In this document: positions 1-64,000 of the stretch, piece by piece | Position numbering within the stretch: the first letter of the stretch is position 1 | How the letters are laid out: each line of letters begins with the position of its first letter | Source: an uncultured Acidimicrobiales bacterium | GTDB taxonomy: Bacteria; Actinomycetota; Acidimicrobiia; Acidimicrobiales; Bin134 | DNA length: 64,000 nucleotides | NCBI GenBank assembly: GCA_951813325.1 | Contig: OX638350.1 | Coordinates: forward strand, 3,329,954 to 3,393,953 | Direction: 5' to 3' | Notes under the pieces: model-generated | Told to the model about the DNA's origin: nothing | Seen by the model: only the letters and a program-made list of their open reading frames with translations | Databases searched by the model: none | Position numbers and translations under genes: made by a program

Positions 1-465
1 CCTGGTGGAAAGATTGGCCAGGTCCGACCCGGCGCCGGGCTCGCTGAACAGCTGGCACCACACCACCTCGCCCCGCAGCATGGGCTTAAGATGGCGGGCC
101 TTCTGCTCGTCGGATCCGAAGTGGCCGATGGCCGGACCGGCCAGGGCGATCCCCGCGGCGAGAAAGCCGCTGGTTACGTCGAAATCGGCAACCTCCTGTT
201 GGAAGATCTGGCGCTGCCACCGCTCACCGCCCCGGCCGCCGTGGTCGGCAGGCCAGTCGATGGCCGCCCACCCGCCGTCGTATAGCTCCTGCTGCCATTC
301 CCGGCACCGATCCATGTGGGCCTTCTCGGCGGCCGCGTCAGGGTGTCTGGTACGAGTCGACCATCCGTCGCCGTCTTCGCGTAGGGGAGCTCTGGCTGCC
401 AGCCAGGCCCGAACCTCCGCTCGGAATGCAACCTTTGCCGGGGTGTCATCTGAGTGCTCAGCCAC
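1..465 (-). CDS. acyl-CoA dehydrogenase, N-terminal part (truncated by window edge)
   Basis: Oxidises an acyl-CoA thioester at the alpha-beta bond with FAD as cofactor. The reverse strand reads 155 codons from a GTG start without a stop and runs off the left edge. Visible family features are the N-terminal helical domain (residues about 10-110), then the segment WCQLFSEPGAGSDLANLSTR, which is the classic acyl-CoA dehydrogenase flavin and substrate loop. The GTG is preferred because a TATCGT -10-like hexamer lies 6 bases upstream and no Shine-Dalgarno is present. It is transcribed away from the methyltransferase gene and fits the catabolic cluster to its right. The substrate cannot be predicted from this fragment. 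Confidence 0.9.
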   Translation of the reverse strand, partial: MAEHSDDTPAKVAFRAEVRAWLAARAPLREDGDGWSTRTRHPDAAAEKAHMDRCREWQQELYDGGWAAIDWPADHGGRGGERWQRQIFQQEVADFDVTSGFLAAGIALAGPAIGHFGSDEQKARHLKPMLRGEVVWCQLFSEPGAGSDLANLSTR

Positions 466-471
466 GAGACG

Positions 472-477
472 ACGATA
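472..477 (-). promoter_or_regulatory. putative -10 box of leaderless acyl-CoA dehydrogenase transcript
   Basis: On the minus strand TATCGT (TANNNT) sits 6 bases before the GTG start with no ribosome binding site. This matches the pattern of other genes in the window. Confidence 0.35.
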
Positions 478-513
478 CGGTATGGCGCGACCGAGTACAG
501 AGGGGAAGTGAAA

Positions 514-1299
514 ATGAGCGACAATCGGTACGGGGTTCACGAGGATGAGGTGGAGATCGAGCGTCGCCGCCTCGGAATGCTGGCCGAAGCCCGCGACCCC
601 CGAACCCGTCGTATCTTGAACAGCACGGGGCTGAGTCCTGGGTGGCGGTGCTGGGAACTGGGCGCTGGTGGTGGCACGGTGTCGGCCTGGCTGGGCCGGA
701 GGGTCGGCCCCGACGGCTCGGTGTGGTCTACCGATGTCGACCTCCAGTTTCACCGCCCGGTATTGCCCAATGTGGCGGTGGAACAGCATGACGTGGCTCG
801 AGACCCCGTACCCGAAGCGGCATTCGACCTCGTTCACGCCCGGGCAGTGCTCCAACATCTGCCGGAGCGAGACCAGGTGATCGAGACGCTGTGGGATGCA
901 CTGGTTCCGGGCGGCTGGCTGGTAGTGGAGGACGGCGCCTTCGCATCCTTTGCCGAGCAGACCCTGCCCGAGCCCTACGCCACCGTCCACCGCTATGTGG
1001 CCTCGGGGGCCATCTCCGAGTGGCGCGACCCCGAATACGGCGTGAAACTGCCCGGGCGATTCCGCGATCTACGGGCAGCCGACATCGAGATCATTGGCGA
1101 CGTGTGGTCGATGCGGCCCGGAGAGCCCGGAGGCGAGTGGTGGTTTCTGGCCTTGGAGCGGGCCATTCCCCGGCTGGTGGAAGCCGGCCTTGTGACTCCC
1201 GAAGACGGCGATGCGGCGTTGGCTCAGCTTCGAGCGCCCAGATTTGTCATGATGAGCACTGTCTCGATAGCCGTGCTCGGCCGAAAGCCCTCAACATAA
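514..1299 (+). CDS. class I SAM-dependent methyltransferase
   Basis: Likely transfers a methyl group from S-adenosylmethionine to an unidentified small molecule. The Rossmann motif I reads ELGAGGGTVSAWLG at about residues 49-62, followed by the acidic strand STDVD and the post-motif stretch FDLVHARAVLQHLPERD, which are typical of methyltransferase family 11/25. The start chosen is the ATG with AGAGGGG about 8 bases upstream, giving 261 residues; a frame-open ATG 60 bases earlier overlaps the divergent dehydrogenase start and has no ribosome binding site. A P450 follows 18 bases downstream on the same strand, so the two are probably co-transcribed. Substrate unknown. Confidence 0.85.
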   Translation: MSDNRYGVHEDEVEIERRRLGMLAEARDPRTRRILNSTGLSPGWRCWELGAGGGTVSAWLGRRVGPDGSVWSTDVDLQFHRPVLPNVAVEQHDVARDPVPEAAFDLVHARAVLQHLPERDQVIETLWDALVPGGWLVVEDGAFASFAEQTLPEPYATVHRYVASGAISEWRDPEYGVKLPGRFRDLRAADIEIIGDVWSMRPGEPGGEWWFLALERAIPRLVEAGLVTPEDGDAALAQLRAPRFVMMSTVSIAVLGRKPST

Positions 1300-1317
1300 G
1301 GATCTCAGGAGGCAGAG

Positions 1318-2538
1318 ATGAAACAGTTGGATCTATGGGACCCCGCCACCTTCCATAGTGGATTTCCCCACGACTATTTCCGCTACATGCGGGAGAACGA
1401 GCCAGTGTTCTGGAATGAGCACCCGGTTTGGGATGGGTACTGGAACGTAACCCGTCACGCCGACGTCTTGCGGGTGTCACGAGATTCGGACTGCTTCAGC
1501 AGCCAGCCCGACCCCTTTTTGGCCGGAGACCGACCGCCGTCGGAAGGAGATGGTTCCAACTCGCACATGCTCATCAGTCTGGATCCACCCGACCACACCA
1601 AGATGCGCAAGCTGGTCAACCGGGGCTTCACGCCTCGCCGGGTGCGCGACCTGGAGGAGAAGATCCAGGCCCAGGTCGACCGGTTGGTGGATCAGGTGTC
1701 AGAAAAGACCAGCTGTGAGATGGTCAGCGAGATCGCGGTGGAGCTGCCCTTGCAGGTGATTGCCGATTTGGTGGGTGTGCCTGAAGAAGACCGCCATCAG
1801 ATTTTTCACTGGACGGAGGTGACCTTCGGCTTCGATGCCGCGTACACCTTGGAGGAGCAGGTCGAGGCCGGAGCGGCAATGTTCGCCTACGCCGACCAGA
1901 TGTGCGAGATCCGCAAAATGGAGCCCCATGACGACCTCATCAGCGTGCTGATGGAAGCCGAGATCGACGGGGAGTCGTTGGATCAGATTCAGATCGACGT
2001 CTTCTTCATGCTCCTCCAGAATGCGGGCTCCGAGACCACCCGCAATCTCATCACCACCGGCACACTGGAGCTGATCCGCCATCCCGACCAGTTGCAGATA
2101 CTCCGGGACGATCCGTCGCTCATCCCCAACGCCATCGAGGAGCTTTTGCGCTTCACCTCTCCGGTGATGCAATTCGTGCGTCGGCCCCGCTACGACACCA
2201 TGGTGGGAGAGCAAGAGATCAAGGCCGGCGAGCCGGTAGTGATTTGGTATCCCTCGGCCAATCGGGACGAGCGAGCCTTCGAGAACCCCGACGCGCTGAA
2301 TGTCACCCGCGACGCCAGCCAGCATTTGGCCTTCGGTGCCGGCGGGCCCCACTTCTGCTTGGGGGCGTCGCTGGCCCGGCTGGAAGCCAAGATGATGTTC
2401 GAGGCCATCGTCGACCGTTTCGAGGATTTGGATTTGGGCGTGGAGGATCCCAGCACCCTGCCCCGCCTTCACTCCAACCTCATCGACGGCTATGTCGAGC
2501 TGCCGTTGCGCTGGAAGTCGATAAAGCCTGCTGCCTGA
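1318..2538 (+). CDS. cytochrome P450
   Basis: Haem-thiolate monooxygenase of the soluble bacterial class, needing ferredoxin and ferredoxin reductase partners that are not seen nearby. The I-helix oxygen-activation motif is NAGSETTRN, and the haem loop is FGAGGPHFCLGASLARLE with Cys347 as the thiolate ligand. The length of 406 residues is normal. The ATG has a strong AGGAGG 5 bases upstream. It lies in a row with the methyltransferase and upstream of a second P450 and a flavin monooxygenase, which suggests a pathway for hydroxylating a hydrophobic, perhaps cyclic, substrate. That substrate assignment is inference. Confidence 0.93.
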   Translation: MKQLDLWDPATFHSGFPHDYFRYMRENEPVFWNEHPVWDGYWNVTRHADVLRVSRDSDCFSSQPDPFLAGDRPPSEGDGSNSHMLISLDPPDHTKMRKLVNRGFTPRRVRDLEEKIQAQVDRLVDQVSEKTSCEMVSEIAVELPLQVIADLVGVPEEDRHQIFHWTEVTFGFDAAYTLEEQVEAGAAMFAYADQMCEIRKMEPHDDLISVLMEAEIDGESLDQIQIDVFFMLLQNAGSETTRNLITTGTLELIRHPDQLQILRDDPSLIPNAIEELLRFTSPVMQFVRRPRYDTMVGEQEIKAGEPVVIWYPSANRDERAFENPDALNVTRDASQHLAFGAGGPHFCLGASLARLEAKMMFEAIVDRFEDLDLGVEDPSTLPRLHSNLIDGYVELPLRWKSIKPAA

Positions 2539-2576
2539 ATCTATTTCGCAGTCTAAACGTTAATTGTTAGGTCAGC

Positions 2577-2605
2577 TTGACAAACCGGAGCATCAACCCT
2601 AGAGT
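2577..2605 (+). promoter_or_regulatory. promoter for the iron-binding lipoprotein gene
   Basis: A perfect TTGACA -35 box is followed after 17 bases by TAGAGT. The -10 box ends 9 bases before the ATG, so the mRNA should be leaderless. Confidence 0.6.
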
Positions 2606-2614
2606 TCCACGCTC

Positions 2615-3703
2615 ATGGCAAAGAAGTCGCGTTTTGGCCTCGCTGGTGTGCTGCTCGCATTGGTTCTGGCCGCCGCCGCATGTGGCGGCAGCGACGGCAC
2701 GAAACTGGACGGCGTCGCCGCCACCATCTACGGCGGTACCTGCGCCGACGGCAACGGCTCGGCGGTCACCGTCTACTCTGGGCGGAGTGAGTATTTGATC
2801 GGACCGGTGCTTGACGCGTTTGAGTGCGAAACTGGTACCTCTGTCAAGACCCGCTGGAACAACTCCACTGATCTGGCTCTACAAATCGACACCGAGGGCG
2901 ATCGCACCGACGCTGACGTGTTCATCTCCCGGTCGCCGGGCCCGGTGGGCTTTCTCGAGTCCAAGGGCCTGCTCACCTCAATGGACTCCAACGTGCTCGG
3001 TTTGGTAGCCGATGAGCATCGAGGGGCCAACGGTACCTGGATCGGATTCTCCGGGCGCAAGCGGGTGCTGGTCCACAATCTCGACAGCGTGCCCCCTTCT
3101 GAGCTGCCCACCTCGGTGTTCGAACTCACCGAGCCGGAGTGGAGGGGCAGAGTAGCCATCCCCGCCACCAATGGCTCGTTCCTCGATTGGTTCACCGTTT
3201 TCCGCGACCAATACGGCGATGATGTGGCCACTCAATGGCTGGACGACATGGTGGACAACGACGCCCGCTACTACCCCAACAACGTCGCCATCGTGGAAGC
3301 GGCCTCCCGCGGCGAGATCGACGTGGGTTTGGTGAACCACTACTACAACTACCGGATGGCGGCTGATGCCGAAGCGTCCGGTTCAGAGCATCGGGCGGCC
3401 AACTACGATCTGTCAGACGAGGACATCGGCTCTCTGCTCATAATCTCCGCCGCCACTATGACCGCCAGTGTGGACGACCGGGAAGCGGCCCAGAGTTTCA
3501 TCGCCTACCTGCTGTCCCCCCCGGTACAGCGCTACTTCACCCGCAACACCTATGAGTACCCCTTGGCCGGCGGCGTGGAGCCCAACCCAGTTTTGCCCCC
3601 CCTGTCTGCCATGTCCATAGGCTCGGTCGACTTCGACGCCTTAGGCGGCGGCTTCGAAGGCTCCGAAGACATCATCCAACGCAGCGGCGTCACCAGCAAC
3701 TGA
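2615..3703 (+). CDS. extracellular solute-binding lipoprotein, ferric-iron (FbpA/FutA/IdiA) type
   Basis: Predicted to bind ferric iron or a related ligand outside the membrane and deliver it to an ABC importer. The N-terminus is a lipoprotein signal ending in AAAAC, with the lipid-carrying Cys near residue 23. The mature part starts with the family's VTVYSGRSEYLIGPVLDAFE, and the C-lobe has VGLVNHYYNY, containing the adjacent tyrosines that bind iron in FbpA-like proteins. Length 362 residues. No permease or ATPase gene adjoins it; the neighbours are two P450 genes, so its transporter must be encoded elsewhere. Iron supply for haem enzymes would be a reasonable but unproven link. Confidence 0.85.
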   Translation: MAKKSRFGLAGVLLALVLAAAACGGSDGTKLDGVAATIYGGTCADGNGSAVTVYSGRSEYLIGPVLDAFECETGTSVKTRWNNSTDLALQIDTEGDRTDADVFISRSPGPVGFLESKGLLTSMDSNVLGLVADEHRGANGTWIGFSGRKRVLVHNLDSVPPSELPTSVFELTEPEWRGRVAIPATNGSFLDWFTVFRDQYGDDVATQWLDDMVDNDARYYPNNVAIVEAASRGEIDVGLVNHYYNYRMAADAEASGSEHRAANYDLSDEDIGSLLIISAATMTASVDDREAAQSFIAYLLSPPVQRYFTRNTYEYPLAGGVEPNPVLPPLSAMSIGSVDFDALGGGFEGSEDIIQRSGVTSN

Positions 3704-3774
3704 CACCCGCCAACCCGCGTGTCTCCCCTTTCGCCCATTTTGGGGCGGCCACACCGGTGGAAAGCTCTGCGCTG

Positions 3775-3803
3775 TGGACCAACCCCCTTCCACGCTCTAA
3801 CGT
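3775..3803 (+). promoter_or_regulatory. putative promoter for second P450
   Basis: TGGACC, 17 bases, then TAACGT, with the -10 box ending 7 bases before the ATG. This again implies a leaderless mRNA. The -35 match is only partial. Confidence 0.4.
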
Positions 3804-3810
3804 TTCAATT

Positions 3811-5064
3811 ATGGACGTAGACCCCCTTGATCTCATTTCACCGAAGCGCTACGGCGCCAACGGCCACCCCCACGAGCGGCTGGCCTGGATGCGACAAAAC
3901 TCCCCTGTCCACTGGTGCGAACCCGAGGGATTCCAGAATTTCTGGGCCGTTACCCGCCATGCCGACATCATCGAAGTCTCCACTCAGCCCGAGCTGTTCA
4001 GCAACGAGGCTGACAGCATCGCAGTGCGCACCGACCAGCAGATAGCCGATTTGGAGGAATACGGGAGCATCATCGGCGACATGCGGACGATTATCAGCAT
4101 GGACCCCCCTGATCATCGGCTCTTCCGCAAGGTGGCCAGCGGTTTTTTCACCCCCCGGGGAATCAGCCAGCTCGACCAGATCGTCCACGACAGCGCCAAG
4201 GCCCTGCTCGACAGCCTGGGCACCGACGGCGAGTGCGATTTTGTGGACATCATCGCCCAGCGGCACCCGTTGCGGGTGCTGGCCACCATTTTGGGCATCG
4301 ACCGAGACGACGAGGAACGCCTGCTGGTGCTGACCCAGCAGCTCCTGTCCGGCGATGACCCCGACTACCGGCGCGAAGCCGACAGCCGCCATGAGGCCAG
4401 CCGAGAAATCGGCATGGAGTTCTACGCCATGTTCGACCGCATCATCAAAGATCGCCGGGCCAATCCCCAACAAGACTTGGCCACCATGCTGGCCCGGGCC
4501 CATCTGCCCAACGGCGAGGCTCTGGGCGAGATCGAGACATTCGGCTACTACTTGATCGTGTTCACCGCCGGGCACGACACCACCCGCAACGCCTTGTCGG
4601 GCGCATTGGAGGCCTTCCTCCAGCATCCCGACCAGCTCCGACGGTTGCGGGAGCACCCCGAATTGGCCAAGGACGCAGTGGAGGAGGTGATCCGCTGGTC
4701 CACCCCGGTCAACTACATGAAGCGCACTGTCATGGCCGACGCCAACGTTGCCGGCCAGCCAGTGAAGGAGGGCGATTTCTTGGTTCTGCTCTACGCCTCG
4801 GGCAACCGGGACGAGACGGTGTTCACCCGACCTCACGACTTTGACATCGGTCGCCATCCCAATCGACATCTGGGGTTCGGCTGGGCCGAGCACTATTGCC
4901 TGGGTGCCCACCTGGCTCGGGCCAGCATCCAGGCCCTGATCACCCAGATGGCCGAGCGGGTGATCGAGATCGAGCCGGCGGGGCCGATGGTTCGCACCGA
5001 ATCCAACCTCATTGTGGGCACGAAAAAGCTGCCGGTTCGCTACAAGCTCCGCCCTGCGGCCTGA
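3811..5064 (+). CDS. cytochrome P450
   Basis: Second haem-thiolate monooxygenase of the cluster, 417 residues. The I-helix motif is FTAGHDTTRN and the haem loop is FGWAEHYCLGAHLAR with Cys363; the loop departs slightly from the consensus FGxGxHxC because Ala-Glu replaces Gly-x. The ATG was chosen because a TAACGT hexamer lies just upstream; an in-frame ATG 54 bases earlier would put the promoter inside the gene. The opening residues (DPLDLISPKRYGANGHP) and the long acidic segment after the substrate-recognition region resemble the CYP family members that act on steroids, terpenes or fatty acids in actinobacteria, but the substrate is not readable from sequence. Confidence 0.92.
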   Translation: MDVDPLDLISPKRYGANGHPHERLAWMRQNSPVHWCEPEGFQNFWAVTRHADIIEVSTQPELFSNEADSIAVRTDQQIADLEEYGSIIGDMRTIISMDPPDHRLFRKVASGFFTPRGISQLDQIVHDSAKALLDSLGTDGECDFVDIIAQRHPLRVLATILGIDRDDEERLLVLTQQLLSGDDPDYRREADSRHEASREIGMEFYAMFDRIIKDRRANPQQDLATMLARAHLPNGEALGEIETFGYYLIVFTAGHDTTRNALSGALEAFLQHPDQLRRLREHPELAKDAVEEVIRWSTPVNYMKRTVMADANVAGQPVKEGDFLVLLYASGNRDETVFTRPHDFDIGRHPNRHLGFGWAEHYCLGAHLARASIQALITQMAERVIEIEPAGPMVRTESNLIVGTKKLPVRYKLRPAA

Positions 5065-5100
5065 GTCCTTTCCCACGTCCCGCCCCTAACTGAAACCGCC

Positions 5101-6762
5101 ATGAGCACCAACGAAAAAGACCCTGCTCGCTACGACGCTGTGGTGATCGGCGCCGGTTTCGCCGGCATGTACATGCTCCACAAGTTGCGCCAGTTGGGCC
5201 TGACCGCCCGGGTGTACGAGCGCGGTGACGGCGTGGGGGGAACCTGGTACTGGAACCGCTATCCCGGCGCCCGCTGCGACGTGGAGAGCCTGGAGTACTG
5301 CTACAGCTTCGACCCCGAGCTGGAGCAGGAATGGGAGTGGACCGAGCGCTACCCGGGCCAGCCGGAGATCCTCCGCTATGCCCAGCACGTGGCCGAGCGG
5401 TACGACCTATACCGGGATATCCAATTCAACACCAAGGTCACCAAGACAGCGTTCGACGACGACACCGGCTACTGGCATGTCAGCAGCGCTCCCGCCGTTG
5501 ATCACCTCGACCACAACCACGCCCCCGACGCCGCCGCCACCGACCACGCCACCGCTCAGTACCTCATCACCGCGGTGGGCTGTCTTTCCTCGTCCAACGT
5601 CCCTGAGATCGATGGCATCGATTCATTCGAGGGCGAGGTGTGCCATACAGGCCGCTACCCCAAAGAGGGCATCGACTTCGCCGGCAAGCGGGTCGGCGTG
5701 ATCGGCACCGGCTCCTCTGGCATTCAGGCCATCCCGGTCATCGCCGCGGCCGCCGACCACCTCACCGTGTTCCAGCGCACGCCGCAGTACGCCATCCCGG
5801 CCCGCAACCATCCCCTCGACCCGGCGGAGCAGGCCGAGGTAAAGGCCGACTATCACCGGCTCCGGGAGCAGAACAAGACCCAGCACGGAGCGCTTGGCGC
5901 CCGGTTCGACTGGAATGAGGGCTCGGTGCTCGACGTCGAGGCCGATGAGGCGTTCAAGGAGTTCGAATCCCGCTGGGAGACAGGCGGTTTTGCGTTCCTC
6001 GGCGCTTACAGCGATCTCGTCCGCACGCCCGAGGCCAACCATGTCGCCGCCGACTTCGTCAAACAGAAGATCCGCGAGGTGGTCGAAGACCCCGAGGTGG
6101 CCGAGCGGCTCATTCCCACTACCTATATCGGCTGCAAGCGCCTGGTGCTCGACACCGACTACTTCACCACCTTCAACCGCGACAACGTCACCCTAGTGGA
6201 CATCAGCGAGAACGTGGTCGCCGAGATCACCGCCGACGGTCTGCGGACCGCCGACGGCACGCACTACGACCTCGATGTGATCATCTTCGCCACCGGCTAC
6301 GACGCCATGACCGGCTCGCTGCTCCGCATCGACATCCAGGGAAGAGGCGGTCTTCTCCTCTCCGAGCAGTGGTACGCCGGACCCCGCGCCTATCTGGGCT
6401 TGGGGGTGCCCGGCTTCCCCAACATGTTCACCATCACCGGCCCGGGCAGTCCCTCGGTGTTGGCCAACATGATCGTGTGCATCGAGCAGCACGTGGACTG
6501 GATCGGAGACTGCATCGACTACCTGCGGACCAACGGCCACCGCCACATCGAGGCCACCGAGAAGGCCACCGAGGCCTGGGTGGACCATGTGAACCTGGTG
6601 GCCAGCTACACGCTCTACCCCACCTGCAACTCCTGGTATCTGGGAGCCAACATCCCCGGCAAGACCCGTGTCTTCATGCCCCTTCCCGGCTTTCCCCCCT
6701 ATGCCGAGAAGTGCGAGCAGGTGGCCGCCGACGGCTATGAGGGGTTCGCCCTCACCCGCTAG
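5101..6762 (+). CDS. flavin-containing monooxygenase, Baeyer-Villiger (cyclohexanone monooxygenase) type
   Basis: Predicted to insert oxygen next to a ketone using FAD, NADPH and O2, giving an ester or lactone. The first Rossmann motif is GAGFAGMYML near residue 16, followed by GGTWYWNRYPGARCD typical of this class. The Baeyer-Villiger fingerprint appears as FEGEVCHTGRYP, and the NADPH Rossmann motif as VIGTGSSGIQAIP. Length 553 residues is usual. It follows the second P450 by 36 bases on the same strand, so hydroxylation, oxidation to ketone and ring or chain cleavage could run in sequence. The exact substrate is unknown. Confidence 0.92.
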   Translation: MSTNEKDPARYDAVVIGAGFAGMYMLHKLRQLGLTARVYERGDGVGGTWYWNRYPGARCDVESLEYCYSFDPELEQEWEWTERYPGQPEILRYAQHVAERYDLYRDIQFNTKVTKTAFDDDTGYWHVSSAPAVDHLDHNHAPDAAATDHATAQYLITAVGCLSSSNVPEIDGIDSFEGEVCHTGRYPKEGIDFAGKRVGVIGTGSSGIQAIPVIAAAADHLTVFQRTPQYAIPARNHPLDPAEQAEVKADYHRLREQNKTQHGALGARFDWNEGSVLDVEADEAFKEFESRWETGGFAFLGAYSDLVRTPEANHVAADFVKQKIREVVEDPEVAERLIPTTYIGCKRLVLDTDYFTTFNRDNVTLVDISENVVAEITADGLRTADGTHYDLDVIIFATGYDAMTGSLLRIDIQGRGGLLLSEQWYAGPRAYLGLGVPGFPNMFTITGPGSPSVLANMIVCIEQHVDWIGDCIDYLRTNGHRHIEATEKATEAWVDHVNLVASYTLYPTCNSWYLGANIPGKTRVFMPLPGFPPYAEKCEQVAADGYEGFALTR

Positions 6763-6772
6763 CGGCGCGCGC

Positions 6773-7036
6773 TTATCGGTATACCTTGTCTCGCTTTCCG
6801 AGCCTTACGACGAGCACCCGCACCGCTTCGTCTTGGATGTCGCAGACTATGCGGTAGTCCCCCACTCGGTAGCGCCACAGACTCCCCAGCGGCCCAGTCA
6901 GAGCCTGACCGACCCGGCGGCGGTCGGGTGCTGCGACACGCCCGTCCATGTAGTCCATGATGCGGCGGGCCGTGTTCTTGTCGAGCTTCCGAAGCTGGTT
7001 CTTGGCTGTGGTGGTGTAGTCAATCGTCCAAGCCAA
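6773..7036 (-). CDS. RelE/ParE-family toxin of a type II toxin-antitoxin pair
   Basis: Small basic protein of 87 residues. The family features are AWTIDYTTTAKNQLRKLDK at the start, then PLGSLWRYRVGDYRIVCDI and the closing VRLGKRDKVYR, all typical of the RelE RNase fold that cuts ribosome-bound mRNA. The start is TTG: it lies 6 bases after GAGGAAAG and an in-frame stop lies just upstream. The first 17 bases overlap the 3' end of the antitoxin gene, so translation is coupled. The pair is transcribed against the flanking monooxygenase and sulfatase genes, as a self-contained cassette. Confidence 0.88.
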   Translation of the reverse strand: MAWTIDYTTTAKNQLRKLDKNTARRIMDYMDGRVAAPDRRRVGQALTGPLGSLWRYRVGDYRIVCDIQDEAVRVLVVRLGKRDKVYR

Positions 7037-7247
7037 GCTCTTTCCTCACGTCAGCTGAAGCATGAACTTGCTCTTGTCCCTTGCGGAGGCGTTCGACGAC
7101 ATCGGCGGCTAGGTAGTAGTCCTCAATGTCCTCGAGCCCGCGTTCGATGATCTCACGCAAGTAAAAGGACTTCGTCCGCCCGGTTAGCGAAGCGAGCAGG
7201 CTGAGCCGTTCCTCGATCTCGGGCTCTAGTCGGATCGACGTTGGCAT
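7020..7247 (-). CDS. RelB/ribbon-helix-helix antitoxin
   Basis: A 75-residue protein that should bind the adjacent RelE-type toxin and repress the shared promoter. The N-terminus TSIRLEPEIEERLSLLASLT is the beta-strand and first helix of a ribbon-helix-helix DNA-binding domain; the following FYLREIIERGLEDIEDYYLA is usual in RelB-family antitoxins. The C-terminal half is charged and probably wraps the toxin. The ATG chosen begins the conserved segment; a longer frame upstream is only the antisense of the sulfatase gene. It precedes and overlaps the toxin gene, the usual order. Confidence 0.88.
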   Translation of the reverse strand: MPTSIRLEPEIEERLSLLASLTGRTKSFYLREIIERGLEDIEDYYLAADVVERLRKGQEQVHASADVRKELGLDD

Positions 7248-7284
7248 GTGCGTGACTCTCTCCATCTCAGTAACATGTGTATTC

Positions 7285-7312
7285 ACTGTATCGCGCCTTG
7301 TTGCGGAATCAA
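7285..7312 (-). promoter_or_regulatory. promoter of the toxin-antitoxin operon
   Basis: On the minus strand TTGATT, 16 bases, then TACAGT. The -10 box lies 37 bases before the antitoxin ATG. A GTG-N4-CAC inverted repeat lies a few bases downstream of the -10 box and could be an operator for the antitoxin. Confidence 0.45.
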
Positions 7313-7325
7313 GGGGTGTACTGGC

Positions 7326-7331
7326 TATTCT
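7326..7331 (+). promoter_or_regulatory. putative -10 box for sulfatase gene
   Basis: TATTCT ends 9 bases before the sulfatase ATG and no ribosome binding site is present, consistent with a leaderless start. The promoter abuts that of the divergent toxin-antitoxin operon. Confidence 0.4.
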
Positions 7332-7340
7332 CATCGTCGT

Positions 7341-9611
7341 ATGACGGACCACCACATCGGACTCACCTTGGACGAGTCCACTTCGCCGCCGGTGCAACGG
7401 CCCTATGACCCCGACGCCCCCAACGTCCTGGTCATCGTGATGGACGATCTCGGCTTCGCCCAGCTGGGGTGCTACGGCGCCGACATCGACACCCCTAATC
7501 TTGATCGCTTGGCGGCCCGGGGTTTGCAGTTCACCAACTTCCACACCACGGCGGTCTGCTCGCCCACCCGGGCGTGTCTGCTCACCGGGCGGAACCACCA
7601 CCGAGTGGGGGTGGGCATGCTCACCGACATGCCCATCAACTTCCCCGGCTACACCGGGGAGATCCCCGCATCGGCGGGAACCCTGGCCCAGCATCTGGGT
7701 ACCGAGGGGTGGGCGACCTACGCAGTGGGCAAATGGCACCTCACCCCCCGCGACCAGCGACCAGCCGGCCCCTACCACACCTGGCCAACCGGAGTCGGTT
7801 TCGACCACTACTACGGCTTCCTCAACGGTGAGACCAACCAGTGGACCCCCCAACTCATCAGGGATCAGAACTACATTGAACCTCCGGCCACCCCGGAGGA
7901 GGGGTACCACCTCGACGCCGATCTCGCCGATCAGGCCATCGACTATCTGCGAGAGCTGCGGTTGGCCGACCCCGAGCGGCCATTCTTGATGTGGTATGCC
8001 ACCGGCACGCCCCACGCCCCCCACCAGGCGCCTCCCGAGTGGATCGACCGCTACGCCGGCCAGTTCGACCAAGGTTGGGACACCTGGCGGGAGGAGGTGC
8101 TGGCCCGCCAGCAGAAGATGGGGGTGTTGCCTGTCGACACCCCGCTGTCGTCGCGTCCCGAGTGGGTGGAGCCCTGGCATCAGATCGAACCCGACCGCCA
8201 ACGGCTGTACGCCCGGATGATGGAAGTGTTCGCGGGATTCTTGAGCCACGCCGACCACCACATCGGCCGGCTGCTGGACCACTTGGAGCGCTCCGGTGAT
8301 GCTGACAACACCGTGATCGCCCTCATCTCCGACAACGGCACCTCGGCCGAGGGTGGGCCCAACGGCAGCTGGAACCAGATTCGCCACTACATCAGCGACG
8401 ATCCCGATGACTTGGAGTTGGAGCTGTCCCACTACGACGACCTCGGCGGGTTCCGGTCCTCGGGGCACTACCCCTGGGGATGGGCCCTGGCCGGCAACAC
8501 CCCTTTTCGCCGGTGGAAGCGGTATACGTTCGAGGGCGGCGTTCGCGATCCCATGATCATCTCTTGGCCGGGCGGCCTGCCTGCCCGAGGAGAGCTGCGC
8601 CACCAGTACTGCCACGTCACCGATGTGATGCCCACGATCTTGGATCTGGCTGGGGTGTCGCCACCGTCCACATTCCGCGGCGTCGAGCAGATGTCGTTCG
8701 ATGGAACCAGTATGCGGGCCGTGCTCGACGACGCCGGCTCTCCGGACCACCGCATCAGCCAGTACTACGAGTGCTGGGGCAGCCGGGCCATGTACCACCA
8801 GGGGTGGAAGGCGGTCACCAACCATGTCAACCAGCTCACCGCCGCGGAGCGGGATGCCATAGCGGGCAGCCATGTCTTTGCCGAAGACCAGTGGGAGTTG
8901 TTCGACACCGTGGCCGATCCCACCGAATCGAACAACCTGGCCGAGCAGCATCCCGAGAAGGTGGCCGAGCTTGTCGAGCTGTGGGACGCCGAGGCCGACC
9001 GCAACGGGGTGCTGCCCCTCGATGACACCTCGGTCAACCGCATCGCCCACATGTATGTCCCGTGGATGTCGCTGCGAAACCGCTACGAGCTGGTCCCCGG
9101 CGACAAGGTGCACGAGGCCGCAGGCCCGGTGCAGTTCGGGGGCTACCGGGCGGTGGCCGCATTTCCCGACGGGGTGCCCGAGGCGGCCTCCGGGGTCATC
9201 TGCGAGCAAGGTGACTGGATCTCGGGGTGGGCCCTGTTCTTGGCCGACGGCGAGCTCCGCTGGGTGGCGGTGGTCCACGGGCGGGAGTACCGGGTTGCGG
9301 CCGCTGTCCCGGTTGGGGCCTGCCTTTTGGGCGCAGTGGTGGCCCTGACCGACAGCGGGTTGTTCACCGTGACCCTTGCCGCCGACAATGCGGAGATCGG
9401 CCGCGGCGCGAATCCAATGCCCATAGCCACCAACTGGGCGCCCGACGGGGCATTCCTCACCGTGGGCTACAGCCGGCCTTTCCCGGTGTGCGACGACTAT
9501 GAGCCGCCCGCCCCGGCCCCCGCCGCCCTGGCCGCCCTCACCATCGACACCGGCCAGCCGCCCCCGTTTGATTTCGACGCCGAGATGGCCCACGCCATGC
9601 GCCATCAGTAG
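7341..9611 (+). CDS. arylsulfatase-type sulfatase
   Basis: Hydrolyses sulfate esters. The metal-binding start PNVLVIVMDDLGF and the active-site signature AVCSPTRACLLTGRN are present; Cys73 in the C-x-P-x-R motif would be converted to formylglycine by a maturase not seen here. Later family motifs include GKWHL and SDNGTSAEGG. Length 756 residues is at the long end because of an extra C-terminal beta-rich part after about residue 580, as in other large actinobacterial arylsulfatases. No signal peptide is visible, so it is probably cytoplasmic. The start chosen lies just after a -10 box; an earlier in-frame ATG adds 31 Cys-rich residues unlike the family. Confidence 0.93.
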   Translation: MTDHHIGLTLDESTSPPVQRPYDPDAPNVLVIVMDDLGFAQLGCYGADIDTPNLDRLAARGLQFTNFHTTAVCSPTRACLLTGRNHHRVGVGMLTDMPINFPGYTGEIPASAGTLAQHLGTEGWATYAVGKWHLTPRDQRPAGPYHTWPTGVGFDHYYGFLNGETNQWTPQLIRDQNYIEPPATPEEGYHLDADLADQAIDYLRELRLADPERPFLMWYATGTPHAPHQAPPEWIDRYAGQFDQGWDTWREEVLARQQKMGVLPVDTPLSSRPEWVEPWHQIEPDRQRLYARMMEVFAGFLSHADHHIGRLLDHLERSGDADNTVIALISDNGTSAEGGPNGSWNQIRHYISDDPDDLELELSHYDDLGGFRSSGHYPWGWALAGNTPFRRWKRYTFEGGVRDPMIISWPGGLPARGELRHQYCHVTDVMPTILDLAGVSPPSTFRGVEQMSFDGTSMRAVLDDAGSPDHRISQYYECWGSRAMYHQGWKAVTNHVNQLTAAERDAIAGSHVFAEDQWELFDTVADPTESNNLAEQHPEKVAELVELWDAEADRNGVLPLDDTSVNRIAHMYVPWMSLRNRYELVPGDKVHEAAGPVQFGGYRAVAAFPDGVPEAASGVICEQGDWISGWALFLADGELRWVAVVHGREYRVAAAVPVGACLLGAVVALTDSGLFTVTLAADNAEIGRGANPMPIATNWAPDGAFLTVGYSRPFPVCDDYEPPAPAPAALAALTIDTGQPPPFDFDAEMAHAMRHQ

Positions 9612-9613
9612 CC

Positions 9614-10483
9614 ATGTACTCCTCTCGGCGTTTCGGCCACAGCGACGATCCCTGGTTCCGCATTGGCGGATTTGCCGTTTCCACCACGGTTTTCGTGGTC
9701 GGCCTCGGTGTCATCTCCATGATCATCTGGGCTGCGGAGGGCCGCTACGGGCCTATCTTCCGCGAGTTGGTGCTGGTTTCGGACAATTTTGCGTTCGGAA
9801 GCGTGCTGGAAGGCGAGGTTTGGCGACTGGTCACCTGGCCCATACCCAACGAGCCCGATATCTGGACCATCATCTTGTTTGCCATCTTCTACATGCTGGG
9901 CTCTCAGATCGAGTCGCTTCTCGGCCGATGGCGGTTCGCCTTCTTCTTGGTAGCCCTCACCGCTATTCCAGCGATCATTGTCACCGCAGTGGAAGCGCTA
10001 GCGGGCATTGCCGGAGGGGTTGCAGGCTTGCGGATGGTGGAAGTCGGCGTGTTGGTGGCGTTCGCCGCCCAGTACGCCCAGGCCCGTTTCTGGCCCGGCA
10101 TCCCCGGCTGGGTCATTGCAGTGGTCATCGTCGGGCTCGACGCCTTGCAGGCCATCGGCGACCGCGATGAGTACGCGTTGATAATGCTGGCCTGCACGGT
10201 AGCGGTGGCCCTGCTCGGGATCCGGGCCTTCGGCTATGCCGCCAACCTGACATGGATCCCGAAGCTGTCGCTGGCGCCAGGCTCTAGCCAGTGGTCAGGC
10301 CGGACGCGGCGCCGGTCTCGGAGTCGAGACCATCTACGGTCTGTGACACCGGCTGACGAGAGGGTCAGTCCTGAGATCGACGCCCTCCTCGACCAAGTGG
10401 CCAGCCACGGCCTGGACAGCTTGACCCGCAAGCAGCGAAAGCAGCTAGAAGGTCACGCCCGCCGCCTGCGCCGCCGCCGATAA
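9614..10483 (+). CDS. rhomboid-fold membrane protein lacking protease residues
   Basis: A 289-residue protein with about six membrane segments between residues 18 and 210 and a basic, cytoplasmic C-terminus. The loop GEVWRLVTWPIPN matches the L1 loop of rhomboids, and the C-terminal ALLDQVASHGLDSLTRKQRK tail is common in rhomboid-like proteins. The GxSG nucleophile motif is replaced by GVAG, and neither the HxxxN of helix 2 nor the catalytic histidine of helix 6 is visible. It is therefore probably a pseudoprotease that binds membrane proteins rather than cutting them. It starts 2 bases after the sulfatase stop and is likely co-transcribed. Function is otherwise unknown. Confidence 0.7.
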   Translation: MYSSRRFGHSDDPWFRIGGFAVSTTVFVVGLGVISMIIWAAEGRYGPIFRELVLVSDNFAFGSVLEGEVWRLVTWPIPNEPDIWTIILFAIFYMLGSQIESLLGRWRFAFFLVALTAIPAIIVTAVEALAGIAGGVAGLRMVEVGVLVAFAAQYAQARFWPGIPGWVIAVVIVGLDALQAIGDRDEYALIMLACTVAVALLGIRAFGYAANLTWIPKLSLAPGSSQWSGRTRRRSRSRDHLRSVTPADERVSPEIDALLDQVASHGLDSLTRKQRKQLEGHARRLRRRR

Positions 10484-10619
10484 TGGCTGATTTCTGCTGG
10501 TCAGGGTCTCATTTTGAGAGCCTCTAGCGTTCACTGCTTGTTCAGATTAGGGTGTAGGCCCTTAGGCGGGTTGGCGCGCTTAGCGGGGCGTCAAGCTTGA
10601 AGTAACTGGAGGGATACCA

Positions 10620-12734
10620 ATGAAACAGCAGAACCTTTGGCGGGTGCTCTTGACCATTCTCGTGGTTTTCGGGCTAGTGGTAGCTGGCTGCGGAAATGAC
10701 GACGACGATGCACCATCTGCTGGGCCAGCACCGGTGGAAGAAACACCCGATGCTCCCGAGGACACAGCTGCTCCGGATGACGCTGGTGAGCCGATGGACG
10801 AGGTTATGGCCATGCCGGGTGAGGGTGTAAGTGTGAGTATGGCTCGGGCGAATTGGTCTGAGGGGTATATGCAGGCGGCGATTTATCGTGCTTTGTTGCA
10901 GGAGTTGGGCTTTGAGGTGTCTGATCCCTCGGAGGCGGAGTTGGGGCCGGCTGTGTTGTATCCCGCTATGGGTGAGGGCGAGTTCGACTTCTGGGTGAAC
11001 GGTTGGTTCCCGATCCATGCCACGTTGATTGAGAACGCCGGTTTGTCTGATGTGGTTCAGCCGATCGGCTCACAGATCTCTGCTGGTGCGTTGCAGGGGT
11101 TCATCGTGGACAAGGCCACCGCTGATGCCAATGGGGTCACCAAGATGGGCGACATCGGCGACAATCCGGAGGTCGCTGCTTTGTTCGACATCGACGGCAA
11201 CGGCAAGGCCGATCTGATGGGCTGCGACGACGGTTGGGGCTGCCATGTGGTGATCAACGACACGATTGCCCAGAACGGCTGGGAGGACACCATTGAGCAG
11301 GTGTCGGCCACGCACGCGGCATTGTTCGCCGATTCGTTGGGCCGGTTCAATCGGGGCGAGTCGATCTTGCAGTACGTGTGGACGCCGGCCACGTTCACGG
11401 CCAAGCTTGTTCCGGGCGAGGATGTGATCTGGCTGTCGTTGGACAACCCGGTGCAGGATGCCGTGGTGGATCTGCCGGCCGATCAGTGTCCGGGCCAGCC
11501 CTGCCGGATGGGGTTCGACCCTGCTGATATCCGGGTGGTGGCCCGCAACGACTTCCTTATGGCCAATCCGGCCGCGGCCAAGCTGTTCGAGTTGGTCACG
11601 ATTCCCACCGTCGACGTTTTGCTCTACGCGCTGAGCTATGAGGGCGGTGCCAACAGCGAAGCCGATGTGCGGGAGGCAGCTGCCCAGTGGATCTCCGACA
11701 ACCGGGCAAACGTCGACCAATGGCTCAACGAAGCTCTGAATGCCAGCGGGTTTACCCCTGCTGCGCCTGAACCAGAACCTGAGCCGATGAACAACACGCC
11801 TGGCGAAGGCGTCGATGTGTCGATGGCTCGGGCGAATTGGTCTGAGGGGTATATGCAGGCGGCGATTTATCGTGCTTTGTTGCAGGAGTTGGGCTTTGAG
11901 GTGTCTGATCCCTCGGAGGCGGAGTTGGGGCCGGCTGTGTTGTATCCCGCTATGGGTGAGGGCGAGTTCGACTTCTGGGTGAACGGTTGGTTCCCGATCC
12001 ATGCCACGTTGATTGAGAACGCCGGTTTGTCTGATGTGGTTCAGCCGATCGGCTCACAGATCTCTGCTGGTGCGTTGCAGGGGTTCATCGTGGACAAGGC
12101 CACCGCTGATGCCAATGGGGTCACCAAGATGGGCGACATCGGCGACAATCCGGAGGTCGCTGCTTTGTTCGACATCGACGGCAACGGCAAGGCCGATCTG
12201 ATGGGCTGCGACGACGGTTGGGGCTGCCATGTGGTGATCAACGACACGATTGCCCAGAACGGCTGGGAGGACACCATTGAGCAGGTGTCGGCCACGCACG
12301 CGGCATTGTTCGCCGATTCGTTGGGCCGGTTCAATCGGGGCGAGTCGATCTTGCAGTACGTGTGGACGCCGGCCACGTTCACGGCCAAGCTTGTTCCGGG
12401 CGAGGATGTGATCTGGCTGTCGTTGGACAACCCGGTGCAGGATGCCGTGGTGGATCTGCCGGCCGATCAGTGTCCGGGCCAGCCCTGCCGGATGGGGTTC
12501 GACCCTGCTGATATCCGGGTGGTGGCCCGCAACGACTTCCTTATGGCCAATCCGGCCGCGGCCAAGCTGTTCGAGTTGGTCACGATTCCCACCGTCGACG
12601 TTTTGCTCTACGCGCTGAGCTATGAGGGCGGCGCCAACAGCGAAGCCGATGTGCGGGAGGCAGCTGCCCAGTGGATCTCCGACAACCGGGCAAACGTCGA
12701 CCAATGGCTCAACGAAGCCCGAGGAGCATCCTGA
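10620..12734 (+). CDS. glycine betaine/proline-type ABC binding lipoprotein with two identical tandem domains
   Basis: Captures a quaternary amine osmolyte for the ABC importer encoded downstream. A lipoprotein signal ends in LVVAGC (Cys near residue 22), followed by an acidic, Pro-rich linker to residue 73. Two OpuAC/ProX-like domains follow, residues 74-371 and 402-699, joined by a Pro/Glu-rich linker. Each has NWSEGYMQAAIYRALLQELG and FDFWVNGWFPIH, which carry Trp residues of the kind that form the aromatic ligand cage. The domains are identical in amino acid sequence and nearly so in DNA. At 704 residues it is about twice the usual length. GGAGGG lies 6 bases before the ATG. ATPase and permease genes follow. 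Confidence 0.92.
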   Translation: MKQQNLWRVLLTILVVFGLVVAGCGNDDDDAPSAGPAPVEETPDAPEDTAAPDDAGEPMDEVMAMPGEGVSVSMARANWSEGYMQAAIYRALLQELGFEVSDPSEAELGPAVLYPAMGEGEFDFWVNGWFPIHATLIENAGLSDVVQPIGSQISAGALQGFIVDKATADANGVTKMGDIGDNPEVAALFDIDGNGKADLMGCDDGWGCHVVINDTIAQNGWEDTIEQVSATHAALFADSLGRFNRGESILQYVWTPATFTAKLVPGEDVIWLSLDNPVQDAVVDLPADQCPGQPCRMGFDPADIRVVARNDFLMANPAAAKLFELVTIPTVDVLLYALSYEGGANSEADVREAAAQWISDNRANVDQWLNEALNASGFTPAAPEPEPEPMNNTPGEGVDVSMARANWSEGYMQAAIYRALLQELGFEVSDPSEAELGPAVLYPAMGEGEFDFWVNGWFPIHATLIENAGLSDVVQPIGSQISAGALQGFIVDKATADANGVTKMGDIGDNPEVAALFDIDGNGKADLMGCDDGWGCHVVINDTIAQNGWEDTIEQVSATHAALFADSLGRFNRGESILQYVWTPATFTAKLVPGEDVIWLSLDNPVQDAVVDLPADQCPGQPCRMGFDPADIRVVARNDFLMANPAAAKLFELVTIPTVDVLLYALSYEGGANSEADVREAAAQWISDNRANVDQWLNEARGAS
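10839..11734. repeat. direct repeat, copy 1 (binding domain)
   Basis: This 896-bp block recurs 984 bp downstream. The only difference I find is one synonymous base near 11650 (T here, C in the second copy). The sequences just outside the block differ clearly, so this is a real duplication rather than one sequence read twice. Confidence 0.95.
11823..12718. repeat. direct repeat, copy 2 (binding domain)
   Basis: Second copy of the 896-bp block, in frame with the first (offset 984 bp, 328 codons). Confidence 0.95.
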
Positions 12735-12769
12735 TCGCCTGATGCACCCTTTGCCGAGGGCTGAGCACA

Positions 12770-13989
<1,220 letters not shown>

Positions 13990-13993
<4 letters not shown>

Positions 13994-16026
13994 CAGTGCT
14001 GGCTTCCAATTTGTTCAGTACGGGCTGGTGGGATGAGGAGTGGCTGAACGAATGGGAAGTCCCGTTCGGGCGTTGGGTTGAGGAGAGCATCGATTGGCTC
14101 AACGTTAAAGGAGAAGTTGTCTTTGATGTCATCAAATGGCCCTTCGAAAATCTGCTCAATCTGATCACATACGACATATTGCTCAATATTCCGTGGCCGT
14201 TCATGCTCCTGATATTTGTGATCTTGGGTTTCCTCATCCGGGACGTGAAGATCGGGCTTGGTGCTGCGGCGGGCATTTTCTTGTGCGGTGTATTGGGTTC
14301 TGACTATTGGCTGCTGACCATGCAGACGATCGGGATCATCACAGTTGCAGTCATCATTTGTGTGGCCGTAGGTCTGCCCTATGGGGTTCTTTGTGCCCGC
14401 AGTGATCGGGTTTGGAATTTAACCCGCCCTTTATTGGACGGTATGCAGTTGGTCCACGCCTTCACGTACCTGATTGCCATCATCTTCTTTTTCGGCACAG
14501 GACCGGTGGGCGGGACCATATCTACCATGATCTTTGCTCTACCTCCCATGATCCGCCTCACCAACCTGGGTATCCGCCAAGTGCCCGGTGACGTCGTTGA
14601 GGCCGCTCGAGCCTATGGGGCGTCTGATTTCCGGGTGCTGGTTGATGTCCAGCTCCCGCTGGCTCGTCCTGCCATCATGACCGGCGTCAACCAAGTGCTG
14701 CTGCTTTCGTTATCGTTTGTCGGCATTATTGCCGTTATCGCCGGGGGCGGCCTCGGACAAGAAGTGTTCCGAGGCATTCAGAGCAGCAATTCAGCAATTG
14801 GTGCAGCTTCGGGTTTGGCGCTTTATCTGGTGGGGGTGGTCTTGGATCGGCTCAGTCAGCCGCAACCTACCGACAACCGCACCTTGATTCGCAGAATTGG
14901 ATCGGCCCTTCGAAGCGACTACAAGATTCCGCCGCCAGCGACTGCTTCAGCCAGTGGATTGGAGGGAGCGGAAACAGGCAGCGACCTTTCGCCCACTTCG
15001 CGCTCGCAGTCCATTTCGGTTCGCCCGGAGCAGCCGCCATACCTCCGGTTTGCCGCATTGGCCGGGATGGCTGGCGGTGTCTTGGCCATGGCCAGTTTGT
15101 TCCTCACGTGGACAAGTGGTGCCGGGCGAGTCAGTGGCTATGCCCGTCCCTCCGATTTGAAAATCGACGGCACGTTCGATGGGCACAGCGCGAGCGGTGG
15201 GAGTTGGTTCGGCATCTTTGTATTTCTGATCGGAGTGATGGTTGCTGTTCTTTCTGCTCTTGTGCTGCTCCGCAGACGTGCCGCATTTACTCGGTGGTTG
15301 GGGGTTCCCCTCGGGGTGATAGCAGCGGGCGCGTCTATCGCTGGCATGATGATCGTCTACCTGCTGATAGCTCCGCACGATCTAGCTGAACCGACCAAGC
15401 ATGGTATTGGTGCGTATCTTGCTCTAGTCGGCGGACTACTTCTGATAGCTGGAGGTATTGCTGCCGTTGGCATCTGGCGGCAGCCAGCAAGACCTATTGC
15501 TGTATCGCCTGTTCTTGTTGCATTGACTCTGGCTGCCGTCGGGTTCCTTGCTGTTGGTTCAGTTGCAAACTGGGTCAGCGATTCGAGACCTGGAGCACTG
15601 ACCCCTGAGCAGCAGCTTCAGATCGAAGCCGAACGGGAAAACCCCACTGATGCCGGCACGGCGATTTTGAATCAAAGCCTGTCCAGTGATGATCCGATCC
15701 GATTTAGCGGGTTCAACGATAGCGGCCCGAATCTGAGTATGGGTATGCTGCTGGCTGCGGTTGCGGTACTAGTCATTGGTGCTCTTGCTTTCGCTGTGCG
15801 CTGGGCAGCCGCATTGCTTGACGCCCTTCTGCTAGGAATTGGTACCGCGGTATTGCTCAGCATCAGCGCGTGGACAGTCAGTTTCCTACGTGTAGCCGAT
15901 AACGGCCTATACACCGGTGCCGCTGCACTTCCCAGTCTCGTGGGAGGCGCGTTGGCAGTCCTAGTAGCCATCGTCCGCATGCGCCAGCGCAGCCTGGATG
16001 AGCGCGAGGCTGCTGCTGCGCAATAG
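13990..16026 (+). CDS. glycine betaine-type ABC permease with long extra C-terminal membrane domain
   Basis: Membrane channel of the importer. Residues about 60-295 are a ProW/OpuAB-type permease with the cytoplasmic EAA loop EAARAYGASDFRVLVDVQLP. After a polar linker rich in Ser, Thr and Pro (about 310-350), a second part of about 320 residues adds five to seven hydrophobic segments and ends in RQRSLDEREAAAAQ. ProW is usually near 300-350 residues; this one is 678. I do not recognise the added domain. A partial, diverged copy of its 3' end lies 0.8 kb downstream, so a related gene once stood there. It is translationally coupled to the ATPase. Confidence 0.85.
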
Positions 16027-16114
16027 TGCTGCCTGGCTTGAATGGCCGCAGAAAAACTACACCGGGGACCAATGGCTCCATTGAGCGAAAGGCGCTGAAG
16101 ATTACCCGAGAGCA

Positions 16115-16151
16115 GCAGGCCCGGTAGACGGTCTCAGCGCACACCCGCAGG
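16115..16151. repeat. 37-bp direct repeat, copy 1
   Basis: Identical to 16187-16223, offset 72 bp, lying within the IS30-like remnant and preserving its frame. Confidence 0.9.
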
Positions 16152-16186
16152 TTCATTCCATTGCGGACGCACTCGGTGACGTGCTC

Positions 16187-16223
16187 GCAGGCCCGGTAGA
16201 CGGTCTCAGCGCACACCCGCAGG
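16187..16223. repeat. 37-bp direct repeat, copy 2
   Basis: Second copy of the 37-bp repeat inside the IS30-like remnant. Confidence 0.9.
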
Positions 16224-16436
16224 CCCTGGACGCGCAGGTCTGCTGAGATCGCGTGCGGCCACCACCGCTGATCCAGGCGTTGTTGGACGGCTGTGGCCAG
16301 TTCGGCGTTGCGGCTCAGCTTGGGGACTTTGGGCCGGGCCGCCCCCGACGGGTCGGCGTGCTGGGCGACGCGGGCCATGACGGACCGCTGGGGCGTGGGA
16401 AAGGACATCGTGGCGCGTCTGGCGCGAGCGCGGGCT

Positions 16437-16515
16437 GTGCCCGTGGCGAGCCGACGTGTTCAAGCTGTCGCGGGACCCGGACTTCGAGGCCAAGCTCTGC
16501 GACCTGATCGGCCGG
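16437..16515 (+). pseudogene. IS630-family transposase fragment
   Basis: About 26 codons reading PWRADVFKLSRDPDFEAKLC, a stretch found in the middle of IS630-family transposases just before their catalytic DEKSQ region. It is cut off abruptly where the displaced MFS segment begins. No other part of the transposase is present. Confidence 0.6.
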
Positions 16516-16516
16516 A

Positions 16517-16718
16517 GGTGCCAGCCGCCCGTCAACGGCCTGGGTGCTCAGCGCCTACTCCATTTCGCTGGCCACATTTGTGGTTGCGGCCGGGCGTCTT
16601 GCCGACCGTACGGGACGCAGGTGGGCCTTTCTCCTCGGTCTTTCCCTGTTCGTGGTGGGCTCGGTTGGCGGCTGGTTGGCACCGGAGTTGTGGGTGCTGG
16701 TGTTGTGCCGGGCGATGC
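16517..16718 (+). pseudogene. displaced fragment of MFS exporter gene
   Basis: This 202-bp stretch matches 19141-19342 of the intact MFS gene with two mismatches found by eye. It covers membrane helices 2 and 3 only, has no start, and is fused at both ends to unrelated sequence. It must come from a recent duplication or recombination event. Confidence 0.9.
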
Positions 16719-16719
16719 A

Positions 16720-17006
16720 ACCGGTGCCGCTGCACTTCCCAGTCTCGTGGGAGGGGGCCTAGTGGTGTGTCGTGGGTTTAGCGCCGTGGATTGCGACGGC
16801 AGCGGCGTTCCTCGCAAGGCGCACCGACGCAGCCATACTTCCAGCGTACGGCAAGGAGGGGCAACGCCGCGAGGGGCGTCGATGCCTAGCAGAACACGCG
16901 CGAATAAACCCACGACACACCACTAGCCGTCGTGGTTGCTGCCATCCGCAGGCACCAGCGCAGTCTGGATGAGCGCGAGACTGCTGACGCTGCTGTTGCG
17001 CAATAG
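16720..17006 (+). pseudogene. diverged 3' end of a second ABC permease gene, split by a MITE
   Basis: The sequence encodes TGAAALPSLVGGGL, is interrupted by a 168-bp element, and resumes as AVVVAAIRRHQRSLDERE to a TAG stop. Removing the element and one CTAG joins the reading frame exactly. The result parallels the end of the intact permease gene (TGAAALPSLVGGALAVLV and RQRSLDEREAAAAQ) but has diverged, so it is the relic of a paralogous or allelic gene, not a fresh copy. Its 5' part has been lost and replaced by the MFS fragment. Confidence 0.85.
16759..16926. mobile_element. 168-bp MITE, copy 1
   Basis: Bounded by CTAG on both sides, with terminal inverted repeats AGTGGTGTGTCGTGGGTTTA that match perfectly. 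It differs from the copy at 33459-33626 by one base. Excision restores the reading frame of the permease relic, which proves insertion. It has no convincing gene. Target duplication is CTAG or TA; both IS5-type (YTAR) and IS630-type (TA) transposases could fit, and an IS630 fragment lies about 240 bp upstream. Confidence 0.92.
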
Positions 17007-17479
17007 CGCTGCCTGGGTGGCTATCGGCGATCGCTTTGCCGATCATTTTGTTGGTCTTTCGCGAGCTGCTGGCAACTCCGCCCCTGCCCCTGGGTGTGAA
17101 GGCTGCGCGTGTGGCATCTCGTATCTCATTGGTACCGGCCGTGTACTTGCTGCTTGTATCCGGAGGCATGTGGCGCACAAGTCGCACAAAGTTCACGAAA
17201 CCCTTGAATGCTCTGCGGACCATCTTGGCACTCCTCTCACCGGGGTCCGAGGCGGATACCCAATCTTACCGGTCAACAGGAGCCGACGAGACGGCGGTCC
17301 TCCACTTCACGAGTGCGGGAGCACGGTGCTCGACATCCTCCACAGGGGTGAGTTTGACGCCGACCCTGCGTTGGTGGCGGGGCCTCCGCCAGCCATTCCA
17401 TCTCGCCGGTCAGTTGGAAATCGCTGAACCGGGGTTGGACCGTGGCCTGGTAACTCCTCTGACCCCATCCCGCCCTCGT
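17007..17479. other. no recognisable gene
   Basis: Open frames here have no recognisable motif or ribosome binding site. The segment lies between the permease relic and the 20-bp repeats upstream of the ATPase and looks like decayed sequence. Confidence 0.5.
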
Positions 17480-17527
17480 TTGTGCATTGTGTCTCTAGAT
17501 TGTGTGTTGTGTCCCTAAGTTGTGCAT
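17480..17527. repeat. 20-bp direct repeats upstream of ATPase gene
   Basis: Two units of consensus TTGTGYRTTGTGTCYCTARR and a third partial unit beginning TTGTGCAT, spaced exactly 20 bp, about two helical turns. The array ends 3 bases before the putative -10 box TATCAT (17531-17536) of the ATPase gene. That position suits an operator for a protein that binds one helix face. Confidence 0.75.
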
Positions 17528-17541
17528 ACCTATCATAGTGA

Positions 17542-18897
17542 GTGGTGAAGAGCGTTTCTTCGATAGGTCAAATCAGCAGCAACCCCTTCTCCCCTGGATT
17601 CGGTAGATCTCCGTCATCGCTGGTTGGACGCGACGATTTGTGTGTTGAGTTGGCTTCGGGACTCGCCACGGGACCCAACGACAACAGGTACACGAGCGTC
17701 TTGATGGGAGTGCGCGGTTCCGGTAAGACCGTCATGCTGAACGAAATTGAGGATCTAGCTGCTGCTGATGGGTGGGTCGTATTGTCGATGGACGCGAGCA
17801 CAACCGGTCTTCCCGGTCGCATCATTCGGACGATAGGTCAGGCCAGGCGCAATTACGAGGCTCTGGATCTCGGTGGGCCCGGCAACCGCCGCTCCAAAGA
17901 GCGGAGCATGGGAATCAGGTTGGGCGTTCTCGAAGGCAAATGGGCGGCGACCGAGCACTACGACCCGGTTTCAGAAACCGGGTTGCGGGAGCAACTAGCC
18001 GATTTGGCGGATGCGGCTCGACAGGCTGGCACCTCTGTGTTGGTAACCGTTGATGAGATGCATGGCATAGATCGGAACGAAGCCCGCAGGCTGTCAAACG
18101 ACCTCCAGCACATCACCAAGAGATCGGGCATGCCACTGGCCTTTGTGGGTGCTGGCCTGTTGGAGGTGAAGCACACGCTCATGGCGGACAAAGGGCTCAC
18201 TTTCTTCCATCGCTGTGAGCAATATGAGATGCCCCCATTGGGGATCGCCGATGTCATCAAGGGCCTCCGCCATCCGATTATCGACGCGGGGGGTAGCATC
18301 GAAGACGATGCCTTGAGTATGGCTGCGAGGTCCGTTGGCGCCTTCCCCTACAAGCTCCAGGTTGTGGGGCACAATGCGTGGACCTTGGCTGATGCGCCCG
18401 ACAAGCCCATTCGCCTTTATGACATCCAAAAGGCGATTGAGATTGCCGAGGAAATCGTGGACAGGAACGTCAGTGCTCCAGCTTGGCACGACTTGGCTGA
18501 TTCCGCTCAGAGGTTTATGCAGGCTCTTGCCCTGCTGGGCGGGTCAGCGGGTCTCCGGGATATCGCGCAGGAGGCTGGGATATCTGGAAAGCAGGCGTCG
18601 GCGATACAGCATCGACTCTCGCTGTCGGGGTACACCACGGGAAGGGCGGGCATCGTGCAACTCACCGAACTGGTGCCAGCCAGAGTCGTGATAGCGGAGT
18701 CCCGGGTGGAGTTGGCCACTGAAGTCGAGCCAAGACGGATAGAGAACGCTCCAGATGCCACGGACCCTTCCAAAACAGCGGCTAGCAGCAGATCGACGTC
18801 CTTGCAGCAGATCGATAGGTGCCGTCGGTGGATGCCGAGGGTCAAGGCCTACTGCGTTCTCGCCGCCGGACATGCTGGCAGATGCCGCTCAACATGA
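17542..18897 (+). CDS. AAA-type ATPase of unknown role (ORC/CDC6-like or archaeal-ATPase-like)
   Basis: The 451-residue protein has LVGRDDLCVELASGL, Walker A GVRGSGKTVML at about residue 55, Walker B SVLVTVDEMHGI, and a sensor-like stretch MPLAFVGAGLLEV, as in STAND or ORC-like ATPases that open with an LVGR motif. A winged-helix-like region follows around residues 310-380. The C-terminus is basic and has C-RRWMPRVKAYCVLAAGHAG-C spacing that could hold a metal. The start is GTG, 6 bases after TATCAT with no ribosome binding site; a second GTG follows directly. It sits alone between mobile-element remains and an MFS gene, so I regard it as accessory. Function unknown; defence or plasmid-type roles are possible but unsupported. 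Confidence 0.75.
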   Translation: MVKSVSSIGQISSNPFSPGFGRSPSSLVGRDDLCVELASGLATGPNDNRYTSVLMGVRGSGKTVMLNEIEDLAAADGWVVLSMDASTTGLPGRIIRTIGQARRNYEALDLGGPGNRRSKERSMGIRLGVLEGKWAATEHYDPVSETGLREQLADLADAARQAGTSVLVTVDEMHGIDRNEARRLSNDLQHITKRSGMPLAFVGAGLLEVKHTLMADKGLTFFHRCEQYEMPPLGIADVIKGLRHPIIDAGGSIEDDALSMAARSVGAFPYKLQVVGHNAWTLADAPDKPIRLYDIQKAIEIAEEIVDRNVSAPAWHDLADSAQRFMQALALLGGSAGLRDIAQEAGISGKQASAIQHRLSLSGYTTGRAGIVQLTELVPARVVIAESRVELATEVEPRRIENAPDATDPSKTAASSRSTSLQQIDRCRRWMPRVKAYCVLAAGHAGRCRST

Positions 18898-19015
18898 TGC
18901 CAGGCTGACCACGCGGGCATCGATGAACGGGGGTGGCGATTTGTACTTGGATCGGTGTCCCGCCAACAAGCCCACGGTACGTCGCTGCTTTCTGATCCCC
19001 TGTCACCAGTACGCG

Positions 19016-19021
19016 TACGGT
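19016..19021 (+). promoter_or_regulatory. putative -10 box for MFS exporter
   Basis: TACGGT ends 8 bases before the GTG start, implying a leaderless mRNA. No clear -35 box is visible. Confidence 0.35.
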
Positions 19022-19029
19022 AGGGGGCC

Positions 19030-20412
19030 GTGCTAGCGCGTCATTGGGCGGTCTTCTGGGTGTGCATGGGGGCGGTGTTCCTGATCACCATGGACGCCAC
19101 CCTGCAACCGCTGGCTCTGGTGAGCATCGGAGAGAGCTTCGGTGCCAGCCGCCCGTCAACGGCCTGGGTGCTCAGCGCCTACTCCATTTCGCTGGCCACA
19201 TTTGTGGTTGCGGCCGGGCGTCTTGCCGACCGTACGGGACGCAGGTGGGCCTTTCTCCTCGGTCTTTCCCTGTTCGTGTTGGGCTCGGTTGGCGGCTGGT
19301 TGGCACCGGAGTTGTGGGTGCTGGTGTTGTGCCGGGCGGTGCAGGGCGCCGGCTCCGCATTTGTCATGCCCGCATCTCTCGGCTTGATTCTGGCCGTGTG
19401 GCCCGAAGACGACCAGACTCGGGCCATCACCACCTGGACTGCCGTCGGCGGGATCGCCGGCGCTCTGGCGCCCACGCTCGGCGGGACGCTCATCGACGTC
19501 TGGGGCTGGAGGGCGGCCTATGTGCTGAATGTGGCCATCGGGGTGCCGTCGTTTCTTGCTGCCCGGTTCCTGCTCGCCGAAACCGAGCGCAAGGTTGCTT
19601 CTCGGCTTCCCGACTTCGTGGGCGCGCTCATGGTGGCGGCCAGTCTCGGCCTGTTGACCCTCAGCCTGGTACAGGGCCGCACATGGGGCTGGACCGACAG
19701 TCGCATCATCGTGGCCTTCGCCTTGGCCGCCGTGCTGGTACCGCTGATACGGCAGCGGATCCTGGGCCACCCGGCACCCATCGTCGAGCCTCGCCTGTTG
19801 AGGCTTCGGACCTACCGGCGGGCGCTGTTCATCGCCATCGCCATTCCCAGCTTCTTGTTCCCCTACTTCGTGATGATGGTGCAATATCTCGAACAGGTTT
19901 GGGAGTACCGGCCGCTGAGAGCGGGATTGGCCCTGTTGCCCTTTCCCGCGGCGGCCACCTTGGCCAGCGTGTTGGCCGGGCGCTTGAGCCGCCGCTTCGA
20001 CGAGCGCACCATCGCGGTTGCCGCCATGGCCACCACCACGGTGGCAGTGGTGTGGCTGCGATTGGTGCCCGGTCCTGATCCAGCTTATTGGACGGCGTTC
20101 TTTGTGCCCATAGTCTTGGGGGGCATCGGCGGCTGGGGGATGGGCCTTCCCATGATCAACGCAATCGGGGCCCGAGACCTCGATGACGACACCTACAGCC
20201 TGGGTATGGGGGTGTTGTCAACCGCCCGCCAAGTGGGAGCGCTGACCGGTTTGGCTGTTGCCTTCGGTCTTCTGGGCAACGTGTCCGACGCCGAGCTGTT
20301 CGAGCGCTTCCGACAGATCTGGACCGTGTTGGTGGTGCTGTCGATCATGGGCGTATTCGTCGCCCTGTCCCTGCCCCACCGCACTGCACGGCCTCGCCGA
20401 GGGGGAAGCTAA
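19030..20412 (+). CDS. MFS transporter, drug:H+ antiporter-2-like
   Basis: Probable multidrug or metabolite exporter of 460 residues with 12-14 hydrophobic segments. The N-terminal half has the DHA2-type pattern TMDATLQPLALVSIGESFG, the A-type loop GRLADRTGRRWAFLLG, and motif C-like GIAGALAPTLGGTLIDVWGW. The start is GTG. A 202-bp piece of this gene, covering helices 2 and 3, is duplicated 2.6 kb upstream. The DUF4389 pseudogene follows 6 bases after the stop. Substrate unknown. Confidence 0.88.
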   Translation: MLARHWAVFWVCMGAVFLITMDATLQPLALVSIGESFGASRPSTAWVLSAYSISLATFVVAAGRLADRTGRRWAFLLGLSLFVLGSVGGWLAPELWVLVLCRAVQGAGSAFVMPASLGLILAVWPEDDQTRAITTWTAVGGIAGALAPTLGGTLIDVWGWRAAYVLNVAIGVPSFLAARFLLAETERKVASRLPDFVGALMVAASLGLLTLSLVQGRTWGWTDSRIIVAFALAAVLVPLIRQRILGHPAPIVEPRLLRLRTYRRALFIAIAIPSFLFPYFVMMVQYLEQVWEYRPLRAGLALLPFPAAATLASVLAGRLSRRFDERTIAVAAMATTTVAVVWLRLVPGPDPAYWTAFFVPIVLGGIGGWGMGLPMINAIGARDLDDDTYSLGMGVLSTARQVGALTGLAVAFGLLGNVSDAELFERFRQIWTVLVVLSIMGVFVALSLPHRTARPRRGGS

Positions 20413-20418
20413 GCACAC

Positions 20419-20896
20419 GTGTTGGAAGTCGGCCTGGTGGTGGACGTTTTTTCCTGGCTGGCCATCGTGTTCAGCGGGAAACTGCCTGCCGGGCTGGCCG
20501 GGGTCAACTGCATGCAGATCCGCTACAGCGTTCGAGTCAGCACATTTCAGAGCTTCATGCGGTCGTCCTACCCGCCGTTCGACTTTGACACTTCCAATCA
20601 AGACAACGGCAATGACCCAGAAACAGTGGTGAACTTCTCGCCCGAGCTGGAGGGGCGCAGCCGATTGAGCGTGTTCTTCCGGTTTGTCCTTCTCATCCCG
20701 ATCATGATCGTCGGGATGATATGGGGGGATCTTGGCCTGGCTCGTTTCGATCGTCGGGTTCATCGCTGTGCTGATCTTGGGCCGCTGGCCTGAAGGGCTG
20801 CGCAACTTCCTGGTCGGGGTCAGCCGCTTCAGTGTCCGAACCAGTGCCTACGGATCACTGCTCATCGACAAGTTCCCCCCACTCGGCCTGAGCTGA
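20419..20896 (+). pseudogene. DUF4389 membrane protein gene, N-truncated and frameshifted
   Basis: DUF4389 proteins carry repeats of a two-helix unit ending in a YPPF motif. Here the frame opens at a GTG partway into the first unit (FSWLAIVFSGKLPAGLAG, then SYPPFDFDT), and the second unit starts EGRSRLSVFFRFVLLIPIMI. A run of six G at 20723-20728 then shifts the frame. Dropping one G gives GILAWLVSIVGFIAVLILGR and a normal end, LLIDKFPPLGLS. The missing N-terminus and the shift suggest a decaying gene, though a homopolymer sequencing error could explain the shift alone. Confidence 0.8.
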
Positions 20897-20939
20897 CGCT
20901 GCCGTACCCTCTTCGCCGGGCAGGTACGGTGTCGGCGTG

Positions 20940-22043
20940 ATGGAGTACCAGTTGGTGTCGGCCGACTCCCATGTGAACGAGCCGCCCGATCTTTGGGCCC
21001 ACCGGGTGCCTGCCCGCCACAAGGATCGAGCCCCCCGCATGGAGAGCTTTGAGCAAGGCGATGCCTGGATTCTGGAAGGCGCCCACGACCCCATCAACTT
21101 CGGGGGCAACTGCTCTGCGGGCCTTCCCGCCGACCAGCGGTCGGGGTGGGTCCGGTGGGCCGACGTCCGAGCGGGCGGCTACGACCCCGCGGCCCGAATC
21201 GGCGAGCAAGACCAAGATGGCGTGGATCTCGAGATTCTGTATCCCACCCCCCGGATCGGAAACCAGCTGGTGTGGCATCGCGAAGATGCCGATTTCCATA
21301 TCGCCTGCATTCGGGCCTACAACGATTGGCTGGCTGAGTTTTGCGCCTACGACCCAGACCGCTTATGGGGTGTGGCCATCCTGCCCAACGTCGGGGCCGA
21401 CCCCGCTGTGGCCGAGTTGCACCGAGCGGCCGCCTTGCCGGGCATCCGAGGAGTGATGCTCGGTCGGTGGCCCTGCGGGGATGAGGTGCTGTCGGCCGAC
21501 GACGACCCGGTGTTCGCTGCCGCGGCCGAAGCCGGGCTGCCCCTGTCCATCCACGTGGGCTTTGCCACCCATGCCCAAGGCGATGTGTCCAAGATGAAGC
21601 TCACCGGCTCGATGCGCTTCTTCGACATGCCGGTGCGCATCACCCAGCTCATCGAGGGCGGCGTATTCGACCGCTTCCCCGAGCTTCAGTTCGTGGCGGT
21701 GGAAACAGACAGCTCGTGGTTCCCCTACCTGCGAGAGCAGATGGACGACCGTTTCCGGCGGGCCAACCCCGCCACTCGGGCCTCCATTCAGCGTCAGCCC
21801 GGCGACTATTTCGACACCAACATCGCCTCCACGTTCATCACCGACCGCTATGGCATCGCCAACCGCCACCACATCGGCGTGTCCCAGATGATGTGGTCGA
21901 GCGACTTCCCCCACGGCGGATCCGACTGGCCCGACTCCCACACCACTATCAAGGATCACTTCGACGGTGTGCCCGACGATGAGCGCCACGCCATCCTGGC
22001 CGGGAACGCCCTTCGCGTCTACGGCCACGAGACTGCATCATGA
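20940..22043 (+). CDS. amidohydrolase-2 family metal-dependent hydrolase
   Basis: TIM-barrel hydrolase or decarboxylase of the family that includes ACMSD and gamma-resorcylate decarboxylase. The opening VSADSHVNEPPDLW carries the first metal-binding acidic and His residues; later family features are VEILYPTPRIG-like segment, LPLSIHVGF with a metal His, and the closing MMWSSDFPHGGSDWP. Length 367 residues. ATG follows a GTG codon directly; TACGGT ends 9 bases before the ATG. The gene overlaps the downstream CoA-transferase by 4 bases, and an SDR gene follows, so the three form one operon, probably for degrading a carboxylic acid or aromatic compound. The substrate is not known. Confidence 0.87.
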   Translation: MEYQLVSADSHVNEPPDLWAHRVPARHKDRAPRMESFEQGDAWILEGAHDPINFGGNCSAGLPADQRSGWVRWADVRAGGYDPAARIGEQDQDGVDLEILYPTPRIGNQLVWHREDADFHIACIRAYNDWLAEFCAYDPDRLWGVAILPNVGADPAVAELHRAAALPGIRGVMLGRWPCGDEVLSADDDPVFAAAAEAGLPLSIHVGFATHAQGDVSKMKLTGSMRFFDMPVRITQLIEGGVFDRFPELQFVAVETDSSWFPYLREQMDDRFRRANPATRASIQRQPGDYFDTNIASTFITDRYGIANRHHIGVSQMMWSSDFPHGGSDWPDSHTTIKDHFDGVPDDERHAILAGNALRVYGHETAS

Positions 22044-23278
22044 AAGTGGGTGATATCACTTCACCGGAGCACGCGGCCAACGGCAAGCCGCTCGACGGCA
22101 TCCGGGTGCTGGCCATCGAGCAGATGCAGTCGCTGCCCTATGCCACCCAGCTTTTGGCCCGCATGGGTGCCGAGGTGGTCAAGATCGAACACCCGGTGCG
22201 GGGCGATCTGGGCCGGGGCTCGACCCCCGGTGTCGTCGATCCCGAGGGCCGACCGGTGGGCGGTACCTACCTGCGGAACAACCTCAACAAGCGCTCGGTG
22301 GGGATGGACCTGAAAAACCCCACCGCCATCGATCTCATCCGCCGAATGGTCCCGAGATTCGATGTGCTGGCCGAGAACCTCAAACCGGGCACGCTGGCCA
22401 AGATCGGCTTGGGCTATGAAGAGTTGGCCCAACTGCACCCCGGCCTCATCTACTTGTCGGTGTCGGGGTTCGGGAACCTGAATGAGTCGCCCTACGGCCA
22501 CTGGCCGGCCTATGCCCCCATCGCCGAGGCCATGGGTGGCCTGTACGCCATCAACCGGGCCGAAGGCGAAGACGTGAAGGTGTCCCCAGTGGGCGCACTG
22601 GGCGACACCGGATCGGGCCTCTACGCCGTGATCGGGGTGCTCGTGGCCCTGCGCCAGCGGGACCGCCACGGCCATGGCCAATATGTGGACATCGCCATGT
22701 TCGACGCCATGGTGGCCTTCGGCGACATGGTGCCCAACTACTGGTCGCTGGGCCAGGATCCTCGGACTCCAACCGCGATCATCAACGACGGCTTTCCCAT
22801 CAACTCCGGAGAGCTAGTGATGCAGATCGGCCGCGAGCACCAGTTCGAGCGCCTCTGCGGTCTCATTGGCCGACCGGAATGGCTGGAAGACGAGCGCTTC
22901 TCCACCCGCGACGGATGGCGGGAGCATCTGGATGAGATTCGGGCTGCGGTCCGCGCCTGGGCCGGTGATCGCACCACCGTCGAGGCTGCCAACGACTTGG
23001 CTGCTGCCGGTTTGGCCGCCGCCCCGGTGTTCGAGGCCTCCGATGTGGTCGATGATCCCCACGTAGCCGCCCGCCACATGATGGTGGAGATCCCCCGTCC
23101 CGATGCCGACACCCCGGTGCTGACCCCCGGCAATCCGGTGAAGTTGTCGGCGGTCAGCGAAGGGCCCGACACCCGCCCGCCGTGGCTGGGGGAGCACACC
23201 GACGAGGTTCTGGCCGCTGAGCTCGGTTTGACCGAAGAAGCGCTCGCCGGGCTTCGGGAAGACGGCGTCATCGGTTGA
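22040..23278 (+). CDS. CaiB/BaiF family (class III) CoA-transferase
   Basis: Moves CoA between carboxylic acids through an aspartyl-CoA thioester. The start LDGIRVLAIEQMQSLPYATQ and the motif MGAEVVKIEHP are characteristic, as is NKRSVGMDLKNP. The catalytic Asp lies in GALGDTGSGLYAVIGVL at about residue 190. Length 412 residues is normal. The ATG overlaps the end of the amidohydrolase gene, and the TGA stop overlaps the TTG start of the SDR gene, so translation of all three is coupled. In this setting it would activate an organic acid for beta-oxidation-type breakdown; the acid is unidentified. Confidence 0.93.
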   Translation: MKVGDITSPEHAANGKPLDGIRVLAIEQMQSLPYATQLLARMGAEVVKIEHPVRGDLGRGSTPGVVDPEGRPVGGTYLRNNLNKRSVGMDLKNPTAIDLIRRMVPRFDVLAENLKPGTLAKIGLGYEELAQLHPGLIYLSVSGFGNLNESPYGHWPAYAPIAEAMGGLYAINRAEGEDVKVSPVGALGDTGSGLYAVIGVLVALRQRDRHGHGQYVDIAMFDAMVAFGDMVPNYWSLGQDPRTPTAIINDGFPINSGELVMQIGREHQFERLCGLIGRPEWLEDERFSTRDGWREHLDEIRAAVRAWAGDRTTVEAANDLAAAGLAAAPVFEASDVVDDPHVAARHMMVEIPRPDADTPVLTPGNPVKLSAVSEGPDTRPPWLGEHTDEVLAAELGLTEEALAGLREDGVIG

Positions 23279-24195
23279 CAACGACAACCTCGACTCCGCT
23301 TCGCTTCGATGGACGCACCGCAATAGTTACCGGCGCGGGGCAGGGTTTAGGCCGGGCCTATGCACGGTTGCTGGCCGAACGGGGAGCGCAGGTGGTGGTC
23401 AATGACATCGCGGCCCAATCCGCCAACGAGGTGGTGAACGAGATTACGACCGCCGGCGGTATAGCCATTGCCGACCACCACACCGTGACCACCCCTGAGG
23501 GCGGAGTCGCTCTGGCGGAGCAAGCCCGGGACGCATTTGGCGCCGTTCACATCGTGATCAACAACGCCGGCGTGAACCGAGCAGCCGAGTTCGCCGACAT
23601 GACGCCGGAGTCCGGCCCGGAGCTGTTCGATGAGATGATCGCCGTCCATCTGCTGGGACCATGCCACGTGTTGTGGCCGCTTTGGCCTGCCATGGTCGAG
23701 CAGGGCTATGGCCGAGTGGTGAACGTGGCTTCCAGCGCAGTGTGGGGCCTGCGGGGCCAGGCCGTCTATGCCGCCTGCAAGGCCGGGATGATGGGCCTCA
23801 CCCGCACGCTGGGCCGCGAGGGCCGCTACCACGGCGTACAGGTCAACTGCGTGCTGCCCTGGGCGGTGACCGACAAGAATCCCGATCGCTCGGGCGAGGA
23901 ATTCGGCTCCATCATCGAAGCCCATATGCGCCCCGAGAACGTCGCCCCCGCCGTGGTATGGCTGGCCCACCAAGACTGCCCCGCCACCGGCGAGCTCTTC
24001 ACCGTGGACGGCCCCCGCATGGCCCGACTCGCCTGGATCGCGACCCAAGGCCACACCGATCTCGACCCCACCCCCGAGTGCTACCGCGACCAGTGGGATC
24101 AAGTGATGGATCTATCGGAGTACACCGTCCCCACATCCACCAACGACCACATGCGCAACTCCGTGATGCCCCACTTCAACCTCCCGATCAAATAA
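23275..24195 (+). CDS. short-chain dehydrogenase/reductase
   Basis: NAD(P)-dependent alcohol dehydrogenase or ketoreductase of 306 residues. The cofactor motif is TGAGQGLGRAYA, followed by an acidic residue in VVNDI that favours NAD, then NNAG. The catalytic Ser is in VNVASSAVWG, and Tyr-x-x-x-Lys in VYAACKAG. The enzyme resembles the beta-oxidation hydroxyacyl-CoA dehydrogenase-like SDRs that sit next to class III CoA-transferases. The start is TTG, overlapping the preceding stop; the frame downstream of it begins TTTTSTPLRFDGRTAIVTG. Third gene of the operon. Confidence 0.93.
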   Translation: MTTTTSTPLRFDGRTAIVTGAGQGLGRAYARLLAERGAQVVVNDIAAQSANEVVNEITTAGGIAIADHHTVTTPEGGVALAEQARDAFGAVHIVINNAGVNRAAEFADMTPESGPELFDEMIAVHLLGPCHVLWPLWPAMVEQGYGRVVNVASSAVWGLRGQAVYAACKAGMMGLTRTLGREGRYHGVQVNCVLPWAVTDKNPDRSGEEFGSIIEAHMRPENVAPAVVWLAHQDCPATGELFTVDGPRMARLAWIATQGHTDLDPTPECYRDQWDQVMDLSEYTVPTSTNDHMRNSVMPHFNLPIK

Positions 24196-24284
24196 TGGAG
24201 CGCAGTTTCCTTCGGCCGGTGGCGGGCCTGGTTGATATACTTCCCGTGCTTTCCCCCATGTGCTGAGAACTCTGAGGAGAACTC

Positions 24285-24692
24285 GTGGAACAAGCCATAC
24301 TCGCCATGCTGGGAATCATCATCACCTTGATGCTCTACCTCGACCGAGGTCGCCGCGGCGACATCGTCCGGCTCCGATCCGAGACCAACGAGGGTTTCAA
24401 GGAAGTGCGGGCCGACAACGCCCGGCTCCGATCCGAGACCAACGAGGGTCTCGCCCAGCTCCGATCCGAGACCAACGAGGGTTTCAAGGAAGTGCGGGCC
24501 GACAACGCCCAGCTCAGATCCGAGACCAACGAGGGTCTCGCCCAGCTCAGATCCGAGACCAACGAGGGTTTCAAGTGGGTCCACATGCGGTTGGACAAGC
24601 TCACCGATGTTGTCATGGACTTGTGCCGCCGGGTTGGCCGCATGGAGGGCCGAGCCGAAGCCTCCGAGCCCAACCCCGACGCTCCCCACTAG
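24285..24692 (+). CDS. small membrane-anchored coiled-coil protein with internal repeats
   Basis: A 135-residue protein with one hydrophobic N-terminal helix (AILAMLGIIITLMLYL) and a long charged helix built of LRSETNEG units, then a short polar tail. The repeat segment spans residues about 30-95 and should form a coiled coil. The start is GTG, 10 bases after GAGGAG. It overlaps the 3' end of the convergent amidohydrolase gene by 4 bases. I recognise no family beyond the general type; a role in membrane-linked scaffolding would be a guess. Confidence 0.7.
   Translation: MEQAILAMLGIIITLMLYLDRGRRGDIVRLRSETNEGFKEVRADNARLRSETNEGLAQLRSETNEGFKEVRADNAQLRSETNEGLAQLRSETNEGFKWVHMRLDKLTDVVMDLCRRVGRMEGRAEASEPNPDAPH
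24372..24569. repeat. 87-bp tandem repeat in coiled-coil gene
   Basis: Two 87-bp units (29 codons, each containing an LRSETNEG-F and an LRSETNEG-L half) and a partial third. The DNA copies are nearly identical, so the array has been expanded or homogenised recently. Confidence 0.85.
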
Positions 24693-25975
24693 CCCATCGA
24701 AATCGGTACCGCCTCAACCCCAGTAATCCACGGACGTTCTGCCGCCGCGAGTGCCTCCCACTTGGCCGCAGTCCCCGTCGGATCGCCTTGACCCAGCTCC
24801 TCGGGGGTCGGGCCGATTCGGTCGACTAGGGGAGCCAGAGCCTCGGTGTCGAAGCCGTAGAATTCTGCTGCGTTGAGCCCGAGGATGGCCGCGGTGTCTT
24901 CAGCGGGAATGTCCCAGAACGCCTCGGCCAGAGAATTGCGGGTGTGGGGCCATGTGCCCTCGGGGTGGGGGAAGTCGTTGCCCCACATGATGTTGCCCAC
25001 ACCGATCTCGAAACGCCGAGCCAGCTCCCGCCGCCGAGTATTGGACGCTCCGATGGCGCAGTTGCGGTCGAAGTAGTCGCTGGGTCGCAAGCTCAGGTGG
25101 CCGTAGGCGTCGGCTGCCAGCTTCTGGGCCCCTCCGTGCTCTCGGGAGTAGGTGGCGTCCATGGTCCACAACATGTCGGCGGCCCAGAAACAGCCGCACT
25201 CGGTGATGGCATACCGCAGCCCCGGATACCGCTCGAACACGCCGGAATACAGCAGGAACCACAGCGGACGGGTGGTCCACCACCGCACTTCGGCCACGTA
25301 CATGCCGATGAATCCGGGACCGGTACCGTATTCGGCCCGAGGAGCAGCCCCCGAGTGGGTGTGAACCGGCATCTCCAGGTCTTGGCAGGCCGCCCACACG
25401 GGGTCGTAGCGGCGGTCGTGGTAGGCGGGGCCCTCGTTCCACATGGAAGCGATGAGAATGCCGCCCCGCAGCCCCGACTCCCGCGCCCGGGTGATCTCGG
25501 CCACCGCGGCGTCCACATCGGCGATGATCGGCACCACCGCCACCCCGGCCCGGCGCTCGGGGCTGTCGTTGCACAGTTCTGCCAGCCAACGGTTGTGAGC
25601 CCGAGCCCCCGCCATCAACAACTCGGGACTCTCCGCAAACGACATGCCCAGCCCCGCCCCGAACGGTGCCGAGGCACCCCCGGTCACCGCGTCGGCATCG
25701 GGGAAAATCACCTCGCCGGCAACGCCGTCACCATCCAGCTCCGCATCCCGGCGGGCCGCATTCCAACCACCTCGCAGCCCCTGCTCGTTCTCGCCGAACC
25801 ACTCCTCTTCGAACTCGGCATTCCCCATGATGTTGCCCTGGCTGCGGATCGCCTCCCGCTGCACCACGAAATCGTCGAAGGCATCGCGGTACTTCGACTC
25901 CAAATAGTCCCGATACTCCAAATTCGGCAACCCCGCATGGCAGTCCGAGGAAATAACCAAATAATGCTCAGTCAT
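24689..25975 (-). CDS. amidohydrolase-2 family metal-dependent hydrolase
   Basis: A second TIM-barrel amidohydrolase of 428 residues, distinct from the one at 20.9 kb. It opens LVISSDCHAGLPNLEYRDYL, with the family Asp and His, has VHTHSGAAPRAEYG carrying a later metal His, and ends with IMWGNDFPHPEGTWP. Proteins of this subgroup are numerous in actinobacterial catabolic regions; substrates are mostly unknown. The ATG chosen starts the conserved region and has AAGGGGG about 6 bases upstream; an open frame of 68 further codons upstream lacks family features. It is convergent with the SDR and coiled-coil genes. Confidence 0.87.
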   Translation of the reverse strand: MTEHYLVISSDCHAGLPNLEYRDYLESKYRDAFDDFVVQREAIRSQGNIMGNAEFEEEWFGENEQGLRGGWNAARRDAELDGDGVAGEVIFPDADAVTGGASAPFGAGLGMSFAESPELLMAGARAHNRWLAELCNDSPERRAGVAVVPIIADVDAAVAEITRARESGLRGGILIASMWNEGPAYHDRRYDPVWAACQDLEMPVHTHSGAAPRAEYGTGPGFIGMYVAEVRWWTTRPLWFLLYSGVFERYPGLRYAITECGCFWAADMLWTMDATYSREHGGAQKLAADAYGHLSLRPSDYFDRNCAIGASNTRRRELARRFEIGVGNIMWGNDFPHPEGTWPHTRNSLAEAFWDIPAEDTAAILGLNAAEFYGFDTEALAPLVDRIGPTPEELGQGDPTGTAAKWEALAAAERPWITGVEAVPISMG

Positions 25976-26267
25976 AGTCGCCCCCTTGCTCCGACAATAG
26001 CCAAGAGAACCCAAAGAGACCTCTGGTTGGGCAGGCGGTCTCTTGCTCGGCCTAGGGAAAGTCGGCGAGTGTATTGCGATACCGACCCCGGCGATTGCGC
26101 TGCTGCTCGCCGTCCCGAGGACGCGAAGATGGCTCTCGGACAGACTGCAACCCTGGAATCCGATATTGGACGGCCCCAAAACCCACCACTTGACGGGACG
26201 CCCCCTGGTATCCCTCTCAGTAAGTGAGAAAAATGGAAATTATTTTCCCACTTGGGGGAAACCTCAC
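25976..26267. other. intergenic, no gene seen
   Basis: Spacer between the amidohydrolase start and the IS481 region. An A/T-rich imperfect palindrome (TGGAAATTATTTTCCCA) lies near 26234-26250; its role is not clear. The remainder shows no gene or RNA that I recognise. Confidence 0.4.
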
Positions 26268-26340
26268 AACCCTGAAAAACCCCAACCCGTGGGTTCACAA
26301 GGTTCCTATGTCCTGACACATCACAGGGTCGGGCAGGCGG
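26268..26340. repeat. direct repeat left of IS481 (IS-end remnant plus tRNA tail)
   Basis: This 73-bp stretch parallels 27567-27638: both start with the last codons of an IS481-type transposase, contain GTGGGTTCACAAGGTTCC, and end with ACAGGGTCGGGCAGGCGG, the 3' end of tRNA-Pro plus flank. It looks like the right end of an older, related insertion. Confidence 0.8.
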
Positions 26341-26368
26341 TGTGGTGGTTCAGGACATGTGAACCTTA

Positions 26369-27618
26369 TGTCGCGAGACATGGGAACATCGCGGCGCTGG
26401 TCCAGGGTGGGGGATGTCGAGGGCCCGCCTTGTTGTCACCGCTGTCGTCGTGGAGGGGCGAACCCACGCCGAAGTGGCCGCCGAGTACGGCCTTTCGAGG
26501 TCGCAGGTGACCAAGCTGGTGGCCCGCTGGCGGGCTGAGGGCGAATCTGCGTTCGAGCCGCGGTCCCGCCGGCCGCTCACATCGCCGGCCGCCATCGCCG
26601 CCGAGACAGTCGAGCTGATCGTGAGCCTGCGCGCCGACCTGGAGAGCCAGGGCCTCGACGCCGGCGCGCACACCATCTCCTGGCACCTCGCCCACCGCCA
26701 CGGCATCGCCGTGTCCGCTTCGACGGTCTGGCGCCGCCTGGCGGCCGCCGGCCTCGTCGACGCGAACCCCAAGAAGCGGCCGAAGTCGTCCTATGTCCGC
26801 TTCCAAGCAGACCTCCCCAACCAGATGTGGCAATCGGACTTCACCCACTGGCGCCTCGCCGACGGCGCCACCACCGAGATCTTGACCTGGCTCGACGACT
26901 GCTCCCGCTACGCGCTGTCGGTCACCGCCCACCGGCGCATAACCGGCCCCATAGTCGTCGACACCTTCAACCAAACCGGCGCTGACCACGGCTTTCCCGC
27001 CTCGGTGCTCACCGACAACGCCATGGTCTACACCACACGCTTCTCTGGCGGCAAAGGCGGCCGCAACGCCCTCGAAACCCTATTGGCCGACCTCGGCATC
27101 GCCCAGAAGCACTCCGCGCCCAACCGCCCCACCACCTGCGGAAAAGTCGAGAGGTTCCAACAAACCCTCAAGAAATGGCTCAAAGCCCAACCCAGCGCCC
27201 ACAACCTCGGCGCCCTCCAAGCCCAGCTCGACCAATTCACCCGCACCTACAACCACCACCGCCCCCACCGATCCCTCGACCGCGCCACACCCGCCACCGC
27301 CTACCAGCGACTCCCCAAAGCCCAACCCGGCCAAACAGGCCCCGGAACCCACCACAGAGTCCGCCACGACCGCATCGACAAATCAGGCACCGTCACCCTC
27401 CGACACAACGGCAAACTCCACCACATCGGCATCGGCCGAGCCCACAAACACACCCCCGTCGCACTCCTCGTAGCCGACCTCGACATACGCGTCATCGACA
27501 CCCAAACCGGAGAACTCCTACGCCAACTCCAACTCGACCCAACCCGCGACTACCAACCCCGAAACCAACCCTGAAAACCCCAACCCGTGGGTTCACAAGG
27601 TTCCAATGTCTCGCGACA
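26369..27618 (+). mobile_element. IS481-family insertion sequence
   Basis: Terminal inverted repeats begin TGTCGCGAGACAT on both sides and continue -N-GGAAC. One transposase gene fills the element, about 1.25 kb in all. No clear target duplication is seen. It lies 9 bases from the 3' end of tRNA-Pro. Confidence 0.75.
26414..27574 (+). CDS. IS481-family transposase
   Basis: DDE transposase of 386 residues. The N-terminal helix-turn-helix reads VVVEGRTHAEVAAEYGLSRS, followed by a second DNA-binding region STVWRRLAAAGLV. The catalytic triad is visible as WQSDFTHW, LTDNAMVY and CGKVERFQQT, with the integrase-core ending YNHHRPHRSLD. An extra C-terminal beta domain after about residue 310 (RHDRIDKSGTVTLRHNGKL) is common in actinobacterial IS481. 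The frame is intact, so the element may be active. C-rich codon use at the 3' half differs from neighbouring genes. Confidence 0.95.
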   Translation: MSRARLVVTAVVVEGRTHAEVAAEYGLSRSQVTKLVARWRAEGESAFEPRSRRPLTSPAAIAAETVELIVSLRADLESQGLDAGAHTISWHLAHRHGIAVSASTVWRRLAAAGLVDANPKKRPKSSYVRFQADLPNQMWQSDFTHWRLADGATTEILTWLDDCSRYALSVTAHRRITGPIVVDTFNQTGADHGFPASVLTDNAMVYTTRFSGGKGGRNALETLLADLGIAQKHSAPNRPTTCGKVERFQQTLKKWLKAQPSAHNLGALQAQLDQFTRTYNHHRPHRSLDRATPATAYQRLPKAQPGQTGPGTHHRVRHDRIDKSGTVTLRHNGKLHHIGIGRAHKHTPVALLVADLDIRVIDTQTGELLRQLQLDPTRDYQPRNQP

Positions 27619-27626
27619 TCACAGGG

Positions 27627-27638
<12 letters not shown>
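27567..27638. repeat. direct repeat right of IS481
   Basis: Right-hand partner of the repeat at 26268-26340, including the transposase stop codon, the right IS end and the tRNA-Pro 3' end. Confidence 0.8.
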
Positions 27639-27700
<62 letters not shown>

Positions 27701-27774
27701 TTAACCCAACAATACCAACAGGTGCGGGATTTCCACCTAGGCGGGGCGGTGGGCGGTAGCGACACCCTGCCGGC

Positions 27775-28140
27775 TCAACCCAAAACAGACGCCACCGCCC
27801 GCTGCACGCTCACCGGGTCCAGCGGCTTCACCAGCCAGCCATCCGACCTAGCCTGCTTCGCCAGGTAAACGTCAGCCTCACGATCCAGCAACATCAACAC
27901 CCGCGTCTCCGGCACCCGTCCCATCTCCGCTTCCAGCCGCAAATCCAGACAGGTCGCCATTCCCCCCATGTTGCCGATCTGAAGATCGCAGATCACCACG
28001 TCCGGCTGCTGCTCTTGCACCGCAGCCAACACCTCAACCCCAGTCCGCACTCTGCTGACCTCGGATACATCGCTCCCCAGAGCGGCGTCTACTGTGTGGT
28101 ACACAGAGTCGCTGTCGGTGGCCAAGAGCACGTGGGTCAC
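27775..28140 (-). CDS. stand-alone response-regulator receiver domain protein
   Basis: A 121-residue receiver domain without an output domain. It opens VTHVLLATDSDSVYHTVDAA, has the phospho-acceptor strand PDVVICDLQIGNMGG, and the conserved Lys in DGWLVKPLDP. The start is GTG, 9 bases after TACCAT, with no ribosome binding site; an upstream in-frame ATG lacks family sequence. It is divergent from a STAS gene, a pairing that suggests a partner-switching or signalling module. Its kinase is not in view. Confidence 0.85.
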   Translation of the reverse strand: MTHVLLATDSDSVYHTVDAALGSDVSEVSRVRTGVEVLAAVQEQQPDVVICDLQIGNMGGMATCLDLRLEAEMGRVPETRVLMLLDREADVYLAKQARSDGWLVKPLDPVSVQRAVASVLG

Positions 28141-28149
28141 GCTTCGATG

Positions 28150-28155
28150 GTACCC
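28150..28155 (-). promoter_or_regulatory. putative -10 box of receiver gene
   Basis: TACCAT on the minus strand, 9 bases before the GTG start; leaderless pattern. Confidence 0.35.
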
Positions 28156-28237
28156 AACCCGATTCCTCAACAACCTGCTGGGGCGATGGCATTGGGCCTG
28201 TCTCGCGTTAGCATCGGGGCGGTCAAGGGGAGGCGCT

Positions 28238-28594
28238 TTGCTCGAGATCGATGTCGAAAACCTAGACACCCATACGGTGCTTCGCCCCAGCGGTGAAATC
28301 GATGCCTACACCGTGGCCCAATTTCGAGAGCGGATCGGCGACTTGGCCCTTGCACCGCGGTTACTCATCGACTTGGGGTCGGTTCCGTTCATGGACTCCG
28401 CTGGATTGGGGGCGCTAATCGGCGGAATCCGACGGATTCGCGATTCCGACGGTGAAGTCGTGGTGGCCTGTGGTGAGGGGGCGCTGGCCCGACTGCTTCA
28501 CACCACCGGTTTCGACCGGATCGTCCCGGTGGCTGAGACCCCCGAAGAAGCGCTGGCCTCGCTGCTCGGTGAAGAATCACCCGAGGCGTTGTAG
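28238..28594 (+). CDS. STAS-domain anti-anti-sigma factor
   Basis: A 118-residue STAS protein that probably binds and frees an anti-sigma kinase partner. The core reads RPSGEIDAYTVAQFRERI, then LIDLGSVPFMDSAGLGALIG, where the Ser of DSAGLG is the usual phosphorylation site. The start is a TTG with AAGGGGAGG 4 bases upstream; the frame continues open upstream but without conserved sequence. It is followed 8 bases later by the NfeD-like gene. Confidence 0.88.
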   Translation: MLEIDVENLDTHTVLRPSGEIDAYTVAQFRERIGDLALAPRLLIDLGSVPFMDSAGLGALIGGIRRIRDSDGEVVVACGEGALARLLHTTGFDRIVPVAETPEEALASLLGEESPEAL

Positions 28595-28602
28595 ACACAA
28601 AA

Positions 28603-29991
28603 GTGCGAACCCCTCGATGGAAGTTGGCTGCTGCCTGTCTCGTTGGGGGTGGTGTGTTGGCAGCTCTCGGCTCGACCGGGGTAGAAGCCCAGCCGAGCCG
28701 AGGAGCTGATAGCGGTGTGGCCGTGGTGGTGGAGGTCACCGGCTTGCTCGATCCGGTCATGGCCGACCTGATTGAAGACTCGGTGGCCGATGTCGCCGAT
28801 GCCGGCGCCCGCCTGCTGGTATTCCGGGTGGACAGCAACCGTTCTGTCGTGTCTGACGACCGCTTGGCGGAATTGGCCGATGCTATTGCCGGATCGCCGG
28901 TGCCCATCGCGATTTGGGTCGGTCCCAATGGGGCTTCTCTGGAAAGAAAAGTGGCCCAGCTCTTTGCAACCGCCGATGAAGTCGGCATCGCGCCCGGCAC
29001 CCGGGTGGGCGACCTCGGCCCGCAGCTTCCGCAATTGGCCGACCACGCGGTGGCCTGGGACAACCAGGAGCTGATCAGAGACCAGAAGCTCGGATGGCGA
29101 CAGCTCATTTCCGAGGGGGTGATCGCCTGTGAACCCCGCACCATCGACGATCTTCGGGACCGCTACGCCGAAGCAGGCATTCCCTTTGACGCCGGATCTG
29201 CTCGGGTTCCTTCCGTAGAAGAACAGTGCGTCGCCCCGCTGATCGGCGACTTCTTGGTCGACTTGGATGATCTCGGCTTCGAGTCGGATGTCGTCGAGGT
29301 CGACGGCCAGCCGCGTCTGGAGCCGATTACCCAGGTTCAGTTCCGGGGCTTGTCGCTCGCCCATCAGCTGTTCCACACCGTGGCCAGCCCGCCGGTCGCC
29401 TATTTGCTCTTGTCCATCGCCATGGGCTTGATGCTGTTCGAGTTCTTCACCGCGGGCATCGGGGTGGCCGGCGTGGTGGGGGCCTTGCTGTTCATCTTGG
29501 CCGGTTACGGCCTCTCTGTACTGCCTCACAACACTTGGGCGCTGGTCTTGCTGGCCGCGTCGATGGTGGCGTTCGGCATCGACATCCAAACCTCTGTTCC
29601 CCGCTTTTGGACTGTTGTTGGGATGATCTTGTTCGCCGCCGGCACATGGTGGCTCTATGACGGAGTGTCAATGTCTTGGATTCCCATGGTGGTGATGACC
29701 GGGGCTGTGGCCGTGGCCATGTTCGCGGGGATGCCGTCGATGGTCCGCACCCGCTTCTCAACGCCGACCATCGGCCGAGACTGGATGATCGATGAGTTGG
29801 GCGAGGTTGTCGAAGACGTCTCCCCCGACGGGGTGATCCGAATTCGCGGCGCACTGTGGAGGGCTCGAGCCAACCGGGCGACTCCGGTGACTGCTGGCGA
29901 CCAGGTCAGAGTGATTGAAATTGATGGTCTTTGGTTGGAAGTAGAGCCCATGGAAGGCGCGGCTCGTGATTATCGGGAGCCCCGTAAGTAG
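28603..29991 (+). CDS. NfeD-like membrane protein with ClpP-type domain
   Basis: A 462-residue protein: signal-like helix (residues 8-25), an extracytoplasmic ClpP/crotonase-fold domain (about 40-240, with VVVEVTGLLDPVMADLIEDS and WVGPNGASLERKV, whose NGAS Ser could be the nucleophile), five to six membrane helices (about 265-385) and an NfeD C-terminal OB-fold (DELGEVVEDVSPDGVIRIRG). NfeD proteins are linked to membrane protein quality control and partner with stomatin-like proteins; no stomatin gene adjoins. The segment after the Ser is shorter than in canonical NfeD proteases, and I cannot place the catalytic Lys. The start is GTG, 8 bases after the STAS stop. Confidence 0.85.
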   Translation: MRTPRWKLAAACLVGGGVLAALGSTGVEAQPSRGADSGVAVVVEVTGLLDPVMADLIEDSVADVADAGARLLVFRVDSNRSVVSDDRLAELADAIAGSPVPIAIWVGPNGASLERKVAQLFATADEVGIAPGTRVGDLGPQLPQLADHAVAWDNQELIRDQKLGWRQLISEGVIACEPRTIDDLRDRYAEAGIPFDAGSARVPSVEEQCVAPLIGDFLVDLDDLGFESDVVEVDGQPRLEPITQVQFRGLSLAHQLFHTVASPPVAYLLLSIAMGLMLFEFFTAGIGVAGVVGALLFILAGYGLSVLPHNTWALVLLAASMVAFGIDIQTSVPRFWTVVGMILFAAGTWWLYDGVSMSWIPMVVMTGAVAVAMFAGMPSMVRTRFSTPTIGRDWMIDELGEVVEDVSPDGVIRIRGALWRARANRATPVTAGDQVRVIEIDGLWLEVEPMEGAARDYREPRK

Positions 29992-30108
29992 GGCGCTAGG
30001 TGGCCCTGAAACCAAAAATCCGGCCGAAATCTATTCGTGATTGCTTTGCTCCCGTCTTGTGCGCGGCCATCTTCGCCTATAAGGTCCGCCAAAAGGGGGT
30101 AGTCGATA

Positions 30109-30372
30109 GTGAGCGCTGTAACCAGTGAGAAGGCCTGGCAAGCGAGGGCAGCCTGTCGTGGGCCGCATGCGGCTGTCTTCTTCCCGCCCCCGTCTTTTGA
30201 GCGCAAAGAGGAGAAGCTGGAACGGGAGAGTCGGGCCAAGGCCATATGCGAGCAATGCAGCGTCATCGACGAGTGCCGTGAGTATGCCTTGGAAATCCGG
30301 GAGCAGCACGGCATCTGGGGCGGCCTCAACGAGTTGGAGCGTCGGGAGATTCTCAGCCAGTGGAGAAACTGA
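30109..30372 (+). CDS. WhiB-family iron-sulfur transcription regulator
   Basis: An 87-residue WhiB-like protein that binds a [4Fe-4S] cluster and regulates transcription, often through the principal sigma factor. The four cluster ligands are Cys16, Cys47, Cys50 and Cys56 (AAC, AICEQCSVIDEC). The beta-turn motif GIWGGLNELERR follows, then a short basic tail. The start is GTG with AAAGGGGGT about 8 bases upstream. The family is confined to actinobacteria and their phages, which supports the host assignment. The stop lies one base from the convergent selB stop. Confidence 0.95.
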   Translation: MSAVTSEKAWQARAACRGPHAAVFFPPPSFERKEEKLERESRAKAICEQCSVIDECREYALEIREQHGIWGGLNELERREILSQWRN

Positions 30373-30373
30373 G

Positions 30374-32092
30374 TCAAAGGCGCGGTCCAGCGATTCGCAC
30401 ATCTCCTCGCCGACGGGTCACGCCATTTCCGTCCATCCAAGCCAGCAGCGGCAAAGCGTACTTCCGCGTGGTATCCAGGCGCTCGCGTATCTCAGCCACA
30501 GTCACCCCGTCGGGCTGAGAGGTCAGCATCTCGGCCAGCACCGATCGGGCCGTCTCCAGTGCCATCGCCGCGAAGAACACCCCGTCTTGCTCCACAATCA
30601 AGCCCCTCTTGACCAACTCCCGCACTTCGCTCCGGTCTACTCCTGCGGCCTCGGGATCGGGCGGGACAAATGGAGTCGCCTCCAACGCCGCGGTATACCG
30701 GTGGTTCTCAAACGGGTCCGACTGGTCGATCGGGCGAACTCGACCCCCCTCGGTGGTCACGTCATCCAGCAGACTCAGCACCGCTCTTTCCCGATCATCC
30801 AATCCGGCCACATCCAGCCCCAGGGGACCAGCGGCGTCCACTGCCGCCCGAAGCCGGGCCTGGGTTTGTTCGAGCACCGATGGACTCACCACCCACCGAC
30901 CCACATCCGGCTCCCGCTGTTGGCCGGTCAGCAGGGTTAGGCGATCGGCATCCACCCATCCCCGCTCCGCTATCACGCGATCGATTGACAGGTCGGGCTT
31001 GGCCTTGGAAGCGGGCAGCATCGGTTGTGTATCGAGGACGGTTCCACCCCCGATGGTCTCGGCTCGGCCACTTTCCCGAAGAACAAACCGGTCGCCGGGC
31101 AGCAGCGGGAGATGGCGGGGGATGTGGAGCCGTACCAGCCCAGTCTCGCCCGGCGACAGAGTCTCGAGTCCAAGAATCCGCATTCTGGCTGGCAGCTCGC
31201 AGGTGCCGATGTAGACGGCATGCGCCCCTCGGCGAGATACCTCATGATCCAGTGTGCTCAATACGGTCAAAGAGGCGTCAACCCGGTTGGTCAGGTGCCA
31301 CTGCTTGGCCCGCACCAACACATCTCCCCGGAGAACTTCTTGGTGGCCCACGCCCGACAAGTTGACTGCCACCCGGTTGCCCGGCCCGATCTTGGATCGC
31401 TTGCTGTGGTGGCTTTGCAAGGCCCGGACCCTCACTGCGGCGCCCCTGGGCCGCAGATCCAGTTCGTCGTCCACCCGGATTTGGCCTCCACCCAATGTGC
31501 CCGTCACGACGGTGCCCGCGCCCCGGGCAGCAAATGCCCGGTCAACCCACAGCCTCGGTCGGCGATGATCGGCGGCCGCGGGTGTCCGATCCATCAGATC
31601 ATCCAGCCCGGCTCTCAGCTCCTCTAGGCCCAGTCCGTCGAATGCGTCGGTTTCCATTACCGGGGCGCCGGCCAAGAACGTGGCCTCCACTCGCTCTTCC
31701 ACCTCCAAGCGGGCCAGTTCGGCGAATTCGGGCTCGCACAATCCCACCTTGGTCAACGCGATCAGCCCGTGCGACACCCCCAACAGCTCCAGGATGCGAA
31801 GGTGCTCCTCCGATTGCGGCATCCACCCCTCGTTGGCCGCCACCACGAACAGGCAGGCATCCACTGCGCCCACGCCGGCCAACATGTTGCGGATGAAGCG
31901 CTCGTGGCCGGGGACGTCGATGATCGACACTGATCGCCCCGAGGGGAGTTGGGCTGAGCCGAAGCCCAAGTCGATGGTCAGGCCTCGGGCCTTTTCCTCG
32001 GCGAATCTGTCGGGATCGACTCCGGTGAGCGCCTTCACCAGCGTGGATTTGCCGTGATCCACGTGGCCTGCGGTGGAAATGGTGATGCTCAT
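30374..32092 (-). CDS. selB: selenocysteine-specific translation elongation factor SelB
   Basis: Carries Sec-tRNA to the ribosome at UGA codons marked by a SECIS hairpin. The GTPase part opens STAGHVDHGKSTLVKALTG (G1), then DVPGHERFIRNMLAGV (G3), and differs from EF-Tu by the SelB-type GLTIDLGF switch. Domains II and III follow, then C-terminal winged helices (about residues 400-572) that bind the mRNA hairpin. Length 572 residues is slightly short. selA lies 58 bases upstream on the same strand, and tRNA-Sec is 15 kb away. selD is not in the window. Confidence 0.95.
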   Translation of the reverse strand: MSITISTAGHVDHGKSTLVKALTGVDPDRFAEEKARGLTIDLGFGSAQLPSGRSVSIIDVPGHERFIRNMLAGVGAVDACLFVVAANEGWMPQSEEHLRILELLGVSHGLIALTKVGLCEPEFAELARLEVEERVEATFLAGAPVMETDAFDGLGLEELRAGLDDLMDRTPAAADHRRPRLWVDRAFAARGAGTVVTGTLGGGQIRVDDELDLRPRGAAVRVRALQSHHSKRSKIGPGNRVAVNLSGVGHQEVLRGDVLVRAKQWHLTNRVDASLTVLSTLDHEVSRRGAHAVYIGTCELPARMRILGLETLSPGETGLVRLHIPRHLPLLPGDRFVLRESGRAETIGGGTVLDTQPMLPASKAKPDLSIDRVIAERGWVDADRLTLLTGQQREPDVGRWVVSPSVLEQTQARLRAAVDAAGPLGLDVAGLDDRERAVLSLLDDVTTEGGRVRPIDQSDPFENHRYTAALEATPFVPPDPEAAGVDRSEVRELVKRGLIVEQDGVFFAAMALETARSVLAEMLTSQPDGVTVAEIRERLDTTRKYALPLLAWMDGNGVTRRRGDVRIAGPRL

Positions 32093-32150
32093 TTGAATTT
32101 CCTCAGGGTGGCGGCCGCGTCTGGATCATCCTCGAGCGGCATCGTGGTGC

Positions 32151-33422
32151 TCATCCAAGGGACTTCAGCGCAGCGATCACGTGTTGGTCGTCGTCGGGTG
32201 CCACCGTCCTCAGGTCCAACCAGGTGCAGCCTTCGCTCACTCGGGCGACGATCGCCGGGGTCCCGGCCCGCAGGGCGGCGGTTTGATCTCCGTCCAGCAT
32301 CACGCCGAATGAGTCGATCTCCGTTCCGGGAAGCGTGCCGCCGCCCGGCACCGACGCCATCTCGGCCACCTCGCCCGCCCCTGATTCGGCGACCGCCGCG
32401 TGAGCTCGGACTTGCAGGTCGGCCGGTGCCAGTGAAGCCATCCGCCAGAACTCGATGGCCTGCCCGTCTCGCCGCAAGTAGGCCAGCGCCACCTGTTGGA
32501 GCGCGTTCAGCACCAGGCTGCCCGGCCTCAGCGCGCGGGCCAGGGGATGCCGGGCGCACTGCCTCACCAAGTCGGCTCGACCGGCGATGATCCCCGCTTG
32601 GGGGCCGCCGAACAGCTTGTCGCCCGAAAAGGTCACCAGTGCCGCGCCATCGGCCAGGCTCTGTCGGGCGGCGGGCTCTCCGGCCAGCCACACCGGGGGG
32701 CCGTCGTCCAGCCAAGGGCAGGCGGCATCGACCAGTCCCGACCCGATGTCGGCCACCACCGGCACGTCCAGGGAGGCCATCTCGGCCACGGTCACATGTG
32801 CGGTGAACCCCACGATGCGGTAGTTCGACTGGTGTACCTTGAGGGCGAGGGCGGTGTCATTGCCCGAGTTCTCAACTGCCGAAGCGAAATCGGCCAGTCG
32901 GGTGCGGTTGGTGGTGCCCACCTCTACCAGCTGGGCCCCAGACTGCTCCATGACCTCTGGGACTCGGAACCCGCCGCCGATCTCCACCAACTCACCCCGG
33001 GATACCGCCGCTCCCCGGCCGGTGGCCAAAGCGGCCAGAACCAGCAGCACTGCTGACGCCCCGTTGTTCACCACGATGGCGTCCTCGGCTTCGCACAGCC
33101 GGGCCAGCAGTCGGGCCGCATGGGCGTGGCGGGATCCCCGGCGGCCTGATGACAGGTCCAGTTCCAGGTTGGAGTACACCGCGTCGGCTGCGAATGCCAT
33201 CGGTGCTCGTCCCAGATTGGTGTGCAACAGGACTCCGGTGGCGTTTACCACCGGCTGAAGCAGCGCCCGGGCCCAGGCGTGGGCGTAGCGTCGGGCCCGC
33301 TCTTCAATGTCCTCCGAGCCGCCGTCGGCGATGGCCGACCGGGCGGCATCCACCAACAAGGGATGGGGCAGGCCTGTGTCGGTCATCGACCGGGCCAGGG
33401 CATCCACCGACGGGGGTCTCAC
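32151..33422 (-). CDS. selA: L-seryl-tRNA(Sec) selenium transferase SelA
   Basis: PLP enzyme that converts Ser-tRNA(Sec) to Sec-tRNA(Sec) with selenophosphate. It reads RPPSVDALARSMTDTGLPHP, then VVNATGVLLHTNLGRAP, DLSSGRRGSRH and TFSGDKLFGGPQAGII, where the Lys binds PLP. The GTG chosen (423 residues) has TGAGG 4 bases upstream and matches the usual N-terminus; a GTG 12 codons earlier is directly next to the MITE. The MITE at 33459 separates this gene from fxsA. Ancestrally the two were probably about 40 bases apart in one operon. Confidence 0.94.
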   Translation of the reverse strand: MRPPSVDALARSMTDTGLPHPLLVDAARSAIADGGSEDIEERARRYAHAWARALLQPVVNATGVLLHTNLGRAPMAFAADAVYSNLELDLSSGRRGSRHAHAARLLARLCEAEDAIVVNNGASAVLLVLAALATGRGAAVSRGELVEIGGGFRVPEVMEQSGAQLVEVGTTNRTRLADFASAVENSGNDTALALKVHQSNYRIVGFTAHVTVAEMASLDVPVVADIGSGLVDAACPWLDDGPPVWLAGEPAARQSLADGAALVTFSGDKLFGGPQAGIIAGRADLVRQCARHPLARALRPGSLVLNALQQVALAYLRRDGQAIEFWRMASLAPADLQVRAHAAVAESGAGEVAEMASVPGGGTLPGTEIDSFGVMLDGDQTAALRAGTPAIVARVSEGCTWLDLRTVAPDDDQHVIAALKSLG

Positions 33423-33458
33423 ATGCCTCAGCGTATGGCCCTCGTAGCCCGCCGTCAC

Positions 33459-33626
33459 CTAGTGGTGTGTCGTGGGTTTAGCGCCGTGGATTGCGACGGC
33501 AGCGGCGTTCCTCGCAAGGCGCACCGACGCAGCCATACTTCCAGCGTACGGCAAGGAGGGGCAACGCCGCGAGGGGCGTCGATGCCTAGCAGGACACGCG
33601 CGAATAAACCCACGACACACCACTAG
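33459..33626. mobile_element. 168-bp MITE, copy 2
   Basis: Same length and ends as copy 1 at 16.76 kb, with one base difference (near 33589). It is flanked by CTAG at each end, in what was probably the palindrome CACCTAGGTG. The right-hand CTAG supplies the TAG stop of fxsA. It sits 36 bases upstream of the selA start. Confidence 0.92.
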
Positions 33627-34051
33627 GTGCCGTCGGCGATGTCGGTGTCGTGGACCGTTCCCGGTTCGGGGCTGTCGGGTCCGTAGTAGGCCACCCGATG
33701 ACGGAATCGGCGAATCACAATCGGGCGGATCACCATTCGGGTCGGCCGGAACAACAGCAGCAGGCCGAAGGCGTCGGTCACGAACCCGGGAGTGAGCATG
33801 AGGGCCCCGGCAAACAGCACCAAGGCGCCGTCCACCAGCTCGCGGCCCGGCATCTGGCCCTCACTGAGCTTGCTCCGCACCCGCCAGAGCACTGCCATTC
33901 CCTGGGCTTTGACCATCCAGGCGCCTGCCACGCTCACCAATATCAGCAGGCCGATCGTCTCCAGCGTCCCAATGCTGCGGGCTGTCTCCACAATCACGTA
34001 CAGCTCCACCAGCGGAACCGCGACGAACAGGAGCACCAGCCAGATGAGCAT
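33623..34051 (-). CDS. fxsA: FxsA family membrane protein
   Basis: Cytoplasmic-membrane protein of 142 residues; E. coli FxsA is known for easing exclusion of phage T7 by the F plasmid, but its normal role is unclear. The family start MLIWLVLLFVAVPLVELYVI is followed by RSIGTLETIGLLILVSVAGA, then FAGALMLTPGFVTDAFGLLL, giving three to four membrane segments. The acidic tail ends just at the MITE: the stop codon lies in the element's flanking CTAG. It starts 8 bases after the mrp stop, so the two are co-transcribed. Confidence 0.9.
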   Translation of the reverse strand: MLIWLVLLFVAVPLVELYVIVETARSIGTLETIGLLILVSVAGAWMVKAQGMAVLWRVRSKLSEGQMPGRELVDGALVLFAGALMLTPGFVTDAFGLLLLFRPTRMVIRPIVIRRFRHRVAYYGPDSPEPGTVHDTDIADGT

Positions 34052-34059
34052 GAACGGGC

Positions 34060-35259
34060 CTACCGGGAGACGATGTCGAGGTCGGCCAGAGCCTGTTCAG
34101 CGGCTTCAAAGATTCGCGCCGTGCAACCGGCCATGTCCACGGGAGGGACCTCTTCCAGCAGGCGGTCGGCGATGGCTCGAAACGCCTCGGCCGCCGGAGC
34201 GGAGGCGTCTCCCAGCACCACGGGAGCCCCCTTGTCGCCGCCGTTGGCCACCGAGCCGTCAATGGGCACTTGGCCAAGCAGCGGCACGTCCAGCTCATCG
34301 GCCAGCTCATGTCCGCCCCCGCTCCCGAAGATGGCATACGACTCTCCGTCGGGCGTCACGAACGCGCTCATGTTCTCGATCACTCCGGCGATCCGGAGAT
34401 AGTTAGAGCGGCCCATAGAAGCCACTCGGGTGGCCACCTTCTGAGCACTGCGGGACGGGGTGGTCACCACCACCATCTCGGCCTGGGGAAGCAGTTTGGC
34501 TATGCCCATCTGCACATCTCCGGTGCCGGGCGGCATATCGATCAGCAGATAGTCCACCGGCCCCCAGCGCACATCTTCCAAGAAGTGCTGGACGGCCCGG
34601 TTCAACATGAGTCCTCGCCACATCAGCGCGGTCTCCTCCCGGTCGACCAGGAACCCCATCGACACCACTTCCAGGGTGCCGTCGCCTACCTGCTTCTCGT
34701 TGGGGACGATCTTCTTCTCGTTTCCCGCTCCGGCCAGACGACCTTCGACCCCGAGCATTCTGGGCACCGAATAGCCCCAGATATCGGCGTCCATGACCCC
34801 GACCCGCATGCCTCTCCGGGCTAGCTCGGCGGCCAGGTTCACCGTCACGGTAGACTTGCCCACCCCGCCCTTGCCCGACGCCACCATCACGACCTTGGTG
34901 GTGGGGGGCACTGCGGTGTCAGGGGCGTTCTGGGCCACATTGAACCGGGCCTTGGCCATGGTGACGGCCTTCTCCTCCTGGGTCAGCTCGCTCCAGTGGA
35001 TCTTGACCTTCTCCACGCCGGGCAGCCCACCGACTCGGCTGCGGACCTCCCGCTGGATCTGGGCCCGCAGCGGACATCCCGAGGTGGTGAGCGCCACCGT
35101 CACCTCGACCAGCCCGTCGGGATTGACCACCGCGCCGCGCGCCATGCCCAGATCAACGATGTCGCTGCCCAATTCGGGGTCGACCACTCCTCGGAGCACG
35201 CCCATCACGTCGTCAACCGTCGGCAAGGCCGCGGTCAGTCCATCGCTCACCCTGGTCAT
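34060..35259 (-). CDS. mrp: Mrp/NBP35-family iron-sulfur carrier ATPase
   Basis: P-loop NTPase thought to carry or insert iron-sulfur clusters. An N-terminal MIP18-like domain (DDVMGVLRGVVDPELGSDIV) is followed by the deviant Walker A VASGKGGVGKSTVTVNLA and the Mrp signature DMPPGTGDVQMGIAKLLPQA. The ATG chosen gives 399 residues and starts the MIP18 domain; the open frame extends 42 codons upstream but would overlap the divergent promoter region. An A-type carrier gene lies just across that divergent promoter, which supports a cluster-assembly role. fxsA follows. Confidence 0.92.
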   Translation of the reverse strand: MTRVSDGLTAALPTVDDVMGVLRGVVDPELGSDIVDLGMARGAVVNPDGLVEVTVALTTSGCPLRAQIQREVRSRVGGLPGVEKVKIHWSELTQEEKAVTMAKARFNVAQNAPDTAVPPTTKVVMVASGKGGVGKSTVTVNLAAELARRGMRVGVMDADIWGYSVPRMLGVEGRLAGAGNEKKIVPNEKQVGDGTLEVVSMGFLVDREETALMWRGLMLNRAVQHFLEDVRWGPVDYLLIDMPPGTGDVQMGIAKLLPQAEMVVVTTPSRSAQKVATRVASMGRSNYLRIAGVIENMSAFVTPDGESYAIFGSGGGHELADELDVPLLGQVPIDGSVANGGDKGAPVVLGDASAPAAEAFRAIADRLLEEVPPVDMAGCTARIFEAAEQALADLDIVSR

Positions 35260-35334
35260 GCTATCGGGTATGTAAAGTCGCCAAGCTTGCGGGTAAACTG
35301 CCAAGGGTTCACAGCGCCGATAAGGGAGAAGCAA

Positions 35335-35661
35335 GTGATCACACTCACTCATGCAGCCACCAGCAAAGTCGGGTCCCTGGTGCAACAGGAACAGGCCGAC
35401 GACGAGGAGCTGGCCCTCCGAGTAGCGGTGCGGCCCGGCGGCTGTTCCGGATTCAGCTACGAGATGTACTTCGATGCCGACGTCGGCACCGAGGACCAGG
35501 AGGTTCTCTTCGGTGATGTCAAGGTGGTGGTGGACTCGTCCAGTGCGGCTCTGTTGGAGGGCGCAGTGCTCGACTACAAAGACGGACTGACCGACGCCGG
35601 GTTCTCCATTACCAATCCCAACGCCCAGCGCACCTGCGGCTGCGGCCAGAGCTTCAGCTAG
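35335..35661 (+). CDS. HesB/IscA/ErpA-type iron-sulfur carrier
   Basis: A 108-residue A-type carrier that delivers Fe-S clusters to target proteins. The three conserved ligands are in VRPGGCSGFSYEMYFD and the closing RTCGCGQSFS. The start is GTG with AAGGGAGAAG 4 bases upstream; an open frame extends upstream but is antisense to mrp. It is divergent from mrp and lies 42 bases before the gene for an iron-sulfur protein, a fitting client. Confidence 0.93.
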   Translation: MITLTHAATSKVGSLVQQEQADDEELALRVAVRPGGCSGFSYEMYFDADVGTEDQEVLFGDVKVVVDSSSAALLEGAVLDYKDGLTDAGFSITNPNAQRTCGCGQSFS

Positions 35662-35703
35662 TTCACAGCCGCGAATTGCGGCACTAGCCTGAGTTCCGTC
35701 GCT

Positions 35704-37254
35704 TTGGAATTCACCGTAGACGGCCGCCCGGTCGAGGCGCCCGACGATGGCGCCTCGCTAATGGAGGTGCTGCGCGACCGCCTCGGCATCCGCACCGTGA
35801 AAGACGGGTGCAGTCCGCAGGGCCAATGCGGCTGCTGCACCGTATGGGTGGACGGCAAGCCGCGAGTGTCCTGTGTGACTCCTGTCCGCCGGGTGGCCGG
35901 CCGGGAGATCACCACGTTGGCCGGATTGTCCTCCGAAACCCGGCTCGGGTGGGGGGAGGCATTCTGCGCAGCGGGTGCCAGCCAGTGCGGTTTCTGCACT
36001 CCCGGCATCATTATGCGCTTCGCCGGCCTCGATGTCCGATCGGGTGGGGATCGCTCCCGGACAGGCGAAGACCGGCACCGATCGGCCGCGGCCACTGCTC
36101 TGGCCGCCCATTTGTGTCGCTGTACGGGCTGGCAGACGATCTTGGAGGCGTGGGAGGGCTTTGGCTCCCCCGTTCCCGCACGGGATTGGGCGGCCGCGGC
36201 CCGGCGAGCCGAGATCGAGGGCGGCATCGCCCAGTCTGTGGGGCCTGACGTGGCCTTGGGCGAGGGGGGTTTCGCCGACGACACGGTGCCCGACGGGGCG
36301 CTGGTGGCGCTGTGCGACGGCCAGGGCGGATGGTCGCTGGGAGAGACGGTCGCCGAGGCTCGGGCCGCGGCCGGGAAGGTGCAGGGCCGACGTACGCCGG
36401 CAGAGGTGCCCATGCCTTTGGAGTTCCCCGAGGGGGATTGGGCGGTGCGGTTGCGAACCTCTTGGGTGGAGCCCGCCTACCTGGAGACCGACGCGTCATG
36501 GTGTTCTCCGGGCGGTGAACCGGCGAGCCCGCTGGCCAACGGCGGTGCATTTGGGGCCAAGCTGGCGTCTCCGTTGCCCGAAGTTGCCCGTCGGCTGGCC
36601 GATGAGCACGGTCGCCCGGTTCGAGTCCTGTGGTCTCGTGAGGACACGGTTCAACACGGTCCCAAGCGCCCCCCGGTGGCCATCGGAGTCAACGCCAGCG
36701 GACGAGGGGTGGTTCGGGTGGCCCGCACGCCGGGGGTGGCCGCTGCCATCGCCAAGGTGGTGCCTGGCCTTGCGGTGGAGGAAGTGGATGTTCCCGGACC
36801 CCCGACCTCGATCGCCATCCGGGGTGCGGGCTGGGTTGAGGCGGTGGTGGCGCTGAGCGCCCTAGGCGACGGCCACCAACCGCAGGCGACTCCCGGAGGG
36901 GGCACGGCCCTGGCCGAATGGACTCAACACGGCTTGCGGGTTCGGGTGCGCGGCGGCGACCCGTTGGATGAGACTGTGCTGCGCTCCTACTGCATCGGTG
37001 CCGCTCACATGGCCTACAGCTGGGTGACGTCCGAAGCTCTGACCGTCGACCCCCACGGTGAGGTACACGATCTCACCATCCGCTCCTTCGGAGTTGTGCC
37101 CGCGTCCCGGATGCCGCCGGTGGAGGTGGTGATCGAGCCGTCCGACGACCCGCCTGTCAACTGCTCCAACGCCGTGCTTGCCGCCGTGGCCGCAGCCACC
37201 TGGCGGGCCGCCGGCCATCCCCCCGACTGGCCCACTGGCCCGTTGTCCAACTAG
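35704..37254 (+). CDS. fused [2Fe-2S] / reduced molybdenum-hydroxylase-like protein
   Basis: A 516-residue protein. Residues 1-150 are the small iron-sulfur subunit of the xanthine dehydrogenase/CO dehydrogenase family: CSPQGQCGCCTVWVDGKPRV for the first cluster, then CGFCTPGIIM and LCRCTGWQ for the second. The remaining 360 residues resemble a shortened molybdopterin-binding large subunit: VEPAYLETDASW, then NGGAFGAKLASPLPEVARRL and GRPVRVLWSRED. Known large subunits have about 750 residues; a long middle segment is missing here. The start is TTG. The stop overlaps the convergent glnE stop by 4 bases. Whether it binds molybdenum cofactor or works as an electron carrier is open. Confidence 0.75.
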   Translation: MEFTVDGRPVEAPDDGASLMEVLRDRLGIRTVKDGCSPQGQCGCCTVWVDGKPRVSCVTPVRRVAGREITTLAGLSSETRLGWGEAFCAAGASQCGFCTPGIIMRFAGLDVRSGGDRSRTGEDRHRSAAATALAAHLCRCTGWQTILEAWEGFGSPVPARDWAAAARRAEIEGGIAQSVGPDVALGEGGFADDTVPDGALVALCDGQGGWSLGETVAEARAAAGKVQGRRTPAEVPMPLEFPEGDWAVRLRTSWVEPAYLETDASWCSPGGEPASPLANGGAFGAKLASPLPEVARRLADEHGRPVRVLWSREDTVQHGPKRPPVAIGVNASGRGVVRVARTPGVAAAIAKVVPGLAVEEVDVPGPPTSIAIRGAGWVEAVVALSALGDGHQPQATPGGGTALAEWTQHGLRVRVRGGDPLDETVLRSYCIGAAHMAYSWVTSEALTVDPHGEVHDLTIRSFGVVPASRMPPVEVVIEPSDDPPVNCSNAVLAAVAAATWRAAGHPPDWPTGPLSN

Positions 37255-39956
37255 CTGGTTTCGCCGTAGAAGAGCCGGTCGGTAACCTCTCGGACGGCCT
37301 TGGTGATCTCGTGGTAGTCGGCCTCCAAGTCTTTGTTGCTGGGGTAGCCGAGCCGCCGGGCCAGCAGCAGCTCCTCGTGATCGTCGTCGGGGAATCCGTC
37401 TGAGGAGAGACCGGAGAGGTGGTAGCGGGCGTTGCGGAATCGCTGGCAGAAGCGGTAGCCCACGTCCAGGGTAGCCCGGTCGCCGAAGTCCAACAGGTTG
37501 TGCTCCGACAGCCCGACCAGCGCGGGCAAGGTGCGGTTGTCCTGGATTGAGGTTCGCCCGAACCCGTGCTGAAGCTGCATGAGCTGCACGGTGAACTCGA
37601 TGTCGCTGAGCCCTCCGGCGCCGAGCTTCACATCCCTGGCCTTGCTGCCGGTGCCCAGTCGCTCGGACTCGATTCGGCGCTTCATCGCCCGGATCTCCTC
37701 AGCTTCGACTTCGCTGAAGACGGACTGGTAGCACCATTCGTCAGCCAACTGGAGAAATCGGCTTCCCAGGTCGGGATCACCGGCCACGAAGCGCCGCTTG
37801 AGCAGGGCTTGGCGCTCCCAAAGCTGGCTCCGCTCGGCGTAGTACCGCTCATAGCCCTCAAGCGATCGGGCGAGCTGCCCGTTCTCGCCCTCTGGGCGCA
37901 ACCGAGCGTCTATCTCCCACGCCCGGCCTTCAGCAGTCTGGGCCCCGATCTTTTGGAGCAGGCCCCGGGCGGTGCGGTTGGCCGCCCGGGCATCGTCAGA
38001 AGTTGTGCCCTCGTACACGAAGATCACGTCCAAGTCGGAGGCATAGGAGAGGTCGAGGCCGCCGTAGCGTCCCATCCCGATCACCGCGAAGGGCAGCTCC
38101 GGGACCAGCGAATCGACGGCTGCCGAAACGGCGGCATCCGCGATGCTTGTCAGCTCCTCGGGTATCTGGATGATCGAGGCCAGCCCCAAGATGTCCCGGG
38201 CCGCCACCCGCAGCTGCTCCCGCCGCACGAATCGGCGCAGTTCGGCCATCTGCGTGTCGCGGTCGTCGCCGCTCAACCTCATTGCCTTGATGGCCTCATC
38301 GGCCAGTGCCTCTGTCGTCGGCGCCTCAGCCAGATCCTCGGAGTGCATCAGCGTGCGGGCGAACTCTGGGTAGTTGCGCATCCAGCCGGCGGCCACCCGA
38401 CTGGATCCCAGCAGCCGGGCGATGTCGCTGATGGCGACGGGGGAGTCGCGCAGCACCGGGAGGATGGTGCCGACCCGGAAGGAGCCGTCCAAGAGCCACG
38501 CCAGGCGGATGAGCCCCAAGTCGGGGTCGGGGGTGGTGGCCAGCGCCTCCACCATGATGACCAGGACCTGCTGCATCACATTGGCCCGGCGGCCGAGGTT
38601 CTCGGTCAGGCGCTCGATGGTGGCCGCGGCCCGGTCGGGGTCGGCGAAGCCCAGCTTTTCAAGGTGGTCGGGGAGCAGCTCGCTCACCAATCCGGTCTCA
38701 TGCATCCGATCCAGGGTCTGGCGGTAGAAGATCCGCTGGTGGATCTCTCGAACCGACGATTGATGGCGCGCATGGGAGGACTGGAATGCTTCCAGATTCT
38801 CGAATCCAGATGCCCGAGCGGCCCATTCCCGGTCGGCGTCGGCGGTGGGCAGTTCGTGGGTCTGGCGCTCGTCCCGAAGCTGCAAACGATGCTCCACCGT
38901 CCGCAGGTGAATGTAGGCGGTGGTGAAATGGAGGGCGTCGGCCTGGTCGATGTACTCGCCCCAGCTGAGCTGGCGCAGGGCGGTGAGGGTATTGGGGGAG
39001 CGGATGGTGGGATCGGAGCGGCCGTGGACCAATTGCAAGAGCTGCACGGTGAACTCGATGTCCCGCAGACCGCCGGGTCCCTTCTTGAGCTCCCGGTCGC
39101 CCTTCAGCTTGGCCGACTCCTCCACCCGCAGCTTCAAGGCTCGGAGGTGGGGCACGGTGTCGGCTTCCAAGTTCTCACCCCACACCCCCGGCTTGATGGC
39201 ATCGAAGAAGACGTTGCCCAGCTCGGGGTCACCCGCCGAAAGCCGGGTCTTTATGTAGGCCTGCCGCTCCCAGGGCACCGCCCACCGGTCGAAGTAGGTT
39301 CCGAACGCTTCTGGGGTGCGGCTGAGCGCCCCGGCGCTTCCTTCGGGCCGCAGCTCGATGTCCACTCGATATACCTGTCCCTCGGAGGTGAAGGCGGTGA
39401 GGATCTCCAGCACCTTTCGAGCCCGGCGGGCCGCCGCCGCCGAATTGCCCTCGTGGACGAACACGATGTCTACGTCGCTGGCGTAGTTCAGCTCGTTGCC
39501 CCCGAGCTTGCCCATGCCGATAATGGCCAGCGGCGGGCCTTCGTCGGCGATCTCCAGGGCCCGGGCGAAGCAAGCGTCGGCCAGCAGCGACAGCTCCCGG
39601 CCCACGGTGGGCAAATCGGCCTCGCCCAGCAGATCTCGCAGGGCTATCCGCAGAAGCTGACGGCGCTTCCACCGCCGCAGGCCGTCCAGGGCATCGGCGT
39701 CGTCGGGGGCAACCAGCGAGATCTTCTCGGTGGCGAAGTCGGCGGGCGGGTCGAGCACGCCGAGCAGGCTGGGGTCGCGGCGCACCGCCTTGCTCATGCT
39801 GCGGGAAGCCCCCGCCAACATGGCCGCCGCCCGGGCTCGGCGCTCGGTGGTGATGCCGAGGTCGTCGATGAGGGATCGGGCATCGTCGGGCCACGGGCAA
39901 GAGGCAATCAGGAAGTCAATATCCTGGTTCTGGTGACCGTGGTCGTCAGGTTCCAT
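37251..39956 (-). CDS. glnE: bifunctional glutamine synthetase adenylyltransferase / deadenylase GlnE
   Basis: Adds or removes AMP on the regulatory Tyr of glutamine synthetase according to nitrogen state. Two nucleotidyltransferase domains are visible: GMGKLGGNELNYASDVDIVF in the N-terminal half and GMGRYGGLDLSYASDLDVIF in the C-terminal half, each with the GG-N-DxD metal pattern. The helical GlnD-type linkers follow each one. Length 901 residues is slightly short. The ATG begins MEPDDHGHQNQD. A glutamine synthetase with a matching adenylylation site lies 3 kb away, and one without it lies nearer. Confidence 0.95.
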   Translation of the reverse strand: MEPDDHGHQNQDIDFLIASCPWPDDARSLIDDLGITTERRARAAAMLAGASRSMSKAVRRDPSLLGVLDPPADFATEKISLVAPDDADALDGLRRWKRRQLLRIALRDLLGEADLPTVGRELSLLADACFARALEIADEGPPLAIIGMGKLGGNELNYASDVDIVFVHEGNSAAAARRARKVLEILTAFTSEGQVYRVDIELRPEGSAGALSRTPEAFGTYFDRWAVPWERQAYIKTRLSAGDPELGNVFFDAIKPGVWGENLEADTVPHLRALKLRVEESAKLKGDRELKKGPGGLRDIEFTVQLLQLVHGRSDPTIRSPNTLTALRQLSWGEYIDQADALHFTTAYIHLRTVEHRLQLRDERQTHELPTADADREWAARASGFENLEAFQSSHARHQSSVREIHQRIFYRQTLDRMHETGLVSELLPDHLEKLGFADPDRAAATIERLTENLGRRANVMQQVLVIMVEALATTPDPDLGLIRLAWLLDGSFRVGTILPVLRDSPVAISDIARLLGSSRVAAGWMRNYPEFARTLMHSEDLAEAPTTEALADEAIKAMRLSGDDRDTQMAELRRFVRREQLRVAARDILGLASIIQIPEELTSIADAAVSAAVDSLVPELPFAVIGMGRYGGLDLSYASDLDVIFVYEGTTSDDARAANRTARGLLQKIGAQTAEGRAWEIDARLRPEGENGQLARSLEGYERYYAERSQLWERQALLKRRFVAGDPDLGSRFLQLADEWCYQSVFSEVEAEEIRAMKRRIESERLGTGSKARDVKLGAGGLSDIEFTVQLMQLQHGFGRTSIQDNRTLPALVGLSEHNLLDFGDRATLDVGYRFCQRFRNARYHLSGLSSDGFPDDDHEELLLARRLGYPSNKDLEADYHEITKAVREVTDRLFYGETS

Positions 39957-39969
39957 ATGATCCTATGCT

Positions 39970-40317
39970 ATGAGCACTCCGGTCGGTCCGTATTCCCCCA
40001 TCGTCCGGGCGGGAGATTTTCTCATCTGCTCCGGCCAGATCGGCATCGCCGGCGGAGCGCTGGTGCCCGGCGGGCTCATCGCCCAATTCCGCCAAGCGGT
40101 GGCCAATGCCGAATCGGTACTGGCCACCGAGGGCGCCACCCTGGCCGAAGTGGTCAAAGCCACCGTGTTCCTGGTCCACATGGACGACTTCGCCGCCATG
40201 AACAACGCCTACGTCGAGTGCTTCGGCGACTCCCGCCCCGCCCGCTCCGCCGTCGGCGCCGCCGCCCTCCCCCTAGGCGCCCTGGTGGAAATAGAGCTTT
40301 GGGCCTACACGGGTTGA
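39970..40317 (+). CDS. RidA/YjgF/YER057c family protein
   Basis: A 115-residue RidA-family protein, a trimeric enzyme type that removes reactive enamine or imine intermediates. It reads PVGPYSPIVRAGDFLICSGQ and ends DSRPARSAVGAAALPLGALV-EIE, with the conserved Arg that binds the substrate carboxylate. The ATG is 13 bases from the divergent glnE ATG; no ribosome binding site is visible. Substrate specificity is not readable. Confidence 0.92.
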   Translation: MSTPVGPYSPIVRAGDFLICSGQIGIAGGALVPGGLIAQFRQAVANAESVLATEGATLAEVVKATVFLVHMDDFAAMNNAYVECFGDSRPARSAVGAAALPLGALVEIELWAYTG

Positions 40318-40431
40318 TCCGCTACCACTCCCGGCGGGATTGGCCGGTGCGGCTGCCTGCTGGCCTTGCGGTGATGACGAGGCTGGCGATTACTTGGCGA
40401 CAAGCGCTCTTTTACCAAGCAAGGTGTTTTT

Positions 40432-40692
40432 GTGACTACAGTGATCGAGTTCCTTGTGTCGTCTTCAGGACAGATGTCATTGCCGGCGGAGGTCCGCCAT
40501 CGATGGAACCTGAATGATGGGGGGCCGGTAAATGTGCTCGATCTTGGGTCCGGGGTGCTCACGGTTCCCAGGGGCGAGGGGCGGCACTTGCTCGGTGATC
40601 TGCTCAGCCGCGAGGAACACGCAGCGTTTGATCAGAACATTCGTGCCGCAATGGCCGACCTCAGATGCGACTACCGAACAATCGCCTGCTAG
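40432..40692 (+). CDS. AbrB/SpoVT/MazE-type DNA-binding protein, no partner toxin
   Basis: An 86-residue protein with a swapped-hairpin AbrB-like domain at residues 5-48 (FLVSSSGQMSLPAEVRHRWN, then VNVLDLGSGVLTVPRG) and an acidic C-terminus that could bind a partner. Such proteins are often antitoxins, but the next gene is on the opposite strand and the gene upstream is ridA, so no toxin is visible. The start is GTG; a second GTG follows three codons later. Role uncertain. Confidence 0.75.
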   Translation: MTTVIEFLVSSSGQMSLPAEVRHRWNLNDGGPVNVLDLGSGVLTVPRGEGRHLLGDLLSREEHAAFDQNIRAAMADLRCDYRTIAC

Positions 40693-40720
40693 CCGGTCGA
40701 ACCCCCCGCCCGCCCTTTGG

Positions 40721-41386
40721 CTACCGCTCCCAGCGGGAGAGGCCAAAGCGGTAGCCGACGGACCTCACGGTGGTGATGAGGCCGGCGTGCTCCTCGCCCA
40801 ATTTGGCTCGCAGACGGCGCACGTGGACGTCCACGGTGCGGGCGCCGCCGAAGTAGTCGTAACCCCATACCCGACTGAGCAGGGTTTCCCGGGTGAACAC
40901 CTTGCCCGGTGAGCTGGCCAGGAACTTGAGCAACTCGTACTCCATATAGGTGAGGTCTAAGGGCCGGCCGGTGATGGACGCCTGATAGGTGTCCACGTTC
41001 AGCACCAGCGGGCCGTATTCGATGAGCTCGGGGCGCATGGTGGTGCCCGACCGCCACACCAAGTGGGCGAGGCGGGCCTCTAGTTCCCGTTGGTGGAACG
41101 GGGTGAGGCAGAAATCGGTGTAGAGGTCGTCGCGCATCTCCAACTCGTTCAAGTGGGTACCGGAAATCAACAAGAGCACGGGGATGTCGAGGCCCCGCCG
41201 GTGCAGCGCCCGGCAGAATCCGAACGCATCCTCAGGGTCCTCGTCCACTGCTATCACCGCGCCCAGCCACCGGCCCTCCGGCTCTTGGGCACTGCTCACC
41301 GCCTTCCAGTTGAAGCCGCCCAGGTCCAGCGTGCGCACCAGCTCTGGCGGCGGCGGGGTGGGATAGACCAGCAGAGGTTCGCTCAC
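40721..41386 (-). CDS. GlnR-like orphan response regulator, winged helix
   Basis: A 221-residue OmpR-fold regulator. The receiver part (residues 1-115) lacks the usual DD pair and the conserved Lys, as in GlnR, the phosphorylation-independent nitrogen regulator of actinobacteria. The DNA-binding domain reads LDLTYMEYELLKFLASSPGK, then FTRETLLSRVWGYDY and TVDVHVRRLRAKLG, ending VRSVGYRFG. The start is GTG, 5 bases after the glutamine synthetase stop, so the two are one operon. This location supports the nitrogen-regulation call. A four-part site resembling GlnR boxes lies upstream of both synthetase genes. Confidence 0.85.
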   Translation of the reverse strand: MSEPLLVYPTPPPPELVRTLDLGGFNWKAVSSAQEPEGRWLGAVIAVDEDPEDAFGFCRALHRRGLDIPVLLLISGTHLNELEMRDDLYTDFCLTPFHQRELEARLAHLVWRSGTTMRPELIEYGPLVLNVDTYQASITGRPLDLTYMEYELLKFLASSPGKVFTRETLLSRVWGYDYFGGARTVDVHVRRLRAKLGEEHAGLITTVRSVGYRFGLSRWER

Positions 41387-41391
41387 CGTGA

Positions 41392-42726
41392 CTACCAGGT
41401 ATTCAGGTACCGGCGGAGCTCAAAGGGCGTGACCTCTCGACGGTACTCGGCGAACTCGGCCCGCTTATTGCGCAGAAACCACTCGTGGATGTGCTCGCCG
41501 AGAACGTCAGCCATCAAAGGTGATTCCTCCAGCACGTCCAACGCTTCTGACAGCGACATGGGCAACTCCTCGAAGCCACTTGCCCGAGCCTGGCCCCTGG
41601 ACATGGTGTAGAGGTCGGCGACCGCTTCGTCGGGCAGCTCATAACCTTCCTGCACGCCCTTCAGGCCGGCGGCCAGTACCGCGGAGAACGCCAGGTAGGG
41701 GTTGGCCGCCGAGTCCAGTGCTCGATATTCCACTCGGGTGGATGACTCTTTGCCCGGCTTCACCACCGGCACTCGCACCAGCGCGGAGCGGTTGTTTCGG
41801 GCCCACGACACGAAGGTGGGGGCCTCGTCGCCGGCAACCAGCCGCTTATAGCTGTTCACCAGCTGGTTGGTTGTCGCGGTTATCTCCCGGGCATGGCGCA
41901 AGAGCCCGGCGATGAACGACTTGGCCGTCTTCGACAGCCCATAGTCGTCTCCGGCGTCGTGGAATGCGTTGACGTCGTGCTCGAACAGCGACATGTGGGT
42001 GTGCATGCCCGACCCCTGCACGCCGTTCAACGGCTTGGGCATGAATGTGGCGTGCAGGTCACGGTCCAACGCCAGCTTGCGCACCACCAGCCTCAGCGTC
42101 ATCACGTTATCGGCCATGCTCAGCGCCTCGGTGTACCGCAGGTCGATCTCGTGCTGGCTGGGGCTGTCCTCGTGGAAGGAGTACTCCACGGGGATGCCCA
42201 TGGCCTCCAGCATGGTGATGGTGCGCTTCCGCATAGGGCTGGCCACATCGGCGGTGGTCAGATCGAAGTAGGAGGCATTGTCCAGCGGCACCAGCGGTTG
42301 GTCGGGATCGCCGTGGCGGAAATAGAAGAACTCCACTTCGGGAGCGGTGTAGAATGTGTAGCCCATTTCGGCTGCCTTGGCCAGGCTGCGGCGCATCACC
42401 CAGCGGGGGTCGCCCTCGAAGGGAGTGCCGTCGGGGTTGCGGATATCGCAGAAGATGCGGCCGGAGGGCTCCTCGGGGTCGGCCCACGGCAGCAGCTCGA
42501 ACGTGGCTGCGTCGGGGACGGCCAAAACGTCGCTCTCCTGCACCCGGGAGAAACCGTCGATGGCCGAGCCGTCGAACTGAAGTCCCTCGTCGAAGGCGTC
42601 AGCCAGCTCTGCCGGGGATATGGCCACCGACTTGAGCTGGCCCAGCACATCGGTGAACCAGAGCCGGATGAGCCTTACCCCTCGCTCCTCGACGGTGCGC
42701 AGCACATAGTCTTTTTGCGGTTCCAT
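41392..42726 (-). CDS. glnA: type I glutamine synthetase without adenylylation site (GSI-alpha type)
   Basis: Makes glutamine from glutamate and ammonia with ATP. The 444-residue protein has EGLQFDGSAIDGFSRVQESD, the ATP/metal motif HEDSPSQHEIDLRY, the glutamate site KPLNGVQGSGMHTHMSL and the Asn/Arg loop WARNNRSALVRVP. The segment where GSI-beta enzymes have NLYDLPPEE reads DLYTMSRGQARA, so GlnE should not modify it. It corresponds to the GlnA2-type enzyme of mycobacteria, by similarity. The ATG begins MEPQKDYVLRTVEERG. It is divergent from the second synthetase gene and transcribed with the GlnR-like regulator. Confidence 0.94.
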   Translation of the reverse strand: MEPQKDYVLRTVEERGVRLIRLWFTDVLGQLKSVAISPAELADAFDEGLQFDGSAIDGFSRVQESDVLAVPDAATFELLPWADPEEPSGRIFCDIRNPDGTPFEGDPRWVMRRSLAKAAEMGYTFYTAPEVEFFYFRHGDPDQPLVPLDNASYFDLTTADVASPMRKRTITMLEAMGIPVEYSFHEDSPSQHEIDLRYTEALSMADNVMTLRLVVRKLALDRDLHATFMPKPLNGVQGSGMHTHMSLFEHDVNAFHDAGDDYGLSKTAKSFIAGLLRHAREITATTNQLVNSYKRLVAGDEAPTFVSWARNNRSALVRVPVVKPGKESSTRVEYRALDSAANPYLAFSAVLAAGLKGVQEGYELPDEAVADLYTMSRGQARASGFEELPMSLSEALDVLEESPLMADVLGEHIHEWFLRNKRAEFAEYRREVTPFELRRYLNTW

Positions 42727-42825
42727 AATGGGCTACCGGCGTGTCTCAACGGGTGATTGTTGCGGTTCCATAGGAGACCACCAGAGTGCCCGTTTTCAGC
42801 AGCCGGCGCCAGCCCGTTGCTGACG

Positions 42826-42863
42826 TTTACACACCATTCACAATCGGGAAAATCTGCGGAAAC
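42826..42863 (+). promoter_or_regulatory. probable GlnR operator: four half-sites at 11-bp spacing
   Basis: TTTAC-N6-TTCAC-N6-GAAAA-N6-GAAAC, each half-site exactly 11 bp from the next. GlnR boxes in actinobacteria are arrays of GTNAC and GAAAC half-sites with the same 6-base gaps. It lies between the two divergent glutamine synthetase genes, 99 bases from one start and 117 from the other. Confidence 0.65.
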
Positions 42864-42980
42864 TCACCTATGCGACGATACGCCTTCCGCTGGCAAGCAG
42901 GCGGCAAGTCCATAGAGGTCCGATACGCCGTGCCCTTGCCGCTTGTGGGAGAGTAAGGGCCGAAAAAGGAGGAATCCACT

Positions 42981-44405
42981 GTGTCAATTCCCCAAGAAGT
43001 CATTGCGCTGGCCGCATCTGAGGGTGCGGAATTCGTGGATATGCGCTTCACCGACGTTCCCGGCGTGCAGCATCACTTCTCGCTTCCCATCCATGAGATG
43101 ACGGAATCGGTCTTTGAAGAAGGCCTCGGATTCGACGGCTCGTCGGTAAGCGGGTTCCAAACCATCGACGCCTCCGACATGCTCTTGATCCCCGATGCCG
43201 ACACTGCCTTCTTCGACCCGTTCACAAGGCGCAAGACCATTGTGCTGCTGTGCGATGTGAAGGATCCGGTCACCGGCGAGATGTACGCCAAAGACCCCCG
43301 TGGCGTGGTGCGCCGCTCTCTTTCCTACATGGCCAGCACCGGGATCGCCGATCAGGCCTATTTCGGGCCGGAAGCCGAGTTCTTCATTTTCGACAGCGTG
43401 GCCTTCCAGAACCAGCCCGACGTGTCCGGCTACCAGATCCGCTCAGCCGAGGGCATCTTCGAGAGCGGCCGTCCCTCAGTGATGGGCGCACCCAGCCCTG
43501 GCCACCGCGTCCCCTACAAGGGCGGGTACTTCCCTCTGTCGCCAGTGGACACCTTCCAGGATCTGCGCTCGGACATGGTGGTGGCCCTTGAATCGGTGGG
43601 CATCCCCATCGAGGTCCAGCACCACGAGGTTGGCACTGCCGGCCAGGCAGAGATCGACATGGTGTTCGATGAGATGCTGGCCATGGCTGACAAGGTCCAG
43701 CTCTACAAGTACGTGGTGAAGAACGTGGCCGCTCAGCAAGGCCGCACAGTCACGTTCATGCCCAAGCCCATCTACGGCGACAACGGATCGGGAATGCATA
43801 CCCACCAATCGCTGTGGATGAACGGCGAAACGCTCATGTACGACGAGCGGGGATATGCCGGCCTGTCCGACCTCGCCCGCTGGTACATCGGCGGCCTTAT
43901 TGCCCACGCCCCTGCGGTGCTGGCCTTCGGCGCCCCCACCACCAACTCCTACAAGCGGCTGGTGCCCGGCTACGAGGCCCCGGTGAACCTGGCCTACTCC
44001 CAGAGGAACCGCTCGGCTGCCATCCGCATCCCGCTGATCTCCGAGAGCCCTAAGGCCAAGCGCCTGGAGTTCCGCTGCCCCGATCCCAGCGCCAACCCCT
44101 ATCTGGCGTTCGCCGCCATGCTCATGGCCGGACTCGACGGCATCCAGAACCAGATGGATCCCGGAGAGCCGCTGGACAAGAACATCTACGACCTGCCCCC
44201 CGACGAGGCTGCCGGCATCCCCACGGTTCCCGGCTCCCTGTCCGAGGCCCTGCAAGCCCTAGAAGACGACCACGACTTCTTGCTGGCCGGCGACGTGTTC
44301 AGCACCGGGCTGGTGGAGTCCTACTTGGAGGTCAAGCAGGAAGAGGTGGATGCGGTCAACCTGCGGCCCCATCCCCTCGAGTTCGAGATGTACTACTCCG
44401 TCTAG
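42981..44405 (+). CDS. glnA: type I glutamine synthetase with adenylylation site (GSI-beta)
   Basis: Main assimilatory glutamine synthetase, 474 residues, a dodecamer. It has EGLGFDGSSVSGFQTIDASD, HEVGTAGQAEIDMVF, KPIYGDNGSGMHTHQSLWM and SQRNRSAAIRIP. Tyr403 in KNIYDLPPDEAAG is the site that GlnE would adenylylate. The start is GTG, about 8 bases after AAGGAGG. It is transcribed away from the GSI-alpha gene with the putative GlnR array between. The close presence of glnE, a GlnR-like gene and both enzymes gives a complete local control circuit. Confidence 0.96.
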   Translation: MSIPQEVIALAASEGAEFVDMRFTDVPGVQHHFSLPIHEMTESVFEEGLGFDGSSVSGFQTIDASDMLLIPDADTAFFDPFTRRKTIVLLCDVKDPVTGEMYAKDPRGVVRRSLSYMASTGIADQAYFGPEAEFFIFDSVAFQNQPDVSGYQIRSAEGIFESGRPSVMGAPSPGHRVPYKGGYFPLSPVDTFQDLRSDMVVALESVGIPIEVQHHEVGTAGQAEIDMVFDEMLAMADKVQLYKYVVKNVAAQQGRTVTFMPKPIYGDNGSGMHTHQSLWMNGETLMYDERGYAGLSDLARWYIGGLIAHAPAVLAFGAPTTNSYKRLVPGYEAPVNLAYSQRNRSAAIRIPLISESPKAKRLEFRCPDPSANPYLAFAAMLMAGLDGIQNQMDPGEPLDKNIYDLPPDEAAGIPTVPGSLSEALQALEDDHDFLLAGDVFSTGLVESYLEVKQEEVDAVNLRPHPLEFEMYYSV

Positions 44406-44451
44406 GCGGATCTTCGTACAGCCTCGATCGGTGATCGGGTCGCGGCCCCTC

Positions 44452-44457
44452 TAGCCT
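44452..44457 (+). promoter_or_regulatory. putative -10 box for NAD synthetase gene
   Basis: TAGCCT ends 6 bases before the GTG start; no ribosome binding site. Confidence 0.35.
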
Positions 44458-44463
44458 GTCTTT

Positions 44464-46122
44464 GTGGCCAAGCTGCGGGTGGCCCTGTGCCAGATCAACT
44501 CAGTGGTGGGCGATATCACCGCCAACACCGAGAGAATCCTGGCGGCCTTGGTTGCCGCAGAGGACGCCGGATGCCATGCGGCCGTATTCCCCGAGATGGC
44601 CGTCACCGGGTATCCCCCCGAGGATCTGGTGCTGAAGCGGAGATTCGTGGAGGACAGCCGCCAAGCCATGGAGCACATTGCTTCGAGATCCCGGTCGTGT
44701 ACCGCGGTTGTGGGGTTTGTGGATGGTGACGATGGCTGCCGGAACGCAGCCGGAATTGCCGCCAACGGCCAGCTGCTCGGGGTGTACCACAAGCGGGAGC
44801 TGCCCAACTACGGGGTGTTCGACGAGCGCCGCTACTTCCGCCCCGGCACCGGCGAGCCCGGCTTGCACCATATTGCCGGGGTGGCGGTGGGCGTATCCAT
44901 CTGCGAGGACGCCTGGGTGTCGGGCGGTCCGATGAGCCAGATGGCCAGCGCCGGGGCCGAAGCGATCTTCAACCTGAACGCCTCGCCCTACCATGTGGGC
45001 AAGCTGAACCAGCGTCTGGGCACAATCCGCAAGCGGGCCGGCGAAACCGGCTGCCCCATCGTCTACGCCAACCTGGTGGGCGGACAAGACGAGTTGGTGT
45101 TCGACGGCGCCTCGCTGGTGATGTCCGCCGATGGCCGGGTCGTCGCCCAAGCGCCCCCTTTCCGAGAGCACATGCTGATTGCTGAGATGGAAGTGGCCGA
45201 CCGGGCTGGCCTGCCGTCTCCGCCAGCCATTGCTGAGGACATAAATTCGGTTCATCCCGGTTTGGACGAGCTAGACGAGCAGTATGAGGCCTTGGTGTTG
45301 GCCACTCGCGACTACGTGCACAAAAACGGCTTCACCGATGTGGGCATCGGCGTGTCCGGGGGCATCGACTCCTCGCTGGTTGCGGTTATCGCCACCGACG
45401 CCCTCGGCGCCGACCATGTCCACGGTGTCTTGATGCCCTCCCGCTACTCCAGCGACCACTCGGTGTCCGACGCCGAATTCTTGTGCCAGAACCTGGGCAT
45501 CGACCACCGGGTGATCCCGGTGGAACCCGGCCATCAGGCCTTTCTCGACATGCTGTCCCCGTCGTTTGACGGGCTGGATCCCGATCTGGCCGAAGAGAAT
45601 GTGCAATCCCGCATCCGGGGAACGCTGCTTATGGCCCTGTCCAACAAGTTCAACTGGCTTATCTTGACCACCGGCAACAAGAGCGAGAGCGCGGTGGGCT
45701 ACTCCACCCTCTACGGCGACACCGCCGGAGCCTACGCCGTTGTCAAAGACCTGTGGAAGCTCCAGGTGTACGCATTCGCCCGCTATCGCAACCAGCGGGC
45801 CGGCCGGGACCTCATCCCCGAGAACGTGCTGGCCAAGCCGCCGTCGGCCGAGTTGCGCCCCGATCAGCGGGACGACCAGAGCCTGCCCCCCTACGAAGTG
45901 CTTGATCCTCTGCTGGAGGCTTATGTGGAGCGCGATCTCACCCCCGCCGACCTGTGCAGCCAGGGATATGCTCCGGATTTGGTGAACCGCATAACCGGCT
46001 TGGTGGATCGAGCCGAGTACAAACGCCGCCAGAATCCACCTGGAGTGCGCATCACCCCCAAGGCTTTCGGCCGCGACCGCCGCCTTCCCATTACCAATCG
46101 ATATCGAGGTGGGTCACAGTGA
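44464..46122 (+). CDS. nadE: glutamine-dependent NAD+ synthetase
   Basis: Last step of NAD biosynthesis: amidates deamido-NAD with ammonia taken from glutamine. The N-terminal nitrilase-fold glutaminase has Glu in FPEMAVTGYPPEDL, Lys in YHKRELPNYGVFDE and Cys in GVSICEDAW. The synthetase domain has the ATP-pyrophosphatase P-loop GVSGGIDSSLVAVIATDALG, later TGNKSESAVGYSTLYGD. Length 552 residues suits the single-chain form. The start is GTG. It depends on the glutamine made by the neighbouring synthetase. Confidence 0.96.
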   Translation: MAKLRVALCQINSVVGDITANTERILAALVAAEDAGCHAAVFPEMAVTGYPPEDLVLKRRFVEDSRQAMEHIASRSRSCTAVVGFVDGDDGCRNAAGIAANGQLLGVYHKRELPNYGVFDERRYFRPGTGEPGLHHIAGVAVGVSICEDAWVSGGPMSQMASAGAEAIFNLNASPYHVGKLNQRLGTIRKRAGETGCPIVYANLVGGQDELVFDGASLVMSADGRVVAQAPPFREHMLIAEMEVADRAGLPSPPAIAEDINSVHPGLDELDEQYEALVLATRDYVHKNGFTDVGIGVSGGIDSSLVAVIATDALGADHVHGVLMPSRYSSDHSVSDAEFLCQNLGIDHRVIPVEPGHQAFLDMLSPSFDGLDPDLAEENVQSRIRGTLLMALSNKFNWLILTTGNKSESAVGYSTLYGDTAGAYAVVKDLWKLQVYAFARYRNQRAGRDLIPENVLAKPPSAELRPDQRDDQSLPPYEVLDPLLEAYVERDLTPADLCSQGYAPDLVNRITGLVDRAEYKRRQNPPGVRITPKAFGRDRRLPITNRYRGGSQ

Positions 46123-46183
46123 TCCGACGGAACGAAGGCGATTTGATCGGAGCGGTGGTTCGCTGCCCAGGTGGAGACTGACG

Positions 46184-46741
46184 ATGGACATCGAACAATC
46201 AGCCGACGCCTGTGGCGGTCTGACCTGGATTTCCGAGCGGCTATTCGAGTTGGAAGGCCGTTTGGCGACCGAATTGGTCGAAGGGGAGGCACTGGACCCC
46301 AGCATGCGGGCGCTTTTGGCCCGGTCCAGCCGGCGCCACGGTCAGCACGCCCAGTGGTGGAGAAACACGCTGCCCGACTCGCCGGCCCTGGCCGGGCCCG
46401 GTCGGATTCGCCCACCCACCCAAGCATGGGAGCGTCTGCTGGACTACATGGAATGCTCGGTGCCTGCCGATGCGGTTACTGCGCTCTACGAGCTAGCTGT
46501 GCCCGAGTTGACGTCTGTGCTGGAGCATTTGAAGCACCAGTGCTCGCCGATCAGCGACGGAGCTGTTGTTCGCATAGCCCGCATGGTGGCCGCCGACCTG
46601 GATGATGAGTGGACTGTGGCGCGGAGCGTGTGGCCGGTGTCCCGCGTATCCTCCGACCTCGATCTCGAGGAGCTGTCGTTTGAGGTTTTTGATTACTGCA
46701 CTGAAAAAAGATGGCCTCCGCTGGTGCCGCATCCGCGATGA
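46184..46741 (+). CDS. hypothetical protein, all-helical
   Basis: A 185-residue protein that I do not recognise. It is predicted mainly helical, with GGLTWISERLFELEGRLATE and a long helix DAVTALYELAVPELTSVLEH; conserved-looking HGQHAQWW might suggest a ferritin-like bundle, but the full metal pattern is not seen. The ATG has GGTGGAGA about 7 bases upstream; an open frame 25 codons longer overlaps nadE. It lies between nadE and the sigma factor gene. Confidence 0.6.
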   Translation: MDIEQSADACGGLTWISERLFELEGRLATELVEGEALDPSMRALLARSSRRHGQHAQWWRNTLPDSPALAGPGRIRPPTQAWERLLDYMECSVPADAVTALYELAVPELTSVLEHLKHQCSPISDGAVVRIARMVAADLDDEWTVARSVWPVSRVSSDLDLEELSFEVFDYCTEKRWPPLVPHPR

Positions 46742-46823
46742 AGCGGGTATCGTTACCAGTCAAGCATTGTCCGTGTCTCTGCCCGGTCAGCGTCGACCGG
46801 TTCGACAGTGGCACCGGTGACCC

Positions 46824-47807
46824 ATGGATAATCGGGAGGGTGTGACTGTGCCGAAAGAGCGAGTTGAGCGCGACGACGAGGATCTCGTCCGCCTCTATCT
46901 GACCGATATCGGCCAATACCCGCTGCTCACCAAAGACGACGAAGTTGAGCTAGCCCAGAAAATCGAGGTGGGCAACGAAGCGCAAGCTCTCCTCAATCAG
47001 GACAAAGAGGGTGACCCCGGGAATCCGGATCGCCTCTCGCCCGCCCGGCGGCGGCTGCTGCGCCGCCAGGTCAAAGTCGGCGAGCAGGCTGAGCGCCGCT
47101 TTGTTCAGTCCAATCTGCGCCTGGTGGTGTCCATCGCCAAGAAGTACCAGGCATCCGGCCTGCCTCTGCTGGATCTGATACAAGAGGGCAACCTCGGGCT
47201 CATGCATGCGGTGGAAAAGTTCGACTGGCGCAAGGGCTTCAAATTCTCCACCTACGCCACCTGGTGGATCCGCCAGGCCATCACCCGGGGCATCGCCAAC
47301 ACCGGTCGCACTATCCGACTGCCGGTTCACGCCGGCGACACCCTGGCCCGCCTCCAGAAGGCCCGGGCCAACCTGGAAAAGAAGCTAGGCCGCCCCGCCA
47401 CCCTGGCCGAGCTGGCCGTCGAGGTTGACCTCTCCGAGGAGAAGGTCACCGAGGCCCTGCGCTTTGCCGCCGAGCCCTTGTCGCTGAGCGAACCACTGCG
47501 GGAGGACGGCGATGCCGAACTGGGCGATGTGGTGGAGGACCGCTCCGCCGAGTCTCCCTTCGAGGTGGCTGCCACCGCCCTTTTGCCCGAGGAGATCACC
47601 CGCCTCCTCGGCCCCCTCGACGAGCGCGAGCGGGAAATCCTCAAGCTCCGCTTCGGCCTAGACCGCGGCGAGCCCCGCACCCTGGAGGAAGTCGGCGAGC
47701 ACTTCAGCCTCACCCGCGAGCGTATCCGCCAAATCGAGGCCAGAGCCATGTCCAAACTCCGCCACCCCAGCAGCGACACCGGCGCCCGCGACCTATTGGC
47801 TGTCTAA
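46824..47807 (+). CDS. RNA polymerase sigma factor, RpoD/SigB (sigma-70 group 1-2) family
   Basis: Directs RNA polymerase to promoters. Region 1.2 reads DLVRLYLTDIGQYPLLTKDD, region 2 has RFVQSNLRLVVSIAKKYQ and LIQEGNLGLMHAVEKFDWRK, with the -10 binding helix FKFSTYATWWIRQAITR. Region 4 has TLEEVGEHFSLTRERIRQIE. The protein is 327 residues and lacks a long region 1.1, as in group 2 or small primary sigma factors. The ATG gives the longest frame; a GTG 24 bases in, 7 bases after GGGAGGG, is an equally good start. Confidence 0.93.
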   Translation: MDNREGVTVPKERVERDDEDLVRLYLTDIGQYPLLTKDDEVELAQKIEVGNEAQALLNQDKEGDPGNPDRLSPARRRLLRRQVKVGEQAERRFVQSNLRLVVSIAKKYQASGLPLLDLIQEGNLGLMHAVEKFDWRKGFKFSTYATWWIRQAITRGIANTGRTIRLPVHAGDTLARLQKARANLEKKLGRPATLAELAVEVDLSEEKVTEALRFAAEPLSLSEPLREDGDAELGDVVEDRSAESPFEVAATALLPEEITRLLGPLDEREREILKLRFGLDRGEPRTLEEVGEHFSLTRERIRQIEARAMSKLRHPSSDTGARDLLAV

Positions 47808-47837
47808 GGCCCGCCACTCGGCCGGTCACGCGTTCAG

Positions 47838-47930
47838 CGGAGGTGGACGGGAATCGAACCCGCCGGACGGGGATCGCCCGTCCCACCCGCTTTGAAGGCG
47901 GGGGAGCCCACCAGGTACTCAGACACCTCC
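47838..47930 (-). tRNA. selC: tRNA-Sec (UCA anticodon)
   Basis: The reverse strand starts GGAGGTGTCTGAG and ends CCACCTCCG, giving an extended acceptor stem. The anticodon loop is CTTCAAA (UCA) between CCCGC-like and GCGGG-like arms, a long variable arm ACGGGCGATCCCCGT follows, and the T-loop is GGGTTCGATTCCC. At 93 bases without CCA it has the length and shape of bacterial selenocysteine tRNA, and it reads UGA. selA and selB lie 15 kb to the left. Confidence 0.95.
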
Positions 47931-47978
47931 TGGGGGAGGTCAGCCTACTGCTGTTCCTTCTGGTCGGCCTAGATCCGC

Positions 47979-49535
47979 CTACCCGCCTACTGCTGCACCC
48001 TCGGGCTCGCCCACACCGCTCATCAGCAGCCCTACCTGCTCGATGGTCGCCTCTTCTCGGTTCATCCGCCCCATCACACGTCCCTCGTACATCACCACCA
48101 GGCGGTCGGACAGGGCCATCACCTCGTCCAGGTCTTCGCTGATCAACAAGATGGCCTTGCCTTGGGACCGCTGCACCAGAAGCTGCTCGTGGATGTACTC
48201 GGCTGCGCCGATGTCGACCCCCCTGGTGGGCTGGGCCACCAGCAGCACCCCCGCTCCACCGCTGAACTCCCGGGCGATCACCACCTTTTGGATGTTGCCC
48301 CCCGAGAGCTTGCGGGTGAGTGTTGCGGTACTCGGCGTGCGGATGGAGTAGTCGCTCACCAGCTGTCGGCTGCGTTCCTCGATGGCTTTGAGGCTCAGTA
48401 TCCCGTATCGCACGTACGGCGCCTGGTCGTGCTCCACCAGGACCAGGTTCTCGGCCACGGAGAAATCGCCGACACTGCCGAATTTCATGCGCTCCTCCGG
48501 CACATAGGCCAATCCCATCGACCGCACGTGCTTGGGGGTGGGGGTCTTCACCGGCTGGCCGTCGATAGACACCTGGCCCGACTCGATCTCCCGCAACCCC
48601 ATAATGGCCTCGGCCAGCTCTCGCTGCCCGTTGCCGGATACGCCCACGATGCCCACGATTTCGCCGGCCCGCACGTCGATGCTCACATCGTGAACTGCCA
48701 ACTCGTCGCGGTCGCCTCGAACCCGCAGATCCTGAACCTCCAGCTTGGCCTCACCCGGTGTTTGCTCGGCGATAGTGCGGGCGAACTCCACCGGACGACC
48801 CACCATCATCATGGCCAGCGACCCTCTATCGGATTCGGATGGAGTGGTTCGCCCCGATACCCGGCCGTCGCGCAGCACGGTGATCTCATCGGAGATCTCC
48901 ATCACCTCGTTCAACTTGTGGGAGATGAAGACCAGACCCCGGCCGTCGGAAGTCAGCTGTCGGAGGGTGACGAACAGGTCGGTGACCTCGGGCGGGGTCA
49001 GCACCGCGGTGGGTTCGTCCAGCACCAGCAGTCGCACGTTTCGGTACAGCGCCTTGAGTATCTCGGCTCGCTGCCGCTCTCCCACCGCCATCTGCCATAT
49101 GTAGGTGTCGGGATCGACGTGGAGGCCGAACTCCTCTGACACCTCTCGGATGCGCCGACGGATCGGCTGCAAATTGTTCACCCCTAGGGGCTTTCCCAGC
49201 CCCAGGGCCACGTTCTCGGCCACGGTCAGGGTGTCGACCAACATGAAGTGCTGGTGGATCATGCCGATGCCGGTGCGGATGGCCACCGAAGGCGAGTCGA
49301 TGTTGACGGGGGAGCCGTCGAAGGCGATCGATCCTTCGTCGGGCTGGTAGAGCCCGTAGAGGATCTTGACCAGGGTGCTCTTGCCGGCGCCGTTTTCCCC
49401 CAGCAGAGTGTGAACCTGACCCGGCAGCACCGTGAAGTCAACGTCTTCGTTGGCGACGACGCCGGGGAACCGCTTGGTGATGCCGCGCATCTCCAGCATC
49501 GGTTCCATCCTCGGCGCTGCCGGGTCAGAGTTCAT
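47979..49535 (-). CDS. ABC transporter ATPase, nucleoside/BMP type, duplicated
   Basis: Energises uptake by the BMP-type importer. Two fused ATPase domains: the first has LLGENGAGKSTLVKILYGLY and Walker B LLVLDEPTAVLTPPE; the second has GVSGNGQRELAEAIMG as a degenerate P-loop and KLSGGNIQKVVIAREF as signature, ending GVLLVAQPTRGVDIGA. This is the YufO/NupO/RbsA-type architecture at 518 residues. It follows the BMP lipoprotein gene by 38 bases and is the last gene of the operon. Confidence 0.94.
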   Translation of the reverse strand: MNSDPAAPRMEPMLEMRGITKRFPGVVANEDVDFTVLPGQVHTLLGENGAGKSTLVKILYGLYQPDEGSIAFDGSPVNIDSPSVAIRTGIGMIHQHFMLVDTLTVAENVALGLGKPLGVNNLQPIRRRIREVSEEFGLHVDPDTYIWQMAVGERQRAEILKALYRNVRLLVLDEPTAVLTPPEVTDLFVTLRQLTSDGRGLVFISHKLNEVMEISDEITVLRDGRVSGRTTPSESDRGSLAMMMVGRPVEFARTIAEQTPGEAKLEVQDLRVRGDRDELAVHDVSIDVRAGEIVGIVGVSGNGQRELAEAIMGLREIESGQVSIDGQPVKTPTPKHVRSMGLAYVPEERMKFGSVGDFSVAENLVLVEHDQAPYVRYGILSLKAIEERSRQLVSDYSIRTPSTATLTRKLSGGNIQKVVIAREFSGGAGVLLVAQPTRGVDIGAAEYIHEQLLVQRSQGKAILLISEDLDEVMALSDRLVVMYEGRVMGRMNREEATIEQVGLLMSGVGEPEGAAVGG

Positions 49536-49573
49536 GTTCGATTATCGGCCGTATCGACCACCGTTGTTGAGAA

Positions 49574-50656
49574 TTACTGCCCGGTGGAGATCGATCCGTC
49601 GGACAGGCCGTCGATGGTGGCCTGGGCTGAGGCCAACACGTCGGCGGGGATGTCCATGACATCGTTGAACTGGATGTCCAGCCCGCCGTCTTCGAAGGTC
49701 ATGATAAAGGTCTCGCCACCGAGGGTGCCGGCTTTGACCTGATCGACGACCTTGGAGAGCACGACCTCCCAGCGGTACACCTGCGAGGCGACCACGATGT
49801 CTTCGCCGAGGGCGGTCTGGTTGGCCTGGGTGCCGAACCACAGCACGCCGTTCTCCTGAGCAACGCCGGTGGCGCCCACCACCATTTGGGCCGAGCCGGT
49901 TAGCACATCCGCGCCTGCCGAGATATGCGATTGAGCAGCCTCAGCGGCCAGTGCTACGTCGGCGAATGATCCGGTGTAGACGATGTTGACTTCCACATCG
50001 GGGTTCTGGGCCGTGGCTCCGGCGGCGAACCCGTCCACATAGAGCTTGGCGTCGCCTACCTCGATCGGACCGACAACGCCGATCACGTTGCTCTCCGTGA
50101 GCTGGGCCGCGACCACGCCGTTGACGTACCCACCGAGGTCGGAGCGGACCGAGTAGGAGTACACGTTGGGCAAGCCGAAGGTGTCAACCGCGGTGCCCCA
50201 GGCGAACGATACGTCCGGGAAGTCTGGAGCAATTTCTTCGAGTGGACCGCCGTACTGGGAGCCGTGGGCGATGACCAGGTGGTAGCCCTCATCGGCGTAT
50301 CCTCGGATAGCTGCGGCCGCGTCCTCCACGATGAAAGTGCCGTCGGTGATGGCGAACTCAGCGATTTGCCCAGAAGCCACGAGGGAGTTCACTGCGTCGT
50401 ACATGCTCTGGGTGAACGCCAGGTCGTTGCTGGCGCTTGGGGCTACCACCGCGACGCGGAATGGCTCCTCGGGCTCGGGCGCTGGTGCTTCGGTCGGTGC
50501 CTCAGTCGGCGCAGGCGCCTCCGTAGCCGGAGCAGGCGCCTCCGTGGCCGGAGCAGGCCCCGACGGAGCGTCGTCGTCGTTGCCGCACCCCGCCACCGCC
50601 AACGAGAAAACCGCCAGCAGTGCAAGGAACAGTCTGAACACGAGTCGTGGTTTCAT
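49574..50656 (-). CDS. BMP-family basic membrane lipoprotein, probable nucleoside-binding
   Basis: Periplasm-side binding lipoprotein of 360 residues. Signal MKPRLVFRLFLALLAVFSLA ends at AGC (lipid Cys near residue 23), followed by a linker of repeated ATEAPAP units. The mature domain reads RVAVVAPSASNDLAFTQSMY, with GYADEGYHLVIAHGSQYGGP and YSVRSDLGGYVNGVVAAQL, typical of BMP/PnrA purine-nucleoside binders. The ATG has AGGGAGGGG about 7 bases upstream. It lies between the permease pair and the ATPase, so all four are one system. The shared start AGCGNDDD resembles the osmolyte-binding lipoprotein. Confidence 0.93.
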   Translation of the reverse strand: MKPRLVFRLFLALLAVFSLAVAGCGNDDDAPSGPAPATEAPAPATEAPAPTEAPTEAPAPEPEEPFRVAVVAPSASNDLAFTQSMYDAVNSLVASGQIAEFAITDGTFIVEDAAAAIRGYADEGYHLVIAHGSQYGGPLEEIAPDFPDVSFAWGTAVDTFGLPNVYSYSVRSDLGGYVNGVVAAQLTESNVIGVVGPIEVGDAKLYVDGFAAGATAQNPDVEVNIVYTGSFADVALAAEAAQSHISAGADVLTGSAQMVVGATGVAQENGVLWFGTQANQTALGEDIVVASQVYRWEVVLSKVVDQVKAGTLGGETFIMTFEDGGLDIQFNDVMDIPADVLASAQATIDGLSDGSISTGQ

Positions 50657-50673
50657 TCTTCTATCCCCTCCCT

Positions 50674-50699
50674 GGGACACGTGATTGTCACGGCGTCCC
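50674..50699 (-). promoter_or_regulatory. hairpin in leader of BMP lipoprotein gene
   Basis: GGGAC pairs with GTCCC and, inside, GTGA pairs with TCAC around a 3-base loop. It ends a few bases before the ribosome binding site. It could be an operator or a weak RNA control hairpin; no known riboswitch shape is recognised. Confidence 0.3.
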
Positions 50700-50778
50700 G
50701 CGTAGATCAGTACACAGTAGTCAAAAATTGCCGCCCAGTCTCCAATGATCTGGGTATGAATTTGTGAAGGCTGTGTTT

Positions 50779-51714
50779 CTAGCCGTCTCTGGTGAACGGA
50801 CGGGTCAGGGCCGCCGGCTGGCCGATGCGCCGACTCACCACCACCAGCACAATCACGGTCAAGACTGCGGGAGCCATGTTGGCGATCGAAGACACTGATC
50901 CGGAGATGACGTCTTGAACCTGAAGCTGAAGAACGGTGGCTGACACAATGCCGAACAACAGGGAGCCGGTCATCACCCCCACCGGACGCCATGCCCCGAA
51001 GTACACCAGGGCAATAGCGATGAATCCCCGGCCAGCGGTGAGGTTTTGCTGGAAGATTCCGATCTCCAGGGCCAGGGCCGCCCCGGCGAGTCCGGCCATG
51101 GTGTTGCCGATGATGATGGCCGCCGTCCGAATGCCGTTCACGCTCACGCCCAGGGTGTCGGCTGCTTGCGGGTTTTCCCCGACGGCTCGCACGTTCAATC
51201 CGAAGGTGGTCCGGGTAATGAGCCAATACACCACCGGAACCAGCAAGAAGGCCACATACGTGAGCACGGTGTGGCTGAAAAGCAGCTCGCCCGCCCGCCC
51301 GGTGTCATTGGCCAGCCAGTCGAAGGGCTTGGTCTGTAGTCCGCTGATGGGCCTCGGGGTGCCCACCTGCTTTTGGAACAGCAAGTCGGTAAAGCCCAAG
51401 CCGAACAGATAGATCCCGATTCCGCTGATGCCCTGTTCGGCGTGCATCACCACGGTGATGAAGGCATAGATAAGCCCCATTGCTGCCCCTACCACCAGCC
51501 CCATGAGGAGTCCGAAGGAGGCGCTGCCCGTCTCCAACGCGGTGTAATAGGCGGCAAATGCGCCGATGAGCATGACCCCTTCAACGCCCAGGTTCAAAAC
51601 GCCGGCCCGTTGGCCCACGGCCTCTCCCAGCGCGGCCAGCAAGAAGGGCACAGCCAACCGGATGCCTGATGCCAAGGTGGCAATGATGATGGAGACGGTG
51701 AAGAAATCGTTCAT
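50779..51714 (-). CDS. ABC transporter permease, nucleoside type (YufQ/NupQ-like)
   Basis: Integral membrane subunit of the BMP importer, 311 residues with eight to ten hydrophobic helices. Family features are REAVGQ-like GEAVGQRAGVLNLGVEGVML near the N-terminus and GENPQAADTLGVSVNGIRTA in the cytoplasmic loop that meets the ATPase. The ATG overlaps the stop of the other permease gene by 4 bases, so the two are translated together. Confidence 0.92.
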   Translation of the reverse strand: MNDFFTVSIIIATLASGIRLAVPFLLAALGEAVGQRAGVLNLGVEGVMLIGAFAAYYTALETGSASFGLLMGLVVGAAMGLIYAFITVVMHAEQGISGIGIYLFGLGFTDLLFQKQVGTPRPISGLQTKPFDWLANDTGRAGELLFSHTVLTYVAFLLVPVVYWLITRTTFGLNVRAVGENPQAADTLGVSVNGIRTAAIIIGNTMAGLAGAALALEIGIFQQNLTAGRGFIAIALVYFGAWRPVGVMTGSLLFGIVSATVLQLQVQDVISGSVSSIANMAPAVLTVIVLVVVSRRIGQPAALTRPFTRDG

Positions 51715-52844
51715 GCCCGATCCTCCATCTGGATATCTCCTTCAGCCCATCGCTGCACCCGGGCTCGCAGCTTGAGGCTTCCCACCACGAATACCACCAC
51801 CACGCCGTTGAGGGCTATCACCAGTGCCTGTGGCACCTGCACCACCCTTTGCAGGGAGATGCCTCCGGCCAGCATCCCGCCGAACAGATAGGAAGACAGC
51901 ACGGTGAACAGCGGGTGCAGCCCTCCGAACAGCGCGGTCACGATGCCGTTGAACCCTGCGCTCTGCGTGAATGCCAGCGGCCCTCCCTCGCCGATGAGAC
52001 GGTGGGATTCGCTGCCAAACACCAGCACAGCACCGGCGATGCCGGCACAGGCGCCGCTGAACGCCAAAGCCTGGGTGATGCTGAGCTCAACTTTCATGCC
52101 TGCTGAGCGGGAGGCATGGGGATTGTGGCCTACCGCTCTCAGACGCAGGCCGAGCCCGCTGCGGAACAAGAGCAGGTATCCCAGAATGGCCACGATCAGC
52201 GCGACCACGATGCCCAAGTGCAGCCGTGTGCCTCCCGGCAAGATGGGCAAGTCGGCGTTATAGCTCAATCGCTTGGTCTGCTGGATCCTGATGGCGCCAG
52301 GTTCGATCAGCCAGTCTTCCAGCAAGAAGCTCATGAAGAACCCGGCGATGATGTTCATCATGATGGTGCTGAGGATCTCGTTGACCCCGCTGTAGGCCTT
52401 CAGAGCGCCGGGGATTGCGCCCCATATTCCCCCGCCGACACCGCCGGCGATCATCACCAGCGGTACCAGGATGGGGCGGGGGACATCGGGTATGGCCAGT
52501 GCCACCAGAGTGGCCAAGATGGCCCCCATGATGATCTGCCCCTCGCCGCCGATGTTGATGACGCCGGTGCGGAACGCAATGCAGATGCCCACCCCGACCA
52601 GCATGAGCGGAATTGACTTGAGGGCGGTGGCGGCCAGCTCGTCTGGGCCTCCGAATGCCCCGGTGAACAGGGCGCGGTAGCCGGTCAGCGGGTTGGCCCC
52701 GAACACTCCGAGGAGAATGGCGCCTACCGCAAGGGCGGCGATCACCGCGGCCGCGGGCACCACGAGACCAGCGAACGGCCGAAGCAGACGACCAGTGTCG
52801 GACCCAACAGAAGATCTTTGTTGATTATCAGTCATCTTCAACAT
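51711..52844 (-). CDS. ABC transporter permease, nucleoside type (YufP/NupP-like)
   Basis: Second membrane subunit, 377 residues. It has GVFGANPLTGYRALFTGAFG, FRTGVINIGGEGQIIMGAIL and GHNPHASRSAGMKVELSITQ, characteristic of this half of the importer. The first ATG is used; a second ATG three codons later is equally possible. First gene of the operon. The order permease-permease-lipoprotein-ATPase differs from the common lipoprotein-ATPase-permease-permease order. It is divergent from the Tad pilus operon. Confidence 0.92.
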   Translation of the reverse strand: MLKMTDNQQRSSVGSDTGRLLRPFAGLVVPAAAVIAALAVGAILLGVFGANPLTGYRALFTGAFGGPDELAATALKSIPLMLVGVGICIAFRTGVINIGGEGQIIMGAILATLVALAIPDVPRPILVPLVMIAGGVGGGIWGAIPGALKAYSGVNEILSTIMMNIIAGFFMSFLLEDWLIEPGAIRIQQTKRLSYNADLPILPGGTRLHLGIVVALIVAILGYLLLFRSGLGLRLRAVGHNPHASRSAGMKVELSITQALAFSGACAGIAGAVLVFGSESHRLIGEGGPLAFTQSAGFNGIVTALFGGLHPLFTVLSSYLFGGMLAGGISLQRVVQVPQALVIALNGVVVVFVVGSLKLRARVQRWAEGDIQMEDRA

Positions 52845-52899
52845 AGATTGTTCTGAGTTCCCCTCTGTTTGCCGAAGCGATCAAGTCGCGGAGGTTTCC

Positions 52900-53580
52900 A
52901 TGCTGGTGACCTGTTGGTCAACCAAGGGGGGTTCGGGCACAACGGTGATCGCAGCTCTCGTCAGCCTACATGCTGCTCAAGACCGCGACCGGCCTGTTCT
53001 GGTGGTCGATCTGTCTGGTGACCTCCCCTCGGTGTTCGGAAGTGCAGAACCCTCGTCTGGATTGGGCGAATGGCTCCGCAGCGATCTGGCTCCCTGCTCG
53101 CTCGAACGAGGGCTTGAGGAGCTCACCCCCAATCTGTCGCTGCTGGCGCGGGGACAGGGTCGGTTGAGCGCCCGTCGGGCCGAAGAGCTTGTGGATTGGT
53201 TGACCACCGACGCCACGGTAGTCGTCGACGCGGGGGTGCTGCGCACACCAGCCGAACCCGGTGACGGCGGTTCGAGCGACGGCGAGCTGCGCTGGCGGTT
53301 GGCCGCCGAAGCCGACCGGTCGGTATTGGTCACCCGGGCGTGCTATCTGGCCTTGCGCCGCACGGTGTCGCTCCCGGTCCGGCCCAGCGGTGTGGTGCTG
53401 GTGGCCGAGTCGGGCCGCGCCCTGACTCGGTCCGACTGCGAGCGGGCAATTGGCGCCCCGGTGCTGGCTACCGTCGCCGTCGATCCCGATATCGCCCGGG
53501 CGGTAGATGCCGGGATGTTGACGACGCGCGTGCCCAAAGGCGCGATCAAAGCTCTCGGTCGGCTGTTCGAGGAAGTCTGA
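52900..53580 (+). CDS. TadZ/CpaE-like ParA-family ATPase
   Basis: First gene of the Tad operon; proteins of this type place the pilus machine at the pole. The N-terminus has TCWSTKGGSGTTVIAALVS, a deviant Walker A, then VLVVDLSGDLPSVFG. The receiver-like domain of CpaE is absent, and the protein is short at 226 residues. GGAGG lies 5 bases before the ATG. The TadA ATPase gene follows 12 bases downstream. Confidence 0.85.
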   Translation: MLVTCWSTKGGSGTTVIAALVSLHAAQDRDRPVLVVDLSGDLPSVFGSAEPSSGLGEWLRSDLAPCSLERGLEELTPNLSLLARGQGRLSARRAEELVDWLTTDATVVVDAGVLRTPAEPGDGGSSDGELRWRLAAEADRSVLVTRACYLALRRTVSLPVRPSGVVLVAESGRALTRSDCERAIGAPVLATVAVDPDIARAVDAGMLTTRVPKGAIKALGRLFEEV

Positions 53581-53592
53581 GGCAGGCAAGTC

Positions 53593-54618
53593 GTGGCATG
53601 GACTCGCAGCGGGGGAGGACAAGAGGCCATAGAGCCGTTTCTGCGCGACCCGTTGGTGTCGGAGATCATGGTCAACGGTCCTGGACCGGTGTGGATCGAG
53701 CGCCTCGGTCGCTTGGAGGCCACCACCACGATCCTGGACTCGGAGACCATTGAGCTTCTCATCGAGCAGACGGTGGCGCCGCTGGGTCGACGCATAGACC
53801 GCAGCTCCCCGATGGTGGACGCCCGTCTCGCCGACGGTTCCCGCCTCAATGCTGTAGTGCCGCCGGTGGCGGTGGACGGTCCCTATGTGACGATCCGCCG
53901 GTTTTCCGTTCGTCCCGTTCCCTTGGACGATTTTGCCCCGGACGGTGTCGCCGCCGCCTTGCGCTGGGCAGTTGCAGCCCGCTGCAATCTGGTGGTCTCA
54001 GGTGGCACTGGTGCGGGCAAGACCACCCTGTTGAATGCGCTGGCCGCGTCCATCGCCCCCGGTGAGCGGGTAGTGACGGTGGAAGACGCCGCCGAGTTGG
54101 CCCTGGCCAGCGATCACGTGGTGCGTCTCGAGGCCCGGCCGGCCGACAGCGACGGGGTGGCTCAGGTGACCATTCGCCAGCTGGTGCGAAACGCCCTGCG
54201 GATGAGGCCCGATCGCATCATCGTCGGCGAGGTCCGAGGAGCAGAGACCCTCGACATGCTCCAGGCCATGAACACCGGCCATGAAGGCTCGCTGTCCACC
54301 TGTCATGCCAACAGCCCGACCGACGCCATCAGCCGTCTGGAGACCATGGTGCTCCTCGACGGCGGTGCCGTGCCTTTGGCCGCGGTGCGCGATCAGATCA
54401 CCGCCGCGGTGGACATGGTGGTCCATGTTGCCCGCCGCCCCCATGGCCGGCGGCGCATCACCTCGCTGGCCACGATCGACCGCTCTGGTGCCTGCGACGA
54501 CGGTGGCCGACCGCAGCTGCGCCTGATCGCCGATGAGCACCGATTGCACTGCCTGCCCGCAGTCGAGCCCCGGATGCCCGGGGTGTCTGAGCCCGATCCC
54601 CGCTGGCTCAGACAATGA
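53593..54618 (+). CDS. tadA: TadA/CpaF-type secretion ATPase
   Basis: Hexameric motor for Flp pilus assembly. The protein has [20 protein letters not shown], the Asp/His boxes [10 protein letters not shown] and [20 protein letters not shown], and Walker [21 protein letters not shown] near residue 140. Length 341 residues is shorter than CpaF because the N-terminal extension is missing. The start is GTG. Its stop overlaps the tadB start by 4 bases. Confidence 0.94.
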
Positions 54619-55385
54619 CCAGTCACAGGGCCGCGGTCGCCGCGGTCGCCGGATGGGTTCAGGCCATGGTTGTCCAGGCTGGCCTAACCCTGACCTTGGC
54701 CCAAATCTGGCGGGGGCTGGGAGCGATTGCCCTACTCGGCGCGGGATTCGGCGCACTGCAAGCAGGCGCGGTCGGCGCGGTGGCCGGCACTGCGGTGTTT
54801 GTCGCCGGCGCCTTGGTGGCGCTCAGGGCCAATCGCCATCGCCGCCACCGGGTGCTCGAGGCGCAGCTTCCCGGCTTTCTGGAGGCCATCGCCCGTGGTC
54901 TGCGCACCGGCTTGCAGCTCGGCCCCGCGGTGGTGGAGGCCGCCTCCAGCATGCCGCCCCCGCTGCACGACGAAGTGGCGCCGCTGGCTGCCGATCTTCG
55001 ACGAGGGCTTCGCAGCGCCGATGTATTCGACCGATGGGCCCGCCGCCGTTCCGACAGCGGTGCTGGCCTGGCCGCGGTGGCAATGGCCTTTGCCGCCACC
55101 GCAGGCGGGGCGAGAGCTCGGGCTATCGACGGTGTGGCCGCCACCCTGAGGGATCGGGCTGCGCTTGAGTTGGAAGTGCGCTCGCTCACCTCACAGGCCC
55201 GAGTGTCGGCCATGATGATCGCCGCTCTGCCCGCCGGGTTCATGCTCTTGTCGGCCGGGGCAGGCGACCATGCGACCAGCTTTCTGTTCACCACCCGACT
55301 CGGCTTGGTGATTCTCGCCGGAGGACTGGGCCTCGATGCGATCGGCGCGCTGTGGATGCGCCGAATCGTCAATTCCCGCGATTGA
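54615..55385 (+). CDS. tadB: TadB-like type II secretion F-domain protein
   Basis: Inner-membrane platform protein of the Tad pilus, 256 residues. Three or four hydrophobic helices surround the cytoplasmic T2SSF domain, with QLPGFLEAIARGLRTGLQLG and FDRWARRRSDSGAGLAAVAM. The ATG overlaps the tadA stop. tadC follows 1 base downstream. Confidence 0.88.
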   Translation: MTSHRAAVAAVAGWVQAMVVQAGLTLTLAQIWRGLGAIALLGAGFGALQAGAVGAVAGTAVFVAGALVALRANRHRRHRVLEAQLPGFLEAIARGLRTGLQLGPAVVEAASSMPPPLHDEVAPLAADLRRGLRSADVFDRWARRRSDSGAGLAAVAMAFAATAGGARARAIDGVAATLRDRAALELEVRSLTSQARVSAMMIAALPAGFMLLSAGAGDHATSFLFTTRLGLVILAGGLGLDAIGALWMRRIVNSRD

Positions 55386-55386
55386 C

Positions 55387-56091
55387 ATGACCTTTTCCAT
55401 TGCCTTGGGGTTGCTATGGGCAGTCGTGGTGTTGCTGTGGGGATGGCAGACCCGACCTCGTCAAGTCCGGTCTCCCTCCCCGGCCCCGCTGCGGGTCCGT
55501 TCTTCGAAAACCGCTACCGCCGTGGGATTTGCGCTGGCCGCAGTGATTGCACTGGTTGTGCATCCGGTGCTAGGCGTCGGCATTGGGCTGTTGCTGTGGA
55601 TCGCACCCCATCGCCGACGGGCTCAACAGCAGCGCCGCCAACAGGCGGCGACAATCGATGAACTCCCCGAAGCGATTGATCTGCTTCGGCTGGCTGTCTC
55701 CTCGGGTCTCAATATTCACTTGGCGGTGGCCGCGGTGGGGGAGCGCCTTTTCGGTCCGGTGGGCCTGGGACTTTCTGGAGCTGCCCAGCGGGCTCAAACC
55801 GGCATGCGTCTCGCCGACGCGCTAGAGCCGTTGCCCGAGACCGTCGGCGAACCGGTGCGACCCTTGGTCAGGGTCCTGGTTGACGGTGATCGCTACGGCA
55901 CCGAGCTAGAGCCCGCCTTGGAGCAGCTTGCCGCCGACTGTCGCCTGTTGCGGCGCCGCCGCGCCGAAGAGCAGGCTCGGCGCCTGCCTCTGCGGCTATT
56001 GCTGCCGCTGGTGTCTTGCATTCTGCCCGCATTCGTCCTCCTCACCCTGGCTCCGGTCATAGCCGAGACCTTGACCACGCTGCGCCAATGA
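55387..56091 (+). CDS. tadC: TadC-like type II secretion F-domain protein
   Basis: Second platform protein, 234 residues, membrane helices at the N-terminus and around residues 60-80, then the T2SSF domain with ELPEAIDLLRLAVSSGLNIH and VLVDGDRYGTELEPALEQLA, ending in a last hydrophobic helix. The ATG chosen is 1 base after the tadB stop; a longer open frame overlaps tadB and lacks conserved sequence. Confidence 0.88.
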   Translation: MTFSIALGLLWAVVVLLWGWQTRPRQVRSPSPAPLRVRSSKTATAVGFALAAVIALVVHPVLGVGIGLLLWIAPHRRRAQQQRRQQAATIDELPEAIDLLRLAVSSGLNIHLAVAAVGERLFGPVGLGLSGAAQRAQTGMRLADALEPLPETVGEPVRPLVRVLVDGDRYGTELEPALEQLAADCRLLRRRRAEEQARRLPLRLLLPLVSCILPAFVLLTLAPVIAETLTTLRQ

Positions 56092-56140
56092 TCCAGAACC
56101 CTTCTTCCCCCATCGCATCCTTCACACACAGGTATTCCGC

Positions 56141-56347
56141 ATGATCTTGCTTCGAATGCTCATCGCTTTGCACACCTGGTTGGCCGAACGTCGATCTGAC
56201 CGTGGCCAGGCCACCGCCGAGTACGCCCTCATCTTGTTGGGGGCGGCCGCAGTGGCCATGCTCCTGGTGTCCTGGGTTACCAAGACCAACCGGATCTCCA
56301 GTCTTCTCGACGCCGTATTCCGCCACATCACCGGCCTCATCAGCTGA
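56141..56347 (+). CDS. DUF4244 / Flp-type pilin
   Basis: A 68-residue prepilin-like protein. The basic start is followed by DRGQATAEYALILLGAAAVA, where the Gly-Gln-x-x-x-Glu-Tyr pattern is the pilin cleavage and assembly motif, then a hydrophobic helix and a short polar tail. It is the probable major pilin of this operon. No prepilin peptidase gene is in the window. Confidence 0.88.
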   Translation: MILLRMLIALHTWLAERRSDRGQATAEYALILLGAAAVAMLLVSWVTKTNRISSLLDAVFRHITGLIS

Positions 56348-56444
56348 TCCGGTGGGCGGCACCTACCGGTCGGTGTCCGGTGTCGGATGTTGTGACTTGC
56401 GGAATTGCTGTCAAGAACACCCTGCCTCCCGGTCGCCTAAGGCC

Positions 56445-56813
56445 GTGGCGCGCCGCGACCGAGGCCAAGCCGCGGTCGAAACTGCCTTGGTGCTTCCGTT
56501 GATCATGGCGGTAGTGCTGGCGCTGGTACAGGTAGGGCTGTTGGTGCGCGACCACATTCTGGTCGTCCACGCAACCCGTGAGGCGGTCCGAGCCGCCGCG
56601 GTCGACCCCACGACCGAAGCGGCGACCGCGGCCGCCGTTGCCGCCACCGGACTGAATCCGACCAGATTGGAGGTAACTACCCAAGGGCGCCGGACGACAG
56701 GCGGTCATCTCCGGGTGATGGTGAGCTATCGACCCACTACCTCGGTGCCAATCGTGGGGCGCCTGTTTCCCGCGGTGACCATCCAGGAAGCGTTGACCGT
56801 CCGAGTGGAATAG
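56445..56813 (+). CDS. TadE-like pseudopilin
   Basis: A minor pilin of about 122 residues with RRDRGQAAVETALVLPLIMA near the start, the TadE-type motif, followed by a membrane helix and an extracytoplasmic domain (HATREAVRAAAVDPTTEAAT). The GTG gives the usual N-terminus, but the frame is open well upstream and other GTG codons could serve, so the start is uncertain. Last gene of the Tad operon. Confidence 0.8.
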   Translation: MARRDRGQAAVETALVLPLIMAVVLALVQVGLLVRDHILVVHATREAVRAAAVDPTTEAATAAAVAATGLNPTRLEVTTQGRRTTGGHLRVMVSYRPTTSVPIVGRLFPAVTIQEALTVRVE

Positions 56814-56846
56814 CACCAGAGGCCAGAAACGATTTGGAGATACCAC

Positions 56847-56852
56847 TAGTCT
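56847..56852 (+). promoter_or_regulatory. putative -10 box of STAS/RsbW operon
   Basis: TAGTCT ends 8 bases before the GTG start, in an A/T-rich stretch; leaderless pattern. Confidence 0.4.
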
Positions 56853-56860
56853 GATATTTT

Positions 56861-57205
56861 GTGGAATTCGGTGTCACCGTGGCCTCAAGCGGTCGCTGGG
56901 AGATCTTGACGGTGACCGGCGAGATCGACATGGCCACCGTTCCCCGCTTCCGTCAGCGACTGCTGGGCGTGATTGGTGCCGGGGCCCAAAGCGTGGTGAT
57001 CGACCTCTCCGGGGTGGATTTCATCGATTCCACCGGGTTGGGCGTTCTCATGGGCGCGGCCAAGCGCGTACGAGGTTCCGGTGGTGATATTCGGCTGGTG
57101 AGGACGGGATCTCGGCTCTCTGAGCTCATTGAGCTCACCCGGCTTGACCGCGTCCTGGATGTGTTCGACTCGGTCTCTGCGGCCACTGAGGACTCCGACT
57201 CGTGA
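56861..57205 (+). CDS. STAS-domain anti-anti-sigma factor
   Basis: A 114-residue STAS protein: TVTGEIDMATVPRFRQRLLG, then VVIDLSGVDFIDSTGLGVLM with the phosphorylatable Ser of DSTGLG. It probably binds the kinase encoded next and so releases a sigma factor. The start is GTG. The stop overlaps the kinase gene start by 4 bases. No phosphatase of the RsbU type is adjacent. It differs from the STAS protein at 28.2 kb. Confidence 0.92.
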   Translation: MEFGVTVASSGRWEILTVTGEIDMATVPRFRQRLLGVIGAGAQSVVIDLSGVDFIDSTGLGVLMGAAKRVRGSGGDIRLVRTGSRLSELIELTRLDRVLDVFDSVSAATEDSDS

Positions 57206-57663
57206 CATCCGATCCCACCAGCCTTGACTTTGAGATTCCCGCTCGTCCGGAATACCTGTCTCTGGTTCGCTCCTTGGTGGTTGAGGCCGCTGAAATGGAC
57301 ACACACTTGAGTAGGGAGCGGGTGGAGGATTTCAAGGTGGCCGTCTCGGAGGCAACCACCAACGCCATTGAAGCCCATGCCCGGGCCTGTCGCGACGAGT
57401 CCATACGGATTCGCTGCACCCTCACGTCTGACCGCCTTGAATTTCATATTGCCGATCAGGGCTTCGGCTTCTATCCCGACCAGATTCAGATTCTGCCCGA
57501 ACCCGACGATCCCAGCCGATTGAACTACGAGCGAGGCTTGGGCATCTACCTCATGCGGGTCTTGTCCGACGATGTCGAAATTCACAGCAGCCCCAACGGC
57601 ACCGAGGTGTGTCTGGCAATGCAGTTGCCGACCAATAACTCGAAGGGTAAATCGCAAACTTGA
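57202..57663 (+). CDS. RsbW-like anti-sigma serine kinase
   Basis: A 153-residue GHKL-fold protein. The N box reads VEDFKVAVSEATTNAIEAHA, the G1 box FHIADQGFGFYPDQI and the G2 box ERGLGIYLMRVLSDDVEI. It should bind a sigma factor and phosphorylate the adjacent STAS protein. The start is GTG, overlapping the previous stop. The cognate sigma factor is not adjacent. Confidence 0.92.
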   Translation: MTSDPTSLDFEIPARPEYLSLVRSLVVEAAEMDTHLSRERVEDFKVAVSEATTNAIEAHARACRDESIRIRCTLTSDRLEFHIADQGFGFYPDQIQILPEPDDPSRLNYERGLGIYLMRVLSDDVEIHSSPNGTEVCLAMQLPTNNSKGKSQT

Positions 57664-57776
57664 AGCTGGAGATCACCATGGCCATCCCCCTGTCATCCAA
57701 CACTTCGAGTACTTGAAATGAGCGCGAGCAAGAGCTCTCAATCCGCTGTGACTGCGTAAACCGCGCTCAAAGGCGC

Positions 57777-57782
57777 TACGTT
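57777..57782 (+). promoter_or_regulatory. putative -10 box for nhaA
   Basis: TACGTT ends 8 bases before the ATG; no ribosome binding site seen. Confidence 0.4.
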
Positions 57783-57790
57783 CACCGCCG

Positions 57791-59128
57791 ATGGCCGATG
57801 GGAATCCCCTCAGCGATCTGACCTTCTTGGGCAGCACTGGCCGGTTGGCCCGCTTCATCGGCCGGCCGATTCACCGGTTTGCGGACGTCGAGGCCGCCGG
57901 GGGCGTTCTGATGCTGATCGCCACCGTGGCTGCCCTCGTCTGGGTCAACTCCCCCTGGCAGGACTCCTATTTTGATTTCTGGCACACCCAGGTGTCGTTC
58001 TCGGTGGGCGACTATCACTTCGAGCACGAACTCGAACATGTCGTCCAAGACGGCCTGATGGCGGTGTTCTTCTTCGTGGTGGGCTTGGAGATAAAGCGAG
58101 AATTGGTCAACGGCCAACTCCGCGATCCCCGGTTCGCGGCACTGCCCGCGGTGGCCGCTCTGGGCGGCATAGCGGTGCCCGCCCTCATCTACCTGGCTTT
58201 CAATGCCGGCGGCCCAGGCCAAGACGGCTGGGGCATCCCCATGGCCACCGATATCGCATTTGCCGTTGGCATTCTCTCGCTGCTCGGCGACCGGATACCT
58301 CGCAAGATGAAGGTCTTTCTTTTGACCCTGGCCATCGTGGACGACATCGGCGCCATCTTGGTGATCGCCATCTTCTATACCGGCGATCTATCGGGTAACT
58401 GGCTTCTCACCGCCGGGGTTCTGTGGGCGGTGGTCTTCGTGTTGCGCCGACTGCATGTGTGGTACTTGCCGCTGTATCTGGTGGTCGGAGTGGCTTTCTG
58501 GCTCGCTGTGCTGGAGTCTGGCGTCCACGCCACCATCGCCGGAGTGATCCTCGGCTTCATGACCCCGGCCAAGCCGCTTCAATCCGAATCCGAGGCTCGC
58601 CGCTGGGCGCAATGGCTCCAGGACAAAAAGGAGGTCCGCCTCCTCGATGTGCGCCGAGCCGGATTCCATATTCGGGAGTCGCAGCCGGTCAGCGAGCGGA
58701 TCGAAGAGCTTCTGCATCCCATCACCAGCTACATCATCATCCCTATCTTCGCCCTGTCGGCCGCGGGAGTAGTTCTGTCCAGCGACGTGATTTCCGACGC
58801 GGCGTCTTCGCGGGTGACGCTGGGCGTGGTTCTCGGGCTGGTGGTGGGCAAGACCGTGGGCATCTCGATGTTCTCCTGGATTGCCGCCCGCATGGGTTTG
58901 GTCAGCATCCCCGCTTCCATGACCGGTATCCACATGGTGGGGCTCGCCATGGTGGCCGGAATCGGCTTCACCGTGTCGCTGTTCATATCAAATCTGGCCT
59001 TCGACGACTCCCATGTTAGCGATGAGGCCAAGATCGGAATCCTCATCGGATCGTTGGTCGCGGCGGTGGCTGGCCTGGCCATTCTGTCTCGCACCGAGAC
59101 CCCTCACGGGGCCTCGGACAAGACCTGA
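57791..59128 (+). CDS. nhaA: Na+/H+ antiporter NhaA
   Basis: Electrogenic exporter that removes sodium in exchange for protons. The 445-residue membrane protein has MAVFFFVVGLEIKRELVNGQ, then MATDIAFAVGILSLLGDRIP and TLAIVDDIGAILVIAIFYTG, where the two adjacent Asp residues form the ion site. About 12 membrane helices. The N-terminal extension is short. This supports life in a saline habitat, as does the betaine-type importer. Confidence 0.96.
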   Translation: MADGNPLSDLTFLGSTGRLARFIGRPIHRFADVEAAGGVLMLIATVAALVWVNSPWQDSYFDFWHTQVSFSVGDYHFEHELEHVVQDGLMAVFFFVVGLEIKRELVNGQLRDPRFAALPAVAALGGIAVPALIYLAFNAGGPGQDGWGIPMATDIAFAVGILSLLGDRIPRKMKVFLLTLAIVDDIGAILVIAIFYTGDLSGNWLLTAGVLWAVVFVLRRLHVWYLPLYLVVGVAFWLAVLESGVHATIAGVILGFMTPAKPLQSESEARRWAQWLQDKKEVRLLDVRRAGFHIRESQPVSERIEELLHPITSYIIIPIFALSAAGVVLSSDVISDAASSRVTLGVVLGLVVGKTVGISMFSWIAARMGLVSIPASMTGIHMVGLAMVAGIGFTVSLFISNLAFDDSHVSDEAKIGILIGSLVAAVAGLAILSRTETPHGASDKT

Positions 59129-59164
59129 TCCCCGGATTTGTCGCTCATCCGGTTTAGGGTCTGC

Positions 59165-59196
59165 TTGACATCCACCTCCTACTCAGCCTCTACTTT
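59165..59196 (+). promoter_or_regulatory. promoter for topA
   Basis: A perfect TTGACA, then either TCTACT after 18 bases or TACTTT after 20. The latter ends 6 bases before the GTG start, giving a leaderless mRNA. Confidence 0.5.
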
Positions 59197-59202
59197 CTCC
59201 CC

Positions 59203-61890
59203 GTGCCCATCGCCCTCGTCATCGTCGAGTCTCCGGCCAAAGCCAAGACGATCGCGGGCTATTTGGGAACCGGCTACATGGTGGAATCCTCTATCGGGCA
59301 CATTCGGGATCTGCCCAGCAACGCCAGCGAGGTGCCGACGGCCTATCGGAGCGAGTCGTGGTCCCGGTTGGGAATCGATATCGACAACGACTTCAAACCG
59401 CTTTATGTGGTGCCCTCTGACAAGAAGACTCAGATCCGCAAGCTGAAGCAGCTGCTCAAAGAGGCCGACGAGCTGTATCTCGCCACTGACGAGGACCGGG
59501 AGGGAGAGGCCATTGCCTGGCACTTGCTAGAAGTCCTTTCTCCGAAGTCCGGCGTTACCGTCAAGCGGATGGTGTTCCACGAGATCACCCCGTCGGCCAT
59601 CCAAGCGGCCATCGAATCCCCCCGGGATCTGGACCGCCGTTTGGTGGACGCCCAGGAAGCCCGCCGACTGTTGGATCGGCTGTATGGCTACGAAGTGTCC
59701 CCTGTGCTGTGGAAGAAGGTGCTGCCCCGTCTCTCGGCCGGCCGGGTGCAGAGTGTGGCCACCCGCATCGTGGTCGAGCGCGAGCGGGAGCGGATGGCTT
59801 TCACTGTGGCCGACTATTGGAGCTTGAGCGCGGTATTCCGGGTTCTGGGCGAACATGAATCCGGTGATCTCCCGACCTTCAGTGCCACCCTCACCGCGGT
59901 GGACGGGGCCAAAGTGGCCACCGGCAAGGACTTCACCACCGCTGGCCAACTCCGCAGCCCCGACGCTGTCCACCTGAACGAAGAGGCCGCTCAAGGGTTG
60001 GCCCGCGGACTGGCCGAAGCCGAGATCGCCGTGCGGGCCGTCGAGGTCAAGCCCTATCGCCGCCGGCCCGCAGCCCCGTTTATGACCTCAACCTTCCAGC
60101 AGGAGGCCGGCCGCAAGCTGCGCCTGTCGTCGGCCATGGCTATGAGAGCGGCCCAATCCCTCTACGAGAAGGGTTATATCACCTATATGCGGACCGACAG
60201 CACCACCCTGTCGGACACGGCACTGAGTGCAGCTCGATCCGCCGTCTCGGAGCGCTACGGTGCCTCCTATATGCCCGACAAACCCCGCCTCTACAAAAAG
60301 AAGGTCAAGAACGCTCAAGAGGCCCACGAAGCCATCCGCCCCTCGGGCGACCAATTCCGCTCCCCTGAGGAGGTGAGGGCCGAAGTGCCCCAGATGGAGG
60401 CTCGGGTCTACGAGCTCATCTGGCAGCGCACCGTGGCCTCGCAGATGACCGACACCGTGGGCGAGACCGTTCATGTGGACCTCGGCGGCACCACCGATGA
60501 CGGCCGCGACGCCGCCTTCTCGGCGACGGGCACGGTCATCACTCATGAAGGCTTCCGCCGGGTATACACCGAGGGCACCGACGACGAGGCCGACCCCGAA
60601 GACGCCGAGCGGCGCATGCCCGCGCTGGCGGCGGGCGACCCACTGGGCATCGACGAGATGACGCCGGCTGGCCACTCCACGCAGCCGCCGGCCCGTTATA
60701 CCGAGGCATCGCTGGTGAGGAGGCTGGAGGAACTGGGCGTCGGCCGGCCCTCCACCTACGCCGCCATCATGAACACCATCGTCGACCGGGGCTACGTGTG
60801 GAAGAAGGGCTCGGCGTTGGTGCCGTCATTCACCGCGTTCTCAGTAGTCAGCTTGCTGGAACAGCATTTTCCCAACCTGGTGGACTATGCCTTCACTGCT
60901 CGCATGGAGGACGACCTCGACGGCATCGCCTCGGGCGACCGGGAGGCCATTCCTTGGCTGAGCCGGTTCTATTTCGGTCCAGGCGATGGGGAGCCCGATG
61001 ACGAATCCGCCCACGGCGTGGCCAAATATGGGCTTCGCACCGCCGTGTCTGACCGATTGGGCGACATTGATGCCCGAGCGGTGAACTCCATTACCATCGG
61101 CACCGATGACAACGACGAGCCTGTGGTGGTCAGGGTCGGTCGCTATGGCCCCTATGTGCAGTGCGGCGAGGATCGGGCCAGCATTCCCGACGACCTGCCC
61201 CCCGACGAGCTGACCGTGGATCGGGCCTTGCTCTTCATCACTGCTCCTTCTGGCAACCGCACCCTGGGCGATGATCCGGAAACTGGCCTACCGGTGATCG
61301 TGCGCAACGGCCGATTCGGGCACTATGTCCAGATCGGAGACGAACCCGCCAACGGCGGGGAGAAGCCCAAGCGAGCGTCTTTGCTGGCCGGTATGCAGCC
61401 GGAGACGGTCACCCTCGACGATGCCCTCAAAGTGCTGTCGCTGCCCCGAGTGGTGGGCACCGACCCTGCCGACGACACCGAGGTCATGGTTCAGAACGGG
61501 CGCTACGGGCCGTACGTCAGCAAGGGCAAGGAGAATCGGAGCCTCGAATCCGAAGATCAATTGTTCACCATCACCCTGGAGCAATGTCTGGAGATGTTGG
61601 CCCAGCCCCGGCGCCGACGGGGGCAGACGGCCAAACCTCCCCTGAGGGAGTTAGGCCCCGATCCGGCTACCGACAAGGCGATGGTGGTCAAGGACGGCCG
61701 CTACGGCCCTTATGTGACCGACGGCGACGTGAACGCCTCGTTGGGCAAGGGCGACTCGGTGGAGTCGCTCACCGTGGAACGGGCGTCGGAGCTGCTCCAG
61801 ATCCGCCGGGACAAGGTAGCAGCCGGCGGCGGCAAGCCGACGGCCCGTCGAAAGCCCGCGGCCAAGAAGAAGACCAGGGCGAAGAAATAG
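59203..61890 (+). CDS. topA: DNA topoisomerase I
   Basis: Relaxes negative supercoils. The 895-residue protein begins with the Toprim domain (IALVIVESPAKAKTIAGYLG, with acidic residues in YLATDEDREGEAIAWH). The catalytic Tyr328 is in GYITYMRTDSTTLS. In place of zinc fingers the C-terminus has several repeats of the type VRNGRFGHYVQIG and VKDGRYGPYVTDG, and a Lys-rich tail (ARRKPAAKKKTRAKK), as in actinobacterial enzymes. The start is GTG. Confidence 0.97.
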   Translation: MPIALVIVESPAKAKTIAGYLGTGYMVESSIGHIRDLPSNASEVPTAYRSESWSRLGIDIDNDFKPLYVVPSDKKTQIRKLKQLLKEADELYLATDEDREGEAIAWHLLEVLSPKSGVTVKRMVFHEITPSAIQAAIESPRDLDRRLVDAQEARRLLDRLYGYEVSPVLWKKVLPRLSAGRVQSVATRIVVERERERMAFTVADYWSLSAVFRVLGEHESGDLPTFSATLTAVDGAKVATGKDFTTAGQLRSPDAVHLNEEAAQGLARGLAEAEIAVRAVEVKPYRRRPAAPFMTSTFQQEAGRKLRLSSAMAMRAAQSLYEKGYITYMRTDSTTLSDTALSAARSAVSERYGASYMPDKPRLYKKKVKNAQEAHEAIRPSGDQFRSPEEVRAEVPQMEARVYELIWQRTVASQMTDTVGETVHVDLGGTTDDGRDAAFSATGTVITHEGFRRVYTEGTDDEADPEDAERRMPALAAGDPLGIDEMTPAGHSTQPPARYTEASLVRRLEELGVGRPSTYAAIMNTIVDRGYVWKKGSALVPSFTAFSVVSLLEQHFPNLVDYAFTARMEDDLDGIASGDREAIPWLSRFYFGPGDGEPDDESAHGVAKYGLRTAVSDRLGDIDARAVNSITIGTDDNDEPVVVRVGRYGPYVQCGEDRASIPDDLPPDELTVDRALLFITAPSGNRTLGDDPETGLPVIVRNGRFGHYVQIGDEPANGGEKPKRASLLAGMQPETVTLDDALKVLSLPRVVGTDPADDTEVMVQNGRYGPYVSKGKENRSLESEDQLFTITLEQCLEMLAQPRRRRGQTAKPPLRELGPDPATDKAMVVKDGRYGPYVTDGDVNASLGKGDSVESLTVERASELLQIRRDKVAAGGGKPTARRKPAAKKKTRAKK

Positions 61891-61951
61891 TCGCAGCTTC
61901 GAACCGGACCGTGAGTCAGTAGCTACCCTGAGCGGGTGGAGGCGGCTCGGC

Positions 61952-63334
61952 ATGGCATTTGACGAGTCCTCCGCAGTGGCCTCCACTCGGGTTGACCGGG
62001 TATTCGGCAGCGCCCAGTACTTCAGACTGTGGATTGCCCAGATCTTCTCCTCCGGCGGCGACTGGCTGGCCCTGTTCGCCATTCTCATTACGGCCGACCG
62101 CGTGGGTGGGGGCACCCCAGAGGCTTCGGTGGCCTACGTGATGATCGCCCGCTTCCTGCCCGGACTCGTATTCGGCTCGGCTGCCGGGGTGTTGGTGGAC
62201 CGCTGGGACCGCAAGCGAACGATGATCGTGTGCGATCTAGGGCGAGCCGCCACCCTGCTCTGGCTGCCATTTGTGGATTTCATCTGGCAGCTTGTGTTGG
62301 CCTCGTTGATCCTCGAGGGGTTTGCCCTGTTGTGGGCTCCGGCCAAAGAAGCCTCAGTTCCCAATCTCGTGCCCCGAGAGAAGCTGACCGGGGTCAACTC
62401 CTTGTCGCTTGTCGCCGCCTACGGCACGTTCCCGGTGGCCGCGGGTGTCTCCATCGGTTTGGCCAGTTTGGCCACTGTGGTCGAGCGGATCAGCGCGCTC
62501 GATTTCTTGCGCATCGACGCGGAGTCGATGGCGTTCTATATCGATGCGGCCACCTTCGCGGCCTCAGCAGCAATCATCTCCCGGCTTGCCCTGCCCCGGG
62601 GCCCTCAGGCTGCTCATTCGTCTGAGATTCGGTCCGATGGATCAACCCGGGTTTGGGCGCCAGAGCAGGTTTTCAAAGACTTGCGCGACGGGTGGAGCTA
62701 CATCTTCTTGAATCCCACCGTGCGGACGGTGAACGTTGCCTTAGCCGTCGGGTTGATCGGCGGGGGCATGATCGTGCCCTTGGGACCGGTGTTTGCCGAG
62801 GATGTGCTGAACGTGGATGGAGGAGACGGTTTTCGCGCCTTCATGGTCGCCTTGGGGATCGGGGTGGCGATTGGGGTGGCTGGGCTTACTGTCAGGCAGA
62901 ACCGCTTGCACAAAGAGCGGGTTTTTGTCGCCGCGGTGTTCGGAGCCGGTGCGTGCCTGTTCGTGGCTACATCGATGTGGACCCTGATCGGGTCGGCTTT
63001 GCTCGTCGGCGGGCTGGGAGTGTGCGCAGGAACGGTGTACGTATTGGGAATCACCCTGCTCCAGGAAAGCGCTACCGAGGAGCTGCGAGTCCGAGTGTTC
63101 GCCGGGCTCTTCACCCTGGTGAGGTCGTCGGTGATGCTCGCGCTGCTGCTCGGACCGGCTTTGGCCCTGTTCCTCAACGGGCTGTCCGACAAATTCTTTG
63201 ACAAAGACGTGAACATTCTCGGCTTTGACGTGATCATTCCCGGTGTGCGCCTCACGTTGTGGCTGGCCGCTCTCATCATGGTGGCTGCCGGGTTCTTGAC
63301 TCTGGCTTCGAGAAGAGGGGCCACGAAGACATGA
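61952..63334 (+). CDS. MFS transporter (MFS_3/enterobactin-exporter-like)
   Basis: A 460-residue membrane protein with about 12 helices: FGSAQYFRLWIAQIFSSGGD, then the first motif A as GVLVDRWDRKRTMIVCDLGR, and WAPAKEASVPNLVPREKLTG. This resembles the MFS_3/EntS branch; the cargo is unknown. The ATG overlaps no ribosome site except GGAGG 14 bases upstream. The stop overlaps the thymidylate kinase ATG, so the two are co-translated. Gene order topA-MFS-tmk occurs in other actinobacteria, as far as I recall. Confidence 0.85.
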   Translation: MAFDESSAVASTRVDRVFGSAQYFRLWIAQIFSSGGDWLALFAILITADRVGGGTPEASVAYVMIARFLPGLVFGSAAGVLVDRWDRKRTMIVCDLGRAATLLWLPFVDFIWQLVLASLILEGFALLWAPAKEASVPNLVPREKLTGVNSLSLVAAYGTFPVAAGVSIGLASLATVVERISALDFLRIDAESMAFYIDAATFAASAAIISRLALPRGPQAAHSSEIRSDGSTRVWAPEQVFKDLRDGWSYIFLNPTVRTVNVALAVGLIGGGMIVPLGPVFAEDVLNVDGGDGFRAFMVALGIGVAIGVAGLTVRQNRLHKERVFVAAVFGAGACLFVATSMWTLIGSALLVGGLGVCAGTVYVLGITLLQESATEELRVRVFAGLFTLVRSSVMLALLLGPALALFLNGLSDKFFDKDVNILGFDVIIPGVRLTLWLAALIMVAAGFLTLASRRGATKT

Positions 63335-64000
63335 CCGGCAAATTGATTGCGTTCGAAGGTGGTGAGGCCGTTGGCAAGAGCACGCAGGCTCGGATGCTTG
63401 CTGAACGCATCGGAGCTCGGTTGACGCGGGAGCCCGGCGGTACCGAATTCGGGGAACTTATCCGTTCAATGGTGTTGGACGCATCCGGCCTACACCTGTC
63501 TCCGAGGACCGAAGCTCTCCTCATGGCTGCGGATCGGGCCCAACACGTGGCTGAGGTGATTCGCCCTGCCCTCGACGGCGGCACTCATGTGGTGACTGAT
63601 CGGTTCATCGGGTCCTCTCTGGCCTACCAGGGATTCGGTCGGGAATTGGGAGTGGAAGAAATGCTGGCTTTGTCACTCTTCGCCACCGACGGTCTCGACT
63701 GCGATCTAGTTGTCCTACTGGAGGCAGGCGACAAAGCGGCTCAGTCACGGCTCCAAGTTCGACAGCGCTTTGACTTTTGGAAGCCTTATGTAGAACCGGA
63801 CGCAAAAGGCTCCGAGTACCTATTGGCACTTCCTGATGATCGCATTGGCTCTGAGGATTTTGAGTTCCACCGTCGGGTGCTGGAGGGGTATCGAGAGTTG
63901 GCTGAGCAGAACCCCGACCAGTGGGTGGTGATCGACGGAGACCGCCCGGTTGATCAAGTGGCCGAGGTGGTGTACGCCGCCGTGCGGGAGCGGCTCGGTG
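63331..64000 (+). CDS. tmk: thymidylate kinase (3' end beyond window)
   Basis: Phosphorylates dTMP to dTDP. Translated directly: MTGKLIAFEGGEAVGKSTQA includes the P-loop GGEAVGKS; TREPGGTEFGELIR and VTDRFIGSSLAYQGFGRELG carry the dTMP-binding and DR(Y/F) motifs. The LID region before DRIGSEDFEFHRRVLEGYRE is longer than usual by about 20 residues. The frame is open to the right edge with 223 codons, near the normal full length. It overlaps the MFS stop. Confidence 0.94.
   Translation, partial: MTGKLIAFEGGEAVGKSTQARMLAERIGARLTREPGGTEFGELIRSMVLDASGLHLSPRTEALLMAADRAQHVAEVIRPALDGGTHVVTDRFIGSSLAYQGFGRELGVEEMLALSLFATDGLDCDLVVLLEAGDKAAQSRLQVRQRFDFWKPYVEPDAKGSEYLLALPDDRIGSEDFEFHRRVLEGYRELAEQNPDQWVVIDGDRPVDQVAEVVYAAVRERLG

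Follow-up and report, generated by a model that had tools for sequence, protein, structure and literature searches.

Near-identical tandem ProX domains in a lipid-anchored betaine receptor of an Acidimicrobiales bacterium: probable gene conversion in an older tandem

Among the genes found in a 64,000-nucleotide stretch of an uncultured Acidimicrobiales genome (the whole stretch analysed, hereafter the window), a proX-like gene encodes a lipoprotein with two ProX domains in one chain, identical in amino acid sequence and one synonymous base apart in DNA. We consider it likely that this protein is a ProX receptor with tandem binding domains, that the tandem is older than its present near-identity and has been homogenised by gene conversion, and that the receptor serves the ProV-ProW importer encoded beside it. 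No description of identical tandem ProX domains was found in the open-licence literature. The genome consists of a single contig of 3,592,749 bp, in which the proX-like gene matches at one place.

The features of the gene and its neighbours are listed in Table 1. The two-domain gene comes first in an operon of the order proX-proV-proW, in which the start of proW overlaps proV by 4 bp. The added hydrophobic C-terminal half of proW (positions 14900-16026) has about seven predicted segments, and no Pfam match beyond BPD_transp_1 was found for it; the proW genes of the relatives are likewise long. A search of Rfam found no RNA element near the proX-like gene.

Table 1. Features of the proX-like gene and its operon in the window
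Feature	Position	Strand	Evidence
proX-like gene encoding a lipoprotein of 704 aa with a pair of ProX (OpuAC) domains	10620..12734	+	Open frame from ATG at 10620 to the stop at 12734; two OpuAC stretches, E 2.4e-74; NF008334
Signal peptide with lipobox LVVAGC (Cys24)	10620..10691	+	Sequence; Cys24 invariant in nine homologues
Acidic tether of ~50 residues from the lipid anchor to domain 1, ending in MPGEGVSVS	10692..10838	+	Sequence
Block copy 1, domain 1, with cage Trp129, Trp206 and Trp254	10839..11734	+	1 difference/896 from copy 2; 1R9L alignment
88-bp interdomain linker LNASGFTPAAPEPEPEPMNNTPGEGVDVS (29 residues)	11735..11822	+	Lies between the two ProX domains
Block copy 2, domain 2	11823..12718	+	1 difference/896 from copy 1
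Sole base differing between copies (T at 11648, C at 12632), Gly codon, synonymous	11648	+	
proV, ABC ATPase with CBS domain, 35 bp downstream of the proX-like gene	12770..13993	+	ABC_tran, CBS; TIGR01186 above cut-off
proW, permease, N-terminal part of ~300 aa and extra hydrophobic C-terminal half	13990..16026	+	BPD_transp_1 128-288; ProW match 23-298; hydropathy

Among solved structures the domain is closest to E. coli ProX (1R9L), with a full-length alignment at an E value of 2.5e-53, and the two-domain protein scores 545 bits in two stretches against the ProX equivalog NF008334 (cut-off 215). Both partners are encoded alongside: proV passes the TIGR01186 cut-off, and the permease resembles ProW at a score below its equivalog cut-off (239 vs 439 bits). 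By alignment, the window protein has Trp129, Trp206, Trp254 and His133 where ProX has the residues of its established ligand cage, Trp65, Trp140, Trp188 and His69; the Cys136/Cys142 pair corresponds to Cys202 and Cys208. The betaine cage residues of ProX were reportedly described by Schiefner et al. in 2004 (cited in PMC2861598). The counterparts of the cage tryptophans, the histidine and the cysteines are invariant across nine aligned homologues, and domain 2 repeats all the cage motifs at +328 residues; by homology, both domains should have glycine betaine or a closely related quaternary amine as ligand. The sequence-only reading had called the protein betaine-type and had thought of fused OpuA-type systems: the former stands, the latter (a permease-fused receptor) gives way to the ProX family of ProU, as indicated by the 1R9L and NF008334 matches. 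An AlphaFold model of the whole 704-aa chain, made with nine sequences, shows helices and strands in a similar order twice over, with scores (mean pLDDT 63.5, pTM 0.40) too weak for statements on domain contacts.

The sequence-only reading had noted two 896-bp blocks coding for identical domains and differing by one synonymous base, as well as the sequences MPGEGVSVS and TPGEGVDVS in front of them. Both observations were borne out, and the stated coordinates are exact: block 10839-11734 matches block 11823-12718 at an offset of 984, the one difference being T at 11648 against C at 12632. Since 809 bases in a row are identical and no other repeat of about 0.9 kb exists within the 64-kb window, the similarity cannot be due to chance. 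Inside the block there is one synonymous difference among ~200 synonymous sites. The edges of the blocks are homologous yet diverged (PGEGVSVS/PGEGVDVS before and ALNAS/ARGAS after), and each end of the linker is homologous, in diverged form, to the sequence flanking the other copy. Although these edges are short (8 and 5 codons), 12 of their 13 homologous codons differ, nine of them synonymously, as against one of ~298 inside the block (Fisher P ~1e-13 with the nine synonymous differences alone counted). Protein-level purifying selection keeping the domains alike with no exchange of DNA would agree with the strong selection seen in the family (dN/dS ~0.1), but the synonymous sites are also identical except for one in ~200 while the edge codons have diverged synonymously, and we give this explanation almost no credence.

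The window genome is of the Candidatus Poriferisocius type; the near relatives belong to Candidatus Poriferisocius, a sponge-dwelling genus, and the best match among named genomes (L032) is Ca. P. aerobius. In the genome collection the family is represented by this one genus with 22 genomes. The full-length query matches something in all 22, many of the weak matches being confined to the signal-peptide region, and a ProX domain is found at E values up to 1e-35 in 20 of the 22. In-frame ProX-ProX tandems occur in the window genome (G000), G021, G004 and G010. Among the assembled genomes, neither outcome that would have spoken against the earlier claim occurred: relatives carry tandems as well, and one of them, 78% identical to the window gene, belongs to G021, a second single-contig genome with the same layout. 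Several relatives have one ProX domain (for example G002, G006 and G017), eight carry fusions of ProX to a Bmp domain (G001, G008, G010, G011, G012, G016, G018 and G019), and G016 and G019 each possess two separate ProX genes. The locus is syntenic, with two gene orders. The window, G021 and G002 share the order rhomboid, proX, proV, proW, preceded by sulfatase and monooxygenase genes where the contig extends far enough; the second order is rhomboid, proV, proW, one or more ProX genes, ProX-Bmp and a two-domain ABC ATPase. Outside the order, among the matches listed in the phylum (E up to 1e-45), no in-frame ProX pair was found, and the listed matches on plasmids, ProX genes some 0.9 kb long, each hit both query domains and thus have a single domain.

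The tandems of G021 and G004 and the gene pairs of G016 and G019 display the same kind of homogeneity. The G021 tandem runs for 918 bp with no difference, followed by five clustered differences, and in G004 the final 846 bp of the tract are identical. The paired genes of G016 and G019 contain tracts of 1047 and 1206 bp with zero differences; their domains are 100% identical within each genome, compared with 95.2% identity (4.8% divergence) in the same domain between the two genomes. The domain tree joins the two copies of each of G000, G021 and G004 as sisters, at 99-100% support. By identities and tree alike, copies within a genome resemble each other more than their counterparts elsewhere, as in concerted evolution.

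Tract boundaries were also obtained from the quartet of domains of G004 and G010. Twenty sites follow the orthology pattern (first domain with first, second with second), and all of them are located at columns <=74 or >=1045 of 1059; 56 sites group the domains by genome, all at columns 126-1036, and one site crosses. The nominal probability of this separation, computed after the boundaries were seen, is near 1e-18. From this pattern, the G004/G010 tandem most likely predates the divergence of these species, its core having been overwritten in G004. Contraction to one domain followed by re-duplication is disfavoured for this pair, because the linker and the edges would have been lost. In G010 the two domains have hardly been homogenised (dS 0.37 between domain 1 and domain 2), and conversion is therefore episodic. 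With sharp tract edges and older divergence outside them found both in the window, where they are short, and in the quartet, we infer that the window tandem too is older than its near-identity and that gene conversion recently overwrote its core.

Of the two routes named in the sequence-only reading, very recent duplication and ongoing gene conversion, the second, acting in an older tandem, is favoured by the diverged edges, by the relatives and by the quartet test. The first would be a neutral tandem duplication of very recent date in the window lineage, about to be lost and with no older tandem behind it. One synonymous change in ~200 synonymous sites is what such a duplication predicts, and single-domain genes occur in G002, G006, G017 and others. 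Apparently fresh tandems do arise: G197, from another family of the order, has an exact in-frame ProX tandem near a contig start (L078, 2-2233) with 1017 bp free of differences; its 1011-bp unit is directly followed by the copy, without a separate or diverged linker, and the tandem may be either freshly duplicated or produced by the assembly. A recent duplication would have copied the junction too, however, whereas diverged homologous codons stand at both edges of the window blocks, the distinct 88-bp linker resembles that of G021, and the tandems or pairs of other genomes show equal within-genome identity. We therefore regard a recent duplication as improbable, if still deserving some weight. 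The linkers of G000 and G021 are alike (ASGFTPA.PEP), and further linkers akin to that of the window precede the second ProX in L035 and Bmp in L036 and L074. Since a linker of the ASGFTPA type leads into a Bmp domain in G001, G007 and G009, and species with a single ProX fall between G000 and G021 in the domain tree, the tandems of these two genomes may be of separate origin.

Repeats of 0.9 kb break short-read assemblies, and identical repeats in drafts can be assembler consensus; a duplicated or collapsed repeat might then create or falsify a second domain. Contig ends lie at ProX in ten drafts. In G013 (30 contigs) and G011 (40 contigs), two contig ends each are found at the ProX locus, compared with ~0.05 expected in 3 kb, and the paired ends share an exact 141-bp overlap, as is typical of a branch in a de Bruijn graph. 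Several points speak against an artefact in the window: a unique linker stands between the copies, one base distinguishes them, two species (the window's and G021), each in a single contig, share the layout, and the effect of draft assembly is to interrupt or shorten the array, not to invent it; an artefact is thus very unlikely. The window and G021, being one contig each, are the safest observations. Because more contigs than expected end within ProX or shortly after it, single-domain counts taken from drafts are likely to be minimum values, and short-read genomes of the group probably under-count such domains. The G010 locus, pieced together from two contig ends across an unclosed gap (ProX-ProX, ProX-ProX and ProX-Bmp), suggests five ProX domains.

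Selection for two domains had also been put forward as possible. The two G010 domains have a dN/dS of 0.095 at a dS of 0.37, and since constraint was kept over this long divergence, both are evidently functional by this sequence measure; in G010 the proposal thus gains support from purifying selection on both copies, while the core of the window tandem is too young for selection to be measured.

In ProU, ProX hands betaine to ProW and ProV powers transport. We propose a similar route here: a membrane-anchored ProX receptor for glycine betaine or proline betaine would feed the adjacent ProV-ProW importer, with two tandem binding domains sharing one lipid-anchored chain. Homologous, non-reciprocal recombination between the copies would overwrite about 0.9 kb and spare the linker and domain edges. 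Each domain would capture ligand independently and either could dock on ProW, so that, by analogy with GlnPQ and OpuA, the binding sites per lipid anchor would be doubled with unchanged affinity. The greater local ligand capture proposed in the sequence-only reading would be a plausible consequence. The window protein shares with E. coli ProX (ProU/ProVWX) full-length homology, the same tryptophan cage, His and disulfide positions, and the partner genes; it has two domains in one lipoprotein, whereas E. coli ProX is a single-domain soluble periplasmic protein, and the window ProW, unlike that of ProU, has the added hydrophobic C-terminal half. In GlnPQ of Lactococcus lactis, a tandem SBD1-SBD2 forms part of one chain of the ABC importer, and the receptor domains are largely independent and compete for docking (PMC8025302). 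The window protein likewise has two substrate-binding domains per chain, but in GlnPQ the two are unlike in sequence and in specificity and are permease-fused, whereas those of the window are identical and belong to a separate lipoprotein gene, the permease being a different ORF. In OpuA of L. lactis, betaine receptor domains are tethered near the translocator, two per complex, and betaine binding is non-cooperative (PMC2861598); OpuA has one domain per permease chain without the in-chain tandem of the window. Tandem-receptor ABC importers such as GlnPQ are thus already known, and identical domains under concerted evolution are the new aspect. Concerted evolution within a single bacterial transport receptor gene is seen here in clear natural form, its tract edges still recognisable, and the importer is one whose receptor number can vary at constant specificity; its chemically identical receptor domains make the role of extra tethered receptors in ABC importers testable.

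Across the genus, ProX domains are found as two in one chain, as paired genes, as ProX-Bmp fusions and possibly as five domains at the G010 locus. It is conceivable, and we put it forward tentatively, that the betaine importers of the genus draw on a recombining array of interchangeable ProX cassettes that conversion keeps equal, the number of receptors per importer being tuned by cassette number and not by expression. Elsewhere in the order, two adjacent and separate ProX genes, mutually diverged, lie beside proW (L079, 3074-5604; L080, 3061-5635; L081, L082 and L083), and several receptors per importer may perhaps be a wider habit in the order.

Lipoproteins fusing a ProX domain to a Bmp/PnrA-like receptor (L036, 6070-8163; L048, L049, L050, L051 and L055) join the receptors of two different importers on one anchor. 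Their genes are flanked by proV-proW on one side and, on the other, by a two-domain ABC ATPase resembling the one in the window Bmp operon. They share with the window protein the N-terminal ProX domain, a related linker and the position beside proV-proW; their second domain is PnrA-like (Bmp), while that of the window protein is a second ProX. The window Bmp receptor itself is a stand-alone lipoprotein gene (49574-50656, minus strand) in its own operon.

In L057 (7570-9750), L058, L059, L062, L084 and L085, a ProX domain precedes an SBP_bac_3/Lig_chan/Ion_trans_2 protein, which gives a GluR0-like ligand-gated channel an additional binding domain at its N-terminus. A separate ProX gene usually lies alongside, and such fusions are also present in another family of the order. 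GluR0 itself has no N-terminal domain according to PMC6385376, and so these fusions merit a study of their own.

Three other elements were observed in the window. A MITE-like element of ~170 bp with ~57-bp imperfect terminal inverted repeats occurs at 16758-16933 and 33458-33633, and over 35 additional copies, 98-99% identical, are spread through the genome. A 203-bp direct repeat, 99% identical, lies at 16517-16719 and 19141-19343, with only these two copies among the matches listed. A selenocysteine tRNA gene (47839-47930, minus strand) has a sigma-factor gene on one side and the ATPase of the Bmp operon on the other.
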